From assembly GCF_003570905.1 (NCBI RefSeq), contig NZ_QXJM01000037.1, positions 1 through 64,000 on the forward strand: a stretch of 64,000 nt of DNA, read 5' to 3'. Positions 1-64,000 of the stretch are shown here, piece by piece. The DNA comes from Cohnella faecalis (GTDB lineage: Bacteria; Bacillota; Bacilli; Paenibacillales; Paenibacillaceae). The notes beneath the pieces are model-generated. The model did no database searches, had not been told where the DNA came from, and worked only from the letters and a program-made list of their open reading frames with translations. Every line of letters begins with the position of its first letter. Position 1 is the first letter of the stretch. Made by a program: the position numbers and the translations under genes.

Positions 1-750
1 GCGGTTAGTGCGCTTCCAGTAACCCTACCTGAGCTGGTTATGCGAGCCTATCGAAGGTGTGCGAATCCCAGTAACCCTACCAGAGCCGGTTACGCGCCCT
101 CATCGACCGAGTGTGCTTCCAGTAACCTTACCAAAGTCGGTTACGCGAGCCTATCGACGGTGTGCGACCCCGGTAACCTTACCTAAGCCGGTTACGCGAG
201 CTTATCGACGGTGTGCGAATCCCAGTAACCCTACCTGAGCCGGTTACGCGCCTTCATCGACGGAGTGCGACCCCAGCAACCATACCCGAGCCGGTTACGA
301 GCTCCCATCGGCCGAGTGCGCCTCCAGTAAAGTAACCTTGCCTAAAGCCGGTTACGCGAGTCTATCGACGGTGTGCGAATCCCAGTAACCCTACCTGAGC
401 CGGTTACGCGCCTTCATCGACGGAGTGCGACCCAGCAACCATACCAGAATCGGTTACGCGCTCCCATCGGCCGAGTACGCCTCCAGTAACCTTACCTAAG
501 CCGGTTACGCGAGCCTATCGACCGTGTGCGAATCCCAGTAACCATACCAGAGCCGGTTACGCGCTCCCATCGACCGAGTGAGACCCCGGTAACCCTACCT
601 GCGCCGGTTACGCGAGCCCATCGACCGAGTGCGCCGCCAGTAACCTTACCTGAGCTGGTTATGTGAGCCCACTGACCATGTGCGAATCCCAATAACCTTA
701 CCCGAGCCGGTTACGAGCCCCAAACGAGAGTGTGCAAATCCCGATAACCC
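1..750. repeat. 51-bp imperfect tandem repeat array with palindromic core (array 1, copy A)
   Basis: About 15 units spaced mostly 51-52 bp (GTAACC or variant near 19, 71, 122, 173, 225, 276, 332, 385, 435, 486, 539, 589, 640, 691, 743). Each unit has an inverted-repeat core, GTAACC-N11/12-GGTTAC, followed by a less conserved half containing ATCGACNGTGTGCGA. Units differ from each other, and there are no constant repeats with unique spacers, so it is not a CRISPR. No credible gene lies in it. Function unknown; position upstream of the importer operon and at a contig-like edge is all that can be said. Confidence 0.9.
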
Positions 751-857
751 GCCATCTCCCGGTCTCGCACATCTTGTAAGATGCTTTATCGCGGTATTGC
801 GAAATATTTGGCGTGAAGGAAGGGGTTATTTTTAACTAAAGGGATTCAAATGTAAGT

Positions 858-872
858 TTATATGACATATAA
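858..872. promoter_or_regulatory. Perfect 15-bp palindrome, candidate operator
   Basis: TTATATGACATATAA is a perfect inverted repeat of 7 bases around a central A, about 75 bp upstream of the -35 box. It is conserved in A'. In A'' the 54-bp insertion replaces its left edge, leaving TTTTATGACATATAA with one mismatch. The size suits a dimeric regulator, but no regulator gene is visible nearby. Confidence 0.4.
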
Positions 873-880
873 TTTAACTT

Positions 881-915
881 GAGAGTGCATCACGCACAAT
901 TACGTCTCTTTTTCT
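881..915 (+). terminator. Terminator-like hairpin upstream of the promoter
   Basis: GAGA and GTGC pair with GCAC and TCTC in a nested stem, followed by TTTTTCTT. It precedes the promoter at 947. It could stop transcription coming from the repeat array, or act as an attenuator if transcription starts near the palindrome. Stem is short and interrupted. Confidence 0.3.
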
Positions 916-946
916 TAGCACAACCCCCAAATTAATGTTATATAAA

Positions 947-975
947 TTGACGTTAAAATGACGCAATATCATAAT
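947..975 (+). promoter_or_regulatory. SigA-type promoter for the importer operon
   Basis: TTGACG (947-952), 17-bp spacer, CATAAT (970-975): five of six and four of six matches to the vegetative consensus at optimal spacing. It would give a leader of about 60 nt before the ATG at 1042. The same site is present in A' and A''. Confidence 0.6.
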
Positions 976-1041
976 GAAAGTACATCGATGGCGATGAAGT
1001 CGCTTAAGATGAAACAAAGACAGGGAGTCGGGAGGAACAAT

Positions 1042-2208
1042 ATGAGAAATCGCACGAAGAGCTTATCTATCGGTTTGGTTGTCCTGTTGTTGTTCGCATT
1101 CACGCTTGCAGGCTGCGGATCTTCGAACAAGAAGAATGAGGCTTCTCCCTCCGGTTCATCGAGTCCGGCGGTATCCCCGTCGGCTACGCAAGCTGCCTCG
1201 CCATCCGACGAGAAGAAGCTGCCTCGCGTAGCTTTCGTGTACATTGGCCCTCCGGGTGACGGCGGCTGGACGTTCCAGCATGACGAAGGCCGCAAGTACC
1301 TCGAAGAAAAAACGGGAATCAAGGCGACGACGGTTGAGAACGTTCCGGAGAGCGCGGACGCGGAGCGAGTCATTACAGAGCTCGCCCAGAACCATGACAT
1401 TATTTTCACGACAAGCTTCGGTTACATGGACTACACGGTCAATGTCGCCAAGAAGTTCCCGAAAGTCGTATTCGTCCATTGCGGCGGGTACAAGACGGAC
1501 GTAAACATGGCTACTTACTTCGGAAAAAACTGGGAAGCCAGCTATTTGAGCGGCATCGCGGCGGGCAAAGCGACGAAGACGAACCATCTTGGCTACGTAG
1601 CGGCTTTCCCGATTCCGGAGCTAATCTACAATATTAACGCCTATACGCTGGGCGCTCAATCGGTTAACCCCGATGTCAAAGTGAGCGTCGTATGGTCCAA
1701 CACGTGGTACGATCCGACGACCGAACGTCAGGCGGCCATCAGCTTGCTGGACAAAGGCGCGGACGTCCTGATGGCGTACCAGGATTCCCCTGCAACGCTG
1801 CAAGCGGCGGCTGAACGCGGTGCGAAAGCGGGCGGCAACGACTCCGATATGACGCGCTTCGCGCCGGATGCTTACTTAACGAATCCGGTTTGGGTATGGG
1901 GTCCTTTCTATGTGAAAACGGTCGAAGCCGTCATGGCGGGCACCTGGAAATCCGAGTCGTTCCTCGGCTCGTTCGTGGACGGCACGGTCGATCTCGCTCC
2001 TCTCGGCTCGAGCGTCGATCCGGAAGCCAAGGCGAAGATCGAGGAGCTTCTTGCCAAGTACAAGAAAGAAGATCCAAGCATTTTCACCGGTCCGCTCGTC
2101 GATCAATCGGGCGCGGAAAAAGTAGCATCGGGCAAAGTGTTGACCGACGCCGAAGTGCTCAGCATGGATTGGTTCGTCAAAGGCGTCGACGGGTCGATTC
2201 CGAAGTGA
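1042..2208 (+). CDS. BMP-family substrate-binding lipoprotein of a purine nucleoside-type ABC importer (NupN-like)
   Basis: 388-aa extracytoplasmic solute-binding protein. Residues 1-25 are a lipoprotein signal peptide with lipobox LAGC, so Cys25 should be lipidated. A Ser/Pro/Ala-rich spacer (about 26-65) tethers the domain. The rest is a Bmp/Med-type periplasmic-binding fold (PPGDGGW near the start; GKNWEASYLSGIAAG in the middle). The start is the ATG at 1042 because GGGAGG lies just upstream and the signal peptide begins there; the upstream in-frame ATG at 958 overlaps the promoter. It heads an operon with the ATPase, two permeases and xanthine dehydrogenase, which suggests a purine nucleoside or purine ligand. 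The ligand is inferred. Confidence 0.9.
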   Translation: MRNRTKSLSIGLVVLLLFAFTLAGCGSSNKKNEASPSGSSSPAVSPSATQAASPSDEKKLPRVAFVYIGPPGDGGWTFQHDEGRKYLEEKTGIKATTVENVPESADAERVITELAQNHDIIFTTSFGYMDYTVNVAKKFPKVVFVHCGGYKTDVNMATYFGKNWEASYLSGIAAGKATKTNHLGYVAAFPIPELIYNINAYTLGAQSVNPDVKVSVVWSNTWYDPTTERQAAISLLDKGADVLMAYQDSPATLQAAAERGAKAGGNDSDMTRFAPDAYLTNPVWVWGPFYVKTVEAVMAGTWKSESFLGSFVDGTVDLAPLGSSVDPEAKAKIEELLAKYKKEDPSIFTGPLVDQSGAEKVASGKVLTDAEVLSMDWFVKGVDGSIPK

Positions 2209-2252
2209 TGAAAGCTTAATCGGCTAACAAACGAACCGTAGCTCTATCCGCT

Positions 2253-2307
2253 ATCCGCCGTTTTCCCATTCGATCCGTACTGACGGTGAATCGGGAGAAT
2301 GGCGGAT
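2253..2307 (+). other. Long intercistronic hairpin after the lipoprotein gene
   Basis: ATCCGCC pairs with GGCGGAT at the base, then TTTTCCC with GGGAGAAT, ATTC with GAAT and CCGT with ACGG around the loop ACTG. No T-run follows, so it resembles an mRNA-stabilising stem rather than a terminator. Such stems are common after binding-protein genes of ABC operons, where they raise the binding-protein level. Present in all three copies. Confidence 0.55.
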
Positions 2308-2341
2308 GAAAGCGGAAGGCCGCATTCGAAAGATCGTCCGG

Positions 2342-2366
2342 CAAATCCCTTGCCTCAAGGGATTTG
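2342..2366 (+). terminator. Attenuator-like hairpin before the ATPase gene
   Basis: Perfect 10-bp stem CAAATCCCTT / AAGGGATTTG with the 5-base loop GCCTC, followed by TTAATTTAT. It lies 31 bp before the ATG at 2398. With the hairpin at 2253 it could lower transcription of the ATPase and permeases relative to the lipoprotein. In A'' one G of the stem is missing. Confidence 0.45.
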
Positions 2367-2397
2367 TTAATTTATACGACCAAAGGAGCCGCTTGCC

Positions 2398-3951
2398 ATG
2401 AGAGAGGGATATGCCATCGAAATGCGGGACATCTGCAAGCAGTTCGGTCCCGTTATCGCGAACGATCACGTGGATTTCGCTGCCCGGGCCGGCGAAATTC
2501 ACGCCCTGATGGGCGAGAACGGCGCAGGCAAGAGCACGATGATGTGCATGCTTTCCGGAGTGTACCGCCCGAATAGCGGAGAAATTCGCATCGATAACGT
2601 TCCCGTCAAAATCCGTTCTCCGAAGGACGCCATGAAGCTCGGAATCGGAATGGTTTTCCAAAACTTTCGGCTCGTTCCGACGCTGACCGCAGCGGAAAAT
2701 ATTGTGCTTGGCGAGAAGTCGTCCTTTTTGCGGGGGCCGAAGTGGATGAAAAACAAGCAAGCCGAAATCAAAGGAATCGCGGAAAAATTCGGTCTGACGT
2801 TTCCGGTCGACGTGCCGGTCTGGCAATTGTCCGTAGGCGAGCAGCAGCGTGTGGAGATTGTGAAGACGCTGTACCGGGGAGCCGGCATCATCATACTCGA
2901 CGAACCGACGTCCGTATTGACTCCCGGAGAGGCCGACCAATTGTTCGATACTCTTCGGCAAATGAAAAACGAAGGCAAGACGGTCATCCTGACGACCCAT
3001 AAGCTTAAGGAAGTCATGGCGACCGCTGATCGTATATCCGTCATGCGCAAAGGCCGAATGATTCATACGATCGACCGGAGCGAGACGAACGAGCGAGAGC
3101 TCGCAAGACTCATGGTAGGCAAAGAGGTGGCGCCGGAGAGGAAGGCGTCCGCACGTACCCGGGGACGTCCGCTGCTGAAGGTTGAGGCGTTGGAAGTTCA
3201 CGCCGATCATGGACGCAAGGCGCTGGACGATCTGGAGCTGCAAGTGCACGAAGGGGAAATCGTAGGCATCGCGGGTGTGGCCGGCAACGGCCAGAAGGAG
3301 CTCGCCGAAGTATTGAACGGTCTTCGGAGCTGGAAGAAGGGAAGCATCGTCTTCAACGGCCAAGAGATCAAAACCGCTTCCGTCAGGCATATGATCGAAG
3401 CCGGTGTCGCCCACGTCCCGGAAAATCGCATGAAAAGCGGGCTGGCAGGAGGGTTGGGGGCGGTAGACAATTTGTTGTTCAAGTCCTACCGCACGGACAA
3501 ACGATCCCGCTTCGGCTTCCTGCGAACGTCCGGCAACCGGGATTGGTCGAAATCGCTCGTCGAAAAATTCGACGTCAAAACGCCGGACATCGATACTCCC
3601 GTGCAGCAGATGTCGGGCGGCAATCAGCAAAAGCTATTGTTCGCGCGCGAAATCGACCACGATCCGCTCCTCATGGTTGCCGTTCATCCGACGCAAGGTC
3701 TAGACGTCGGCGCGACGGAAGGAGTGCATAGGCTTCTGACGGAGCTTCGCGATGCCGGCCGTGCGGTGCTGCTGCTGTCGGAGGATTTGGACGAAGTGCT
3801 CCAGCTGTCCGATCGGGTTCTCGTTATGTACAACGGACGTATCGTTGGAGAGATGTCCGGGGACGAAGCGGATCGGGAAACGATCGGCATGTACATGGCA
3901 GGCATGTATGGGCACGAGGACGAGAAGCTGGCTGAGGAGGTGGCGGGATGA
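2398..3951 (+). CDS. ABC importer ATPase with two nucleotide-binding domains (NupO/sugar-type)
   Basis: 517-aa cytoplasmic ATPase that powers import. Domain 1 is canonical: Walker [10 protein letters not shown] (39-47), Q-loop Gln88, signature LSVGEQ (144-149), Walker B IIILDEP (164-170). Domain 2 has a degenerate P-loop (GVAGNGQKE), a good signature (QMSGGNQQ) and HPTQGLD in place of a classical Walker B. This asymmetry is typical of the RbsA/MglA/NupO group. Start at ATG 2398 with AAAGGAG nine bases upstream. Its stop overlaps the next start by four bases, indicating translational coupling with the permease. Confidence 0.93.
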   Translation: MREGYAIEMRDICKQFGPVIANDHVDFAARAGEIHALMGENGAGKSTMMCMLSGVYRPNSGEIRIDNVPVKIRSPKDAMKLGIGMVFQNFRLVPTLTAAENIVLGEKSSFLRGPKWMKNKQAEIKGIAEKFGLTFPVDVPVWQLSVGEQQRVEIVKTLYRGAGIIILDEPTSVLTPGEADQLFDTLRQMKNEGKTVILTTHKLKEVMATADRISVMRKGRMIHTIDRSETNERELARLMVGKEVAPERKASARTRGRPLLKVEALEVHADHGRKALDDLELQVHEGEIVGIAGVAGNGQKELAEVLNGLRSWKKGSIVFNGQEIKTASVRHMIEAGVAHVPENRMKSGLAGGLGAVDNLLFKSYRTDKRSRFGFLRTSGNRDWSKSLVEKFDVKTPDIDTPVQQMSGGNQQKLLFAREIDHDPLLMVAVHPTQGLDVGATEGVHRLLTELRDAGRAVLLLSEDLDEVLQLSDRVLVMYNGRIVGEMSGDEADRETIGMYMAGMYGHEDEKLAEEVAG

Positions 3952-5063
3952 CGGAAGGAACGGTACCTGCGGACGTTCAGCTCCGAAGCGATTCATTGCC
4001 TCCCCCGAAGCGCAAATCGTGGCGCATCGAGATCGATCCGACGAGATCGTCGAGCCCTTGGTGGATGACCGTCGTCTCGGTAGCGCTGGCTCTCGTCGTA
4101 TGCGGCATATTCATTTGGGCGAACGGGATGAACCCGTTGGCGGTATACAAAAAGATGGTCGTTGGCGCATTCGGCACATCATTCGGCATTACGGAGACGT
4201 TGGTCAAATCCATTCCGCTGCTGCTTTGCGGCTTGGGCGTGTCGGTCGCTTACCGGATATCGGTATGGAACATCGGCGCGGAAGGGCAGTTCGCGCTCGG
4301 CGCCATATTCGCCACCTCGGTCACCATTTATTTTCCGGAGTGGCCCATCTACCTTTCCATTCCGGCGATGGTCGTCATGGGGATCCTCGGCGGCGGATTA
4401 TGGGGACTGCTCACCGCTATTCCGAGAACGTATTTTCAAGTCAACGAGCTTATTACATCGCTTATGCTCAATTATGTGGCGCTGCTGCTGCTCGATTATT
4501 TCGTATTCGGTCCTTGGAAAGATCCGAAGGGATTCAATTTTCCGGGCTCGCCGATGTTTAACGATGCGCAGTCGCTGCCGATTTTCGGCGATACCCGTCT
4601 TCATTTTGGCCTCATATTCGCGCTGCTTGCAGTCGGACTCTATGCGTTCATGATCCGATATACGAGATGGGGTTACGAGCTGCGGCTTATCGGCTCCAAT
4701 CCGGAAGCGGCTCGCAATGCAGGGATTCGCATTAATCGGCATATTTTGCTCGTTATGATCATATCGGGCGGCTTGGCGGGCTTGGCCGGGATGAGCGAGG
4801 TGGCAGGCGTCACGCATCGGCTCATGTACGGCATCTCGCCGGGGTACGGGTACACCGCCATAATCGTCGCTTGGCTGGCGAAGCTGAATCCGGTCGGACT
4901 GATCGTATCCTCGTTCCTGTTCGGCGGATTGATCGTAGGGGGATACAGCGTGCAAACGCTCGGCATTCCTTCCTCGATCTCCAGCATGCTGCAGGGCGCG
5001 ATCTTGTTTTTCCTAATCGCTGGAGGCACGATCTCCAAATTCCGGCTGCGTCGCAGCGTCTAA
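3948..5063 (+). CDS. ABC importer permease, BPD_transp_2 type (NupP-like)
   Basis: 371-aa integral membrane permease. A cytoplasmic N-terminus of about 35 residues precedes the first membrane segment (around 38-60), followed by many hydrophobic helices. WNIGAEGQFALGA is the conserved motif of branched-chain/ribose/nucleoside permeases. It pairs with the permease at 5079 and the ATPase at 2398. Start ATG overlaps the ATPase stop (ATGA). The ligand is inferred from the neighbouring xanthine dehydrogenase and from resemblance to Bacillus guanosine importer NupP. Confidence 0.9.
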   Translation: MTEGTVPADVQLRSDSLPPPKRKSWRIEIDPTRSSSPWWMTVVSVALALVVCGIFIWANGMNPLAVYKKMVVGAFGTSFGITETLVKSIPLLLCGLGVSVAYRISVWNIGAEGQFALGAIFATSVTIYFPEWPIYLSIPAMVVMGILGGGLWGLLTAIPRTYFQVNELITSLMLNYVALLLLDYFVFGPWKDPKGFNFPGSPMFNDAQSLPIFGDTRLHFGLIFALLAVGLYAFMIRYTRWGYELRLIGSNPEAARNAGIRINRHILLVMIISGGLAGLAGMSEVAGVTHRLMYGISPGYGYTAIIVAWLAKLNPVGLIVSSFLFGGLIVGGYSVQTLGIPSSISSMLQGAILFFLIAGGTISKFRLRRSV

Positions 5064-5078
5064 AGGAGCGGATTATCG

Positions 5079-6008
5079 ATGGATATGTGGATGCAAATGA
5101 TCGTCGCCGCCGTCGCCTCCGGAACTCCACTGCTGTTCGCGACGCTTGGCGGTATTCTGATCGAACGGTCCGGCATTATTCAGCTTGGGGCGGAAGGTCT
5201 CATGCTGATGGGGGCGGTCATCGCCTGCCTCACTTACTTGAACACGGGCAGTCTTACGGCAGCCATTCTTGTCGTCATTGCGGTTAGCGTTGCGCTCGGC
5301 CTCTTGCATGCGTTCGTCACCGTAACGCTTAGGGCGAATCAAATCGTGAGCGGTCTTGCGATGACGCTTCTCGGAGCCGGACTTAGCGCCTATATTGGCA
5401 AGCCGATCAGCGGTCTGCCATTGCCCGGCTCGGTTCCGAAATGGCATATGTCTTGGCTGGAGCCCGTTCCGGTTATCGGCGATATTTTCGCTCATCTGGA
5501 TGTATTCACCTGGGCAAGCTTTGCGCTTGTTGCGGCCATGCACATTTACATTCACCGCACGTCGGCGGGGCTGCATCTAAGAGCGATCGGCGACAATCCG
5601 CCGACGGCGGACGTCATGGGCATCCCGGTTCAATGGCTGCGATACGGCTACGTTATCGCGGGCTCGGCTCTCATCGGCTTGGCTGGAGCGGATTTGCTGC
5701 TCGTCTATACGCCGGCCTGGACCGAAGGGATGACGGCGGGCAAAGGGTGGATCGCCGTCGCGCTCGTCATCTTCGCCAGATGGAATCCGCTGCGAGCATT
5801 GTTCTGCGCGTACTTCTTCGGAATGCTCGATTCGCTCGGCTTCCGCCTTCAATTGATCGGGAGCGACGTTCCAACCTATTTCTTGAAAATGATTCCTTAT
5901 TTCGTGACGATTTTCGTTCTGATGTTTTTGGGCTGGCGGAATCGCGGCAAGCTGTCCGGCGCTCCGCAGTCGCTGGGAACGCCTTACTTGCGCGAGCAGC
6001 GATTCTGA
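5079..6008 (+). CDS. ABC importer permease, BPD_transp_2 type (NupQ-like)
   Basis: 309-aa integral membrane protein, second subunit of the permease dimer. It is shorter than its partner, as usual for NupQ/YufQ-type subunits, and carries the paralogous motif IIQLGAEGLMLMGA near residues 32-45. Hydrophobic helices cover most of its length; a basic tail (WRNRGKL) ends it. GGAGCGG precedes the ATG, 15 bp after the previous stop. Same operon; the XDH gene follows 39 bp later. Confidence 0.9.
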   Translation: MDMWMQMIVAAVASGTPLLFATLGGILIERSGIIQLGAEGLMLMGAVIACLTYLNTGSLTAAILVVIAVSVALGLLHAFVTVTLRANQIVSGLAMTLLGAGLSAYIGKPISGLPLPGSVPKWHMSWLEPVPVIGDIFAHLDVFTWASFALVAAMHIYIHRTSAGLHLRAIGDNPPTADVMGIPVQWLRYGYVIAGSALIGLAGADLLLVYTPAWTEGMTAGKGWIAVALVIFARWNPLRALFCAYFFGMLDSLGFRLQLIGSDVPTYFLKMIPYFVTIFVLMFLGWRNRGKLSGAPQSLGTPYLREQRF

Positions 6009-6047
6009 TCCGGCAACGTTGTCGCAAGGCCGAAGGAGGGATTAACG

Positions 6048-7049
6048 ATGTCCAACATACATGGCAGCAGCTTTCGTTATCCCGAAGTATGGAGACCGGC
6101 CGATCCGGCGGAGGCATGGCAATGGAAGCGCCGGTTCGGCGCGGAAGCGGCGTTCGCGGCCGGGGCGACATGGCTTCGGACGCAATGGGAAGCAGGCTCG
6201 CTGCCGATGCCTTCTTATTTGATCGATTTGAGCGCTGTGAAGGAACTGACGGGAATAAAAGTCAAGCATAATCGGTTAACGATAGGAGCGCTGACATCTC
6301 TCGCCCAAGTGCGTTCGAGTGCCGAGGTTCTCGCGAACGCGCCTGCGCTTACGGCGGCTGCTGCTGCGATAGCCGCGCACTCGATCCGCCAGTTGGCGAC
6401 GATAGGCGGCAATATCGTCACCCGGGTCGGCGATTCGCTGCCGGCGCTTATCGCTCACGAAGCGGAGCTGGTTTGGCAAGATGACGAAGGAGAACGCGCG
6501 ATGGATGCGGAGTCGTGGCTGGAACGTTGCCGAAGCGGAACGGCAGGGCCTTCGCTGCTGAAGGAAATCCGGCTCCCGTTAGTCGAAGCAGCTTCCGGGC
6601 TTGCCGTTGGCACCGCCGTTGAGGCTGCCGCCGATGTTGGATTCGGCAGCGGATCGCGGTCGGAAGCGGCATTGGATTCGGGCGGTTCAGCCGAAAGGAC
6701 GTTCAGCTATTACCACAAGGTCGGCCGCCGGGAAGCGTTCACGCCTTCGCTAGCGACAGCGGCAATGAACGGAACGCTGACTGAAGACGGCGTCATTGCG
6801 CAAATCAGAATCGCGGCGGGTGGAGGCAGCATGCTTGCTCAAAGGCTGGCGCTGGCGGAGAAGGCAGTGATCGGCGCGAAGCCGGGCCGGGAAGCCGCCG
6901 AAGCGATGTTCGCGGCGGTTGCAGCCGAATATGCTCCCGCGCCGGACCCGTTCGCCTCGAAGGAATATCGGATTCGAACGGTCGCGAACCTGCTTGCGGC
7001 GGAAGCTTGGAAGCTTGGCCGGAAAGCCCCGCCATCGGAAGGAGGCTGA
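6048..7049 (+). CDS. Xanthine dehydrogenase FAD-binding subunit (CoxM/XdhB/PucC family)
   Basis: 333-aa subunit that passes electrons from the molybdenum and iron-sulfur subunits to FAD. The PCMH-type FAD domain occupies the N-terminal half, with LTIGALTSLAQ and the flavin motif ATIGGNIV. A CO-dehydrogenase flavoprotein C-terminal domain follows (HKVGRREAFTPSLA). AAGGAGGG precedes the ATG. The downstream molybdenum-subunit start is only 3 bp after its stop. Together with the importer this points to purine uptake and oxidation to urate or related intermediates. The iron-sulfur subunit gene is not in the window. Confidence 0.9.
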   Translation: MSNIHGSSFRYPEVWRPADPAEAWQWKRRFGAEAAFAAGATWLRTQWEAGSLPMPSYLIDLSAVKELTGIKVKHNRLTIGALTSLAQVRSSAEVLANAPALTAAAAAIAAHSIRQLATIGGNIVTRVGDSLPALIAHEAELVWQDDEGERAMDAESWLERCRSGTAGPSLLKEIRLPLVEAASGLAVGTAVEAAADVGFGSGSRSEAALDSGGSAERTFSYYHKVGRREAFTPSLATAAMNGTLTEDGVIAQIRIAAGGGSMLAQRLALAEKAVIGAKPGREAAEAMFAAVAAEYAPAPDPFASKEYRIRTVANLLAAEAWKLGRKAPPSEGG

Positions 7050-7052
7050 CAG

Positions 7053-7457
7053 ATGGGACTGGTGACGAAAGAAAAGAGCGGAAGCAGATGGCGAATCCGT
7101 CCCGACGGCCCGGCGAAAGTGACCGGGTCGCTTGTCTATTTGACCGACATGCGCCATCCGGACGAATTGATCGGAGCGGTTCTCCGAAGCGAGCATCCTC
7201 ACGCTCTCATCCGTTCGATTTCGACGGAGAAAGCGGTCGCGCTGCCCGGCGTGCATGCCGTGCTGACATGGCGCGACGTCCCCGGCCTGAACGGCTTCGG
7301 TATCGCAAAGCCGGATCAGCCGGTGTTCTGCGAAGACAAGGTCCGGTATGTGGGCGACGCGGTCGCGGCGGTGGCGGCCGATTCGCGGGAAATCGCGGCG
7401 GAAGCGCTCGCCCTTATCGAAGTCGACTACGAGCTTCTACCGGTCGTGGACGAAGCC
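7053..7457 (+). CDS. Xanthine dehydrogenase molybdenum-binding subunit, N-terminal fragment
   Basis: About the first 135 residues of a subunit that is normally 700-800 aa. They form the a/b hammerhead domain of the Ald_Xan_dh family: [28 protein letters not shown], and [18 protein letters not shown] precedes the ATG. The gene is interrupted where segment A turns into inverted segment A'. Downstream codons until 7556 belong to the reverse complement of the FAD-subunit gene and should not be read as this protein. All cofactor-binding domains are missing. Confidence 0.85.
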
Positions 7458-7956
7458 CTGCCGTTCCGCTTCGGCAACGTTCCAGCCACGACTCCGCATC
7501 CATCGCGCGTTCTCCTTCGTCATCTTGCCAAACCAGCTCCGCTTCGTGAGCGATAAGCCCGGCAGCGAATCGCCGACCCGGGTGACGATATTGCCGCCTA
7601 TCGTCGCCAACTGGCGGATCGAGTGCGCGGCTATCGCAGCAGCAGCCGCCGTAAGCGCAGGCGCGTTCGCGAGAACCTCGGCACTCGAACGCACTTGGGC
7701 GAGAGATGTCAGCGCTCCTATCGTTAACCGATTATGCTTGACTTTTATTCCCGTCAGTTCCTTCACAGCGCTCAAATCGATCAAATAAGAAGGCATCGGC
7801 AGCGAGCCTGCTTCCCATTGCGTCCGAAGCCATGTCGCCCCCGGCCGCGAACGCCGCTTCCGCGCCGAACCGGCGCTTCCATTGCCATGCCTCCGCCGGA
7901 TCGGCCGGTCTCCATACTTCGGGATAACGAAAGCTGCTGCCATGTATGTTGGACAT
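7455..7956 (-). pseudogene. Xanthine dehydrogenase FAD subunit, N-terminal fragment, copy A'
   Basis: Inverted copy of the first 167 codons of the gene at 6048, beginning at the ATG complement 7956-7954. It is cut by the fold-back junction and shifted by an extra C in the CCCCC run near 7840 and a missing base near 7558. Read as a duplicate or artefact, not as a functional gene. Confidence 0.85.
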
Positions 7957-7995
7957 CGTTAATCCCTCCTTCGGCCTTGCGACAACGTTGCCGGA

Positions 7996-8924
7996 TCAGA
8001 ATCGCTGCTCGCGCAAGTAAGGCGTTCCCAGCGACTGCGGAGCGCCGGACAGCTTGCCGCGATTCCGCCAGCCCAAAAACATCAGAACGAAAATCGTCAC
8101 GAAATAAGGAATCATTTTCAAGAAATAGGTTGGAACGTCGCTCCCGATCAATTGAAGGCGGAAGCCGAGCGAATCGAGCATTCCGAAGAAGTACGCGCAG
8201 AACAATGCTCGCAGCGGATTCCATCTGGCGAAGATGACGAGCGCGACGGCGATCCACCCTTTGCCCGCCGTCATCCCTTCGGTCCAGGCCGGCGTATAGA
8301 CGAGCAGCAAATCCGCTCCAGCCAAGCCGATGAGAGCCGAGCCCGCGATAACGTAGCCGTATCGCAGCCATTGAACCGGGATGCCCATGACGTCCGCCGT
8401 CGGCGGATTGTCGCCGATCGCTCTTAGATGCAGCCCCGCCGACGTGCGGTGAATGTAAATGTGCATGGCCGCAACAAGCGCAAAGCTTGCCCAGGTGAAT
8501 ACATCCAGATGAGCGAAAATATCGCCGATAACCGGAACGGGCTCCAGCCAAGACATATGCCATTTCGGAACCGAGCCGGGCAATGGCAGACCGCTGATCG
8601 GCTTGCCATATAGGCGCTAAGTCCGGCTCCGAGAAGCGTCATCGCAAGACCGCTCACGATTTGATTCGCCCTAAGCGTTACGGTGACGAACGCATGCAAG
8701 AGGCCGAGCGCAACGCTAACCGCAATGACGACAAGAATGGCTGCCGTAAGACTGCCCGTGTTCAAGTAAGTGAGGCAGGCGATGACCGCCCCCATCAGCA
8801 TGAGACCTTCCGCCCCAAGCTGAATAATGCCGGACCGTTCGATCAGAATACCGCCAAGCGTCGCGAACAGCAGTGGAGTTCCGGAGGCGACGGCGGCGAC
8901 GATCATTTGCATCCACATATCCAT
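7996..8924 (-). pseudogene. NupQ-like permease, frameshifted copy A'
   Basis: Inverted copy of the 309-aa permease at 5079. One A is missing from the AA dinucleotide near 8608 (GCCATATAGG where A has the complement of GCCAATATAGG), which splits the frame into an N-terminal third and a C-terminal two thirds. Otherwise the sequence matches segment A. Confidence 0.88.
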
Positions 8925-8939
8925 CGATAATCCGCTCCT

Positions 8940-10057
8940 TTAGACGCTGCGACGCAGCCGGAATTTGGAGATCGTGCCTCCAGCGATTAGGAAAAACAAG
9001 ATCGCGCCCTGCAGCATGCTGGAGATCGAGGAAGGAATGCCGAGCGTTTGCACGCTGTATCCCCCTACGATCAATCCGCCGAACAGGAACGAGGATACGA
9101 TCAGTCCGACCGGATTCAGCTTCGCCAGCCAAGCGACGATTATGGCGGTGTACCCGTACCCCGGCGAGATGCCGTACATGAGCCGATGCGTGACGCCTGC
9201 CACCTCGCTCATCCCGGCCAAGCCCGCCAAGCCGCCCGATATGATCATAACGAGCAAAATATGCCGATTAATGCGAATCCCTGCATTGCGAGCCGCTTCC
9301 GGATTGGAGCCGATAAGCCGCAGCTCGTAACCCCATCTCGTATATCGGATCATGAACGCATAGAGTCCGACTGCAAGCAGCGCGAATATGAGGGCCAAAA
9401 TGAAGACGGGTATCGCCGAAAATCGGCAGCGACTGCGCATCGTTAAACATCGGCGAGCCGGAAAATTGAATCCCTTCGGATCTTTCCAAGGACCGAATAC
9501 GAAATAATCGAGCAGCAGCAGCGCCACATAATTGAGCATAAGCGATGTAATAAGCTCGTTGACTTGAAAATACGTTCTCGGAATAGCGGTGAGCAGTCCC
9601 CATAATCCGCCGCCGAGGATCCCCATGACGACCATCGCCGGAATGGAAAGGTAGATGGGCCACTCCGGAAAATAAATGGTGACCGAGGTGGCGAATATGG
9701 CGCCGAGCGCGAACTGCCCTTCCGCGCCGATGTTCCATACCGATATCCGGTAAGCGACCGACACGCCCAAGCCGCAAAGCAGCAGCGGAATGGATTTGAC
9801 CAACGTCTCCGTAATGCCGAATGATGTGCCGAATGCGCCAACGACCATCTTTTTGTATACCGCCAACGGGTTCATCCCGTTCGCCCAAATGAATATGCCG
9901 CATACGACGAGAGCCAGCGCTACCGAGACGACGGTCATCCACCACAAGGGCTCGACGATCTCGTCGGATCGATCTCGATGCGCCACGATTTGCGCTTCGG
10001 GGGAGGCAATGAATCGCTTCGGAGCTGAACGTCCGCAGGTACCGTTCCTTCCGTCAT
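8940..10057 (-). pseudogene. NupP-like permease, frameshifted copy A'
   Basis: Inverted copy of the permease at 3948. Its length is 1118 bp instead of 1116. Local frame changes occur around 9410-9470 and 9948, so that long chimeric frames run through it. The start complement (10057-10055) still overlaps the ATPase stop as in A. Confidence 0.88.
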
Positions 10058-11604
10058 CCCGCCACCTCCTCAGCCAGCTTCTCGTCCTCGTGCCCATACA
10101 TGCCTGCCATGTACATGCCGATCGTTTCCCGATCCGCTTCGTCCCCGGACATCTCTCCAACGATACGTCCGTTGTACATAACGAGAACCCGATCGGACAG
10201 CTGGAGCACTTCGTCCAAATCCTCCGACAGCAGCAGCACCGCACGGCCGGCATCGCGAAGCTCCGTCAGAAGCCTATGCACTCCTTCCGTCGCGCCGACG
10301 TCTAGACCTTGCGTCGGATGAACGGCAACCATGAGGAGCGGATCGTGGTCGATTTCGCGCGCGAACAATAGCTTTTGCTGATTGCCGCCCGACATCTGCT
10401 GCACGGGAGTATCGATGTCCGGCGTTTTGACGTCGAATTTTTCGACGAGCGATTTCGACCAATCCCGGTTGCCGGACGTTCGCAGGAAGCCGAAGCGGGA
10501 TCGTTTGTCCGTGCGGTAGGACTTGAACAACAAATTGTCTACCGCCCCCAACCCTCCTGCCAGCCCGCTTTTCATGCGATTTTCCGGGACGTGGGCGACA
10601 CCGGCTTCGATCATATGCCTGACGGAAGCGGTTTTGATCTCTTGGCCGTTGAAGACGATGCTTCCCTTCTTCCAGCTCCGAAGACCGTTCAATACTTCGG
10701 CGAGCTCCTTCTGGCCGTTGCCGGCCACACCCGCGATGCCTACGATTTCCCCTTCGTGCACTTGCAGCTCCAGATCGTCCAGCGCCTTGCGTCCATGATC
10801 GGCGTGAACTTCCAACGCCTCAACCTTCAGCAGCGGACGTCCCCGGGTACGTGCGGACGCCTTCCTCTCCGGCGCCACCTCTTTGCCTACCATGAGTCTT
10901 GCGAGCTCTCGCTCGTTCGTCTCGCTCCGGTCGATCGTATGAATCATTCGGCCTTTGCGCATGACGGATATACGATCAGCGGTCGCCATGACTTCCTTAA
11001 GCTTATGGGTCGTCAGGATGACCGTCTTGCCTTCGTTTTTCATTTGCCGAAGAGTATCGAACAATTGGTCGGCCTCTCGGGAGTCAATACGGACGTCGGT
11101 TCGTCGAGTATGATGATGCCGGCTCCCCGGTACAGCGTCTTCACAATCTCCACACGCTGCTGCTCGCCTACGGACAATTGCCAGACCGGCACGTCGACCG
11201 GAAACGTCAGACCGAATTTTTCCGCGATTCCTTTGATTTCGGCTTGCTTGTTTTTCATCCACTTCGGCCCCCGCAAAAAGGACGACTTCTCGCCAAGCAC
11301 AATATTTTCCGCTGCGGTCAGCGTCGAACGAGCCGAAAGTTTTGGAAAACCATTCCGATTCCGAGCTTCATGGCGTCCTTCGGAGAACGGATTTTGACGG
11401 GAACGTTATCGATGCGAATTTCTCCGCTATTCGGGCGGTACACTCCGGAAAGCATGCACATCATCGTGCTCTTGCCTGCGCCGTTCTCGCCCATCAGGGC
11501 GTGAATTTCGCCGGCCCGGCAGCGAAATCCACGTGATCGTTCGCGATAACGGGACCGAACTGCTTGCAGATGTCCCGCATTTCGATGGCATATCCCTCTC
11601 TCAT
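10054..11604 (-). pseudogene. ABC ATPase, frameshifted copy A'
   Basis: Inverted copy of the ATPase at 2398, a few bases shorter. Frameshifts lie near 11081 (one G/C run base lost in CCCGGAGAG), near 11325 and near 11515. The second nucleotide-binding domain stays open and gives a misleading long frame fused to out-of-frame N-terminal codons. Confidence 0.88.
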
Positions 11605-11792
11605 GGCAAGCGGCTCCTTTGGTCGTATAAATTAACAAATCCCTTGAGCAAGGGATTTGCCGGACGATCTTTCGAATGCGGCCTTCCGCTTTCATCCGCC
11701 ATTCTCCCGATTCACCGTCAGTACGGATCGAATGGGAAAACGGCGGATAGCGGATAGAGCTACGGTTCGTTTGTTAGCCGATTAAGCTTTCA

Positions 11793-12957
11793 TCACTTCG
11801 GAATCGACCCGTCGACGCCTTTGACGAACCAATCCATGCTGAGCACTTCGGCGTCGGTCAACACTTTGCCCGATGCTACTTTTTCCGCGCCCGATTGATC
11901 GACGAGCGGACCGGTGAAAATGCTTGGATCTTCTTTCTTGTACTTGGCAAGAAGCTCCTCGATCTTCGCCTTGGCTTCCGGATCGACGCTCGAGCCGAGA
12001 GGAGCGAGATCGACCGTGCCGTCACGAACGAGCCGAGGAACGACTCGGATTTCCAGGTGCCCGCCATGACGGCTTCGACCGTTTTCACATAGAAAGGACC
12101 CCATACCAAACCGGATTCGTTAAGTAAGCATCCGGCGCGAAGCGCGTCATATCGGAGTCGTTGCCGCCCGCTTTCGCACCGCGTTCAGCCGCCGCTTGCA
12201 GCGTTGCAGGGGAATCCTGGTACGCCATCAGGACGTCCGCGCCTTTGTCCAGCAAGCTGATGGCCGCCTGACGTTCGGTCGTCGGATCGTACCACGTGTT
12301 GGACCATACGACGCTCACTTTGACATCGGGGTTAACCGATTGAGCGCCCAGCGTATAGGCGTTAATATTGTAGATTAGCTCCGGAATCGGGAAAGCCGCT
12401 ACGTAGCCAAGATGGTTCGTCTTCGTCGCTTTGCCCGCCGCGATGCCGCTCAAATAGCTGGCTTCCCAGTTTTTTCCGAAGTAAGTAGCCATGTTTACGT
12501 CCGTCTTGTACCCGCCGCAATGGACGAATACGACTTTCGGGAACTTCTTGGCGACATTGACCGTGTAGTCCATGTAACCGAAGCTTGTCGTGAAAAATAA
12601 TGTCATGGTTCTGGGCGAGCTCTGTAATGACTCGCTCCGCGTCCGCGCTCTCCGGAACGTTCTCAACCGTCGTCGCCTTGATTCCCGTTTTTTCTTCGAG
12701 GTACTTGCGGCCTTCGTCATGCTGGAACGTCCAGCCGCCGTCACCCGGAGGGCCAATGTACACGAAAGCTACGCGAGGCAGCTTCTTCTCGTCGGATGGC
12801 GAGGCAGCTTGCGTAGCCGACGGGATACCGCCGGACTCGATGAACCGGAGGGAGAAGCCTCATTCTTCTTGTTCGAAGATCCGCAGCCTGCAAGCGTGAA
12901 TGCGAACAACAACAGGACAACCAAACCGATAGATAAGCTCTTCGTGCGATTTCTCAT
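11793..12957 (-). pseudogene. BMP-family lipoprotein, frameshifted copy A'
   Basis: Inverted copy of the lipoprotein gene at 1042, 1165 bp instead of 1167. Indels lie near 12022, 12110, 12590 and 12835. The signal peptide and lipobox are intact at the 5' end, but the mature protein would be truncated. Confidence 0.88.
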
Positions 12958-13235
12958 ATTGTTCCTCCCGACTCCCTGTCTTTGTTTCATCTTAAGCGAC
13001 TTCATCCATCGATGTACTTTCATTATGATATTGCGTCATTTTAACGTCAATTTATATAACATTAATTTGGGGGTTGTGCTAAGAAAAGAGACGTAATTGT
13101 GCGTGATGCACTCTCAAGTTAAATTATATGTCATATAAACTTACATTTGAATCCCTTTAGTTAAAAAATAACCCCTTCCTTCACGCCAAATATTTCGCAA
13201 TACCGCGATAAAGCATCTTACAAGATGTGCGAGAC
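12958..13235 (-). other. Leader region, copy A'
   Basis: Reverse complement of the 750-1041 leader, including the TTGACG/CATAAT promoter, the T-run hairpin and the intact TTATATGACATATAA palindrome. It lacks the 54-bp insertion found in A''. The GCGATG bases between ATCGATG and the next codons (CATCGATGGCGATGAAG in A) are partly lost near 13010. Confidence 0.8.
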
Positions 13236-13928
13236 CGGGAGATGGCGGGTTATCGGGATTTGCACACTCTCGTTTGGGGCTCGTAACCGGCTCGGGTAAG
13301 GTTATTGGGATTCGCACATGGTCAGTGGGCTCACATAACCAGCTCAGGTAAGGTTACTGGCGGCGCACTCGGTCGATGGGCTCGCGTAACCGGCGCAGGT
13401 AGGGTTACCGGGGTCTCACTCGGTCGATGGGAGCGCGTAACCGGCTCTGGTATGTTTACTGGATTCGCACACGGTCGATAGGCTCGCGTAACCGGCTTAG
13501 GTAAGGTTACTGGAGGCGTACTCGGCCGATGGGAGCGCGTAACCGATTCTGGTATGGTTGCTGGGTCGCACTCCGTCGATGAAGGCGCGTAACCGGCTCA
13601 GGTAGGGTTACTGGGATTCGCACACCGTCGATAGACTCGCGTAACCGGCTTTAGGCAAGGTTACTTTACTGGAGGCGCACTCGGCCGATGGAGCTCGTAA
13701 CCGGCTCGGGTATGGTTGCTGGGGTCGCACTCCGTCGATGAAGGCGCGTAACCGGCTCAGGTAGGGTTACTGGGATTCGCACACCGTCGATAAGCTCGCG
13801 TAACCGGCTTAGGTAAGGTACCGGGTCGCACACCGTCGATAGGCTCGCGTAACCGACTTTGGTAAGGTTACTGGAAGCACACTCGGTCGATGAGGCGCGT
13901 AACCGGCTCTGGTTAGGGTTACTGGGTT
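13236..13928. repeat. 51-bp repeat array, copy A' (inverted)
   Basis: Reverse complement of the array at 1-750, from its last unit back to about the second. It ends by turning into the direct-orientation array of A'' near 13930. The two arrays meet head to head, so left GGTTACTGG faces right CCAGTAACC and the region can fold into one very long hairpin. Confidence 0.88.
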
Positions 13929-13945
13929 CGCGCTCCCATCGACTG

Positions 13946-14690
13946 AGTGCGCTTCCAGTAACCCTACCTGAGCTGGTTATGCGAGCCTATCGAAGGTGTG
14001 CGAATCCCAGTACCCTACCAGAGCCGGTTACGCCCCTCATCGACCGAGTGTGCTTCCAGTAACCTTACCAAAGTCGGTTACGCGAGCCTATCGACGGTGT
14101 GCGACCCCGGTAACCTTACCTAAGCGGTTACGCGAGCTTATCGACGCGTGTGCGAATCCCAGTAACCCTACCTGAGCCGGTTACGCGCCTTCATCGACGG
14201 AGTGCGACCCCAGCAACCATACCCGAGCCGGTTACGAGCTCCCATCGGCCGAGTGCGCCTCCAGTAAAGTAACCTTGCCTAAAGCCGGTTACGCGAGTCT
14301 ATCGACGGTGTGCGAATCCCAGTAACCCTACCTGAGCCGGTTACGCGCCTTCATCGACGGAGTGCGACCCAGCAACCATACCAGAATCGGTTACGCGCTC
14401 CCATCGGCCGAGTACGCCTCCAGTAACCTTACCTAAGCCGGTTACGCGAGCCTATCGACCGTGTGCGAATCCCAGTAACCATACCAGAGCCGGTTACGCG
14501 CTCCCATCGACGAGTGAGACCCCGTAACCCTACCTGCGCCGGTTACGCGAGCCCATCGACCGAGTGCGCCGCCAGTAACCTTACCTGAGCTGGTTATGTG
14601 AGCCCACTGACCAGGTGCGAATCCCAATAACCTTACCCGAGCCGGTTACGAGCCCCAAACGAGAGTGTGCAAATCCCAGATAACCCCCAT
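13946..14690. repeat. 51-bp repeat array, copy A''
   Basis: Direct repeat of the array at 1-750 starting at the equivalent of position 7. The 15 bp before it (CTCCCATCGACTGAG) extend the array one half unit further upstream than segment A, where the sequence reads GCGGTTAG instead. Several units have lost single bases. Confidence 0.88.
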
Positions 14691-15028
14691 CTCCCGGTCT
14701 CGCACATCTTGTAAGATGCTTGTATCCGGTATGCGAAAATATTTGGCGTGAAGGAAGGGGTTATTTTAACTAAAGGATTCAAATGTAAGTTTAAGGGGAT
14801 TAACTAAATTAAGAATGCACAAATTATCAACTTTTTTAATGTTATTTTATGACATATAATTTAACTTGAGAGTGCATCACGCACAATTACGTCTCTTTTT
14901 CTTAGCACAACCCCCAAATTAATGTTATATAAATTGACGTTAAAATGACGCAATATCATAATGAAAGTACATCGATGGCGATGAAGTCGCTTAAGATGAA
15001 ACAAAGACAGGGAGTCGGGAGGAACAAT
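14691..15028 (+). other. Leader region, copy A'', with a 54-bp insertion
   Basis: Matches the 750-1041 leader except for extra small changes near 14719-14740 and an insertion of 54 bp at 14794-14847, very A/T-rich, between GTAAGTTTA and TATGACATATAA. The insertion replaces the left edge of the 15-bp palindrome. The promoter is retained (TTGACG at 14934). Confidence 0.8.
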
Positions 15029-16188
15029 ATGAGAAATCGCACGAAGAGCTTATCTATCGGTTGGTTGTCCTGTTGTTGTTCGCATTCACGCTTGCAGGCT
15101 GCGGATCTTCGAACAAGAAGAATGAGGCTTCTCCCTCCGGTTCATCGAGTCCGGCGGTATCCCCGTCGGCTACGCAAGCTGCCTCGCCATCCGACGAGAA
15201 GAAGCTGCCTCGCGTAGCTTTCGTGTACATTGGCCCTCCGGGTGACGGCGGCTGGACGTTCCAGCATGACGAAGGCCGCAAGTACCTCGAAGAAAAAACG
15301 GAATCAAGGCGACGACGGTTGAGAACGTTCCGGAGAGCGCGGACGCGGAGCGAGTCATTACAGAGCTCGCCCAGAACCATGACATTATTTTCACGACAAG
15401 CTTCGGTTACATGGACTACACGGTCAATGTCGCCAAGAAGTTCCCAAAGTCGTATTCGTCCATTGCGGCGGTACAAGACGGACGTAAACATGGCTACTTA
15501 CTTCGGAAAAAACTGGGAAGCCAGCTATTTGAGCGGCATCGCGGCGGGCAAAGCGACGAAGACGAACCATCTTGGCTACGTAGCGGCTTTCCCGATTCCG
15601 GAGCTAATCTACAATATTAACGCCTATACGCTGGGCGCTCAATCGGTTAACCCCGATGTCAAAGTGAGCGTCGTATGGTCCAACACGTGGTACGATCCGA
15701 CGACCGAACGTCAGGCGGCCATCAGCTTGCTGGACAAAGCGCGGACGTCCTGATGGCGTACCAGGATTCCCCTGCAACGCTGCAAGCGGCGGCTGAACGC
15801 GGTGCGAAAGCGGGCGGCAACGACTCCGATATGACGCGCTTCGCGCCGGATGCTTACTTAACGAATCCGGTTTGGTATGGGGTCCTTTCTATGTGAAAAC
15901 GGTCGAAGCCGTCATGGCGGGCACCTGGAAATCCGAGTCGTTCCTCGGCTCGTTCGTGGACGGCACGGTCGATCTCGCTCCTCTCGGCTCGAGCGTCGAT
16001 CCGGAAGCCAAGGCGAAGATCGAGGAGCTTCTTGCCAAGTACAAGAAAGAAGATCCAAGCATTTTCACCGGTCCGCTCGTCGATCAATCGGGCGCGAAAA
16101 AGTAGCATCGGGCAAAGTGTTGACCGACGCCGAAGTGCTCAGCATGGATTGGTTCGTCAAAGGCGTCGACGGGTCGATTCCGAAGTGA
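15029..16188 (+). pseudogene. BMP-family lipoprotein, frameshifted copy A''
   Basis: Third copy of the lipoprotein gene, 7 bp shorter than in A. One-base losses are visible near 15061 (TTT to TT), 15301 (GGG to GG), 15446, 15472, 15740, 15875 and 16096 (GG to G), so the frame is broken from the signal peptide onward. Confidence 0.9.
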
Positions 16189-16376
16189 TGAAAGCTTAAT
16201 CGGCTAACAAACGAACCGTAGCTCTATCCGCTATCCGCCGTTTTCCCATTCGATCCGTACTGACGGTGAATCGGGAGAATGGCGGATGAAAGCGGAAGGC
16301 CGCATTCGAAAGATCGTCCGGCAAATCCCTTGCCTCAAGGATTTGTTAATTTATACGACCAAAGGAGCCGCTTGCC

Positions 16377-17923
16377 ATGAGAGAGGATATGCCATCGAAA
16401 TGCGGGACATCTGCAAGCAGTTCGGTCCCGTTATCGCGAACGATCACGTGGATTTCGCTGCCCGGCCGGCGAAATTCACGCCCTGATGGGCGAGAACGGC
16501 GCAGGCAAGAGCACGATGATGTGCATGCTTTCCGGAGTGTACCGCCCGAATAGCGGAGAAATTCGCATCGATAACGTTCCCGTCAAAATCCGTTCTCCGA
16601 AGGACGCCATGAAGCTCGGAATCGGAATGTTTTCCAAAACTTTCGGCTCGTTCCGACGCTGACCGCAGCGGAAAATATTGTGCTTGGCGAGAAGTCGTCC
16701 TTTTTGCGGGGGCCGAAGTGGATGAAAAACAAGCAAGCCGAAATCAAAGGAATCGCGGAAAAATTCGGTCTGACGTTTCCGGTCGACGTGCCGGTCTGGC
16801 AATTGTCCGTAGGCGAGCAGCAGCGTGTGGAGATTGTGAAGACGCTGTACCGGGAGCCGGCATCATCATACTCGACGAACCGACGTCCGTATTGACTCCC
16901 GGAGAGGCCGACCAATTGTTCGATACTCTTCGGCAAATGAAAAACGAAGGCAAGACGGTCATCCTGACGACCCATAAGCTTAAGGAAGTCATGGCGACCG
17001 CTGATCGTATATCCGTCATGCGCAAAGGCCGAATGATTCATACGATCGACCGGAGCGAGACGAACGAGCGAGAGCTCGCAAGACTCATGGTAGGCAAAGA
17101 GGTGGCGCCGGAGAGGAAGGCGTCCGCACGTACCCGGGACGTCCGCTGCTGAAGGTTGAGGCGTTGGAAGTTCACGCCGATCATGGACGCAAGGCGCTGG
17201 ACGATCTGGAGCTGCAAGTGCACGAAGGGGAAATCGTAGGCATCGCGGGTGTGGCCGGCAACGGCCAGAAGGAGCTCGCCGAAGTATTGAACGGTCTTCG
17301 GAGCTGGAAGAAGGGAAGCATCGTCTTCAACGGCCAAGAGATCAAAACCGCTTCCGTCAGGCATATGATCGAAGCCGGTGTCGCCCACGTCCCGGAAAAT
17401 CGCATGAAAAGCGGGCTGGCAGGAGGGTTGGGGGCGGTAGACAATTTGTTGTTCAAGTCCTACCGCACGGACAAACGATCCCGCTTCGGCTTCCTGCGAA
17501 CGTCCGGCAACCGGGATTGGTCGAAATCGCTCGTCGAAAAATTCGACGTCAAAACGCCGGACATCGATACTCCCGTGCAGCAGATGTCGGGCGGCAATCA
17601 GCAAAAGCTATTGTTCGCGCGCGAAATCGACCACGATCCGCTCCTCATGGTTGCCGTTCATCCGACGCAAGGTCTAGACGTCGGCGCGACGGAAGGAGTG
17701 CATAGGCTTCTGACGGAGCTTCGCGATGCCGGCCGTGCGGTGCTGCTGCTGTCGGAGGATTTGGACGAAGTGCTCCAGCTGTCCGATCGGGTTCTCGTTA
17801 TGTACAACGGACGTATCGTTGGAGAGATGTCGGGGACGAAGCGGATCGGGAAACGATCGGCATGTACATGGCAGGCATGTATGGGCACGAGGACGAGAAG
17901 CTGGCTGAGGAGGTGGCGGATGA
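16377..17923 (+). pseudogene. ABC ATPase, frameshifted copy A''
   Basis: Third copy of the ATPase gene. G-run losses occur near 16386, 16466, 16630, 16854, 17139 and 17918, and a C is lost near 17831. Walker A, the signature and the second domain are all recognisable but lie in different frames. Confidence 0.9.
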
Positions 17924-19031
17924 CGGAAGGAACGGTACCTGCGGACGTTCAGCTCCGAAGCGATTCATTGCCTCCCCCGAAGCGCAAATCGTGGCGCATC
18001 GAGATCGATCCGACGAGATCGTCGAGCCCTTGGTGGATGACCGTCGTCTCGGTAGCGCTGGCTCTCGTCGTATGCGGCATATTCATTTGGGCGAACGGGA
18101 TGAACCCGTTGGCGGTATACAAAAAGATGGTCGTTGGCGCATTCGGCACATCATTCGGCATTACGGAGACGTTGGTCAAATCCATTCCGCTGCTGCTTTG
18201 CGGCTTGGGCGTGTCGGTCGCTTACCGGATATCGGTATGGAACATCGGCGCGGAAGGGCAGTTCGCGCTCGGCGCCATATTCGCCACCTCGGTCACCATT
18301 TATTTTCCGGAGTGGCCCATCTACCTTTCCATTCCGGCGATGGTCGTCATGGGGATCCTCGGCGGCGGATTATGGGACTGCTCACCGCTATTCCGAGAAC
18401 GTATTTTCAAGTCAACGAGCTTATTACATCGCTTATGCTCAATTATGTGGCGCTGCTGCTGCTCGATTATTTCGTATTCGGTCCTTGGAAAGATCCGAAG
18501 GGATTCAATTTCCGGGCTCGCCGATGTTTAACGATGCGCAGTCGCTGCCGATTTTCGGCGATACCCGTCTTCATTTTGGCCTCATATTCGCGCTGCTTGC
18601 AGTCGGACTCTATGCGTTCATGATCCGATATACGAGATGGGGTTACGAGCTGCGGCTTATCGGCTCCAATCCGGAAGCGGCTCGCAATGCAGGGATTCGC
18701 ATTAATCGGCATATTTTGCTCGTTATGATCATATCGGGCGGCTTGGCGGGCTTGGCCGGGATGAGCGAGGTGGCAGGCGTCACGCATCGGCTCATGTACG
18801 GCATCTCGCCGGGTACGGGTACACCGCCATAATCGTCGCTTGGCTGGCGAAGCTGAATCCGGTCGGACTGATCGTATCCTCGTTCCTGTTCGGCGGATTG
18901 ATCGTAGGGGATACAGCGTGCAAACGCTCGGCATTCCTTCCTCGATCTCCAGCATGCTGCAGCGCGCGATCTTGTTTTTCCTAATCGCTGGAGGCACGAT
19001 CTCCAAATTCCGGCTGCGTCGCAGCGTCTAA
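17920..19031 (+). pseudogene. NupP-like permease, frameshifted copy A''
   Basis: Third copy of the first permease. One-base losses near 18376 (GGGG to GGG), 18513 (TTTT to TTT), 18813 and 18909, and a G-to-C change near 18963. Membrane segments are recognisable in pieces. Confidence 0.9.
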
Positions 19032-19046
19032 AGGAGCGGATTATCG

Positions 19047-19975
19047 ATGGATATGTGGATGCAAATGATCGTCGCCGCCGTCGCCTCCGGAACTCCACTG
19101 CTGTTCGCGACGCTTGGCGGTATTCTGATCGAACGGTCCGGCATTATTCAGCTTGGGGCGGAAGGTCTCATGCTGATGGGGCGGTCATCGCCTGCCTCAC
19201 TTACTTGAACACGGGCAGTCTTACGGCAGCCATTCTTGTCGTCATTGCGGTTAGCGTTGCGCTCGGCCTCTTGCATGCGTTCGTCACCGTAACGCTTAGG
19301 GCGAATCAAATCGTGAGCGGTCTTGCGATGACGCTTCTCGGAGCCGGACTTAGCGCCTATATTGGCAAGCCGATCAGCGGTCTGCCATTGCCCGGCTCGG
19401 TTCCGAAATGGCATATGTCTTGGCTGGAGCCCGTTCCGGTTATCGGCGATATTTTCGCTCATCTGGATGTATTCACCTGGGCAAGCTTTGCGCTTGTTGC
19501 GGCCATGCACATTTACATTCACCGCACGTCGGCGGGGCTGCATCTAAGAGCGATCGGCGACAATCCGCCGACGGCGGACGTCATGGGCATCCCGGTTCAA
19601 TGGCTGCGATACGGCTACGTTATCGCGGGCTCGGCTCTCATCGGCTTGGCTGGAGCGGATTTGCTGCTCGTCTATACGCCGGCCTGGACCGAAGGGATGA
19701 CGGCGGGCAAAGGGTGGATCGCCGTCGCGCTCGTCATCTTCGCCAGATGGAATCCGCTGCGAGCATTGTTCTGCGCGTACTTCTTCGGAATGCTCGATTC
19801 GCTCGGCTTCCGCCTTCAATTGATCGGGAGCGACGTTCCAACCTATTTCTTGAAAATGATTCCTTATTTCGTGACGATTTTCGTTCTGATGTTTTTGGGC
19901 TGGCGGAATCGCGGCAAGCTGTCCGGCGCTCCGCAGTCGCTGGGAACGCCTTACTTGCGCGAGCAGCGATTCTGA
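19047..19975 (+). pseudogene. NupQ-like permease, frameshifted copy A''
   Basis: Third copy of the second permease. One G is missing from the GGGGG run near 19182, which moves the first 45 codons out of frame with the remaining 264. The rest equals segment A. Confidence 0.9.
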
Positions 19976-20014
19976 TCCGGCAACGTTGTCGCAAGGCCGA
20001 AGGAGGGATTAACG

Positions 20015-21013
20015 ATGTCCAACATACATGGCAGCAGCTTTCGTTATCCCGAAGTATGGAGACCGGCCGATCCGGCGGAGGCATGGCAATGGAAGCGCCG
20101 GTTCGGCGCGGAAGCGGCGTTCGCGGCCGGGGCGACATGGCTTCGGACGCAATGGGAAGCAGGCTCGCTGCCGATGCCTTCTTATTTGATCGATTTGAGC
20201 GCTGTGAAGGAACTGACGGGAATAAAAGTCAAGCATAATCGGTTAACGATAGGAGCGCTGACATCTCTCGCCCAAGTGCGTTCGAGTGCCGAGGTTCTCG
20301 CGAACGCGCCTGCGCTTACGGCGGCTGCTGCTGCGATAGCCGCGCACTCGATCCGCCAGTTGCGACGATAGGCGGCAATATCGTCACCCGGGTCGGCGAT
20401 TCGCTGCCGGCGCTTATCGCTCACGAAGCGGAGCTGGTTTGGCAAGATGACGAAGGAGAACGCGCGATGGATGCGGAGTCGTGGCTGGAACGTTGCCGAA
20501 GCGGAACGGCAGGGCCTTCGCTGCTGAAGGAAATCCGGCTCCCGTTAGTCGAAGCAGCTTCCGGGCTTGCCGTTGGCACCGCCGTTGAGGCTGCCGCCGA
20601 TGTTGGATTCGGCAGCGGATCGCGGTCGGAAGCGGCATTGGATTCGGGCGGTTCAGCCGAAAGGACGTTCAGCTATTACCACAAGGTCGGCCGCCGGGAA
20701 GCGTTCACGCCTTCGCTAGCGACAGCGGCAATGAACGGAACGCTGACTGAAGACGGCGTCATTGCGCAAATCAGAATCGCGCGGGTGGAGCAGCATGCTT
20801 GCTCAAAGGCTGGCGCTGGCGGAGAAGGCAGTGATCGGCGCGAAGCCGGGCCGGGAAGCCGCCGAAGCGATGTTCGCGGCGGTTGCAGCCGAATATGCTC
20901 CCGCGCCGGACCCGTTCGCCTCGAAGGAATATCGGATTCGAACGGTCGCGAACCTGCTTGCGGCGGAAGCTTGGAAGCTTGGCCGGAAAGCCCCGCCATC
21001 GGAAGGAGGCTGA
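20015..21013 (+). pseudogene. Xanthine dehydrogenase FAD subunit, frameshifted copy A''
   Basis: Third copy of the gene at 6048, three bases shorter (GG to G near 20361, and two G losses near 20781-20792). The FAD motif ATIGGNIV is disrupted by the first loss. The start, ribosome site and stop are retained. Confidence 0.9.
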
Positions 21014-21016
21014 CAG

Positions 21017-21389
21017 ATGGGACTGGTGACGAAAGAAAAGAGCGGAAGCAGATGGCGAATCCGTCCGACGCCCGGCGAAAGTGACCGGGTCGCTTGTCTA
21101 TTTGACCGACATGCGCCATCCGGACGAATTGATCGGAGCGGTTCTCCGAAGCGAGCATCCTCACGCTCTCATCCGTTCGATTTCGACGGAGAAAGCGGTC
21201 GCGCTGCCCGGCGTGCATGCCGTGCTGACATGGCGCGACGTCCCCGGCCTGAACGGCTTCGGTATCGCAAAGCCGGATCAGCCGGTGTTCTGCGAAGACA
21301 AGGTCCGGTATGTGGGCGACGCGGTCGCGGCGGTGGCGGCCGATTCGCGGGAAATCGCGGCGGAAGCGCTCGCCCTTATCGAAGTCGAC
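21017..21389 (+). pseudogene. Xanthine dehydrogenase molybdenum subunit fragment, copy A''
   Basis: About the first 125 codons of the gene at 7053, with two G/C-run losses near 21066-21070. It is joined at GTCGAC (21384-21389) to trmD sequence. A continuous frame then runs from here into trmD and ends at 21847; that fusion is a product of the junction and should not be annotated as one protein. Confidence 0.88.
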
Positions 21390-21847
21390 GCAAAGCTCAG
21401 GAGCTGTCGGGGGAATCTCACCTTATTTTCGTTTGCGGCCATTACGAAGGTTATGACGAGAGAATCCGGGAGCATCTTGTCACGGACGAGCTGTCGATAG
21501 GGGATTACGTTCTGACGGGCGGCGAGCTGCCGGCGATGGTCGTCATCGATACGGTCGTTCGGCTGCTTCCGGGTGTGCTCGGAAACGAACAATCGGCGGT
21601 TACGGACTCGTTCAGCGACGGACTGCTCGAATATCCGCATTATACGCGCCCGCCTGAATTTCGGGGCTGGAAGGTCCCGGATGTCCTTTTGTCGGGTCAC
21701 CATGCAGAGATCGACAAATGGCGCCGCCACCAGTCGCTGGAACGGACGCATTCGCGCAGGCCCGAGCTGCTTCATGTCGTCGAGCTTACGGAAAAAGAAC
21801 GGAAATGGCTGGAAGAGCGGCGACGGACGGAGAATGGGTCGGATTAA
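21390..21847 (+). CDS. trmD: tRNA (guanine-37-N1)-methyltransferase TrmD, 5'-truncated
   Basis: C-terminal part (about 150 of the usual 245-250 residues) of the SPOUT enzyme that methylates G37 next to the anticodon. The trefoil-knot SAM site is present: [15 protein letters not shown] and [13 protein letters not shown], followed by the C-terminal tRNA-binding domain with [19 protein letters not shown]. The N-terminal 90-100 residues are missing because the xanthine dehydrogenase block is joined at 21389/21390. TrmD is essential or nearly so in many bacteria, so an intact copy should exist elsewhere. The normal upstream partners rpsP and rimM are also absent. Confidence 0.92.
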
Positions 21848-21900
21848 GCTGCGGCAACGCGGTTACTCCATTTTTTTACATCGATCTGCCGCTTTTTCGG

Positions 21901-21929
21901 TTGTGTTTCCTTCGCGTTTGTGGTATGAT
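21901..21929 (+). promoter_or_regulatory. Candidate SigA promoter for rplS
   Basis: TTGTGT (21901-21906), 17-bp spacer, TATGAT (21924-21929). It lies in the trmD-rplS gap and would produce a leader of about 140 nt before the rplS ATG at 22075. Confidence 0.55.
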
Positions 21930-21950
21930 TTCAAATGTTGTTTTGTGCGT

Positions 21951-21975
21951 CGTTCATGACTTGTCGATATGAACG
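21951..21975 (+). promoter_or_regulatory. Hairpin in the rplS leader, candidate L19 leader element
   Basis: CGTTCAT (21951-21957) pairs perfectly with ATGAACG (21969-21975) around an 11-base loop, early in the rplS transcript. Firmicute rplS genes often carry a structured leader linked to L19 autoregulation. Position fits; I cannot confirm the consensus by eye. Confidence 0.35.
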
Positions 21976-22074
21976 ATCTACGTAAAGTCGGACGGTCCTC
22001 TGCACGTCATGATCCGAGTGTCGACATTCGGGGAGCGGGGTACGAACGTCTATGATGGAAGGAGGGAATACCCC

Positions 22075-22415
22075 ATGAATCTGATTCAAGCGATTACGCA
22101 AGAGCAGCTGCGCAAGGACGTACCTAGCTTTCGTCCGGGCGATACGCTGAAAGTGCACGTGAAAGTCGTCGAGGGTTCCCGCGAGCGCGTTCAGCTGTTC
22201 GAGGGCGTCGTGATCAAACGTCGCGCGGCGGCATCAGCGAAACGTTCACGGTTCGTAAAATTTCTTATGGCGTAGGCGTTGAGCGTGCTTTCCCGGTTCA
22301 CTCGCCACGGATCGAGAAGATCGAAGTGACTCGTCGCGGTAAAGTTCGCCGTGCGAAGCTGTACTACCTGCGCAACCTGCGCGGTAAAGCGGCACGGATC
22401 AAAGAAATTCGATAA
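22075..22415 (+). CDS. rplS: 50S ribosomal protein L19 (one-base frameshift in this sequence)
   Basis: Small basic protein at the 30S-50S interface. N-terminal part ([36 protein letters not shown]) and C-terminal part ([29 protein letters not shown]) are both clear but in different frames. One G is missing in the CGTCGCGCGGCGGC stretch near 22224, where a Gly triplet is expected. Restoring one base gives 113 aa, the family length. GGAGGG precedes the ATG. L19 is a core gene, so a sequence error is far likelier than a real mutation. Confidence 0.93.
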
Positions 22416-22520
22416 GATGCGTCAAAGGGGGGCTTGGCGGTGTTCAAGTCTCCCTTTTTGTATTTATTCCCGTTTTCAGAAAATTTCCGCTGCACAGCGG
22501 AGCAAGAATAGAGGCGAATA

Positions 22521-23293
22521 GTGTTGGAGCGTAATCGGGACGAGGAACTAAACGGGCAAGCATACATAGATTCCGAAGGACAAACGAAAGAAGACGAGCG
22601 CTCCGCATCCGGACTAAGACAAGAGGCAAGCGACTACGAGCCGGCTGCTCGCGAAGAGGATGACGGAACGGCGCCCCCTCCTTCGGGCGCGAATCCGAAC
22701 GGACCGAAGCCATCGAAAGCGGCGGGTGAGCTTTTCGAATGGATTAAGGCACTTGCTATCGCAGGTTTGCTCGTATTCGTCATTCGCTGGTTTCTGGTCA
22801 GCCCGTTTATCGTCGACGGGCCTTCGATGGAGCCTAACTTTTGGGATCACGAACGGATTATCGTCAATAAAATCATTTACGATATTCGCGAACCGAAACG
22901 CGGAGAAGTCATCGTGTTCCACGTACCGGATGAAGGCCGCGATTTCATCAAGCGGGTTATCGGAGTTCCGGGCGACGAAGTGAAGGTCGACGGGGACGAT
23001 GTATACATCAACGGCGCCAAAATTGAGGAATCTTATTTGAAGAAAGCGATCGAGGAAGCGCATGCGGCCGGTCCCGATTCGCTCTATAATCCGCACAACG
23101 GGGAAGCAGCGACTTCCCGAACTTGGAATTCCCTGACGGCAAAGTGCCGGAAGGCATGCTATTCGTCATGGGCGATCATCGCTCCAACAGCGAGGACAGC
23201 CGGATGATCGGCTTTATTCCGCAATCCCGTGTCGTTGGACGCGCCGATTTGGTGTTCTGGCCGATCAAGGATTTCCATTTTGTATCACACTGA
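22521..23293 (+). CDS. lepB: Signal peptidase I (frameshift near 23106)
   Basis: Membrane-anchored Ser/Lys protease that removes signal peptides. The first 70 residues are acidic and hydrophilic, longer than in many relatives. One membrane anchor follows, then the catalytic serine motif DGPSMEPN and the lysine motif FIKRVIGVPGDEV. After 23106 the frame changes; the downstream frame carries the signature GDHRSNSEDSR and ends with FWPIKDF. One base seems lost near GGGGAAGCAGCGAC. GTG start with a weak GAGG site upstream. Placement between rplS and ylqF is typical of Paenibacillaceae. Confidence 0.9.
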
Positions 23294-23358
23294 TGAGTCG
23301 CCAATGAACATGGTATGAATCCCTCATATCCGGGACTCGCTGAATAGGGGGATGGTCC

Positions 23359-24244
23359 ATGACCATACAAGTTTCCCGGCATATGACCCGAGCAACGACG
23401 TCAAATCGAAGAAAGCTCAAGCTGATCGACGTCTATTCGACTCTGGATCCCGAATTCCGCAATCGAGCCGCAATCCGATGATCGACGAAATCGTGGGCGG
23501 CAAGCGCGGCTCATTCTGCTTAACAAAGCGGATTTGGCGGATGCGGAGCAAACGACTCGCTGGAACAAGCATTTCAAGGCCCAAGGCCATGAGACGCTTG
23601 CCATCGACGCGAGCAACGGTACGGGCGTCAAAGATATTTCGGGCAAGGTGAAAGAGCTTTTGCGCGAGAAAATCGAGCGTCAACTGAGCAAAGGGTTGAA
23701 GCCGAGAGCGGCGCGGGCGTTGATCGTCGGTATTCCTAACGTCGGCAAGTCGACCTTGATTAATCGGCTTGCCGGACGCAATGTCGCGGCGACGGGCGAT
23801 CGACCGGGCGTAACGAAAGGTCAGCAATGGATTCGCACGGGAAGCGACATCGAGCTACTGGACACGCCGGGCATTCTGTGGCCAAGGTTTGAGGACCCCG
23901 AGGTTGGCAACCGCCTCGCGGCTACGGGCGCGATTAAAGAAGAGGTGCTCCATATCGACGAAGTCGCCTGCTTTGTGCTGAAGGAGCTGGCTCCCCGGTA
24001 TGGCGACGTTCTCTCCGAACGTTACGGCTTGGATAGCTTGCCTTCGTCGCTGCCGGATTTGCAATCGGCCATCGAGGTGCTGGAAGCGATTGGACGGCGC
24101 AGGGGATGTTTGGCTGGCGGAGGGCATATCGATTACGAGAAAGCAGCCGGCGTTCTGCTGCGCGACCTTCGGTCAGGCAAGCTGGGCCGAATTACGCTGG
24201 AAGGTCCGGAAGAAGCGATGGAGCCGATCGGAGCTTCGGAGTAA
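23359..24244 (+). CDS. ylqF: Ribosome biogenesis GTPase YlqF/RbgA (5' part corrupted by several indels)
   Basis: Circularly permuted GTPase acting late in 50S assembly. Motif order is the permuted one: NKAD (G4) near the N-terminus, then the P-loop GIPNVGKST (G1), then DTPG (G3). From about 23365 to 23525 several single bases are missing, so the expected MTIQWFPGHM start appears only as scattered fragments in different frames. From 23534 on the frame is open to the TAA at 24244. Adjacent to rplS and lepB, as in relatives; a strong terminator follows. Confidence 0.9.
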
Positions 24245-24259
24245 GCAAACTGGATACAT

Positions 24260-24293
24260 CCGTCGGATGATTGCGCTCCGGCGGCTTTTTTTT
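24260..24293 (+). terminator. Rho-independent terminator after ylqF
   Basis: Stem CCGTCGGA / TCCGGCGG (all eight positions pair, one as G-T) with a 9-base loop, followed by C and eight T. It ends the rplS-lepB-ylqF transcript. Confidence 0.85.
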
Positions 24294-24381
24294 GTCGAAA
24301 GGCGGCATCGCGGTCTTGGCAATAGTGCGGAATTGACGGACAATGTCAATAACAATAGGAATGGAAGAGGGCGGGAATGTC

Positions 24382-25008
24382 ATGGAAGAAACGAATCGGC
24401 TGCAATTCGAGACGGAATGCTGGAGCCGGGATATACCGCCGTCGCCGGTATCGATGAAGTAGGCCGCGGTTGTCTGTTCGGAGACGTTGTAGCCGCTGCG
24501 GTCATTATGCCTGTCGGTTTTATTTTGGAAGGAGTTAACGATTCCAAGCAATTAAGCGAAAAAAAAGCGGGACCTGCTGTACGAGGAAATATTGAAAACG
24601 GCGACATCGTGGTCTGTGGCGAGAGTGGATGCGGCGACGATCGACCGGATCAATATTCGCCAGGCTTCCCGGCTTGCGATGAAAAAGGCGGTCGAGGCTT
24701 TGAGCGTAAAGCCGGATTACTTGCTTGTGGATGCGGAGTCGGTAGAGCTTGATACGAACCAGACGGCTATCGTCAAAGGCGATTTTCTCAGCCAATCGAT
24801 CGGCGCGGCATCCATCGTGGCCAAGGTGACGAGGGACAGGCTATGCCAGGAAGTATGGGATACTCTTCATCCGGGCTATGGCATTGCCGGGCACAAGGGC
24901 TACGGGACCAAGGAGCATCGCGAGGCGATTATAAGACTCGGTCCAACGCCGATGCATAGGCAAAGCTTTCTAAAGGGGCTGTACGTCGTGCAACAGGAAT
25001 TGTTCTAG
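24382..25008 (+). CDS. rnhB: Ribonuclease HII (two frameshifts in this sequence)
   Basis: Endonuclease cleaving RNA in RNA-DNA hybrids and single ribonucleotides in DNA. The catalytic motif AGIDEVGRG sits near the start, then [17 protein letters not shown] and HKGYGTKEH. The N-terminal 14 codons from ATG 24382 are in another frame than the active-site part (indel near 24420). The A-run near 24560 (eight A, seven expected) shifts the frame again. The C-terminal 138 codons are open to 25008. It is shorter at the N-terminus than Bacillus RnhB. Homopolymer error is the simplest explanation. Confidence 0.88.
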
Positions 25009-25103
25009 AGGGATAGAGAAGAGCATTTGCATTCATTTTCGCGTTTGCCAAGCCGATACATAGAAGTAAGGAAATCGCTTCGTTCGTGAGGGGGGAATAC
25101 CGC

Positions 25104-26981
25104 GTGAGCATGAACATCGGACCAATGCTTCGGGCGCTGCTAAGCGAAGGACAGCCGGCCGAGGGGAGCAAGGCGCTGGAGCTAAGAATAGGGCAAATCG
25201 TCCGAGGCGTCCTCTTGGAGCTGCTGGACAATCAGGAAGCTATAGTGAGCATTAACGGCGTTAACGTGAGGGCAAGGCTCGATGCGGATATGCCTGTCGG
25301 TCGCGGAACGCTGCTGCAGGTGCAGACGAGCTCGGGCGGCGGCTTGGTGGCGCTTAAGCCTCTTGCGGACCTGTCGGAAATGATGCCGGAGGAAGGGCTG
25401 AAGGACGTGCTTAAGTCGTTCAGCCTTCCGGAGCAAAAATGGGCCATGGAGCTTGTGAGAGGGTTGAAAAAGGACGGTTATCCGATCTCTCGGGATACGG
25501 CGTCCTTTTTCGCCTCGGCGGCAAGTCTGAAGCCGGCAACGACCGATTCGCAAAGCTGGATGGCGGCTTCGGACGTAGCGTTCCGACGAGGGCTCGCTCC
25601 GACGGAAGCGACGATCGGCTCGCTGAGGCAAGCTTTGTTCGGCGCTCCGCTTCACGAATCGATCGCGAACGTGCAGACTGAGCTTGCCGCATGGCAAAGC
25701 TCGGGCAATGCTGCGTCAAGCGAGGCGTCCGAGCTTGGGAAAAAGCTGCAAACGCTCCTCGCGCGAGGAGCGGAGTACATGGTTCGAGCCGAGGCGGGGA
25801 AGGAGGGCCAGCCGACTTTTGGAGACGAAGCGAAAAAGTCGGTAGAAAGCTCTCGGCCGCAACCCGACGGGATTGCGCGGAATGCAGATTCGGCTCGGGC
25901 GAACCCGCGTGGATCGGCAGTAAATGTTGCGGATCTCTCGGTTCAGGAAAATGTGAAAGCGGCGATACAGGCTCGAACGGATAATGAGGGCGATCCGATT
26001 GAGCGGTCTGCGCCGCGGAGCGGATTGGCCGAAGCTGGCGGCGAACGAGCTTCGGCGATGCCGCGAGCGACAACATCGACAAGCTCTCAAGAGAATGCGG
26101 CTGCGGCTAATCGACAAGCCTCCTTGAGTTCAAGCGAGCGTTCTGCTTCGGGAGAGGCCGCATCGGGGAAAACCGGCAACTCCGCTGCGGAAGGTTCCAG
26201 ACCGGACGGCAGACAGCCGACTGCGGCCGCTCCTCGGCAGGAAGGCGCTTGGATCGGACGATTCCTGCAGTGGATCGGCGCTGGGCATGAGCGCAATGCT
26301 CTTCATGCATCCGATCAGAGACTGGGCGGGGATCTAACGTTTCCCGCTTCGGCGGGAACGGATTTGGACGCAACGGCGGAACAAGCATCGAACCAGCACG
26401 GCGATTCGATGAAAAGCGCTTTGCTCGCCTTATCTTCCCGTGACGATATACCTCCTGCATTACGGGATGCCGCCCAAACGCTGGTCAATCAAATAACCGG
26501 ACAGCAATTGCTGTTGGCTTCCGAGCGCAACGGGACTTCGCCGTTCAGTCATATGACGTTATTCGTGCCAATGAAGACGGCGGATGGCGAGACGACTGCT
26601 ACCGTTCATGTCCAGACGCGGCGCGGACGCCGAGGAGAGTGGGACGCCGACAATTGCCGGCTGTTATTCGATCTGCGCATGCGAAATCTGGGAGATACGG
26701 TCGTCGACGTTCAGGTGGTCGATCGTATCGTATCGCTTAAGCTGATGAACGATTTTCCAGGTATGCAGGATTTATTGGAACAAGCCAGGAACGAGCTGTC
26801 GTCGGGAATAAGAGAGGCGGGCTTCCAGCTTCTGTCGTTGACTGTATCGCCGCTGCCTTCGCTTCGTTCGGGTATCGAAGGGGCGGATGGAGCAGCGGGA
26901 ACGGACAATCCGAGAGGGGATTACCCTCCGTCATCTGCGTTTGCCTCTAAGCCTTACAAGGGAGTTGATTTTCGGGCATGA
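25104..26981 (+). CDS. ylqG: YlqG-like protein with FliK-type C-terminal domain
   Basis: 625-aa protein in the position of Bacillus ylqG. An N-terminal conserved part (about 1-190) contains ELRIGQIVRG and INGVNVRARLD. A long middle region (about 200-440) is rich in Ala, Ser, Glu and Gly and probably disordered. The C-terminal 150 residues resemble the flagellar hook-length control domain (MTLFVPMKTADGE, RMRNLGDTVVDVQVVD). GTG start chosen because GAGGGGGG lies just upstream. Its stop overlaps the ylqH start (ATGA). Function unproven; see the YlqG/YlqH finding. Confidence 0.8.
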   Translation: MSMNIGPMLRALLSEGQPAEGSKALELRIGQIVRGVLLELLDNQEAIVSINGVNVRARLDADMPVGRGTLLQVQTSSGGGLVALKPLADLSEMMPEEGLKDVLKSFSLPEQKWAMELVRGLKKDGYPISRDTASFFASAASLKPATTDSQSWMAASDVAFRRGLAPTEATIGSLRQALFGAPLHESIANVQTELAAWQSSGNAASSEASELGKKLQTLLARGAEYMVRAEAGKEGQPTFGDEAKKSVESSRPQPDGIARNADSARANPRGSAVNVADLSVQENVKAAIQARTDNEGDPIERSAPRSGLAEAGGERASAMPRATTSTSSQENAAAANRQASLSSSERSASGEAASGKTGNSAAEGSRPDGRQPTAAAPRQEGAWIGRFLQWIGAGHERNALHASDQRLGGDLTFPASAGTDLDATAEQASNQHGDSMKSALLALSSRDDIPPALRDAAQTLVNQITGQQLLLASERNGTSPFSHMTLFVPMKTADGETTATVHVQTRRGRRGEWDADNCRLLFDLRMRNLGDTVVDVQVVDRIVSLKLMNDFPGMQDLLEQARNELSSGIREAGFQLLSLTVSPLPSLRSGIEGADGAAGTDNPRGDYPPSSAFASKPYKGVDFRA

Positions 26982-27285
26982 GCCGACAACCGTCCGAACG
27001 GACATTACCGAAAAAAGCGGTTGCTCTCAAGTACGAGCCGGAGCACCGAACGGCCCCGATTGTCATCGCCAAAGGCCAAGGCGTTATCGCGGACGAAATA
27101 TTGCGCCGCGCCCAGGATAACGGAATACCGGTGCAAGAAGACGCTTCGCTTGTGGAAGTGCTGTCCAAGCTCGACCTGGAGCAAGAAATCCCCCCGAGCT
27201 CTATCGGCTTGTCGCGGAAGTGCTTAGCTTCGTATACCGTTCGGATAAGCTCGCGACAAGAAGTGAAGGAGGGGGGATCGGTTGA
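26978..27285 (+). CDS. ylqH: YlqH-like protein, FlhB C-terminal-domain homologue (one-base frameshift)
   Basis: About 103 aa after correction. It resembles only the cytoplasmic tail of FlhB: KKAVALKYEP, APIVIAKGQGVIADEI, and a tail matching LYRLVAEVLSFVYR. The NPTH autocleavage motif of true FlhB is not present. One C is missing in the run at 27190-27195 (six C, seven needed), shifting the last 35 codons. Restored, it ends at TGA 27283-27285, overlapping the next start. No membrane segments. Likely partner of YlqG. Confidence 0.85.
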
Positions 27286-27692
27286 ACGACTCTTTCGGAT
27301 CGAATCGGCGTACGACATCCGTTCCGTCCGCTAGGGGTAGAAGGCTGACCGGATTAAGAGGCGAGGAGGCGGCCGCCTCTTATTTGCAATCTCTGGGGCT
27401 GGTCATAGTGGAAAGGAATTGGCGCTGCCGTTCAGGCGAGATCGATCTAATCGCTCTGGAGGAAGCCGTTTTGGTGTTCGTGGAAGTACGTTCGCGATCG
27501 AGCACGAATAGATTCGGGACAGCCATCGAAGCGATTACTCCGCGCAAATGCCGACAAGTCCGAGACATTGCTTCCATTTATATGAGAATGAAGGGCGAAA
27601 GCAATCGGTCCGTCCGATTCGATGCCGTAGCCGTTACTTTCAGCGCGGACGGCGAAGTGGCTGAAATCAAACACATACCCGGCGCTTTCTAA
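27282..27692 (+). CDS. YraN/UPF0102 family nuclease-like protein
   Basis: 136-aa protein with a restriction-endonuclease-like core: GEEAAASYL, the catalytic-type GEIDLIAL with a following VFVEVRSR (D-ExK-like arrangement, here ExR) and a C-terminal VRFDAVAV. Members are predicted Holliday-junction or structure-related nucleases; the role is not firmly known. TTG start overlaps the ylqH stop and follows AGGAGGGGGG. The family lysine of the ExK motif appears as Arg in VEVRSR, which is usual for this family. Confidence 0.85.
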   Translation: MNDSFGSNRRTTSVPSARGRRLTGLRGEEAAASYLQSLGLVIVERNWRCRSGEIDLIALEEAVLVFVEVRSRSSTNRFGTAIEAITPRKCRQVRDIASIYMRMKGESNRSVRFDAVAVTFSADGEVAEIKHIPGAF

Positions 27693-27699
27693 TCATTGT

Positions 27700-27955
27700 T
27701 GATTGTGGGGGAACAACGGTAGCGCATCCCGTGCATCGCACGGAGATTATCTGGAGAGCGCCAACAGTGGGAGCATGTCCCATACATTGAGTGGAAGTTA
27801 GCTGGAGAGCGCCAACAGTTGGAGCACGTCCCATACATTGAGTGGAAGTTAGCTGGAGAGCGCCAACAGTGGGAGCACATCCCGTACATGGAGCAGAAAT
27901 TAGCTGGAAAGCGTCATCAGTGGGAGCACGTCCCACACATCGAGCGGTGCCAATA
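27700..27955. repeat. Second tandem array, five 51-bp units (array 2)
   Basis: Units begin CTGGAGAGCGCCAACAG at 27751, 27802, 27853 and 27904 (last one diverged), with a more diverged unit before 27751. Period is exactly 51 bp. Each unit contains a small inverted repeat TGGGA-GCACG-TCCCA. The sequence is unrelated to array 1 but has the same period. The 27693-28036 gap holds nothing else I can identify. The minus strand is open with a 17-residue period, but no ribosome site supports translation. Confidence 0.85.
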
Positions 27956-28036
27956 ATTGCAGCAAGCTCCTTATTACATCTGCCTATTGAGCGGGCTTGG
28001 AATCCTGCTTGTCGTATATAAATTGCAAGAAACGTG

Positions 28037-28084
28037 CAAAAGGTGCCGCACCGCCAACTCAAATTGGCTGGTCGTTAGGCACCT
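28037..28084 (-). terminator. Terminator of the comM gene
   Basis: On the minus strand AAGGTGCC pairs with GGCACCTT, with inner CCAA/TTGG pairing, followed by TTTTGCACGTTTC. It lies just past the comM stop at 28093. Confidence 0.7.
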
Positions 28085-28092
28085 TATTCCGT

Positions 28093-29652
28093 TCAAGCGT
28101 TCGACTTTGCATAGGAATGGTCAAGACAACGGTACTGGATCGCTTCCGCTATGTCCTCGGTTTCGATCCGATCGCGTCCGTCCAGGTCCGCAATGGTCAG
28201 TGCCATCTTCAGTATGCGGTCATGCGCTCGAAAGCTAAGGCCAAGAAGCTTGTATGCTCTGCCGATAAGCGACTCCGCTTCCGAACTTAAACGCGCATAC
28301 CGTTTGAGCAGCCGTCCCTGAAGCTCGCTGTTCCACGAAACTCCGCTGCCCGTGTAACGGAGCTTCTGTCTTTCATACGCTTCCGCCACTTTTGTGCGAA
28401 CGCGAGCCGACGTCCACTCGTCAGATTTCGATTCACGAAACGTTACTCGGGGAAGTTCGACCTGTAGATCGATTCGGTCGGCGAGCGGGCCGGACATCCG
28501 TGAGCGATAACGGGCAATTGCGGAGGGCGGGCATGTGCAAGGCTTTTCCTCTATGCTGCCTCCATAGTACCCGCACATGCAAGGATTCATCGACGCCGCC
28601 AGCATAAATCTGGCGGGAAAGCGGCAAACTCCGCGAGCGCGTCCTATCGTGACTTCGCGATCCTCCAGCGGCTGCCTCAACGCTTCCAAGCATGCTCGCG
28701 AAAATTCCGGCATCTCGTCGAGAAACAAGACGCCGTGATGCGCAAGCGTCACCTCCCCAGGCTTCGGAATCGATCCTCCTCCGATTAATCCCGACGCAGA
28801 TACGGTATGATGAGGCATCCGAAAAGGCCGAGCGCGGATAAGGCTTTGGCGGGAGCCGACCAATTTGCCGCTGACGCTGTAAATTTTCGTAAGAGTGAGT
28901 GCCTCTTCGTCGTCCAAATCGGGGAGCAGGGAAGGGAGTCTGCGGCAGAGCATCGTTTTGCCCGTTCCAGGAGGACCGACAAACAAGATGTTGTGCATCC
29001 CTGCGGCCGCGATTATGAGAGCTCGCTTGCCTTGCTGCTGACCGATAACGTCCGCTAAATCCAACTGATGATCGGAGTCGTCGGTCTCGGCAACTGCTCT
29101 TTCGCGGTTGTGAACGCGCAACTTGGCACCTACGGAAAAATCCACGAATTCGCCGAGCGATCCCCATTCCTTGATCGAGCCGATACCGACGACTTCGATT
29201 CCTTCGAGCAGCGCTGCCTCCGCCATGGACGGGTAAGGGACGACGACTCGCTTCAATCCTCTTTTTCGAGCTTGCTCGGTCATTGGCAAGATGCCGGGAA
29301 CGGCCCGAACGTCCCCGTTCAGGGCCAGCTCGCCAATTAGCATTGCGCCTTCCAGCTTATCCGGCGACAGTTGCCCGCTCGCGCATAGAATGCCCGCCGC
29401 GATCGCCAGATCGAAAGCGCTGCCTTCCTTGCGCAAATCGGCGGGAGCCAGATTGACCGTAATCCGGTCGAGAGGAAACTTCATGCCCCCGTTTTGAATA
29501 GCGGCCCTCACCCGTTCCACGGATTCTCTCACGGCTGGATCCGGAAGCCCGACGACGGAAACCTGGGGAAGCCCCGAGCTAATATCGACTTCCACCTCGA
29601 TAATTCGACCTTCGACTCCCGCTACGCTAGCGCTGAGCATTTTAACATACAA
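28093..29652 (-). CDS. ComM/YifB-family Mg-chelatase-like AAA+ ATPase
   Basis: 519 aa from a TTG start (TTG TAT GTT AAA ATG) with GGAGGGAGGG upstream; an ATG 21 bp further upstream overlaps that ribosome site. Order: N-terminal ChlI-type domain (ISSGLPQVSVVGLPD, LAPADLRKEGSAFDL), AAA+ core with Walker A GPPGTGKT and Walker B VLFLDEMPEF, then the C-terminal Mg-chelatase domain. ComM homologues act as helicases that drive branch migration during natural transformation. dprA, another transformation gene, lies 3 kb away. Minus strand, opposite to its flanks. Confidence 0.9.
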   Translation of the reverse strand: MYVKMLSASVAGVEGRIIEVEVDISSGLPQVSVVGLPDPAVRESVERVRAAIQNGGMKFPLDRITVNLAPADLRKEGSAFDLAIAAGILCASGQLSPDKLEGAMLIGELALNGDVRAVPGILPMTEQARKRGLKRVVVPYPSMAEAALLEGIEVVGIGSIKEWGSLGEFVDFSVGAKLRVHNRERAVAETDDSDHQLDLADVIGQQQGKRALIIAAAGMHNILFVGPPGTGKTMLCRRLPSLLPDLDDEEALTLTKIYSVSGKLVGSRQSLIRARPFRMPHHTVSASGLIGGGSIPKPGEVTLAHHGVLFLDEMPEFSRACLEALRQPLEDREVTIGRARGVCRFPARFMLAASMNPCMCGYYGGSIEEKPCTCPPSAIARYRSRMSGPLADRIDLQVELPRVTFRESKSDEWTSARVRTKVAEAYERQKLRYTGSGVSWNSELQGRLLKRYARLSSEAESLIGRAYKLLGLSFRAHDRILKMALTIADLDGRDRIETEDIAEAIQYRCLDHSYAKSNA

Positions 29653-29735
29653 TGAAAAACACCCTCCCTCCACAGCGACTCGTCGCCATCGAAGAAAGGT
29701 GCTTCCTTATCTTCCGTTCGTATCCTTTGAATCAG

Positions 29736-29763
29736 TCTATCCTTCCGCAGCCGGAATTGTCAA
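29736..29763 (-). promoter_or_regulatory. Candidate promoter for comM
   Basis: TTGACA (complement of 29758-29763), 16-bp spacer, GATAGA (complement of 29736-29741). The -35 box is perfect, the -10 box weak. It lies between the end of the upstream minus-strand gene and comM. Confidence 0.35.
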
Positions 29764-29768
29764 CAGCC

Positions 29769-30290
29769 TTAGTTAAAGCCGGCTACCGCAACGCCGTAAA
29801 TCGCGATCGGTCCGGTCAATATGAAGGCTTCGGACGGAACGTCTAGCGCAACGTACAGAGTGTAGCGGATAAGACTTTGGGCTGCAGCAGCCGATGGGGG
29901 AAAGTCTGTCGTCGTGATGGAGACGGGAATAAGGGAAGTGTGCTTTTTTACGGGTCTGTATTCTTCCTGATAAATCACGGTGCCGGAGCCGAACGTTCCG
30001 TTGCCGCCGCGCTCAATCGTAAAAAGGACGGAGGCATGGGAGTCATGGTCGTGTTTGTCTTTTTTCTTATCCTTATGCTTATCCTTATCGTGCTTGTCTT
30101 TGGCATTGTGCAAGATGCCGACCGTACCCGATAATCCTACGCGTACCTTATCTTGGTTCGGAGTGCCGACTACAAGCGACGTCGATACTCCTAGATCGCC
30201 GATCAATAATGGAACCGTCGTAAGAACCGTCGTTCCCGATGGGCTGTCGAGCTGCTGGGAAACCATCATATCCAAAAACTGAATGGCCAC
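29769..30290 (-). CDS. Unrecognised 173-aa protein with a Lys/Asp/His-rich tract
   Basis: I do not recognise this protein. GTG start preceded by AAGGAGGTG at good spacing, so it is probably expressed. Residues 1-60 look like beta strands rich in Val/Thr/Gly. Residues 62-85 are almost only Lys, Asp and His (DKHDKDKHKDKKKD core). Residues 86-173 are again beta-like and end with IYGVAVAGFN. No signal peptide or membrane segment is visible. The composition recalls some spore-surface or metal-binding proteins, but that is only a guess. Tandem with comM on the minus strand. Confidence 0.75.
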   Translation of the reverse strand: MAIQFLDMMVSQQLDSPSGTTVLTTVPLLIGDLGVSTSLVVGTPNQDKVRVGLSGTVGILHNAKDKHDKDKHKDKKKDKHDHDSHASVLFTIERGGNGTFGSGTVIYQEEYRPVKKHTSLIPVSITTTDFPPSAAAAQSLIRYTLYVALDVPSEAFILTGPIAIYGVAVAGFN

Positions 30291-30412
30291 CTGAAAAACA
30301 CCTCCTTTTCGATCAATCTATTCGCGATGCCTGCTTGCCGACTATGCTCTTATCCCTTTCTTTTTGGAAACCGGGCGAATGCCGGTATGGTTATGTTCGG
30401 GATGGTCATTCT

Positions 30413-30432
30413 AAAAACGATCGGTCGTTTTT
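30413..30432. other. Perfect inverted repeat
   Basis: AAAAACGA and TCGTTTTT flank TCGG. It could be an operator for the divergent genes or part of a bidirectional terminator (T-rich on both strands). Confidence 0.3.
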
Positions 30433-30510
30433 GATCTATTTTTTAGATGAAACCATTGCCAAATCGAGCTAAAAAATTGATGAAAAAAAGAGGAACGTCT
30501 CGGCGAAAAG

Positions 30511-30519
30511 TGTTACAAT
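30511..30519 (+). promoter_or_regulatory. Candidate extended -10 promoter for sucCD
   Basis: TGT immediately before TACAAT gives a TGN extended -10 element; no good -35 box lies 17 bp upstream. The leader would be about 100 nt. Confidence 0.4.
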
Positions 30520-30626
30520 AGGGAAGGTTTTGGTACAGGCTTCCGCTGACGGCACCTGCGCGATGCGCGGCCGGGCTGCGGCAGCCGCACGATCGAACAC
30601 GTGCAAAACGGGAGGATGCAAGGGCC

Positions 30627-31787
30627 ATGAACATTCATGAGTATCAAGGCAAGGAAGTCTTGAGACAGTATGGCGTTTCCGTGCCTCGGGGCAAAGTCGC
30701 GTTTACGGCGGAAGAAGCCGTCGCGGCGGCGCAAGAGCTGGGCAGCGCGGTCACTGTCGTGAAAGCGCAAATCCATGCCGGCGGACGCGGTAAAGCGGGC
30801 GGCGTCAAAATCGCCAAAAGCCTTGACGACGTACGGAATTTCGCTAACGAATTGATCGGTAAAGTGCTCGTTACGCACCAAACCGGACCAGAAGGCAAAG
30901 AAGTGAAGCGCCTGCTTATCGAAGAAGGCTGCGACATCAAGAAAGAATATTACGTCGGAGTCGTCGTCGATCGCGCCACAGGCCGAATCGTTATGATGGC
31001 TTCGGAAGAAGGCGGAACGGAGATCGAAGAGGTCGCCGCTCACTCGCCCGAGAAAATCATTAAGGAAATCGTCGATCCGGTAACCGGATTGCTGCCATTC
31101 CAAGCGCGTCGCCTTGCTTATGCGATCAACATCCCTAATGAGTTGGTCAACAAAGCGGCCGGCTTCATGCTGAAGCTGTACAAAGCGTTCGAAGACAAAG
31201 ATTGCTCGATCGCCGAGATCAACCCGCTCGTCGTAACGGGCTCCGGAGACGTTATGGCGCTGGACGCGAAGCTTAACTTCGACTCCAACGCTCTGTTCCG
31301 TCACAAGGACATCGTGGCGCTTCGCGATCTGGATGAAGAAGACGAGAAGGAAATCCAAGCCTCGAAATACGACCTGAGCTACATCGCTCTCGATGGCAAC
31401 ATCGGTTGCATGGTTAACGGCGCGGGTCTTGCGATGGCGACGATGGATATTATCAAATATTACGGCGGCGAGCCGGCCAACTTCCTGGACGTTGGCGGCG
31501 GCGCTACGAAAGAAAAAGTAACGGAAGCGTTCAAGATCATCTTGTCCGACGCTAACGTGAAAGGTATTTTCGTTAATATTTTCGGCGGCATTATGAAATG
31601 CGACGTAATTGCCGAAGGCGTCGTGGCGGCCGCGCGCGAGCTTGGTCTCGACAAGCCGCTCGTCGTTCGTCTGGAAGGCACCAACGTGAAGCTGGGCAAG
31701 GAAATTTTGAACGGATCGGGCCTTAACATCGTGGCCGCGGATTCGATGGCCGACGGCGCGCAAAAAATCGTGTCGCTCGTGAAATGA
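30627..31787 (+). CDS. sucC: Succinate-CoA ligase (ADP-forming) subunit beta
   Basis: 386-aa ATP-grasp subunit that, with SucD, converts succinyl-CoA to succinate with substrate-level phosphorylation in the TCA cycle. N-terminal ATP-grasp domain starts [17 protein letters not shown] and contains [23 protein letters not shown]-type residues appear as IAEINPLV, and the C-terminal CoA-ligase domain carries [11 protein letters not shown] and FVNIFGGI. Full family length. GGGAGG precedes the ATG. Cotranscribed with sucD 31 bp downstream. Confidence 0.97.
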
Positions 31788-31818
31788 CTAGGGAGAACGA
31801 ACCGGGGAGTGTGAAGTC

Positions 31819-32745
31819 ATGAGCATTTTGATCGATAAAAACACCAAGGTGATCACCCAAGGCATTACGGGAGCGACGGGATTGTTCCACGCCAAGGGTG
31901 CACTCGATTACGGTACGCAGATGGTCGGCGGCACGACGCCGGGCAAAGGCGGCCAAACGGTCGACATTACGCTTGAAAACGGCTCGACCGTTTCGCTGCC
32001 GATCTTCAACACGGTGAAAGAAGCGGTAGCGGCTACGGGCGCGACGGCTTCCGTCATCTATGTCGCTCCGCCGTTCGCGGCCGACGCGATCATGGAAGCG
32101 GTCGATGCGGAGCTGGATCTTGCTATTTGTATTACCGAAGGTATTCCTGTCATCGACATGATCAAGGTTACCCGGTACATGGAAGGCAAGAAAACCCGCC
32201 TGATCGGACCGAACTGCCCTGGCGTCATTACGCCGGGCGAGATCAAGATCGGAATTATGCCGGGCTATATTCACAAAAAAGGCCACGTAGGCGTCGTTTC
32301 CCGTTCCGGGACGCTCACTTACGAAGCCGTTCATCAATTGACGTCGAGCGGAATCGGTCAATCGTCCGCTGTCGGCATCGGCGGAGATCCTGTCAAAGGA
32401 TCCGAGTTCATCGACATTCTGAAGCTCTTCAATGAAGACCCGGATACGTATGCGGTCATCATGATCGGCGAAATCGGCGGTACGGCCGAGGAAGAAGCGG
32501 CGGAGTGGATCAAGGCGAACATGACGAAGCCGGTCGTCGGCTTCATCGGCGGCGCTACGGCTCCGGCTGGCAAGCGGATGGGCCATGCAGGCGCGATTAT
32601 TTCCGGCGGTAAAGGTACGGCTGCAGAAAAAATCGCCAAGCTGAACGAATGCGGCATCAAGGTCGCTCCGACGCCGTCGGAGATGGGCTCGACGCTCGTC
32701 AGCGTTCTCGAAGAGCGCGGCTTGCTGGAAAAATGCAAATCGTAA
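31819..32745 (+). CDS. sucD: Succinate-CoA ligase subunit alpha
   Basis: 308-aa subunit with an N-terminal CoA-binding Rossmann domain ([18 protein letters not shown]) and a C-terminal ligase domain. The phosphorylated active-site histidine lies in [11 protein letters not shown] (about His256). GPNCPGVI marks the CoA site. It functions as a heterodimer/heterotetramer with SucC. GGGAGTGTGAAG precedes the ATG. A terminator follows at 32796. Confidence 0.97.
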
Positions 32746-32795
32746 TGCTATAGTGAGTGCATAAGCATAATTGCGAATGCGCGAACGGGATAGGC

Positions 32796-32849
32796 AGGCA
32801 GCCTTCCTCCTCTTGGATGACAAGGGGATGGAGGGCTGCCTTTTGTTTG
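32796..32849 (+). terminator. Terminator after sucD
   Basis: AGGCAGCC (32796-32803) pairs with GGCTGCCTT (from 32834), with inner TCCTC/GATGGA pairing, followed by TTTTGTTT. It separates sucCD from dprA and argues that dprA starts after it. Confidence 0.8.
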
Positions 32850-32893
32850 TCGTTGCGGATTCGATCTATAGCGGGTCGAGGGGAGCGGAAATT

Positions 32894-34015
32894 TTGACGG
32901 ATACGATGGAGAGAATGCGCCGCCATTTGATTGCAATGCACGAATGCCCAGGCATCGGCAGAGCGTTGCTAAGCTTGATTGTCCAATCAGGGAGATTGGA
33001 GGAGGCAAACGAAATTCGCGAGCGGGAATGGGAAGATATGGGACTCAAGCCGCATCAGGTGCAGTCGCTCCTCGATGGCTTTCGGCCGGAGAGAATCGAA
33101 ATGCGGCGCAGACAGCGGGAAAAGGGAGAGATGTCCGTCGTTACCGCATTCGACGCCGAGTACCCGCCGCTGCTCTTGGAGACGAAGGATCACCCATGGG
33201 TTTTGTATTACCGCGGCCGCTATGAGCTGGCGTCTCGTCCGTCCGTCGCCGTCGTAGGAACGCGAGTCGCGACGGCGTACGGCAGGCATGCATCCGAAAT
33301 GCTGTCCGCAGAATGCGCAGGATGCGGTCTAACGGTCGTAAGCGGAATGGCCAGCGGAATCGATACGTCAGCACATTGGGGGGCGCTTGAGCAGCCTGGA
33401 GGGACAATTGCCGTCCTGGCCACGCCCGTTAACAAACCTTATCCGTATGAAAATAAAGAGCTGTACCGAAAAATCGGCGAATCCGGACTCCTGTTATCCG
33501 AAACACCGCCGGACGCCGTTCTGAAGCCGTATATGTTTTTGGAGCGCAACCGAATCATCGCGGGGCTGGCGCTTGGCACCGTCGTCGTGGAAGCGGCCAA
33601 AGGCAGCGGGGCGTTCCGGACGGCGGACAGAGCACTTGCTTACGGACGCGACGTGTTCGTCGTTCCCGGACAAATAACGTCTCCCCGCAGTCATGAAATT
33701 ATGAAATGGCTAAGAGACGGGGCGAAGCCCGTCATCGACGCTGAAGATATCTGGGGAGAATACGTCAGCCAACTGACCGAATTGACTTCGCTGCCGATGT
33801 CCGATTTGCTGTCGAAATCGGGGACGACGCCATCTCCGAACCTGAGCGCCGATGAAGCTTCCATATACGAATTATTGCTCGATCGGCCCCGTTCGATCGA
33901 CGAGCTTTCGGCAAGCTCCGGGATGACATTTGGACTTTTACACTCGGTTCTGCTATCTTTACTTATAAAAAGAAGGATTCACCAAGAGCCCGGTTTCGTA
34001 TATAGTGTCCTTTGA
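32894..34015 (+). CDS. dprA: DNA processing protein A (RecA loader in transformation)
   Basis: 373-374 aa from a TTG start preceded by GAGGGGAG; an open frame begins further upstream at 32771 but crosses the sucD terminator. DprA/Smf binds incoming single-stranded DNA and loads RecA. The N-terminal helix-hairpin-helix/SAM-like part contains [11 protein letters not shown]. The Rossmann core has [13 protein letters not shown] and [11 protein letters not shown]. The C-terminal winged helix includes [15 protein letters not shown]. dprA upstream of topA is the usual Firmicute order. Confidence 0.93.
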
Positions 34016-34086
34016 CCTTCCGTCGACTTGTCTGTTTCGAGCGACGAAGGCAAAGGCTCGTCGACCGTAGGAGAGGAGGAACGGAC

Positions 34087-36186
34087 GTGGCGGATTCACT
34101 CGTAATCGTCGAGTCTCCGGCGAAAGCCAAGACTATCGGCAAATATTTGGGCAGTAAATTTATCGTCAAGGCGTCCATGGGGCACATTCGCGATTTGCCC
34201 AAAAGCCAGATCGGCGTCGAGATCGAAAACGACTTCACGCCTAAATACATCACGATCCGCGGAAAAGGTACCGTCCTTAAGGACTTGAAAGATGCCAGCA
34301 AAAAGGTGAAAAAAGTGTACCTCGCGGCTGACCCCGACAGAGAGGGAGAAGCGATCGCGTGGCATCTCGCGCATTACCTTGAGCTGGATGAGAAAGACGC
34401 TTGCCGCGTCGTATTCAACGAAATCACGAAACAGGCCGTCAAGGATGCCTTCAAGGCGCCCCGGCCGATCGATATGGACCTTGTGAACGCTCAGCAGGCA
34501 AGACGGGTGCTGGATCGGCTCGTCGGCTACAAAATTAGCCCGCTGCTGTGGAAGAAAGTCAAGAAGGGGCTAAGCGCCGGCCGCGTACAATCGGTTGCCG
34601 TCAAGCTCGTCATCGACCGCGAGAACGAAATCAAAGAGTTCGTACCGGAAGAATATTGGAGCATCACCGCTCATCTGTCGAAAGAGAAGGCCGAATTCGA
34701 AGCCAAGTTCCATGCCGTGAACGGCGAGAAGAAGGAATTGGGCAGCGAAGCCGAGGTCAAGGAAGTGCTCGCACTGTTGAAAGGCGAAGCCTTCTCCGTC
34801 GGAGAAGTCAAGGAAAAGGAACGGTTGCGCAATCCGTCGCCGCCGTTCATTACGAGCTCGTTGCAGCAAGAGGCGGCGCGCAAGCTGAATTTCCGGGCCT
34901 CCAAGACGATGCAGATTGCCCAACAGCTCTATGAGGGCGTCGATCTCGGCACGGAAGGCACCGTCGGTCTCATCACTTATATGCGTACCGATTCGCCGCG
35001 CATATCCGAGATCGCGCAGACCGAGGCGCGGGAATTCATCGCGGGTAAATACGGAGTCGCTTTCGTACCGGAGACGCCGCGGGTGTACAACAAGAAAAAT
35101 GCGAACGCGCAGGACGCTCACGAAGCGATCCGGCCTACTTCCGTGCTCCGCGACCCGGAATCGGTGAAGTCGTTTCTTTCGCGCGATCAAATCCGTCTCT
35201 ACAAGCTGGTCTGGGAACGATTCCTCGCAAGCCAAATGGCGTCCGCTGTGCTCGACACGATGACCGTCGATTTGCAGAACGGTCCCGTTACGTTCCGCGC
35301 GACCGGCTCGAAGATGAAATTCGCCGGGTTCATGAAGGTGTACGTAGAGGGAAATGACGACGGTACTTCCGCCGACGAAGAACGTTTGCTGCCTCCGCTT
35401 GCGGTCGGAGACGCCGTGAAGTCGTCCAGCGTCGATCCGAAGCAGCACTTTACTCAGCCGCCGCCGAGGTACTCCGAAGCGCGTCTTGTGCGAACGTTGG
35501 AGGAACTGGGGATCGGCCGTCCGAGCACGTATGCTCCGACGCTCGAGACCGTTCAGAAACGCAACTACGTAGCGATCGAAGAGAAGAAGTTCGTCCCGAC
35601 GGAGCTGGGAGAGCTCGTTATCCAGCTTATGGAGGAGTTTTTCCCGGAAATACTCGATGCCGAATTTACCGCCAACATGGAAGGCGACCTCGACCATGTG
35701 GAGGAAGGCAAGGAAAATTGGGTTCACGTTATCGGCGACTTTTACAAATCGTTCGAAAAACGGCTGACCGTAGCGGAAGACGAAATGAAAGAGATCGAAA
35801 TCCGCGACGAGCCTTCCGACGAAGTGTGCGACAAATGCGGAAGCCCGATGGTCTACAAGATGGGCCGTTTCGGCAAGTTTTTGGCTTGCTCCGGGTTCCC
35901 GGACTGCCGCAATACGAAGCCGATCGTGAAAGACACGGGCGTAACGTGCCCGAAATGCAAGGAAGGAAAGATCGTCGAGCGGCGCAGCAAAAAAGGCCGT
36001 TTGTTCTACGGTTGCGATCAATATCCGGGCTGCGATTACGTATCCTGGGATAAGCCGGTCGCGAAGCCGTGTCCGGATTGCGGCGCCTTGATGGTGGAGA
36101 AGCGGACGAGAGCTCAGACTCAATGGAACTGCACGTCGTGCACCCATTCCGAAGAAGCGCCGGACATCGAAGAAGCAGCAGAATAA
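34087..36186 (+). CDS. topA: DNA topoisomerase I
   Basis: 699-aa type IA topoisomerase that relaxes negative supercoils. TOPRIM domain at the N-terminus ([28 protein letters not shown]). Catalytic tyrosine is in [10 protein letters not shown] (about Tyr298). Three C-terminal zinc ribbons follow: CDKCGSP...CSGFPDC, CPKCKEG...CDQYPGC, and CPDCGAL...CTSC. GTG start chosen because GGAGAGGAGG lies directly upstream. Tandem with dprA. Confidence 0.97.
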
Positions 36187-36205
36187 AGGTGGAGGCTTGG
36201 ACATT

Positions 36206-37522
36206 TTGACCGAAATACGTTCCGTGACCGTTATCGGCGCCGGTCTTGCGGGAAGCGAAGCCGCTTGGCAAATCGCGTCCCAAGGCGTACCCGTCACTCT
36301 ATATGAAATGCGTCCGGTCCGCCGCACGCCGGCTCATCACACAGACCGTTTCGCCGAGCTCGTATGCAGCAACTCTTTGCGCGCCAACGGCCTGACGAAC
36401 GCCGTAGGCGTACTCAAGGAAGAGATGCGCCGTCTAGGGTCACTCATCCTCTCATCAGCCGACAAGCACGCCGTTCCCGCCGGAGGAGCCTTGGCCGTCG
36501 ACAGGGAAGGGTTCTCCGGCGAGGTGACGAGCCATCTGCGCGAGCATCCGCTCGTTACCGTCGTCAACGAGGAGCTGCCCGTCATACCGGACGACGGCAT
36601 CGTCGTCGTCGCGACAGGGCCGCTCACGTCGCCCGATCTCTCATCGCAGATCAAGGAGCTGCTCGGAGAAGAGTATTTCTACTTCTACGATGCGGCCGCT
36701 CCGATTATCGAGAAGGATTCGATCGATTTGGAGAAGGTGTTTCTGGCTTCCCGTTATGACAAGGGAGAAGCAGCCTATTTGAATTGTCCGATGAATCCGG
36801 AGCAATTCGAAGCGTTCTACGAAGCGCTCATTACGGCGGAAACGGCCGAAATCAAAGAGTTCGAGAAGGAAATGTATTTCGAAGGCTGCATGCCGATCGA
36901 AGTCATGGCGAAACGAGGCAAGCAGACGATGCTGTTCGGACCGATGAAGCCGGTAGGTCTCGACGATCCGAAGACGGGGAGATGGCCGCACGCCGTCGTC
37001 CAGCTTCGCCAGGACAATGCGGCGGGCACGCTGTACAACCTGGTCGGCTTCCAGACGCATTTGAAATGGGGCGAGCAGAAGCGCGTATTTTCTCTTATCC
37101 CGGGTTTGGAAAATGCGGAATTCGTCCGTTACGGAGTTATGCACCGCAATACATTCATCAATTCGCCGAAGCTGCTTAAGCCGACATATCAGTTCGCAAA
37201 ACGCGAGACGCTCTTTTTCGCCGGGCAGATGACCGGGGTGGAGGGATACGTCGAATCGGCCGCCTCCGGTCTTCTCGCGGGATTGAATGCCGGCCGCCTT
37301 GCGAGAGGACTTGAGCCTGTCGTTCTTCCCGCGCATACGACGCTGGGCAGCATGGCCAACTACATTACGACGGCCGATTTCCGGCACTTTCAGCCTATGA
37401 ACGCGAATTTTGGTCTGTTTCCTCCAATGGAGAACCGGATTCGAGGGAAGAAAGAAAGAAACGAGGCCATTGCGGCTCGCGCGTTAGAGGAGATCGACAC
37501 GTTCGTCAAAAGCATCGGTTGA
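36206..37522 (+). CDS. trmFO: tRNA m5U54 methyltransferase (folate/FAD-dependent)
   Basis: 438-aa flavoprotein (Gid) that makes 5-methyluridine-54 in tRNA using methylenetetrahydrofolate. The dinucleotide-binding motif [12 protein letters not shown] is near the N-terminus, then the conserved CSNSLR and [17 protein letters not shown]. Start: TTG at 36206 gives a 10-base spacing from GGAGG; an in-frame TTG at 36197 is almost on top of the ribosome site. Bacillus has codV (xerC) directly downstream; here hslV follows instead. Confidence 0.95.
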
Positions 37523-37618
37523 TTCAGGCATAGACAGCATGGAAGCAGCGGAGGCGAATGACGACTGAAGCTGCTTCTTGAGCTTTTTGAATAGTAAGGA
37601 AAGAAGGAGGCGCAGAGG

Positions 37619-38158
37619 ATGAACGAGTTTCACGCGACGACGATTTGCGCCGTCCGTCACAACGGCAAAGCCGCCATTGCGGGCGACGGGCAAGTGACGT
37701 TCGGTCAGAGCATGGTTATGAAGCATACCGCGAAAAAAGTGAGACGTCTTTATCGAGGGCAAGTAGTAGCCGGTTTCGCCGGATCGGTGGCCGATGCGAT
37801 TACTTTGTTCGAGAAGTTCGAAGGGAAGCTGGAGGAGCATCACGGCAACTTGCAGAGAGCGGCTGTGGAGCTTGCGAAGGACTGGCGTTCGGACCGCGTT
37901 CTAAGACGTCTCGAGGCTATGCTGATCGTCGTGGACGCGACGGGCATGCTGCTGTTGTCGGGGAACGGTGAAGTGATCGAGCCCGACGACGGAGTGCTGG
38001 CCATAGGCTCCGGGGGCAGCTTCGCGCTCGCCGCCGCGCGTGCGCTCAAGAAGCACGCGCCGAATTTGGAAGCGAACGAAATGGCGCGAGCAGCGCTTGA
38101 GACGGCTGCCGAAATATGCGTATTTACGAACCATAACATTATTGTGGAAGAAATATAA
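37619..38158 (+). CDS. hslV: ATP-dependent protease subunit HslV (ClpQ/CodW)
   Basis: 179-aa proteasome-like peptidase; works with the HslU unfoldase. N-terminus [16 protein letters not shown]; the family nucleophile is the Thr of TTI. A short extension (MNEFHA) precedes TTI, as in Bacillus ClpQ, but position 2 is Asn rather than the Ser reported as nucleophile there. GDGQVTFG and GFAGSVADA are conserved. GGAGG eight bases before the ATG. Operon with hslU and codY. Confidence 0.94.
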
Positions 38159-38182
38159 CCTCGTATCCGGGAGGGAAAAACG

Positions 38183-39574
38183 ATGAACGAACAGCTCACT
38201 CCGCGCCAGATCGTAGCGGAATTAGACAAATATATCGTCGGTCAAAAACCGGCCAAAAGATCGGTTGCCGTCGCTTTGCGCAATCGTTTTCGCAGAAGCC
38301 GGCTGCCGGAAGAAATCCGCGACGAAATCGTGCCGAAAAACATCCTGATGATCGGACCGACCGGCGTCGGCAAGACGGAAATTGCAAGACGACTCGCGAA
38401 GCTCGTGCAGGCGCCTTTCATCAAAGTGGAAGCGACGAAGTTCACCGAGGTCGGCTACGTAGGACGCGATGTAGAGTCGATGGTGCGGGATTTGGTGGAG
38501 ACGGCGATTCGGATGGTGAAGGAAGAGCGTACCGAGAAGGTGAAGGACAAAGCCGAGAAGGCGGCCAACGAGCGTTTGGTCGCGCTGCTCGTTCCATCTC
38601 CCGCTAAAGCGAAGACTCAGCGCAATCCGCTCGAAATGCTGTTCGGAGGCGTTCAGAACCAAGACGAGCCGGAAGCGGCGGTCGACCCTTCGATTGAAGG
38701 GAAACGGCGCGACACGAGAGAGAAGCTTGAAGCGGGCGCATTGGAAAACGAAACGATCGAAATCGACGTCGAAGACGCGACTCCTTCGATGATGGATATG
38801 TTCTCCGGTCCGGGACAAGAGCAAATGGGCCAGAACATGCAGGAAATGCTCGGTCAATTTTTGCCCAAAAAACGCAAAAAGCGCCGGTTGTCGGTTAAAG
38901 AAGCGCGCAAGGTCCTTACACAAGAGGAAGCGACGAAGCTGATTGACATGGACGATGTCATTACGGAATCGGTTCGGCGCGCGGAGCAGTCCGGTATTAT
39001 TTTCATCGATGAAATCGATAAAATCGCGAGCGGCGGAAGCCGGCAAGGGCCCGACGTGTCCCGCGAAGGCGTGCAGAGAGATATTCTGCCGATCGTAGAA
39101 GGATCTACGGTAATGACCAAATACGGTCCGGTAAAGACGGATTATGTATTGTTCGTCGCAGCGGGAGCTTTCCATATCGCGAAGCCTTCGGATCTCATAC
39201 CGGAGCTGCAAGGACGGTTTCCAATCAGGGTGGAGCTGTCGAGTCTGACCGATGAAGATTTCGTGCGCATATTGACGGAGCCGCAGAACGCGTTGACGAA
39301 GCAATACACCGCTCTTCTGCAGACGGAAGGAATAGAAGTCGATTTTACGGATGGAGCTATTGCCGAAATCGCCCGGATGGCTCAGGAAGTGAATCGGAAT
39401 ACGGAGAACATCGGAGCCCGCCGGCTGCATACGCTTCTCGAGAAGCTGCTTGAGGATTTATCCTTCGAAGCGCCGGAGCTGCAGCTGGAATCGATGAGCA
39501 TAACGCCGGAATACGTGCGGGAAAAGCTGGCGACCATTGCAAGCAACCGCGATTTGAGTCAATATATTTTGTAG
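38183..39574 (+). CDS. hslU: ATP-dependent protease ATPase subunit HslU (ClpY/CodX)
   Basis: 463-aa AAA+ unfoldase that feeds substrates to HslV. Walker [10 protein letters not shown] (58-66), an intermediate I-domain with a long acidic and Met-rich insert (about 150-250), Walker B IIFIDEID, sensor region [10 protein letters not shown], and the C-terminal NLSQYIL-type tail (here RDLSQYIL) that docks into HslV. GGGAGGG before the ATG. Confidence 0.97.
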
Positions 39575-39616
39575 AGGTTCGAAACGGTTTGCCGCAATTA
39601 GGAGGAAAAGAAGATC

Positions 39617-40384
39617 ATGACGTTGCTTTCAAAGACCCGTACGCTCAACAAATTGCTGCAGCGAGCCGCGGGGAAACCGCTCATTTTCCGCGAAATGGCG
39701 GAAGTGCTGCGGGAAACGGCTACAGCCGATGTGTTCGTCGTCAGTCGTAAAGGGAAAATTCTCGGATCGGCGCTGTCTACTCATTTTCCGGAGATGTGGC
39801 TTCGTCAGGAGCATCCGGACGAGCTGCGTTTTCCTGCGGAAACGAATGAGAATTTGCTGCGAATTGGGGAAACGGTCACCGACGTTTCGAAATCCGAGAC
39901 GCTGTCGCCCGTGGAAGCGGCTTTTGAAGGCCGTACGGTAACGATCGTTCCGATCATAGGCGGAGGCGACAGACTCGGGACTATTATCCTATCGATGGAT
40001 GAGCGGATCTTTGGGGATGACGACCTGATTTTGGCCGAATACGGGTCTACTCTCATAGGCATGGAGATCTTGCGCGAGCGTGCGGAAGAGCGAGAAGTGG
40101 CCGCTCGCAACAAAGCGGTTGTGTCCGTCGCGGTCAACTCGCTATCCTTCAGCGAAATGGAAGCCATTGAGCAAATATTCGATGAGCTGGAAGGGAAAGA
40201 GGGACTTCTCGTTGCTTCGAAAATAGCCGATCGGGCCGGCATAACCAGGTCGGTCATCGTCAATGCCTTAAGGAAGCTGGAAAGCGCCGGCGTCATCGAG
40301 ACTAGGTCGCTTGGTATGAAGGGTACCTACATCCGAATTCTCAATTTCCAACTTTTGCAGGAGCTCGAAAATCGTAAAAAATAA
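39617..40384 (+). CDS. codY: Global nutritional regulator CodY
   Basis: 255-aa GTP- and branched-chain-amino-acid-sensing regulator. The N-terminal GAF domain (about 1-155; [21 protein letters not shown]) binds isoleucine/leucine/valine. The C-terminal winged helix-turn-helix (about 200-245) contains [22 protein letters not shown], nearly identical in Firmicutes. AGGAGG precedes the ATG. The fla/che operon begins after a terminator, with a weak CodY-box-like sequence near 40479. Confidence 0.97.
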
Positions 40385-40411
40385 AGGCTTGCGTCATATT
40401 TCTATATCTTG

Positions 40412-40447
40412 AAGCCCAGTCTTGCTGTTCAGATTAGGGCTTTTTTC
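40412..40447 (+). terminator. Terminator after codY
   Basis: AAGCCC pairs with GGGCTT with inner TCT/AGA pairing, followed by TTTTTTC. It closes the topA/hsl/codY side and separates it from the flagellar operon. Confidence 0.75.
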
Positions 40448-40478
40448 TTATTGTCACAAACTAAGCGGTGATGGATGA

Positions 40479-40493
40479 TGGTCTTAGAAAATT
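40479..40493 (+). promoter_or_regulatory. Weak CodY-box-like site upstream of flgB
   Basis: TGGTCTTAGAAAATT matches 10 of 15 positions of AATTTTCWGAAAATT; the right half is perfect. It overlaps a run continuing TTTTAATTAA. In Bacillus CodY represses the fla/che operon, so the place makes sense, but five mismatches leave it uncertain. Confidence 0.3.
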
Positions 40494-40581
40494 TTAATTA
40501 ACGGGTACCCCCAAAAAATGTGGTGAAATTCGAATTAAATGTCGAATCAAGCAGGATTATGGTTGTCGAACGTTGAAATAG

Positions 40582-40609
40582 TTGACGAAACCTTATGTCG
40601 ATTGATTAT
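40582..40609 (+). promoter_or_regulatory. Candidate SigA promoter of the fla/che operon
   Basis: TTGACG (40582-40587), 16-bp spacer, GATTAT (40604-40609). It lies 30 bp before the flgB ATG, so the leader would be short. No clear SigD promoter (TAAA-N15-GCCGATAT) was seen. Confidence 0.4.
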
Positions 40610-40639
40610 TTTTTTTAATAAAAGAAAGGCGGGAAATTC

Positions 40640-41056
40640 ATGAACGTGCTCGGTGGAGCTTCGTTTGGTCGATTGGAAGGAGCTCTTCACGCCGCTTCTT
40701 TGCGACAGCAGGTGCTGTCCAATAACGTTGCGAACGTCGACACTCCCTTTTTCAAGAGGTCCGATGTCGCATTTGAAGAGTTGCTCACTCAAGCGATGGA
40801 TGGGGAAGGCACATCCGTGCTGCCCGGCAGGCTGACGAACGAAAGGCACATTCCGATCGGAGGAAGCTCTTATTCCAGCCCCGCTCCGCAAATTGTGACC
40901 GAGGATTCCACCGTCATTAACAATGACAAGAACAACGTCGATATCGAAAAAGAGATGTCGATGCTCGCGGAAAATCAGCTTCGGTACAATCTGTTCGTCC
41001 AGCAGATCAATCATGACGTGAAAATGATGCGGATCGGCATCGACGGGAGGGCTTAA
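40640..41056 (+). CDS. flgB: Flagellar basal-body rod protein FlgB
   Basis: 138-aa proximal rod subunit exported by the flagellar type III apparatus. The N-terminal rod motif RQQVLSNNVANVDTPFFKR and the C-terminal helix MLAENQLRYNLFVQQIN are typical. First gene of the 23-kb fla/che operon; AAAGGCGGG precedes the ATG. flgC starts 3 bp after its stop. Confidence 0.96.
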   Translation: MNVLGGASFGRLEGALHAASLRQQVLSNNVANVDTPFFKRSDVAFEELLTQAMDGEGTSVLPGRLTNERHIPIGGSSYSSPAPQIVTEDSTVINNDKNNVDIEKEMSMLAENQLRYNLFVQQINHDVKMMRIGIDGRA

Positions 41057-41059
41057 TAA

Positions 41060-41503
41060 ATGAAGCTTAGCGGTATCGACATTAGCGCATCGGCTTTAAC
41101 CGCGCAGCGGCTTCGGATGGACGTCATTACGTCCAATATCGCCAACGCCGAGACGACTCGTGCCCAGTACGTGGACGGCAAGTTCGTTCCGTATCGCCGC
41201 AAGATGGTCGTGATGGAGCCGACGCAGGCCCCCTTCAAGGATTTGCTCAACGACAAACTGACAGGCCCTTCGGAACGAGGCGTCCATGTGACGAAGATCC
41301 AGGAGGATCAGACTCCGTTCAAGCAAGTGTACAACCCGTCGCATCCGGATGCGGACGAGAACGGGATGGTTTACATGCCTAACGTCGACATGGTCAAGGA
41401 AATGACCGATCTAATTTCCGCATCGCGTTCCTACGAGGCGAATGTTACGGCCTTGAACGCGAGCAAGGCGATGTTCACGAAATCGCTTGAAATAGGACGT
41501 TGA
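41060..41503 (+). CDS. flgC: Flagellar basal-body rod protein FlgC
   Basis: 147-aa rod subunit. N-terminal rod motif QRLRMDVITSNIANAETT; C-terminal NVDMVKEMTDLISASRSYEAN, the classical rod/hook C-terminal signature. Acts next to FlgB in the periplasm-spanning rod. GGGAGGGC before the ATG. Confidence 0.96.
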   Translation: MKLSGIDISASALTAQRLRMDVITSNIANAETTRAQYVDGKFVPYRRKMVVMEPTQAPFKDLLNDKLTGPSERGVHVTKIQEDQTPFKQVYNPSHPDADENGMVYMPNVDMVKEMTDLISASRSYEANVTALNASKAMFTKSLEIGR

Positions 41504-41552
41504 TGACGCAAGTCCGATGACTAGTATCTAAATAGCGAAAGCGGGGGCCCTC

Positions 41553-41861
41553 TTGATTACGAACAACCTGATCGCGCCGGTTGGAATAACGACGAACGTC
41601 CTGACTCCGCTGGAACGCAAAACGGCTACTCCGGCCGAAGCGACCGAGAGCTTCGCGGCATTTCTTAAAAATGCTTTGGACGGCGTGGCCGCCCAAGAAA
41701 CGAATGTACATAAAGTCACGGATCAATTCATCATCGGCAATGCAGACGTTAACGACGTCATGATTGCTGCCACGCAAGCGGAGCTAAGCTTATCTTTAAC
41801 CTCACAAGTTCGCAATAAGGTCATCGAGGCCTACCAGGAAATCATGCGGATGCAAATGTAA
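41553..41861 (+). CDS. fliE: Flagellar hook-basal body protein FliE
   Basis: 102-aa adaptor joining the MS ring to the rod. Conserved ESFAAFLKNALDGV, FIIGNADVNDVMIAATQAEL and C-terminal VRNKVIEAYQEIMRMQM. TTG start with a G-rich site (GCGGGGG) upstream; no ATG is available near the conserved start. Between flgC and fliF as in Bacillus. Confidence 0.93.
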   Translation: MITNNLIAPVGITTNVLTPLERKTATPAEATESFAAFLKNALDGVAAQETNVHKVTDQFIIGNADVNDVMIAATQAELSLSLTSQVRNKVIEAYQEIMRMQM

Positions 41862-41952
41862 TCGCAGCTCTTCAACGCAGCAAACCCGCAGCCCAATCGA
41901 TGAAGCCTATTCAGCTTTCGAAGGCTGCTTCAACCGCAGGTGAGGTGAAATT

Positions 41953-43521
41953 GTGAACGAGAAGTTAGGTCAGGTTCGCGAGAGGCTTAGCGGCTTCTGG
42001 AACCAGTACAGCAAAAAGCAGAAAGCGGTATTAGGCGGAGCGGCTCTATTGCTTCTGCTGACGATCATTTTACTTACATATGCGTTTACAAGGACAGAGT
42101 ACGAGCTGGCGTTTCAAAACCTGGACAACACCGATGCGCAATCCATCATCCAATACTTGGATGCAGAGGGGATTTCGTACAAGCTGGGCGCCGACGGCTC
42201 GAGCATTTCGGTGCCGAGCGCAGCGGCTTCCCGCGTAAAGGTCGCAGTCGGCTCTCAAGGGCTTGTCCAGCAAGGCTCGATCGGCTTCGCCGAAATGACC
42301 AAAGGGTCGTCCGCGATCGGTACGACGGACAACGAATTCAAAGTCAAGTACCGCAACGCCCTGAACGGCGAAATTCAGCAGCTGCTGCTGGGGATGCAAG
42401 GCGTACAGCGCGCGAAGGTGCTCGTTAATCTTCCGGAGGAATCGGTATTCCTGAGCGACCAAGATCGCGAGAAGGCGACGGCTTCGGTAGTGATGACCTT
42501 CAAGCCGGGCTTCCGTCCGAAACAGGAGGAAATCGACAGCTACTTCAATCTCGTCAAGACGGCGGTGCCGAATCTGGACGTCGACGGCATTACAATTACG
42601 AGCACGTCCGGAGAGCTGACGCCTTCGAATGGGGGAAGCAACGCCAATTCGAGCGGAATCGTCGAAACCCAGTTCGAAATTCGACGGAAGTTCGAGAACG
42701 ACATCAAACGCAACATTCAGTCGTTCCTCAATCCGATTGTCGGCATGGACAATATGGTTGTAAGCGTCGTCTCGACGTTAAACTTCGATAAGCAAGTTAC
42801 CGAAGTCAACAAGGTTGAGCCGTTGCCGAATAACGACAACAAAGGCATCGTCATCAGCGAGAAAACGAGCAACGAATCGTACACGGGCCAAAGCGGACAG
42901 ACCGGAGGGGTCGCAGGCACCGGAGAGACGGACATTTCCAATTACCCGGGCGGCACGACTTCCGAGGGCACCTCTTCGGAGAAGACGTCGACTACGACGA
43001 ATTACGAACCGACCCGCATCAAGGATCAAATCGAATATGCGCCTTATAAAGTAAAAGATTTGGCCGTTAACGTCGCCGTGGCCGAGTCCGTCATGACTCC
43101 GGAGAAGCAGAACGCTTACAAAGCGATGCTCGTCGCTAATGTAAGAACGCTTCTTGCGGAATCGGGGCTGGAATTGACAGACGAAGCGTTGGCGAGCCGT
43201 GTATCGGTTATTTCGCAATCGTTCGAAGGAAACGGAAGCGTTAGCTCCGGCGTAGCTGCGTCGACTTACTGGCTGGCGGGTCTTGGCGTGCTTGCGCTGG
43301 CGTTGCTCGGCGGAGGCGGCTATATTATGTACCGTCGTCGCAAAGCGTCCGAGGAAGCGAAGGAGCTTGCCGAAATGGCGGCTACCCGTACCGAGCTCCC
43401 GACGATCGATATCGACAACGTCGCGGGAGAAAGTCAGGTTCGCAAGCAACTCGAAAGCTTGGCCAAGCGCAAACCGGAGGAGTTCGTCAATCTTCTCCGC
43501 ACTTGGCTCGTGGATGAATAA
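41953..43521 (+). CDS. fliF: Flagellar MS-ring protein FliF
   Basis: 522-aa ring protein embedded in the cytoplasmic membrane. First membrane segment about residues 24-46 and a second about 437-459. Periplasmic ring-building domains lie between, including ALNGEIQQLLLGMQGVQRA and FKPGF. A Gly/Thr/Ser-rich stretch (about 310-350) is the usual variable loop. The C-terminal tail (QVRKQLESLAKRKPEEFVNLLRTWL) binds FliG. GTG start behind GAGGTGAAATT. Confidence 0.96.
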   Translation: MNEKLGQVRERLSGFWNQYSKKQKAVLGGAALLLLLTIILLTYAFTRTEYELAFQNLDNTDAQSIIQYLDAEGISYKLGADGSSISVPSAAASRVKVAVGSQGLVQQGSIGFAEMTKGSSAIGTTDNEFKVKYRNALNGEIQQLLLGMQGVQRAKVLVNLPEESVFLSDQDREKATASVVMTFKPGFRPKQEEIDSYFNLVKTAVPNLDVDGITITSTSGELTPSNGGSNANSSGIVETQFEIRRKFENDIKRNIQSFLNPIVGMDNMVVSVVSTLNFDKQVTEVNKVEPLPNNDNKGIVISEKTSNESYTGQSGQTGGVAGTGETDISNYPGGTTSEGTSSEKTSTTTNYEPTRIKDQIEYAPYKVKDLAVNVAVAESVMTPEKQNAYKAMLVANVRTLLAESGLELTDEALASRVSVISQSFEGNGSVSSGVAASTYWLAGLGVLALALLGGGGYIMYRRRKASEEAKELAEMAATRTELPTIDIDNVAGESQVRKQLESLAKRKPEEFVNLLRTWLVDE

Positions 43522-43535
43522 AGGCGGTGGCAGTT

Positions 43536-44545
43536 ATGGCAAAGTTTAATCAGTTGTCGGGCAGGCAAAAGGCGGCCATCCTGCTGATCACGCTCGGGCC
43601 GGAAGTGTCGGCGCAAGTGTTCAAGCATTTGCGAGACGACGAAATCGAGCAGTTGACTCTGGAAATCGCCAACGTTCGCAAAGTGGACAGCTCGGAGAAG
43701 GAAACGATACTAAGCGAGTTTCATCAAATATGCATCGCTCAGGAGTATTTGACGCAGGGCGGTATCGCTTATGCGAAAGAAATATTGGAGAAGGCGCTCG
43801 GCACCCAGAAAGCGACGGATATCCTTCATCGCTTGACCGCGACCTTGCAGGTTCGTCCTTTCGATTTCGCAAGGAAAGCGGAGCCTACGCAAATTCTCAA
43901 CTTCATACAGAACGAGAATCCGCAGACGATCGCGCTCGTTCTCTCTTATTTGCAACCGGATCAATCGTCGGCCGTTCTTTCTTCGTTGCCGCAGGACAAG
44001 CAGGCGGACGTTGCGAGAAGGATCGCGCTTATGGACAGCACATCGCCGGACGTCATTGCCCAGGTCGAGCGGGTGCTGGAGCAGAAGCTATCGGCTACGG
44101 TTACTCAAGATTACACCAATGCCGGCGGTATTGAATCAATCGTACAGATTTTGAACGGGGTCGACCGGGAACGGAGAGGACGATTCTCGATTCGCTCGAA
44201 ATTCAAGATCCGGAATTGGCCGAAGAAATCAAAAAGAGAATGTTCGTCTTCGAGGATATCGTCAATCTCGACAACCGTTCGATTCAACGAATCATTCGCG
44301 ATATCGAGAACGCGGATTTGCAGCTTGCCCTCAAAGTGGCCAGCGAAGAAGTTCGCGAAGCGATTTTTCGCAATATGTCCAAGCGGATGGCCGATACGTT
44401 CAAGGAAGAAATGGAATACATGGGTCCCGTACGGTTGCGCGACGTCGAAGAAGCCCAGACTCGCATCGTAGCGACGATTCGCAGACTGGAGGAAGCGGGA
44501 GAAATTATTATCGCCCGCGGCGGAGGAGACGATATTATTGTCTAA
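43536..44545 (+). CDS. fliG: Flagellar motor switch protein FliG (one-base frameshift)
   Basis: 336 aa after correction. Rotor protein that binds FliF (N-terminus KAAILLITLGPE) and meets the stator with its C-terminal domain. The C-terminal part (FEDIVNLDNRSIQRIIRDIE, and RIVATIRRLEEAGEI) is in a different frame because one G is missing in GACCGGGAACGG near 44168. The charged torque residues are in this displaced part. ATG 43536 follows GGCGGTGGC; family length is restored by one base. Confidence 0.93.
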
Positions 44546-45380
44546 TCTGATCAAATCCGGTCGCGTCATCTCGCTGGAGGATCTGAAAAGGCTTGAAAAT
44601 GCCAGGAAATTCGAGCTTCCACCGCAAAATATTTCTTCCAATCCGGATATCGGCGAAGGAGAATCGTCGATAGATGTCGAAACACAATCGATGAGAGACC
44701 GCATATTGCAGGACGCCGAGCAAGCGGCGCGGCAAATCGTCGAAGCCTCGCAGGAAACGGCGCGGCAATTGGTTGCGGATGCTCGTTCCGAAGCGGACGA
44801 CTGGTGGCGCGAGCGGCGGGCGGAAGACTCTCAAGTCGCGGAAGAAGCTAGGCAGTCCGGCTACGATCAAGGCTATAAAGAGGGAATTGGCCAAGCCGAG
44901 CGCGACCTTGCGAAACAATGGGACGCGAGATTGAACGAAGCGAATGCAATCGTTCGACAGGCTTACATAACAAAGGACAATACGATAGCGGAAGCCGAAA
45001 GGTTTCTGGTGGAGCTCAGCTGCGCGATTACCGAGAAAATCATTCTCGCGAAAGTAGCCGAAGCGCCTGAAATGGCCGTCAACATGTTTGCGAGGGCGTT
45101 GGCCCGCCGCAAGGAGCAGGGAGTCATCACTCTGTGCGTATCTCCGTCGCAGTTCGGCTTTGTGCAAGCCGCGAAAGAGGAGCTCATGCTCGTGATCGAT
45201 TCCCAGGCCGAGCTGCAAATCGTGCCCGATGCCTCGATTAAGGACGGTGGCTGTATCGTCCGCTCGGCATTCGGAAGCATCGATGCCCGGATCGACACAC
45301 AATTGGACGCTATTCGCGAAGAGCTGCTGAGAGTAGCCGCTCAAGCGCGCGAGGAGGAGTCTGGCGATGGCGCTCCTTGA
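44538..45380 (+). CDS. fliH: Flagellar assembly protein FliH
   Basis: 280-aa regulator/stator of the export ATPase FliI. N-terminal variable part, a coiled-coil middle rich in Glu/Gln/Ala (about 55-130) with the GYDQGYKEGI motif, and a C-terminal domain related to V-type ATPase subunit E (VSPSQFGFV, DASIKDGGCIVRSAFGSIDA). TTG start overlaps the fliG end and has GGAGGAG upstream. Its end overlaps fliI. Confidence 0.92.
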   Translation: MSNLIKSGRVISLEDLKRLENARKFELPPQNISSNPDIGEGESSIDVETQSMRDRILQDAEQAARQIVEASQETARQLVADARSEADDWWRERRAEDSQVAEEARQSGYDQGYKEGIGQAERDLAKQWDARLNEANAIVRQAYITKDNTIAEAERFLVELSCAITEKIILAKVAEAPEMAVNMFARALARRKEQGVITLCVSPSQFGFVQAAKEELMLVIDSQAELQIVPDASIKDGGCIVRSAFGSIDARIDTQLDAIREELLRVAAQAREEESGDGAP

Positions 45381-46684
45381 TTTATCCAAATACGAGGAAG
45401 CTCTCGGCTCTATCGATCCCGTTCGTGTCAACGGCAAGGTGACGCAAGTAATCGGACTGACCGTAGAATCGGAAGGCCCCGACGTCGCAATCGGCGAGGT
45501 GTGCTCGATTCATCCGATTAAAGGCGGTTCGCCGATTTTGGCGGAAGTCGTCGGCTTTCGGAATAATCGGGTTTTGCTTATGCCTCTCGGCGAGCTCATG
45601 TCCATCGGCCCCGGATGCGACGTCGTCGCAACGGGGAGACCGCTTACCGTGCAAGTGGGATCGGAGCTGCTTGGGAAAGTTCTAGACGGACTCGGCAGAC
45701 CTTTGGACGGCTCCAGGCTGCCGATTAGAATGCCGCACGCATCCACTCACACAGCGCCGAGCAATCCGCTCACGCGGCCTCGGGTTGTCGAGCCGCTAGG
45801 AACGGGAGTCCGGGCTATCGATGGATTGCTCACCGTCGGCCAAGGCCAACGCGTTGGCATATTCGCCGGCTCGGGAGTCGGGAAAAGCACATTGCTGGGG
45901 ATGGTAGCGCGCAACACATCAGCCGACGTTAACGTCATCGCTCTCATAGGCGAACGCGGGCGCGAAGTTCTTGAATTCATCGAGAAGGACTTGGGCCCGA
46001 AGGATTGGCCCGCTCGGTCGTCATCGTTGCGACGTCCGACCAGCCGGCGCTCGTCCGGATCAAGGGTGCGCTCATCGCTACTGCGATCGCGGAATATTTT
46101 CGCGACAGGGGCATGAATGTGATGCTCATGATGGATTCCGTAACCCGGTATGCGATGGCTCTAAGGGAAGTGGGGCTTGCCATCGGAGAACCGCCGGCTA
46201 CGCGCGGATACACCCATCGGTATTCGCGGCGCTGCCCAAGCTGCTCGAAAGAGCGGGGACGGGGCCGACCGGCTCGATTACGGCCTTTTATACCGTTCTC
46301 GTAGACGGCGACGACATGAACGAACCGATTGCGGACGCCGTAAGGGGAATATTGGACGGGCATATCGTACTGAACCGGAACATCGCGAACAAAGGCCATT
46401 TCCCGGCAATTGACGTTCTGTCCAGCGTCAGCCGCGTAATGAACGACATCGTCGAGGATGATCAGAAGGACGCGGCCGAGTCCTTAAAGCGGCTATTATC
46501 GGTCTATCGGGATTCGGAAGATCTGATCAATATCGGAGCGTACCAACGAGGCTCGAACCCGGAAATCGACAAGGCCATTCAAGCTATCGACCAGATTAAT
46601 GCGTATACGAGACAGAAGACGAACGAGAAAGTATCGCTGCAGGAAGCCCAGCAAAGGTTAATTATCGATTTTTTCGGGAGATGA
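45367..46684 (+). CDS. fliI: Flagellum-specific ATPase FliI (two one-base frameshifts)
   Basis: 439 aa after correction, the Bacillus length. Hexameric ATPase of flagellar export. P-loop [14 protein letters not shown]; then [20 protein letters not shown]. One base is missing near 45999 (before GGATTGGCC) and another near 46209 (ACCCATCGG, where YTPSVF is expected). The C-terminal [15 protein letters not shown] is in the third segment. Start ATG 45367 overlaps fliH and has GAGGAG upstream. Confidence 0.93.
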
Positions 46685-46695
46685 GCTAAGCGATT

Positions 46696-47142
46696 ATGCG
46701 ATTCCGTTATTCCATGCAAAAGATCGTAGACTTGAAGGGCAGCGAAAAATCGATGGCGGAGTGGGAATACGCCGCGTCGCTTGGCAGGCTTAGAGCCGAA
46801 GAAGAGCGTTTGGAGCAATTGTTGAACGAGCGGGAGAGCGTGGAATCGAGGCTGGTAGCCGCTTCGAGCGAGCCGATCCCTTTGAGCGAGCTGCTGACGC
46901 TTCAACAATACATCGACGTATTGAACGAACGAATCCGGCGGCAACGGAACGGAGTCGAGACGGCTGCAGATCAGGCCGGCGAGTGCCGCAACCGGCTAAA
47001 GGATCGAATGGTAGACGAGAAAGTATGGCTGAACGCCAGAGAGAAAGCTTTGGTCCGGTTTCGGACCGAGTGGCTGGCGAAAGAACAAAACGAACTCGAT
47101 GAAATCGCGATCACAAGAGCTGCTGCCGCCGCAAGCGGATAG
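46696..47142 (+). CDS. fliJ: Flagellar export chaperone FliJ
   Basis: 148-aa, almost entirely helical coiled coil (LGRLRAEEERLEQLLNERE; LQQYIDVLNERIRRQ). FliJ fits into the FliI ring like the gamma subunit of F1-ATPase and escorts unused chaperones. Identity rests on coiled-coil character, start MRFRYSMQKIVDLK and position after fliI. Confidence 0.9.
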   Translation: MRFRYSMQKIVDLKGSEKSMAEWEYAASLGRLRAEEERLEQLLNERESVESRLVAASSEPIPLSELLTLQQYIDVLNERIRRQRNGVETAADQAGECRNRLKDRMVDEKVWLNAREKALVRFRTEWLAKEQNELDEIAITRAAAAASG

Positions 47143-47181
47143 CGGCGGAGTCGAACGCAGCGGAGGGAAAGGAGGAGAGAC

Positions 47182-48132
47182 GTGGCGAGCGCAGACGTGG
47201 AAAAAAACAGTTACAGCGGCTTCGAACGCTTTCTCTTTTTTGTAACCCCGGTTTTGTTTACGGCCGTCCTGTTAGGCGTGCTCTTGCTGATGTTCAACAA
47301 GGATTGGCGGGAGTCGGCCATGGAAATCGGCAATAAAATTCCGGTCATCAAAGCGATTGTTCCGGACCCGGCCGAGCCTGAAGCCGCCGGCGCAACGGAC
47401 GAGGAGTTAACTGTGAGCAACGCCAGGCAAAAAGTGGACGAGCTGAAAGCTCAGTTGACCGAGCAAGAAAGCAGCCTGACAAAAGCGACTTCCGAGTCGG
47501 TCACGCAAAAAAAGACGATCGAAGAGCTGAACGGAAAAGTCGAGCAGTTGAACAAGCAAATCCAGGAACAGACGATATCAACAGCTCAATACGACGAGCG
47601 CATTCGTTCGCTTGCCGGTATGTACGGAAAGATGACTCCGGGAAAAGTCGCTCCGATTCTGGAAGCGATGACGCCGGAGGAGGCTGCCTTGGTGCTTGGG
47701 GCCATGTCGGAAACGCAGCGGGGACGGGTGCTTGAGAAAATGAGTCCTCAGGGCGCCGCTGACGTCACCCAGAGGATCAAAGATTCCAAAACGGTCGAAG
47801 ACTCCCAGCTTCAGGCGCTGCAAGCAAGAGTCAAGCAGCTTGAGGATGAGGCCAAGACCTTGAAAACGGAAAACAAGAAGCTTACGGAGAAAGCCGGTTT
47901 GTCGGCTGAAACTCTCAATGCGGACGAGTTGAACAAGACATTCTCCTCTATGCAGGCGGAGCGCGCAGCGAAGCTGCTTATCGCTATGGCTGCCACGAAT
48001 CAAAGCAAGGCTCTTCGAATATTGGGCGTAGTGGACGATAGCGCGCGTTCTAAAATTTTGGATGCGATGTCCAAAGAGGATTCGAAGCTGACGTCCTCGC
48101 TGCTGGGCAAGCTGATGCCGGCAAATCCGTAA
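47182..48132 (+). CDS. MotE/YlxF-like membrane protein with coiled coil and MgtE-N-like region
   Basis: 316-aa protein in the position of Bacillus ylxF. One membrane segment near residues 14-35, then a coiled coil (about 75-135), then AGMYGKMTPGKVAPILEAM and TPEEAALVLGAMSE, an MgtE-N-like helical repeat. A second, similar helical block lies near the C-terminus (MQAERAAKLLIAMA, RSKILDAMS). Relatives (MotE) act as chaperone for the motor protein MotC; that role is inferred here. GTG start after AAAGGAGGAGAG. Confidence 0.8.
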   Translation: MASADVEKNSYSGFERFLFFVTPVLFTAVLLGVLLLMFNKDWRESAMEIGNKIPVIKAIVPDPAEPEAAGATDEELTVSNARQKVDELKAQLTEQESSLTKATSESVTQKKTIEELNGKVEQLNKQIQEQTISTAQYDERIRSLAGMYGKMTPGKVAPILEAMTPEEAALVLGAMSETQRGRVLEKMSPQGAADVTQRIKDSKTVEDSQLQALQARVKQLEDEAKTLKTENKKLTEKAGLSAETLNADELNKTFSSMQAERAAKLLIAMAATNQSKALRILGVVDDSARSKILDAMSKEDSKLTSSLLGKLMPANP

Positions 48133-48180
48133 CGACCGCAGGTCCGGAGCAAATCAACAGATAGGGAAAGGAGGTGAAAA

Positions 48181-49584
48181 ATGATGAATACGATCGGAGT
48201 CGTAGCAAACTCAAGCTCGGCGGGAAGCTCGGCAGGAAGCGGCAAAGCTGGAAGCACGTCGGGAGCATTCGCCGGCATGCTCGTTCAAGTGTTGGACGGC
48301 AGCGGCGCAGCGAAGTCCGCACCGGCCAAAACGGCGCTTCCCGTCGGATTGATTGGAATCGTCGGACAATTGCCTGCGATGCCTGCGGACGATGCCGCTT
48401 TGCAAGAAACGTTGGCTCTGCTTGACGAGCTCGTTAATCAATTGAACGATCAGGAGTCCAAAGAGGAGCCGGATAGCGATGTTGCCGATCAATTGACGGC
48501 GTTGCTGGCTGCTTTGCAGCTGCTCCTTGGCGAACCTGCGGCAGACATGACGGACACGAACGCGAGCGAGGATGCCGAGTCGGCCGAACCTTCGATCGAG
48601 ACGATCAACATCGGTCAGGAAGTTCGGAAGGTTGTGCAAACGCTTGGCGAGACGATCGGGAAGCTTTCGGCCGGGCTGGCGCAAGGACAACAGTCCCCTG
48701 CGGCGGTATCCGTGCTTGCCCTTCAATTGCAAAGCGTTTTGGAGTCTTGGGAAGGCATGCTGACTCAAGATAAAGCAGGCGGAAAGGCAGTCGCTAACGC
48801 AGACTCCGCCCAGGCATCGGTTCCTTCGGCGTCCGTCGGAGAAGCTTCCGCGAAGAAGTCGGAAACGCCGGACGAGACCGCAGCCGCGGTCGCGACGGAA
48901 GTCAAAAAAACGGCACAACCGCTTCGGGAAGCAGCCTGGCGTCCTGTAAACGCAGTTCATACGGAAACGCCGGATGGCGAGTCCATCGAGCCGCAGCAGC
49001 TGGCTTCCAGTATCGAAGCAGAACCGAAATCGACCTCGACGGCACCTGTATGGTCGCTTCAGATGAACGATGCGCTTAAAGGAACGGCTCCAAGCGCGCC
49101 GCAGCTTCCGGCTCAGATTCCGGTTCAACAGTTCGCGGATCAAATGGAGAAATTTCTTGTGAAGCAGTTCGTTCTTACGCAAGGAAACGGCATTTCGGAA
49201 GCGAAGATCACACTTCATCCGGAGCACTTGGGCCAAGTCGATATTAAGATTGTATTGCAGAACGGCCAACTGACCGCTCAATTCGTTACCGAGCATCTGA
49301 CGGCGAGAGATCTTCTGGAGAATCAGCTGTCGCAGCTTCGCACAGCCCTTCAAGGCCAGGGACTTCAAGTCGACCGGATGGAAGTCGTTCAACAGACGTC
49401 ATCTTCAGCGGGAGCTTCGCTGCAGCAGGATCAGAGACAGTCGGGATCCGGCGGGCAAGGCGACGGCAACAATTCGGGCAACAAGGACGGCGGCAGCGGC
49501 GAGGACTTATTCGAAGCGGAACTGGAAAGAACGACTTTCCTAAGGGAATTCGGTTACGGCAGTTCGCTTAACGTAACGGCATAA
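48181..49584 (+). CDS. fliK: Flagellar hook-length control protein FliK
   Basis: 467 aa. N-terminal region is Ser/Gly/Ala rich and low in complexity, the middle is acidic. The C-terminal Flg_hook domain (about 320-430) contains LHPEHLGQVDIKIVLQNGQL and LENQLSQLRTALQGQGLQV. FliK measures the hook and triggers the FlhB specificity switch. GGAGGTG precedes the ATG. The last 40 residues are Gly/Ser/Asn rich. Confidence 0.92.
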   Translation: MMNTIGVVANSSSAGSSAGSGKAGSTSGAFAGMLVQVLDGSGAAKSAPAKTALPVGLIGIVGQLPAMPADDAALQETLALLDELVNQLNDQESKEEPDSDVADQLTALLAALQLLLGEPAADMTDTNASEDAESAEPSIETINIGQEVRKVVQTLGETIGKLSAGLAQGQQSPAAVSVLALQLQSVLESWEGMLTQDKAGGKAVANADSAQASVPSASVGEASAKKSETPDETAAAVATEVKKTAQPLREAAWRPVNAVHTETPDGESIEPQQLASSIEAEPKSTSTAPVWSLQMNDALKGTAPSAPQLPAQIPVQQFADQMEKFLVKQFVLTQGNGISEAKITLHPEHLGQVDIKIVLQNGQLTAQFVTEHLTARDLLENQLSQLRTALQGQGLQVDRMEVVQQTSSSAGASLQQDQRQSGSGGQGDGNNSGNKDGGSGEDLFEAELERTTFLREFGYGSSLNVTA

Positions 49585-49605
49585 GCCGTACAGGAGGTGA
49601 AATCT

Positions 49606-50082
49606 GTGGCGAACGAAGCCGTAGGAACGACGAACATTTGGCCGTATTATTCGGCTCAGAACGTACAGAAGGCCGCAAGAACGCCGACGAAAGAGCTTGG
49701 CAAAGACGAATTTTTGCAAATTCTGATCGCGCAGCTGCGCAACCAGGATCCGATGCAGCCGTTGGAGGATAAAGAGTTCATTTCGCAAATGGCTCAGTTT
49801 TCCTCGTTGGAACAGACGGCGAATATGGCGTCAGAGCTAAAATCGCTTCGCCAATCGGCGGGAATCGCATCCGGAATAATCGGGATGCAGGTTAGCTGGA
49901 TCGCAACTTCCAACACGGGTACCGTCGAAGCGAAGAATGGAATCGTCGATTCGATCGTGATGAGAGACGGCATTCAGTATGCGAAGATAGGCCAATCCGA
50001 GGTGAAGATCGACGAGCTGACGTCCATCGCTCTGCCATCCGTTAGCGGAGGGAGCGGGTCGGGGGTGGCTGCAAGTGAGTGA
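49606..50082 (+). CDS. flgD: Flagellar hook assembly scaffold FlgD
   Basis: 158-aa cap/scaffold for hook assembly. Conserved LGKDEFLQILIAQLRNQDP and MAQFSSLEQ at residues about 27-70. The C-terminal FLG-domain is short, as usual in Bacillaceae. GTG at 49606 chosen because CAGGAGGTG lies 8 bases upstream; an in-frame GTG at 49597 is part of that ribosome site. Ends inside the next gene's start. Confidence 0.93.
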   Translation: MANEAVGTTNIWPYYSAQNVQKAARTPTKELGKDEFLQILIAQLRNQDPMQPLEDKEFISQMAQFSSLEQTANMASELKSLRQSAGIASGIIGMQVSWIATSNTGTVEAKNGIVDSIVMRDGIQYAKIGQSEVKIDELTSIALPSVSGGSGSGVAASE

Positions 50083-50464
50083 CCGGATGTTCATCGGGCA
50101 ATTAACGACGGGACGGACGGGACCGCTGCAATCGCCGAATCGGAAATCGGTCGGGAACGTGGAGCTTGCCAAAGCAGGAGCTTCTTTCCGCGAGGTGCTG
50201 AGCAACCAGGAGCTCAAGTTCAGCCATCATGCCGAAATGAGGCTGCAGCAAAGAGGAATCAAGTTGAATTCCGATCAGCTCGGCCGCATTGAGAGCGCGA
50301 TCGATCAAGCGGCGGCCAAAGGCGCGAAAGACTCTCTCGTATTGTTCAAAGGCATTGCGATGATCGTCAATGTGCCCAATCGCACCGTTGTGACCGCCAT
50401 GGACGGAGCGTCGATGAACGAGCATGTGTTCACGCAAATCGACAGCGCCGTCGTCGTTAACTGA
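50075..50464 (+). CDS. TIGR02530-type flagellar operon protein
   Basis: 129-aa small protein found between flgD and flgE in Paenibacillaceae and Clostridia and absent from the B. subtilis operon. Features: N-terminal unstructured part, then FSHHAEMRLQQRGI and LVLFKGIAMIVNVPNRTVVTAMDG. No membrane segment. Molecular role unknown to me. GTG start overlaps the flgD stop by 8 bases. Confidence 0.85.
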   Translation: MSDRMFIGQLTTGRTGPLQSPNRKSVGNVELAKAGASFREVLSNQELKFSHHAEMRLQQRGIKLNSDQLGRIESAIDQAAAKGAKDSLVLFKGIAMIVNVPNRTVVTAMDGASMNEHVFTQIDSAVVVN

Positions 50465-50567
50465 AAGAACGGCAAGACCAGGGCCGGCCCTACAGCAGGA
50501 GGCCCTTGACCGCGGACCGATTGAAGCGGTCAAACTCCATAAAAACCAATGAGGAGGTTGGCATTAG

Positions 50568-51395
50568 ATGTTACGTTCGATGTATTCCGGCGTATCCGGT
50601 ATGAGGGGCTTCCAAACGAAGCTCGACGTCATCGGAAACAATATCGCCAACGTCAATACGGTCGGCTTCAAAGCGGGCCGCGTTATGTTCAAGGACATTT
50701 TGAGCCAGTCGATGTCCGGCGTCACGGCACCGGTTGAAGGAACGAGCGGCGGTATCAACGCCAAGCAGGTCGGCCTCGGCGTTTCGGTCGCGTCGATCGA
50801 TACGATTCATACGGCGGGCAGTGCCATGACGACGAATGTGCCGACGGATCTTCGGATTGACGGTGACGGATTTTTCGTCGTAAGTCCGGGAGAAGACGGA
50901 GCCCAATATTTGACTCGCGCCGGCAACTTCACGTTCGATGCCAATCGCCAGCTCGTTAATGCGGACGGAATGTTCGTTCTCAGCTCCGAGGACAGCGGCG
51001 GCGGACCGATTACTCTCGACGAGGGAGTAACGGCATTCTCGATTTCTCAGGACGGCCAGATCATTTCGGTCGACGCCGAGGGCAACGCTGAGCCGACCGG
51101 TATTTTCATCGGAGTCGCGAAAGTGGTCAATCCGAGCGGTCTTGAAAAAGTCGGAGGCAACTTGTACCGGATGACTCCGAACGCCAACCCGGACGGAGCG
51201 CTCGAAATCGGTTCCGCAGGCAATACGGAGACGGGAACGGGAGCTATCATCGCCGGTCAACTGGAAATGTCCAACGTCGATCTGACGAACGAATTCACAG
51301 AGATGATCGTCGCTCAGCGCGGCTTCCAGGCGAACTCTCGAATTATCACGACATCGGATGAAATTTTGCAAGAAGTCGTAAACCTTAAACGCTAA
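50568..51395 (+). CDS. flgE: Flagellar hook protein FlgE (short FlgG-like form)
   Basis: 275 aa. Starts MLRSMYSGVSGMRGFQTKLD with GNNIANVNTVGFK, and ends with NEFTEMIVAQRGFQANSRII, both hook/rod signatures. The central domain is small, as in Bacillus FlgE/FlgG, so it lacks the large outer hook domains of enteric FlgE. GAGGAGG precedes the ATG. Position between the TIGR02530-like gene and flbD supports hook protein rather than distal rod. Confidence 0.9.
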   Translation: MLRSMYSGVSGMRGFQTKLDVIGNNIANVNTVGFKAGRVMFKDILSQSMSGVTAPVEGTSGGINAKQVGLGVSVASIDTIHTAGSAMTTNVPTDLRIDGDGFFVVSPGEDGAQYLTRAGNFTFDANRQLVNADGMFVLSSEDSGGGPITLDEGVTAFSISQDGQIISVDAEGNAEPTGIFIGVAKVVNPSGLEKVGGNLYRMTPNANPDGALEIGSAGNTETGTGAIIAGQLEMSNVDLTNEFTEMIVAQRGFQANSRIITTSDEILQEVVNLKR

Positions 51396-51451
51396 TTGAC
51401 GTCCCGCCCCGGGAGGGCTAGATGCCCTCCCTCGGCGTACGGGGAATCTGA

Positions 51452-51685
51452 ATGATTGCCGTAACGAGATTGAATGGAACGAAGTTTACTATCAACGCCT
51501 TGCTAATCGAAACCGTGGAAGAAACGCCGGACACGATGATCACGCTCACCACGGGAAAGAAATTCATTGTGATGGAAAATTCATCGGATGTGATCAGATC
51601 CATCCGGCACTATTTGCGCAGTATCGGCGTTCTGGCGGCCATAACCGGTCCCGCAAACGCGCAATCGGAGGGAGCTACGTCATGA
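51452..51685 (+). CDS. FlbD/SwrD-family small flagellar protein
   Basis: 77 aa. MIAVTRLNGTKFTINALLIE and TPDTMITLTTGKKFIV are the FlbD core. In Bacillus, SwrD raises flagellar power, acting on the motor. Its stop overlaps the fliL start (ATGA). The last 15 residues are a variable tail. Confidence 0.9.
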   Translation: MIAVTRLNGTKFTINALLIETVEETPDTMITLTTGKKFIVMENSSDVIRSIRHYLRSIGVLAAITGPANAQSEGATS

Positions 51686-52161
51686 AAAAAATGTTGCCTT
51701 GGCTCGTTTCGCTTTTACTGGCGATAACGCTGATCGTCATCGTCGCCCTCTACTTCTGGTCTTCCCTATTCGGTTCGGATGCCAAAGATCCCGAGGATCA
51801 AGCGAGGGAAAGCGTACAGAGCGTAGCGGCGGAACCGATGTCCGCGGATGAAATGATCAAGGTCACGTCCGAATTAACCAATATCCAAACGAACATCGCA
51901 GACACCGATTATGTCGTGAGGATCAGCTTGTCTTTCCAGATGGACAGCGCGAAGGCGAAAGAGGAGTTCGACAAGATCAAGGACATCCAAGTTAAACCGC
52001 TTATAAACCGGGCTCTATGGGTATTGAATTCGGAAGACGTCAAGGGCACAAAGGGGAAAGACCAGCTGTGCGCCGAGCTCATCAATGCCATTAATCCGGT
52101 CCTGTCCGAAGGCAAGCTGACCAGCGTCAAAATAACCGACTTTATCATCTCGCCGATTTAA
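51682..52161 (+). CDS. fliL: Flagellar basal body-associated protein FliL
   Basis: 159-aa single-pass membrane protein near the stator. Membrane segment about residues 4-28 (LPWLVSLLLAITLIVIVALY), then a periplasmic-side domain with DYVVRISLSFQMDS and the C-terminal VKITDFIISPI. Coupled to flbD by a 4-base overlap. Confidence 0.93.
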   Translation: MKKMLPWLVSLLLAITLIVIVALYFWSSLFGSDAKDPEDQARESVQSVAAEPMSADEMIKVTSELTNIQTNIADTDYVVRISLSFQMDSAKAKEEFDKIKDIQVKPLINRALWVLNSEDVKGTKGKDQLCAELINAINPVLSEGKLTSVKITDFIISPI

Positions 52162-52204
52162 TCGGCTTAACACACAGTCTGATCGTCCGAAAGGGGTGAG
52201 AGAT

Positions 52205-53206
52205 TTGGTTGACGTTCTTTCACAGAATGAGATAGATGCCCTACTGGCGGCTCTCTCGTCGGGAGAAATGGACGCGGAGGAGCTCAAAAAAGAGGATACC
52301 CAGAAGAAGGTTCGCGCCTACGATTTCAAGCGGGCAACCCGTTTTTCCAAAGATCATATCCGCAGCTTGACCCGGATTCACGAGAATTTCGCCCGATACT
52401 TGACGACGTATTTCTCCGCCCAGCTTCGGACGTTCGTTCAAATCAACGTTGTGCAAGTGGAGCAGCTTCCTTACGACGAGTTCATTCGCTCCATTCCGAA
52501 GATGACGATTCTTAACATTTTCGAAGCGGAGCCGCTCGAAGGACGCATGGTCATGGAGGTGCATCCTAACGTCGGGTTTGCGATGCTGGACCGGCTGCTC
52601 GGCGGCGCGGGGGCGGCTCCGACGAAAATAGGCAGCCTGACGGAGATCGAAACGATCATCATGGAAAAAATATTCAGCCGCGCGTTCGAAAGTCTTCAAG
52701 AAGCTTGGAAGACGGTCATCGATCTTCAACCGAGACTCGAAGCGCTGGAAACGAATCCGCAGTTCATGCAAATCGTGTCTCCCAACGAAACGATCGCATT
52801 GATTTCGTTAAGCACCAAGATCGGAGATACGACCGGAATGATCAACTTATGTATTCCCCACGTCGTGCTGGAGCCGATTATGCCCAGACTGGCGGTGCAT
52901 CAATGGTTCGCTTCCCAGAAGAAGAGCCGTGCGCCGGAAGAACAAGAAGCGCTCGAGAGACGAGTCAACAAAGCGAAGCTTCCCGTTATCGCCGAACTCG
53001 GTTCTTCGTGGATATCGGTTAGCGAGTTTTTGAACCTGCAGGTCGGCGATGTGTTGGCTTTGCATAAGGCGACGGATGAAGGATTGGAAGTTAAAGTCGG
53101 CGATAAAGTAAAATTTATTGCCAGCCCGGGTACCGTTCGTGATAAAATGGCGATTCAGATTCACGAAATCGTGAGCGAAGAGGTGGAAGAGATCCATGAC
53201 GAGTAA
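52205..53206 (+). CDS. fliM: Flagellar motor switch protein FliM
   Basis: 333-aa switch protein. The N-terminal LSQNEIDALLAAL is the CheY-P binding peptide. A CheC-like middle domain (about 45-230; FARYLTTYFSAQLRTF, LLGGAG) and a C-terminal SpoA domain (WISVSEFLNLQVGDVLAL) follow. TTG 52205 gives the family start VDVLSQ with AAGGGGTGAG upstream; an in-frame GTG at 52196 is within that ribosome site. Confidence 0.94.
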   Translation: MVDVLSQNEIDALLAALSSGEMDAEELKKEDTQKKVRAYDFKRATRFSKDHIRSLTRIHENFARYLTTYFSAQLRTFVQINVVQVEQLPYDEFIRSIPKMTILNIFEAEPLEGRMVMEVHPNVGFAMLDRLLGGAGAAPTKIGSLTEIETIIMEKIFSRAFESLQEAWKTVIDLQPRLEALETNPQFMQIVSPNETIALISLSTKIGDTTGMINLCIPHVVLEPIMPRLAVHQWFASQKKSRAPEEQEALERRVNKAKLPVIAELGSSWISVSEFLNLQVGDVLALHKATDEGLEVKVGDKVKFIASPGTVRDKMAIQIHEIVSEEVEEIHDE

Positions 53207-54425
53207 AGACTATTTGTCTCAGGAGGAGATTGACGCGCTGCTGAAGCAATCCTCGGGCGGCGGTGCGGAGCAGCCGGAGTCGTTCGGCTCCGGAGACGGC
53301 TCGATCGGAATCGAAGATTTACTGACTCCGCTTGAACAGGACGCTCTTGGCGAAATCGGCAATATTACTTTCGGAAGCGCCGCGACGGCTTTATCGACGC
53401 TGCTTGGAAAAAAAGTCGATATTACGACTCCGACGGTTTCCGCTATTGCAAGAAGCCGTTTCGAAGAAGAATTTCCTAAACCGCATGTGGCCGTTCACGT
53501 TCATTACGTTGAAGGATTCGAAGGAATCAATTCCTTGGTAATCAAAGCTCACGACGCGCAAGTTATCGCCGATTTGATGCTTGGAGGAGAGGGCAACGTC
53601 ACTTCTACGGAATTGAACGAAATCCACATAAGCGCCGTTCAGGAAGCGATGAACCAGATGATGGGTTCGTCGGCGACGTCCATGTCAACGATCTTCAACC
53701 GAATGGTAAATATATCGCCGCCCGGAATTGATATTTTAGACGTTCAGAACGGTTCGGGAGTATCCAACATTCCGGCGGAGGACTATTTCGTCAAAATTTC
53801 TTTCCGGCTCAAAATCGGCGATTTGATCGATTCGACGATCATGCAGCTCGTTTCGGTTCCTTTCGCGAAAGATCTGGTCAATTCGCTGCTTGGCGGAACA
53901 TCGTCTGAGCCTGCCCCGGCACCTGCTGCCCAGGCATCTGCTGCACCGGCGCCGCAACCGACGTATCAAGCTCCGGCTCCAACCTATCAACCGCCATCGC
54001 AGCCGGCGCCGCAACCTGCGCCGAATTACGGCGGCTATGGAGCGCCTGTGCCCCAAATGCCGTCCCAGCCGCAGACGTTAGGAGCGGCGGCGACTCATCG
54101 GAACGTCAACGTAAATCCGGTTCAATTCGCATCGTTCCAGAACAGCGGCTTTTCGCAGGCGGAAGAAACGAATTTGAATCTGCTATTGGATATTCCGCTT
54201 AAAGTAACCGTCGAGCTCGGACGAACTCAAAAGCAAATTAAAGAAATATTGGAGCTTTCCCAAGGCTCGATCATCGAGCTGGACAAGCTTGCCGGCGAAC
54301 CAGTCGACATTCTTGTAAACAGCAAGCTGATCGCCAAAGGCGAGGTTGTCGTTATCGACGAGAACTTCGGCGTTCGCGTTACCGACATCGTCAGTCAGTG
54401 GGATCGAGTACAAAAAATTCAATAA
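53196..54425 (+). CDS. fliY: Flagellar motor switch phosphatase FliY
   Basis: 409 aa. N-terminal LSQEEIDALLKQ peptide like FliM, then two CheC phosphatase motifs (LGEIGNITFGSAATALS and EAMNQMMGSSATSMS) with the E..N pattern that removes phosphate from CheY-P. A Pro/Ala/Gln-rich linker runs about 235-300. The C-terminal SpoA/FliN domain (LDIPLKVTVELGRTQKQIKE) joins the C-ring. Start overlaps the fliM end by 11 bases. Confidence 0.95.
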   Translation: MTSKDYLSQEEIDALLKQSSGGGAEQPESFGSGDGSIGIEDLLTPLEQDALGEIGNITFGSAATALSTLLGKKVDITTPTVSAIARSRFEEEFPKPHVAVHVHYVEGFEGINSLVIKAHDAQVIADLMLGGEGNVTSTELNEIHISAVQEAMNQMMGSSATSMSTIFNRMVNISPPGIDILDVQNGSGVSNIPAEDYFVKISFRLKIGDLIDSTIMQLVSVPFAKDLVNSLLGGTSSEPAPAPAAQASAAPAPQPTYQAPAPTYQPPSQPAPQPAPNYGGYGAPVPQMPSQPQTLGAAATHRNVNVNPVQFASFQNSGFSQAEETNLNLLLDIPLKVTVELGRTQKQIKEILELSQGSIIELDKLAGEPVDILVNSKLIAKGEVVVIDENFGVRVTDIVSQWDRVQKIQ

Positions 54426-54448
54426 CGATCATCGGGAGGAACCCAAAC

Positions 54449-54811
54449 ATGGCAAACCGCATTCTTATCGTAGACGACGCAGCTTTCATGCGCATGATGA
54501 TCCGCGATATTCTGACTAAGAACGGGTACGAGGTCGTAGGAGAAGCCCAAGACGGCGCTCAAGCGATCGAAAAGTATAAAGAGCTTCATCCGGATTTGAT
54601 TACGATGGACATTACGATGCCCGAAATGGACGGCATCACCGCACTTAAGGAAATCCGCAAAATGGACACGAACGCCAAAGTTATCATGTGTTCCGCTATG
54701 GGGCAGCAGGCAATGGTTATTGATGCGATCCAAGCCGGCGCCAAAGACTTTATCGTCAAGCCGTTCCAAGCCGACCGCGTTATCGAAGCCATCAAGAAAA
54801 CTTTGGGTTAA
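54449..54811 (+). CDS. cheY: Chemotaxis response regulator CheY
   Basis: 120-aa single receiver domain. Acidic pair Asp9/Asp10 (LIVDDA), phosphorylated Asp54 in ITMDITMPEMDG, and Lys in IVKPF. It carries the signal from CheA to FliM/FliY. ATG 54449 preceded by GGGAGGA; longer in-frame extension upstream has no support. Confidence 0.96.
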   Translation: MANRILIVDDAAFMRMMIRDILTKNGYEVVGEAQDGAQAIEKYKELHPDLITMDITMPEMDGITALKEIRKMDTNAKVIMCSAMGQQAMVIDAIQAGAKDFIVKPFQADRVIEAIKKTLG

Positions 54812-54831
54812 TGCGGGAGCGTTGAAAGAAA

Positions 54832-55386
54832 ATGAGCAATTGGAGGTTGGAAGGAGACTTGCCAAGCTCGTCTTCGACTTGGGACATGCTCTGGGTGTTG
54901 TTCGTGCTTGCGTTGATGGTAGGGCTCATCGTATTGCTGCTGCGTTTCTTCGCAAAACGAAATCGCGGCTGGTGGATGAATCGGTCGCTTCGGTCGTTAG
55001 GAGGGTTGACGCTCGGCACGAATAAGTCGATGCAGATCGTGGAATGGAACGGCCGGATCTACGTCCTTGGAGTCGGCGAAGATGTGACATTGCTCGAATC
55101 GATTTCGGATCCGGACGTCGTTGCCGCGCTTCTGGCCGAGCACGATACGGTGAACGCGGCTCCGGCGGCTTCTCTCCCGATTTGGCTAAGAAAGCTAACT
55201 CGACAAGGCGGACTAACGGATGAGACTCCCAAGGATGTTTCGGAGTTCACGCAGCCGGCAGGTCGGTCCAGCTTCGAGCAAACGCTTGAAAACCGATTGC
55301 GTCAATTGTCTGAAAGAAAGCAGCGCATGGAGCAATTGTTGACGGATACTAAGCCCGAAGATCGGAAGAACAACAATGAAACGTAA
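54832..55386 (+). CDS. fliO: Flagellar biosynthetic protein FliO/FliZ
   Basis: 184 aa. One membrane segment near residues 18-40 ([20 protein letters not shown]), then a small soluble domain with [19 protein letters not shown]. The C-terminal 50 residues are charged helix. FliO helps FliP assemble. Weakly conserved family; identity also rests on position before fliP. Ends inside the fliP start. Confidence 0.9.
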
Positions 55387-56125
55387 ATTGATCGCGAGTC
55401 TGCTTTTCCTGCAAACCGCCGTTCTAGCCTTTGGAGGGTCTGCCTTCGCCGATTCGCCGCTTATCGATATTTCGGTAGGAGACGGAAAAGAGCCTGTCGG
55501 AGCATCGTCTTTATCTCTGCTTCTGATTATTACCGTCTTGAGTCTGGCCCCGGCGATTCTGGTGCTGATGACCAGCTTCACTCGAATCGTAATCGTGCTA
55601 GGCTTTGTCCGGACATCGCTCGGTACTCAGCAAATGCCGCCCAATCAAGTGTTGATCGGTCTTGCGCTGTTCATGACATTGTTCGTTATGTCGCCGACGC
55701 TGTCCAAGGTAAACAGCGAAGCTCTCCAGCCTTACTTGAAGAGCGAAATATCGCAAACCGAAGCGTTGCAGAAAGCTTCCGTTCCGATGAAGGAATTCAT
55801 GTACAAGCATACGAGAGCCAAAGATCTGCTCTTGTTCATGAACTATACGAAGACGGAGAAGCCGGAGTCGTATCAGGATATTCCAATTACCGTGCTGGTA
55901 CCGGCCTATGCGATCAGCGAGCTGAAGACGGCGTTTCAGATGGGCTTTATGATCTTTATTCCATTTCTCGTTATCGATATGGTCGTGGCGAGCACGCTGA
56001 TGGCGATGGGGATGATGATGCTGCCTCCCGTCATGATTTCACTGCCTTTCAAAATTTTGCTCTTCGTTCTCGTTGACGGATGGTACTTAATCGTCAAATC
56101 ATTGCTAACCAGCTTTCAGACCTAA
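55376..56125 (+). CDS. fliP: Flagellar export apparatus protein FliP
   Basis: 249-aa export-gate protein with an N-terminal signal peptide (about 1-25, ending SAFADS) and four membrane segments. Conserved [29 protein letters not shown] and [18 protein letters not shown]. Forms a ring with FliQ and FliR. Confidence 0.96.
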
Positions 56126-56143
56126 CTAGCGGGGAGGGAGATC

Positions 56144-56413
56144 ATGAGCTCCGAATTCGTCATCGGCCTTGCGGGCCAGGCGCTTTATACCATTCTCAAA
56201 GTAAGCGCGCCGATGCTCGGCTTTGGCTTGATTGTCGGGCTCCTGGTCAGTATCTTTCAAGCGACGACCCACATTCAGGAACAGACTCTAGCATTCATTC
56301 CAAAAATTATTGCCGTGTTTTTAGCGGTTCTTTTATTCGGACCGTGGATTTTGAACGTTATGGTCGATTTCACGAGTCAGTTGCTCGGCAATTTGGCGAA
56401 CTACATTGGTTGA
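56144..56413 (+). CDS. fliQ: Flagellar export apparatus protein FliQ
   Basis: 89 aa, two membrane helices. Conserved GFGLIVGLLVSIFQATTHIQ and EQTLAFIPKI. GGGGAGGGAG precedes the ATG. Confidence 0.95.
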   Translation: MSSEFVIGLAGQALYTILKVSAPMLGFGLIVGLLVSIFQATTHIQEQTLAFIPKIIAVFLAVLLFGPWILNVMVDFTSQLLGNLANYIG

Positions 56414-56419
56414 CGCCGT

Positions 56420-57217
56420 ATGGAATTGAATATGGATATCGTCATGCAGCTCATTCCTGCTTTTATGCTTGTCTTTTGTCGAATTACATCGTTTTTTGTT
56501 GTAGCGCCGGTGTTCTCAACCAAAACCGTACCTGCCGTTTTCAAAATCGGGCTGGCGTTTTTCGTTTCGATCATCGTGTTTTTGACGGTGGGCTTCGATT
56601 CGAAAGTTCCTACGGATGCTACTTACATAATGGCTGTCATGAAAGAAGTGCTGGCCGGTTTGGTCATCGGTTACGTTACTTATTTGTTTTTTACGATCGT
56701 TCAAACCTCGGGCGCTATAATCGATATGCAGATGGGGCTTGGAATCGCGAATATCGTAGATCCGATCAGCGGCGTGTCCGTACCGATGACGGGAAATCTG
56801 AAGTATATGATTATGCTGCTCGTCTTTCTATCCATCAACGGCCATCATTATTTGTTAAGCGCCATTATGGACAGTTACAGGTGGCTCCCGCTCGATAACA
56901 ATTTATTCCATACGGTGTCCGAAGGCGGGCTGGCCGAATTTTTGGCTCGAACCTTCGCCGATACTTTCATGCTTGCTTTGCAAATATCGGCTCCGCTCGT
57001 CGTAGCCATGTTCCTGACTGACGTCGGTCTTGCTTTGCTGGCTCGTACGGCGCCGCAATACAACGTATTCGTAATCGGCGTCCCGCTGAAAATTTTGGTC
57101 GGACTTGCGATGCTCGTTCTGCTGCTGCCCGGGTTTGGCGTTTTGTTCCAAATGATCTTCGATCATATGTTCCAAGCGTTGGACAAGCTGTTCGTCGTGT
57201 TCCAGAAGTCCCCTTGA
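56420..57217 (+). CDS. fliR: Flagellar export apparatus protein FliR
   Basis: 265-aa hydrophobic gate protein, six-seven membrane segments, with GAIIDMQMGLGIANIVDP and MFLTDVGLALLARTAPQYNV typical of FliR. Starts 6 bp after fliQ. It would complete the FliP-FliQ-FliR export gate in which FlhB docks. Confidence 0.95.
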   Translation: MELNMDIVMQLIPAFMLVFCRITSFFVVAPVFSTKTVPAVFKIGLAFFVSIIVFLTVGFDSKVPTDATYIMAVMKEVLAGLVIGYVTYLFFTIVQTSGAIIDMQMGLGIANIVDPISGVSVPMTGNLKYMIMLLVFLSINGHHYLLSAIMDSYRWLPLDNNLFHTVSEGGLAEFLARTFADTFMLALQISAPLVVAMFLTDVGLALLARTAPQYNVFVIGVPLKILVGLAMLVLLLPGFGVLFQMIFDHMFQALDKLFVVFQKSP

Positions 57218-57244
57218 TAGAGAACCCGGAAGAGGAGGTGCCGT

Positions 57245-58339
57245 GTGTCCCGTCTTCGTCACCGTCTCGACTTGCAGTTGTTCGCCGGCGAAAAAACGGA
57301 AAAGGCGACGCCGAAAAAACGGCAGGACACCCGCAACAAGGGTCAGGTCGCCTCCAGTCCGGACGTTCCCGGGGCATTGATCATGCTAGGAAGTCTGACT
57401 TGTTTTCTTATGTTGGGCTCCTTCTTTCAAACTCGGCTCTTAGCGATGTTTTCCGACGTGTTCAGGCACCGAATGAGCATGGATATTACCGAAACCAACG
57501 TTATGAACCTATTCGGTCATTACGTCCTGCAAATTCTTATTTTTCTCGCGCCGCTGTTCGTCATCGTATTCGTTATCATTTTTGCGGCCAATTACGCTCA
57601 AATCGGTTGGCTGTTCACGACCGAGACTCTAAAGCCCCAATTCAATAAGCTGAACCCGATTTCGGGAGCCAAACAAATTTTCAGCATGCGCTCCGTCGTC
57701 GAGTTTTTGAAAAGCTCCCTAAAGCTGACGGTAGTCGGCGTAGTCGTGTATTTGATGCTCTGGTCGGAACGAGATCGCTTTCTCGGACTCGCTCACGTAC
57801 CGATCGAAGATATTTTTGCTTTTGCGGCGGAATTGACGATCAAGCTTGGAATGTTCGTGTCCGCCATTTTGTTCGTCATCGCCATCGGCGACTTCATTTA
57901 TCAGAAATACGAGCATGAGAAAAGCTTGCGGATGAGCAAGCAGGACATTAAGGACGAGCACAAAAACATCGAAGGCGACCCGCTCATCAAAGGTAAAATC
58001 AGGGAACGCCAGCGTCGAATGGCGCTTATGCGAATGATGCAGGAAGTTCCGAAAGCCGACGTCGTTATCACGAACCCGACGCATTACGCAGTCGCTCTGC
58101 AATATGACGGGACGAAGATGGATGCTCCGACCGTCATGGCCAAAGGGCAGGATTATCTCGCTCTGCGAATCCGGGAAATTGCCAAAAAAAACGATGTCGT
58201 AATTATGGAAAACAAGCCGCTCGCCCGCGGGCTTTACGAACGAACGGAAATCGGGGACACCGTTCCGGGAGATTTGTTCCAAGCCGTCGCGGAAGTTCTG
58301 GCATACGTATATCGGCTGAAAGGTCGCCGCAAAGCCTAG
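57245..58339 (+). CDS. flhB: Flagellar export switch protein FlhB
   Basis: 364 aa. N-terminal soluble stretch with KTEKATPKKRQD, four membrane segments (about 40-215), and a cytoplasmic tail with the autocleavage motif NPTH (TNPTHYAVAL). Cleavage there switches export from hook to filament proteins. GTG start behind GAGGAGGTGCC. Compare the tail-only protein YlqH at 26978, which lacks NPTH. Confidence 0.96.
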   Translation: MSRLRHRLDLQLFAGEKTEKATPKKRQDTRNKGQVASSPDVPGALIMLGSLTCFLMLGSFFQTRLLAMFSDVFRHRMSMDITETNVMNLFGHYVLQILIFLAPLFVIVFVIIFAANYAQIGWLFTTETLKPQFNKLNPISGAKQIFSMRSVVEFLKSSLKLTVVGVVVYLMLWSERDRFLGLAHVPIEDIFAFAAELTIKLGMFVSAILFVIAIGDFIYQKYEHEKSLRMSKQDIKDEHKNIEGDPLIKGKIRERQRRMALMRMMQEVPKADVVITNPTHYAVALQYDGTKMDAPTVMAKGQDYLALRIREIAKKNDVVIMENKPLARGLYERTEIGDTVPGDLFQAVAEVLAYVYRLKGRRKA

Positions 58340-58358
58340 TGCAGGAAGGGGAACGAAC

Positions 58359-60392
58359 ATGAAGTTTCGGGACTTAAGCATTCTGCTCGGCATCATCGGC
58401 ATTGTCCTGATGATGGTCGTTCCAATTCCGAAAGAATTATTGGATATATTGCTAGTCATCAACATTTCTGTCGCTCTCATGATCTTGCTTATTTCGATGA
58501 ACACGCAGGATGCGCTCCACTTCTCCATCTTTCCTTCCTTGCTCTTGATCACGACTCTATTCAGGCTCGCTCTCAACGTTTCGACGACGCGTCTGATTCT
58601 GAAAGACCACGACGCAGGGCATGTCGTAGAGACGTTCGGCCGATTCGTGGCCGGCGGCCAAATCGCCATCGGCTTCGTCGTCTTCCTTATCCTCGTCGTC
58701 GTACAGTTCATCGTCATTACGAAGGGATCGGAGCGCGTAGCTGAAGTTGCGGCGCGGTTCACCCTCGATGCGATGCCCGGCAAGCAGATGAGTATCGACG
58801 CGGATTTGAACGCGGGGCTTATCAACGAGCAGCAAGCGCGCGAGCGCCGCGAAAAGATCGAGAAGGAAGCCGATTTCTACGGCGCAATGGACGGTGCGAG
58901 CAAGTTCGTAAAGGGCGACGCCATTGCAAGCATTATCATCCTCGTCATCAACTTGATCGGCGGCTTTATTATCGGGATGGCGATCCATGGGATGAGCGTC
59001 ACGGATGCGCTCGAGACTTATTCCATCCTGACGATCGGCGACGGACTCGTCAGCCAAGTGCCGGCGCTTTTGATCAGTACCGCTACGGGTATTATCGTTA
59101 CTCGCGCCGCTTCGGACGGCAACTTGGCACACGATGTGTCGACGCAGCTGCTTCGTTACCCTTATCTTTTGTACGTCGTCGCTGGTACGGTATTTCTTCT
59201 GGGAATTGCAACCCCGATCGGCTTCATTTCGACGATCCCTTTTTCCGTCATCCTAGTCATTGCCGGATATCGGCTTCAGCGCAATTTGGTTCGCAGGCAG
59301 CAGCAAGAAGAGCTGCTGGTCGAAGAGAAGGAGATCGAGGAGGTGCGCAGCCCGGAGAGCGTCATCAGCCTGCTTCAAGTCGATCCGATCGAATTCGAGT
59401 TCGGATACGGACTTATTCCGTTGGCCGATACTCACCAAGGCGGCGATTTGCTCGACCGAATTATTATGATAAGACGTCAATGCGCGCTCGAAATGGGACT
59501 AATAGTCCCGGTTATCCGAATTCGCGACAATATTCAACTAAAACCGAACGAATATATTATCAAAATGAAAGGAAATATGGTGGCTCGTGGCGAATTATTG
59601 CTACAGCACTACTTGGCCATGAGTCCAGGGTTCGATGACGACTCCGTCACGGGCATTGAGACTCAAGAACCAGCCTTTGGGCTTCCGGCACTATGGATTA
59701 ACGAAGCAACGAAGGAAAGAGCCGAGCTGGCGGGATACACCGTCGTCGATCCTCCTTCCGTCGTAGCCACCCATTTGACGGAAGTAATCAAGAAGCACGC
59801 GCACGAGCTGATCGGTCGGCAGGAGACCAAAGCGCTCGTGGACAGCGTCAAGGAAACATACCCTGCGCTCGTGGAAGAGCTCGTCCCTTCCATCATGACC
59901 GTAGGGGAAATTCAGAAAGTGCTTTCAAAGCTTCTGAAGGAGAAAATATCGATTCGCGACATGGTGTCCATTCTCGAGACGCTTGCCGATTACGGCAAGT
60001 TCACGAAGGATCCGGAGGTGTTGACGGAATATGTCCGCCAAAGTCTCTCCCGCCAGATTACGCAGCAATACGCACAAGCAAGCGAGCCGCTCAAGGTTAT
60101 TACGGTCAGCCCTGCCGTCGAGAAGAAGATCGCAGAAGCGGTCCAGCAGTCCGATCAAGGAAGCTACTTGGCGATGGATCCGGTATCCTCGCAAGCGATC
60201 TATCAACGACTAACCGAGCAAGTGAACCGGTTGATTCAATCGGGACAACAGCCGATCGTACTTACATCGCCGACGATACGAATGTATTTGCGGCAGCTGC
60301 TCGAACGCTCCTTGAACGATATACCGGTGCTGTCTTACAGTGAGCTCGAACCTAATATCGAAGTGCAAAGCGTCGGGGTGGTGAACGCATGA
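58359..60392 (+). CDS. flhA: Flagellar export protein FlhA
   Basis: 677 aa. Eight membrane segments in the N-terminal half, with the FHIPEP-type signature region (RFTLDAMPGKQMSIDADLNAG). The C-terminal cytoplasmic domain forms the nonameric ring that docks chaperone-substrate complexes. AGGAAGGGGA precedes the ATG. Overlaps flhF by 4 bases. Confidence 0.97.
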   Translation: MKFRDLSILLGIIGIVLMMVVPIPKELLDILLVINISVALMILLISMNTQDALHFSIFPSLLLITTLFRLALNVSTTRLILKDHDAGHVVETFGRFVAGGQIAIGFVVFLILVVVQFIVITKGSERVAEVAARFTLDAMPGKQMSIDADLNAGLINEQQARERREKIEKEADFYGAMDGASKFVKGDAIASIIILVINLIGGFIIGMAIHGMSVTDALETYSILTIGDGLVSQVPALLISTATGIIVTRAASDGNLAHDVSTQLLRYPYLLYVVAGTVFLLGIATPIGFISTIPFSVILVIAGYRLQRNLVRRQQQEELLVEEKEIEEVRSPESVISLLQVDPIEFEFGYGLIPLADTHQGGDLLDRIIMIRRQCALEMGLIVPVIRIRDNIQLKPNEYIIKMKGNMVARGELLLQHYLAMSPGFDDDSVTGIETQEPAFGLPALWINEATKERAELAGYTVVDPPSVVATHLTEVIKKHAHELIGRQETKALVDSVKETYPALVEELVPSIMTVGEIQKVLSKLLKEKISIRDMVSILETLADYGKFTKDPEVLTEYVRQSLSRQITQQYAQASEPLKVITVSPAVEKKIAEAVQQSDQGSYLAMDPVSSQAIYQRLTEQVNRLIQSGQQPIVLTSPTIRMYLRQLLERSLNDIPVLSYSELEPNIEVQSVGVVNA

Positions 60393-61753
60393 AAGTAAAA
60401 CGATACGTAGTTGACGATTTGCCGCAGGCGGTTCAAATGATACGAAGCGAGCTCGGGTCGGATGCCGTCATCTTGAACACGAAGGAAATCCGCACCGGCG
60501 GATTTCTTGGCATGTTCCGCAAAAAACGGGTGGAGGTGATTGCCGCCATCGACGAAGCTTCGCGAAAGCCTGCTCCTCGCCCCGCGGCGCCTACGAAGCC
60601 AATCGTTCGCAAGTCCGAGCCGTCGGAGGAGTCGGCGATACCGGCAGTGCAGCTGCCTAACGCGGCAGTGCGAGAAAGATACGCACGCAGTACTGGAACT
60701 TCGGATGCGCCGGCCGTTCGTACGTCAGCCGTTCCATCGGCAGCTTCGGCAGTTGCCGTTGCCGTTCCGGCAGAGTCACCTTCGAAAGAAGCGCCCGAAC
60801 GAGGCGCTTTCGCCGTTCCCGACGATCCGAGACCTGCCCGGCCGGTGCAAGCCGGAGCCGGTCTTGCCGAGAATCCGGATACCGCATCACTGTTAACGGA
60901 GCTTCGCTCTATGAAGGAAATGATGGTCAAGCTTTCCAAGCAGCAGACGTTCCGCAGCATGCCCGATTCGGTCATGAACTGGAGCCGTCGTTTAGCCGAG
61001 CAGGGCGTGGAGGCACCGATCATCGAGCGCTTCGCGGAAGAAGTGAACGACCGTCTGGGAACGGAAGGGGCGGACGACGAATCTGCTGCGCTAAGCGTCG
61101 CCCGCGAAGTGCTGCTTGAATGGCTCCTTCCATCCGCAGGCTCGGGAATTAACTCATCGACGCGGATCGTTCATTTCGTCGGCCCGACCGGCGTCGGGAA
61201 GACAACGACGATCGCCAAGATCGCGGCCGATCAATCGCTTACTCATCATCGGACGGTCGGATTAATAACGTCGGATACTTACCGGATCGCGGCTGTCGAC
61301 CAACTAAGAACTTACGCGGACATCTTGAACCTTCCGCTGGAGGTCGTGTTCTCGCCGAGCGAGGCGCAGCGGGCATTCAAGAAATTTGAAGACCGGGATC
61401 TCGTCTTAATGGATACGGCGGGACGCAATTACCGCAACGAGCTGCTCGTATCCGAAGTGAACAGCATGCTTTCTCCGGGAGAACATGCGGAGACGATTCT
61501 CGTCCTCAGCATGACGCAAAAATACGGCGACATGAAATCGGTCGCCAGCCAATTCGCCAAATACGGCGTAACCAGGCTCCTGTTGACGAAGGTCGACGAG
61601 ACCGACTCTTACGGCTCGATTCTCAATCTGGCGCTCGAATACTCCTTTGCCATTTCCTATATCACTTGCGGCCAGACGGTTCCGGACGATATCCGGCCAT
61701 TCGATCCTAACGAATGGGTTAGCCGCTTATTGGGGGAGCCGGCTTATGCATGA
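60389..61753 (+). CDS. flhF: SRP-type GTPase FlhF
   Basis: 454 aa. N-terminal conserved start MKVKRYVVDDLPQAVQMIR, a Pro/Ala/Ser-rich linker (about 55-165), then the NG GTPase: P-loop [15 protein letters not shown] near 265, DTAGRNYRNE, and TKVDETDSYG. Directs flagellar placement and numbers together with FlhG. Overlaps flhA and flhG. Confidence 0.96.
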   Translation: MKVKRYVVDDLPQAVQMIRSELGSDAVILNTKEIRTGGFLGMFRKKRVEVIAAIDEASRKPAPRPAAPTKPIVRKSEPSEESAIPAVQLPNAAVRERYARSTGTSDAPAVRTSAVPSAASAVAVAVPAESPSKEAPERGAFAVPDDPRPARPVQAGAGLAENPDTASLLTELRSMKEMMVKLSKQQTFRSMPDSVMNWSRRLAEQGVEAPIIERFAEEVNDRLGTEGADDESAALSVAREVLLEWLLPSAGSGINSSTRIVHFVGPTGVGKTTTIAKIAADQSLTHHRTVGLITSDTYRIAAVDQLRTYADILNLPLEVVFSPSEAQRAFKKFEDRDLVLMDTAGRNYRNELLVSEVNSMLSPGEHAETILVLSMTQKYGDMKSVASQFAKYGVTRLLLTKVDETDSYGSILNLALEYSFAISYITCGQTVPDDIRPFDPNEWVSRLLGEPAYA

Positions 61754-62609
61754 TCAGGCGCAAGCGCTCAGGCATCTTGTTCACACAAGAGACATTCCGA
61801 AGTCGACGACAACGCGAATCCTGACCGTTACAAGCGGCAAGGGCGGCGTGGGCAAGTCCAATTTCAGCCTTAATTTTGCGATGGCTTTGCAAAGACGAGG
61901 CTACAGCGTGCTGGTTTTCGATGCGGACATCGGACTTGGCAATATCGACGTACTGCTCGGGACACCCGCCAAATACAACTTGATTCATTTGCTCAAAGGC
62001 GAAAAGACGATTTGGGAAATCGTCCAAACCGGCCCGGGCGGATTGCAATTCATAGCCGGAGGTTCCGGTTTTCAAGATTTGGTTCGGCTTTCGGAAGATC
62101 AGCTCGAATATTTCGCCGAACAAATCGGCAAATTGCACGGCCACGTCGACTATCTTCTATTCGATACGGGAGCGGGCTTATCGAAGGAAACGACGCGATT
62201 CATCACGGCGGCCGAAGAGGCGTTCGTCGTAACGACACCGGAGCCGACTTCGATAACCGATGCTTATGCTCTGATCAAAATGATGAAAACGATGGGACAT
62301 GACGTTCCCTTCCGGCTAGTCGTCAACCGGGTGAGCGACGAAAGGGAAGGCAGGCAAACTTCGGACAACTTCCGGCAAGTGGCGGACAAATACCTGGGAA
62401 TGGATATTCCCGTGCTCGGGTATATACCTGACGATAATCACGTATCGAAGGCGGTCAAACGTCAAACCGCTTTGTCGCTCGCTTTTCCGGATTCTGCTGC
62501 GGCCAAAGGAATCGACCGCATCGCTTCCGCTTATTTGATGGAAGAGCGGGATCGCGCTCCGGCCGGAATGAACGGATTTTTGCAACGGATAAGAAAACTC
62601 TGGAAGTAA
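61746..62609 (+). CDS. flhG: MinD-like ATPase FlhG (YlxH)
   Basis: 287 aa. Deviant Walker A TSGKGGVGKSNFS near residue 30, FDADIGLGNIDVLLG, and a C-terminal amphipathic region. Activates FlhF GTPase and limits flagellar number. ATG overlaps the flhF stop; an in-frame upstream ATG at 61647 lies wholly inside flhF and is rejected. Confidence 0.96.
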   Translation: MHDQAQALRHLVHTRDIPKSTTTRILTVTSGKGGVGKSNFSLNFAMALQRRGYSVLVFDADIGLGNIDVLLGTPAKYNLIHLLKGEKTIWEIVQTGPGGLQFIAGGSGFQDLVRLSEDQLEYFAEQIGKLHGHVDYLLFDTGAGLSKETTRFITAAEEAFVVTTPEPTSITDAYALIKMMKTMGHDVPFRLVVNRVSDEREGRQTSDNFRQVADKYLGMDIPVLGYIPDDNHVSKAVKRQTALSLAFPDSAAAKGIDRIASAYLMEERDRAPAGMNGFLQRIRKLWK

Positions 62610-62687
62610 CTCGGGATAAGAAAACGTCGTTTGCGCGTAGCGGTTAGTCTCTCGCATACATCAAGAACAACGAAGGAGGGGACGCGA

Positions 62688-64000
62688 ATGCCGAAATATA
62701 ACGTACTTATCGTCGATGACTCCCCTTTCATGAGGAAGGTGTTCAGCGATGTGGTCGATGCCGACGAGGCTTTTCAGGTGCTGGCGACCGCATCCGACGG
62801 AGAAGAAGCGGTCGAGCTGACGGTCAAGCTGTTGCCCGATATTATAACGATGGATATGGAAATGCCGAACATGAACGGACTCGAGGCGCTCCATCGCATT
62901 ATGGAAGTGCGCCCGACCCCGATCGTAATGCTGTCGGCCATGACGGACAATGGAACCCGGGACACGATCAAGGCGCTGCAGTATGGAGCTTTCGATTTCA
63001 TACGCAAGCCGGACGGATCGGGCAAGCTCGACATTCATCTGGTTGGGGAACAGCTTCGGGAGAAGCTGCACATTGCGGTCGAGGCCGTTCGCAAAGGCTC
63101 GTTCCGCCTGCTCCCCGCGTCGTCTCCCGGCGGAGCTCAACCGGTGTCAGCGTTATCTCCGCCAGCTCCGGCTATAGCCGAGACAAGCGACCGAACGGAT
63201 ACGAATCCGGATATGGCGACAGGGACAGATACGGTTAAGGAAAAGCCGATCGTCATTCCGGAACCTGCCGAACGCAGAAAAGCCGACGGCGTCAAGCCGG
63301 AAGATCGGATTCCGACTCAGGATACGACTTTCAAGAACTCGAGATTTGGCCGAACGGCACTTGAACGGAGCACAAGCTTGGGAACTCCGAGCATCGACAA
63401 GAAGCCGGATCCCATTCCGAAGGCGCCGGCCCGTCCGGCTGACGGTACGGAGTTGAAGGGCAGGCGGGTAACGACCGGCGCTCGGCACCAAGCCGATCCG
63501 GCACCTGCTTCGGCTCCGGTCAAGAAATCGGTTGATCCTTCCCGGATCGAGCAAAAGCCGCACAAGTCGGATGAGCCGAAGGGGAAACCGATGCCGACGT
63601 TTAACCAAGTGGTAGCCATCGGTACTTCAACCGGCGGTCCGCGGGCGCTTCACGAAGTGCTTACAGGCATTCCTGCCGATTTCCCGGCTCCGATTCTGGT
63701 TGTGCAGCATATGCCTCCCAAGTTTACCCACTCGCTGGCGCAGAGGCTCGACTCCTTCTGCCGCATCCACGTGAGGGAAGCCGTCGACGGCGAGCCTTTG
63801 GAAACGTCGACCGCCTATATTGCGCCGGGGGGCAAACAGATGTCTATCACCAAGGACGCTGCCGGCAAATACCGGATCAAGCTCACCGAAGAAGGGCCGC
63901 GCAACGGCCATATGCCTTCCGTGGACGTGCTGTTCGAATCGCTGATCGGACATAAACCTCTTAAGCGTCACGCGGTTCTGATGACCGGGATGGGAAGCGA
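62688..64000 (+). CDS. cheB: Chemotaxis protein-glutamate methylesterase CheB, 3' end cut by window
   Basis: 437 codons are visible. Receiver domain with Asp10/Asp11 and phosphorylated Asp56 (ITMDMEMPNMNG). A long, charged Pro/Lys/Asp-rich linker (about 140-305) follows, clearly longer than in typical CheB. The methylesterase domain has the catalytic Ser in GTSTGG (about 311-316), His in VVQHM, and is cut just before the catalytic Asp of MTGMGS(D). GAAGGAGGG precedes the ATG. CheB demethylates or deamidates chemoreceptors when phosphorylated by CheA. Confidence 0.95.
   Translation, partial: MPKYNVLIVDDSPFMRKVFSDVVDADEAFQVLATASDGEEAVELTVKLLPDIITMDMEMPNMNGLEALHRIMEVRPTPIVMLSAMTDNGTRDTIKALQYGAFDFIRKPDGSGKLDIHLVGEQLREKLHIAVEAVRKGSFRLLPASSPGGAQPVSALSPPAPAIAETSDRTDTNPDMATGTDTVKEKPIVIPEPAERRKADGVKPEDRIPTQDTTFKNSRFGRTALERSTSLGTPSIDKKPDPIPKAPARPADGTELKGRRVTTGARHQADPAPASAPVKKSVDPSRIEQKPHKSDEPKGKPMPTFNQVVAIGTSTGGPRALHEVLTGIPADFPAPILVVQHMPPKFTHSLAQRLDSFCRIHVREAVDGEPLETSTAYIAPGGKQMSITKDAAGKYRIKLTEEGPRNGHMPSVDVLFESLIGHKPLKRHAVLMTGMGS

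What the first reader, a model, noticed from the sequence alone, without database searches (positions are those of the whole stretch)
25104..27285. YlqG/YlqH: a stand-alone FliK-like and FlhB-tail-like pair outside the flagellar operon
YlqG ends with a FliK-type domain and YlqH is essentially the FlhB cytoplasmic tail without NPTH; their genes overlap by four bases. True FliK (48181) and FlhB (57245, with NPTH) are also encoded. A coupled pair mimicking the ruler/switch interaction suggests a modulator of export switching or a soluble decoy. Bacillus has the pair but its function is unclear to me.
Basis: partly seen in the sequence, partly recalled or inferred. Interest (0 to 1): 0.5.

Follow-up and report, generated by a model that had tools for sequence, protein, structure and literature searches.

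The report
Paired second copy of flagellar switch
Two overlapping genes encode extra, soluble versions of the two proteins that tell a growing flagellum to stop building its hook and start its filament; the pair is old, widespread and tied to flagella, but what it does is still untested.

Summary
The pair is real. YlqG (25104-26981) is a FliK relative, YlqH (26978-27285) a relative of FlhB's C-terminal fragment; the genes overlap by four bases. lepB, rbgA, rnhB and fliI are broken too, so draft error is likely; relatives have intact copies.
The stated refuter was not met. In two surveys of 398 genomes, a second FlhB-tail match accompanies FlhB in 238 of 325 and 248 of 277 genomes; no genome without a flagellar export gene had one. 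In 40 genomes tested, a second FliK-like domain appeared only with YlqH and always beside it. YlqH forms one clade across phyla. Outside Bacillota the pair often lies among flagellar genes.
YlqG keeps FliK's last-five-residue switch tail, proposed to act on the cleaved FlhB fragment that YlqH resembles. YlqH keeps that fragment's core and lacks NPTH.
Best reading: an auxiliary specificity-switch module, YlqH a replaceable FlhB tail (like Helicobacter HP1575, called a "spare part") and YlqG its FliK-type partner. Binding and function are inferred; two AlphaFold models did not place the tail. The family is known; tail and co-inheritance make it testable.

The parts
25104..26981 (+). ylqG: FliK paralogue, 625 aa from GTG 25104 (ATG 25110 also possible)
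26658..26849 (+). FliK_C / T3S4 (Flg_hook)-like domain of YlqG
   Evidence: (PF02120, 26.8 bits, below the 29.8 cut-off); 33 of 72 YlqGs match Flg_hook at E<=1e-3
26964..26978 (+). C-terminal pentapeptide V-D-F-R-A of YlqG, placed like the FliK last-five-residue switch tail
   Evidence: family pattern; E. coli FliK ends VDIFA
26978..26981 (+). ATGA overlap of ylqG stop and ylqH start
   Evidence: the same -4 overlap in 34 of 42 Bacillota and 9 of 36 other loci
26978..27285 (+). ylqH: FlhB C-terminal-fragment (FlhB_CC) paralogue without NPTH; frame-shifted in this assembly at the C-run 27190-27195 (parts 26978-27193 and 27196-27285)
48181..49584 (+). true fliK of the flagellar operon (ends SSLNVTA)
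57245..58339 (+). true flhB with NPTH

Best explanation
[quoted passage not shown] YlqG is a FliK paralogue that keeps the switch (T3S4) fold and the FliK-type C-terminal pentapeptide. YlqH is a soluble, never-cleaved copy of the FlhB C-terminal fragment (FlhB_CC), i.e. the FlhX/TIGR00789 family. Most likely mechanism: YlqG binds YlqH through its T3S4 domain and tail as FliK acts on FlhB_CC, and YlqH can dock on the membrane part of FlhB in place of FlhB's own C-terminal fragment, so that the pair tunes or re-arms the early (rod/hook) export mode; YlqG would be the dedicated partner that loads or removes YlqH. Shown here: homology, fold, tail, occurrence with flagellar export genes, co-inheritance, single YlqH clade. 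Inferred: binding, docking on FlhB, and the direction of the effect.
For: Co-occurrence: phylum survey, 238 of 325 genomes with an FlhB-tail match have two or more, against none of the 73 without a TIGR00789 match (of the 87 with one match, G022 and G374 show it in a short, YlqH-like frame; of the 73, G201 has FlhA and a contig-edge FlhB piece). Class survey: 277 of 398 genomes have FlhB (or, for G741, FlhA); 248 have two or more matches, 28 FlhB only, and G741 has YlqH and FlhA with FlhB not called; the 121 others have no tail match. 22 of 24 genomes holding the pair, most outside Bacillota, have full FlhB. Co-inheritance: of 20 YlqH-bearing genomes 15 show a second Flg_hook match, each beside YlqH; of 20 without YlqH none does. 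Context: flagellar genes in the fetched flanks (4 kb or less) of 14 of 38 non-Bacillota loci by BLAST plus L096 by Pfam; rod-type proteins, flagellin and sigma-70-family factors by Pfam. One clade: YlqH against FlhB tails, 100/96. Fold: Foldseek FlhB_C 3b1s E 3.5e-6, TM 0.88 by target; PscP switch domain 5cuk prob 0.99 (E 0.048); FliK_C 2rrl prob 0.93 (E 0.13). Tail: 75 of 98 distinct upstream proteins end exactly in [VILF][DN][VILF]x[VIA], internal rate 0.0014; E. coli FliK ends VDIFA. Salmonella: the last five FliK residues are important for switching, and A405V suppresses an flhA mutant (PMC10965912 passages); they are proposed to engage and eject FlhB_CC, and loss of FlhB_CC together with Fluke locks late export (PMC13344023 abstract and section 14). 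Core: FlhB A-P kept (A 69, P 81 of 81), A-E 81 of 81. Precedent: H. pylori HP1575 'spare part' (title in a reference list).
Against: Two AlphaFold2 models of natural read-through chains folded both domains but left tail and linker at pLDDT under 50 (the L107 model has a 3-residue strand at the start of the tail, at low confidence), and pTM is only 0.48 and 0.46, so neither binding mode nor domain contact is supported. About a quarter of genomes with FlhB in the phylum survey show no second match, so the pair is not required for flagella. The papers found hold no ylqG or ylqH function study. YlqH differs from FlhB near the autocleavage site (R to E/Q, a one-residue deletion), so it may not dock on FlhB. 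Within-pair covariation between tail and YlqH gave only phylogeny-like signals. Only 9 of 27 FliK ends read here fit the strict tail pattern and 15 the loose one, so the tail is more regular in YlqG than in FliK. The window copy of ylqH is frame-shifted.
Confidence: 0.5

Rival explanations
1. Soluble decoy: the YlqG-YlqH pair (or YlqH alone) titrates FliK or early substrates and thereby delays or buffers the switch, never entering the export gate.
For: YlqH keeps the FlhB A-P and A-E core, which I recall as part of the early-substrate (gate-recognition-motif) pocket; the pocket on FlhB_C is described in PMC8983047 passages, without residue numbers there. YlqH matches only the cytoplasmic tail of the FlhB model; no transmembrane prediction was run.
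Against: Does not explain why a FliK-type partner with the switch tail is co-inherited. The HP1575 precedent, by its title, is replacement rather than titration.
Confidence: 0.25
2. YlqG is a second ruler or hook-length regulator that acts on FlhB itself, and YlqH is its cytoplasmic chaperone or cap that masks the tail until export.
For: YlqG has the T3S4-like fold plus tail; the genes overlap by four bases in 34 of 42 Bacillota loci, which suggests translational coupling.
Against: The YlqG tail has R/K at the penultimate position in 70 of 98 against 2 of 27 FliK ends read, suggesting a partner other than FlhB; the genome has one full FlhB-family protein, so there is no second export gate of this family for it to serve (FlhA was not searched in this genome).
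Confidence: 0.15
3. A housekeeping function unrelated to flagella, since in Bacillota the genes lie between rnhB and yraN or other non-flagellar genes.
For: Bacillota synteny, and no flagellar neighbour by BLAST in 42 of 42 Bacillota loci.
Against: No genome without a flagellar export gene had a stand-alone tail (121 and 73 genomes); flagellar-gene neighbourhoods in other phyla.
Confidence: 0.03
4. In this one organism ylqH is a true pseudogene, so the pair is decaying here.
For: Frame break in ylqH.
Against: lepB, rbgA, rnhB and fliI are broken in the same window, as expected of assembly indels; ylqH is in one frame in the six family members read.
Confidence: 0.1

Closest known systems
FlhX / HP1575 and the TIGR00789 'flhB_rel' family (B. 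subtilis YlqH)
   Same: Stand-alone FlhB C-terminal fragment without the membrane part and NPTH; one search includes a B. subtilis record with the pair (L105). The name YlqH and its equation with FlhX are recalled.
   Different: The window copy scores 73 bits against a 117-bit cut-off, being frame-shifted; but only 3 of 398 genomes exceed that cut-off at all.
FliK (hook-length control, T3S4 domain)
   Same: Flg_hook-like domain and phi-[DN]-phi-x-phi C-terminal tail.
   Different: Much weaker Pfam score; R/K at position -2 of the tail in most; gene paired with ylqH and apart from the flagellar operon in Bacillota.
FlhB C-terminal fragment (FlhB_CC / FlhB_CCD)
   Same: Fold and core residues.
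   Different: No membrane domain in the match, no NPTH, R to E/Q and one-residue deletion next to the cleavage site, separate clade.
'flhX-fliK' outside the main flagellar cluster of Nitratiruptor (PMC9321776, passage seen)
   Same: A fliK gene named together with a stand-alone FlhB tail gene.
   Different: Not compared by sequence here.

Membership tests
FliK family (T3S4 domain proteins) | Flg_hook / T3S4 domain | tested here: met
   Pfam match below the curated cut-off in the window; E<=1e-3 in 33 of 72 YlqGs; cross-phylum profiles hit FliK at 4e-12 and 8e-9; Foldseek PscP SS prob 0.99 and FliK_C prob 0.93 with weak E-values
FliK family (T3S4 domain proteins) | C-terminal pentapeptide needed for switching in Salmonella | tested here: met
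   75 of 98 strict, 86 of 98 loose pattern at the exact C-terminus; window VDFRA; presence tested, not function
FliK family (T3S4 domain proteins) | Secreted ruler that sets hook length | not testable with these tools
   needs mutants
FlhB | N-terminal transmembrane domain | tested here: not met
   YlqH matches only about positions 258-335 of Bac_export_2
FlhB | NPTH autocleavage motif | tested here: not met
   NPTH in 0 of 80 YlqH ORFs. FlhB itself varies: 25 NPTH, 9 other NPxH and one NPTQ among 35 read
FlhX / TIGR00789 (stand-alone FlhB_CC) | FlhB_CC domain as a separate small protein | tested here: met
   one clade 100/96; the window copy needs two frames
FlhX / TIGR00789 (stand-alone FlhB_CC) | TIGR00789 curated cut-off 117.35 bits | tested here: inconclusive
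   73.3 bits on the first frame only; 3 of 398 genomes pass, so the cut-off misses most members
FlhX / TIGR00789 (stand-alone FlhB_CC) | Replaces a deleted FlhB_CC in export | not testable with these tools
   reported for H. pylori HP1575, title only

The most novel reading that the evidence does not exclude
Strand exchange. The FliK/YlqG tail (phi-[DN]-phi-x-phi-COOH) resembles the FlhB strand just before the autocleavage site (A-D-V-[VI]-phi in 28 of 34 FlhBs with an NPxH motif). The tail may act by taking that strand's place in the FlhB_CC sheet. FliK would eject FlhB_CC in this way, and YlqG would hold YlqH, which lacks the strand, as a ready-made replacement cassette; the ylqG stop / ylqH start would then mimic the cleaved FlhB at the gene level.
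Probability: 0.15. Interest if true: 0.75.

Novelty: new member of a known kind. Interest (0 to 1): 0.42.

Why it matters
How FliK tells FlhB to change export specificity is a long-standing question. A natural, soluble, co-inherited copy of the two interacting parts, present in a B. subtilis genome (L105) and in most genomes with FlhB in two Bacillota surveys, offers a simple system for testing the FliK tail / FlhB fragment interaction outside the membrane. It also suggests that many bacteria carry a second layer of switch control. Whether Salmonella or E. coli lack it was not tested here beyond the control tally, which does not say.

Tried and rejected
Sigma-D lead: GCCGATAC at 25052-25059 upstream of ylqG looked like a sigma-D -10 box (consensus recalled). 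A first check for the exact string in relatives was too strict. A scored scan gives the window 3 mismatches to the two boxes, reached by 14% of random 170-base stretches. Of the six family relatives only L144 scores better (2 mismatches, 1.8% of random), and of seven other Bacillota loci none is unusual. Not supported.

AlphaFold2 of read-through chains: domains folded, tail not placed; the strand idea stays unproven. A first alignment with YlqG-only rows was misaligned and not used.

Within-pair covariation of tail and YlqH (72 pairs after dropping two duplicates, two loci without an upstream ORF, and L047, L072, L101 and L060; of these four, L101 and L060 do match the YlqG profile): top columns look phylogenetic; no conclusion.

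Independent FlhB duplications in each lineage: not favoured, given the single YlqH clade (few columns, bootstrap not settled; FlhB rows were taken only if NPTH or NPIH was found, 29 of 38 loci plus the window).

Flagellum-independent function: not favoured by the surveys. Caveats: 'two or more matches' was taken as FlhB plus YlqH, not every second match was inspected and only part of the matches was listed; at most five candidates per genome were scored; FlhA was checked only in ten doubtful genomes.

Weak PF01312 matches in G423, G540, G671, G698, G715, G769, G023 and G316, none with FlhA, lie outside the tail.

Literature: seven of ten searches used. None listed a ylqG or ylqH function study; the only B. 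subtilis ylqG passage I read is one point mutation in evolved strains (PMC11523185). Wand 2006 is not held.

Full report
Observation. The window lies in contig C31 of a 6.43 Mb draft (65 contigs, 92.2% complete). YlqG is the ORF 25104-26981 and YlqH begins at ATG 26978, overlapping as ATGA. YlqH matches TIGR00789 (1.4e-20) and the last quarter of the FlhB family model. YlqG's Flg_hook match is weak on its own (2.6e-5, under cut-off) but solid at family level: a profile built from non-Bacillota YlqGs finds window YlqG at 7e-15, window FliK at 4e-12 and the upstream proteins of 41 of 42 Bacillota loci; a Bacillota profile finds 29 of 36 non-Bacillota upstream proteins (misses L041, L047, L049, L072, L094, L096, L109) and E. 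coli FliK at 8e-9. True FliK and FlhB are present. Signal peptidase I, RbgA/YlqF, RNase HII and FliI in the same window are likewise incomplete or split, so I read this as draft error; six family relatives have ylqH in one frame.

Flagellar link. Each survey held 398 genomes, at least 95% complete except the window's own; the two share some genomes. Phylum: 325 genomes match the FlhB tail; 238 have two or more matches, 87 one (G022 and G374 in short, YlqH-like frames of 152 and 98 aa); 73 have none, among them G201, which has FlhA and a contig-edge FlhB piece. Class: 283 match PF01312; six are weak matches outside the tail without FlhA, leaving 277; 248 have two or more matches, 28 FlhB only, and G741 has YlqH and FlhA with FlhB not called; the 121 others show no tail match. 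A genome with no match at all lacks both proteins by definition; the telling point is that no genome showed the tail match without a flagellar export gene. Some lineages with FlhB lack the second match, so the pair is dispensable.

Co-inheritance. PF02120 in 20 YlqH-bearing and 20 YlqH-less genomes: 15 of 20 against 0 of 20 have a second match at E<=0.01, and all 15 lie next to YlqH (several below Pfam's cut-off). In four of the remaining five (G118, G290, G032, G091) I read a YlqG-like gene upstream of ylqH (L004, L023, L010, L146); G350 was not read. From the record titles I count 42 as Bacillota and 38 as other or unnamed. 78 of 80 have an upstream ORF in range; L047 and L072 have no YlqG-like one.

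Context. In Bacillota rnhB-like genes lie upstream and yraN- or dprA-region genes downstream in many loci, with the -4 overlap in 34 of 42 (some gene names by position, recalled from B. subtilis). In other phyla 14 of 38 loci have flagellar genes in the fetched flanks by BLAST against the window's and E. coli flagellar genes, for example rod-type proteins right after ylqH in L038 and L049 and flagellin near L096, checked by Pfam. By the same BLAST 0 of 42 Bacillota loci have one. So this is a flagellar pair that lies apart from the flagellar operon in Bacillota.

The tail. 98 distinct upstream proteins (loci): 75 end exactly with [VILF][DN][VILF]x[VIA], 86 with a looser form; the strict pattern occurs internally at 0.0014 per position. 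The twelve failures include upstream ORFs that look like wrong choices (L047, L072, L015). E. coli FliK ends VDIFA. Of 27 FliK ORFs read (of 30 loci; a few ends may be wrong frames) 9 fit the strict form and 15 the loose one. In Salmonella the last five FliK residues matter for switching (PMC10965912 passages, citing Minamino 2006). A 2026 study proposes that they engage and eject the cleaved FlhB C-terminal fragment, and that loss of this fragment together with Fluke locks late export (PMC13344023: abstract, section 14 and passages). YlqG's tail differs from FliK's by R/K at position -2: 70 of 98 against 2 of 27, p 1e-9 by Fisher's test without correction for relatedness.

YlqH against FlhB (81 YlqHs; 14 FlhBs, all Bacillota and chosen for having NPTH). 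Kept: A-P (A 69, P 81 of 81), A-E 81 of 81, then L/F. I recall these as part of the FlhB pocket for early substrates; the residue numbers were not found in the paper. Lost: NPTH (0 of 80 ORFs); the Arg of the FlhB 'PLAR' stretch becomes mostly E/Q; one residue is deleted. Counting from NPTH, these two places correspond to R313 and Y316 of EscU, mutated in PDB entries named (my counting, not a structural alignment). So YlqH looks like a tail that no longer needs autocleavage. FlhB itself varies at this motif: 25 of 35 read have NPTH. The tree gives YlqH as one clade, 100/96, with 36 YlqHs and 30 FlhBs (nine FlhB loci without NPTH/NPIH or readable ORF left out; bootstrap not settled).

Structure. 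Natural read-through chains of L076 and L107 gave mean pLDDT 76 and 72 with both domains formed and the tail not placed with confidence. Foldseek on the first: FlhB_C and needle-system tails on top, then PscP switch domain and FliK_C with weak E-values but high probability. The second model was not searched.

Mechanism. Best supported: a second, soluble switch couple, YlqH a replaceable FlhB tail and YlqG its FliK-type partner. Homology, fold, tail, co-inheritance and the link with flagellar genes are shown; binding, docking and the direction of the effect are inferred. The precedent is HP1575, named a 'spare part' for the deleted FlhB_CC domain in the title of Wand 2006, which I saw only in a reference list. 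FlhX is treated as a known export-associated component in PMC10746217 and PMC9321776 (passages).

Novelty. The family and the pairing are known in outline, so this is a new member of a known kind. What I did not find stated in the papers I searched is the conserved FliK-type tail of YlqG, the strict co-inheritance and the single YlqH clade; most subscription papers are not held, so this is weak evidence of absence.

Noticed in passing
window 22521-25008 and 45367-46684: lepB, rbgA (ylqF), rnhB and fliI are incomplete or split by frame changes, pointing to indel errors in this assembly.
   Followed up: partly
window 27667-28062 (- strand ORF): Between yraN and the next gene a probably spurious ORF shows a repeated peptide (CMG[RH]APTVGALQLTSTQ), hinting at tandem DNA repeats there.
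   Followed up: no
window 29769-30290 (- strand): ORF with a Lys/His/Asp-rich insert (KDKHDKDKHKDKKKDKHDHDSH).
   Followed up: no
   Followed up: partly
L191/L201 (G793) and L185/L202 (G791): Two full-length FlhB-type proteins in one genome, besides the stand-alone tail; L202 is very divergent.
   Followed up: no
L138 (FliK of unnamed YlqH-less genome G304): This FliK ends AVDVRV, i.e. with the YlqG-type basic residue, in a genome without YlqH.
   Followed up: no
window 49564-49584 (end of fliK): The window's own FliK also ends with a tail of the same type (SSLNVTA).
   Followed up: yes
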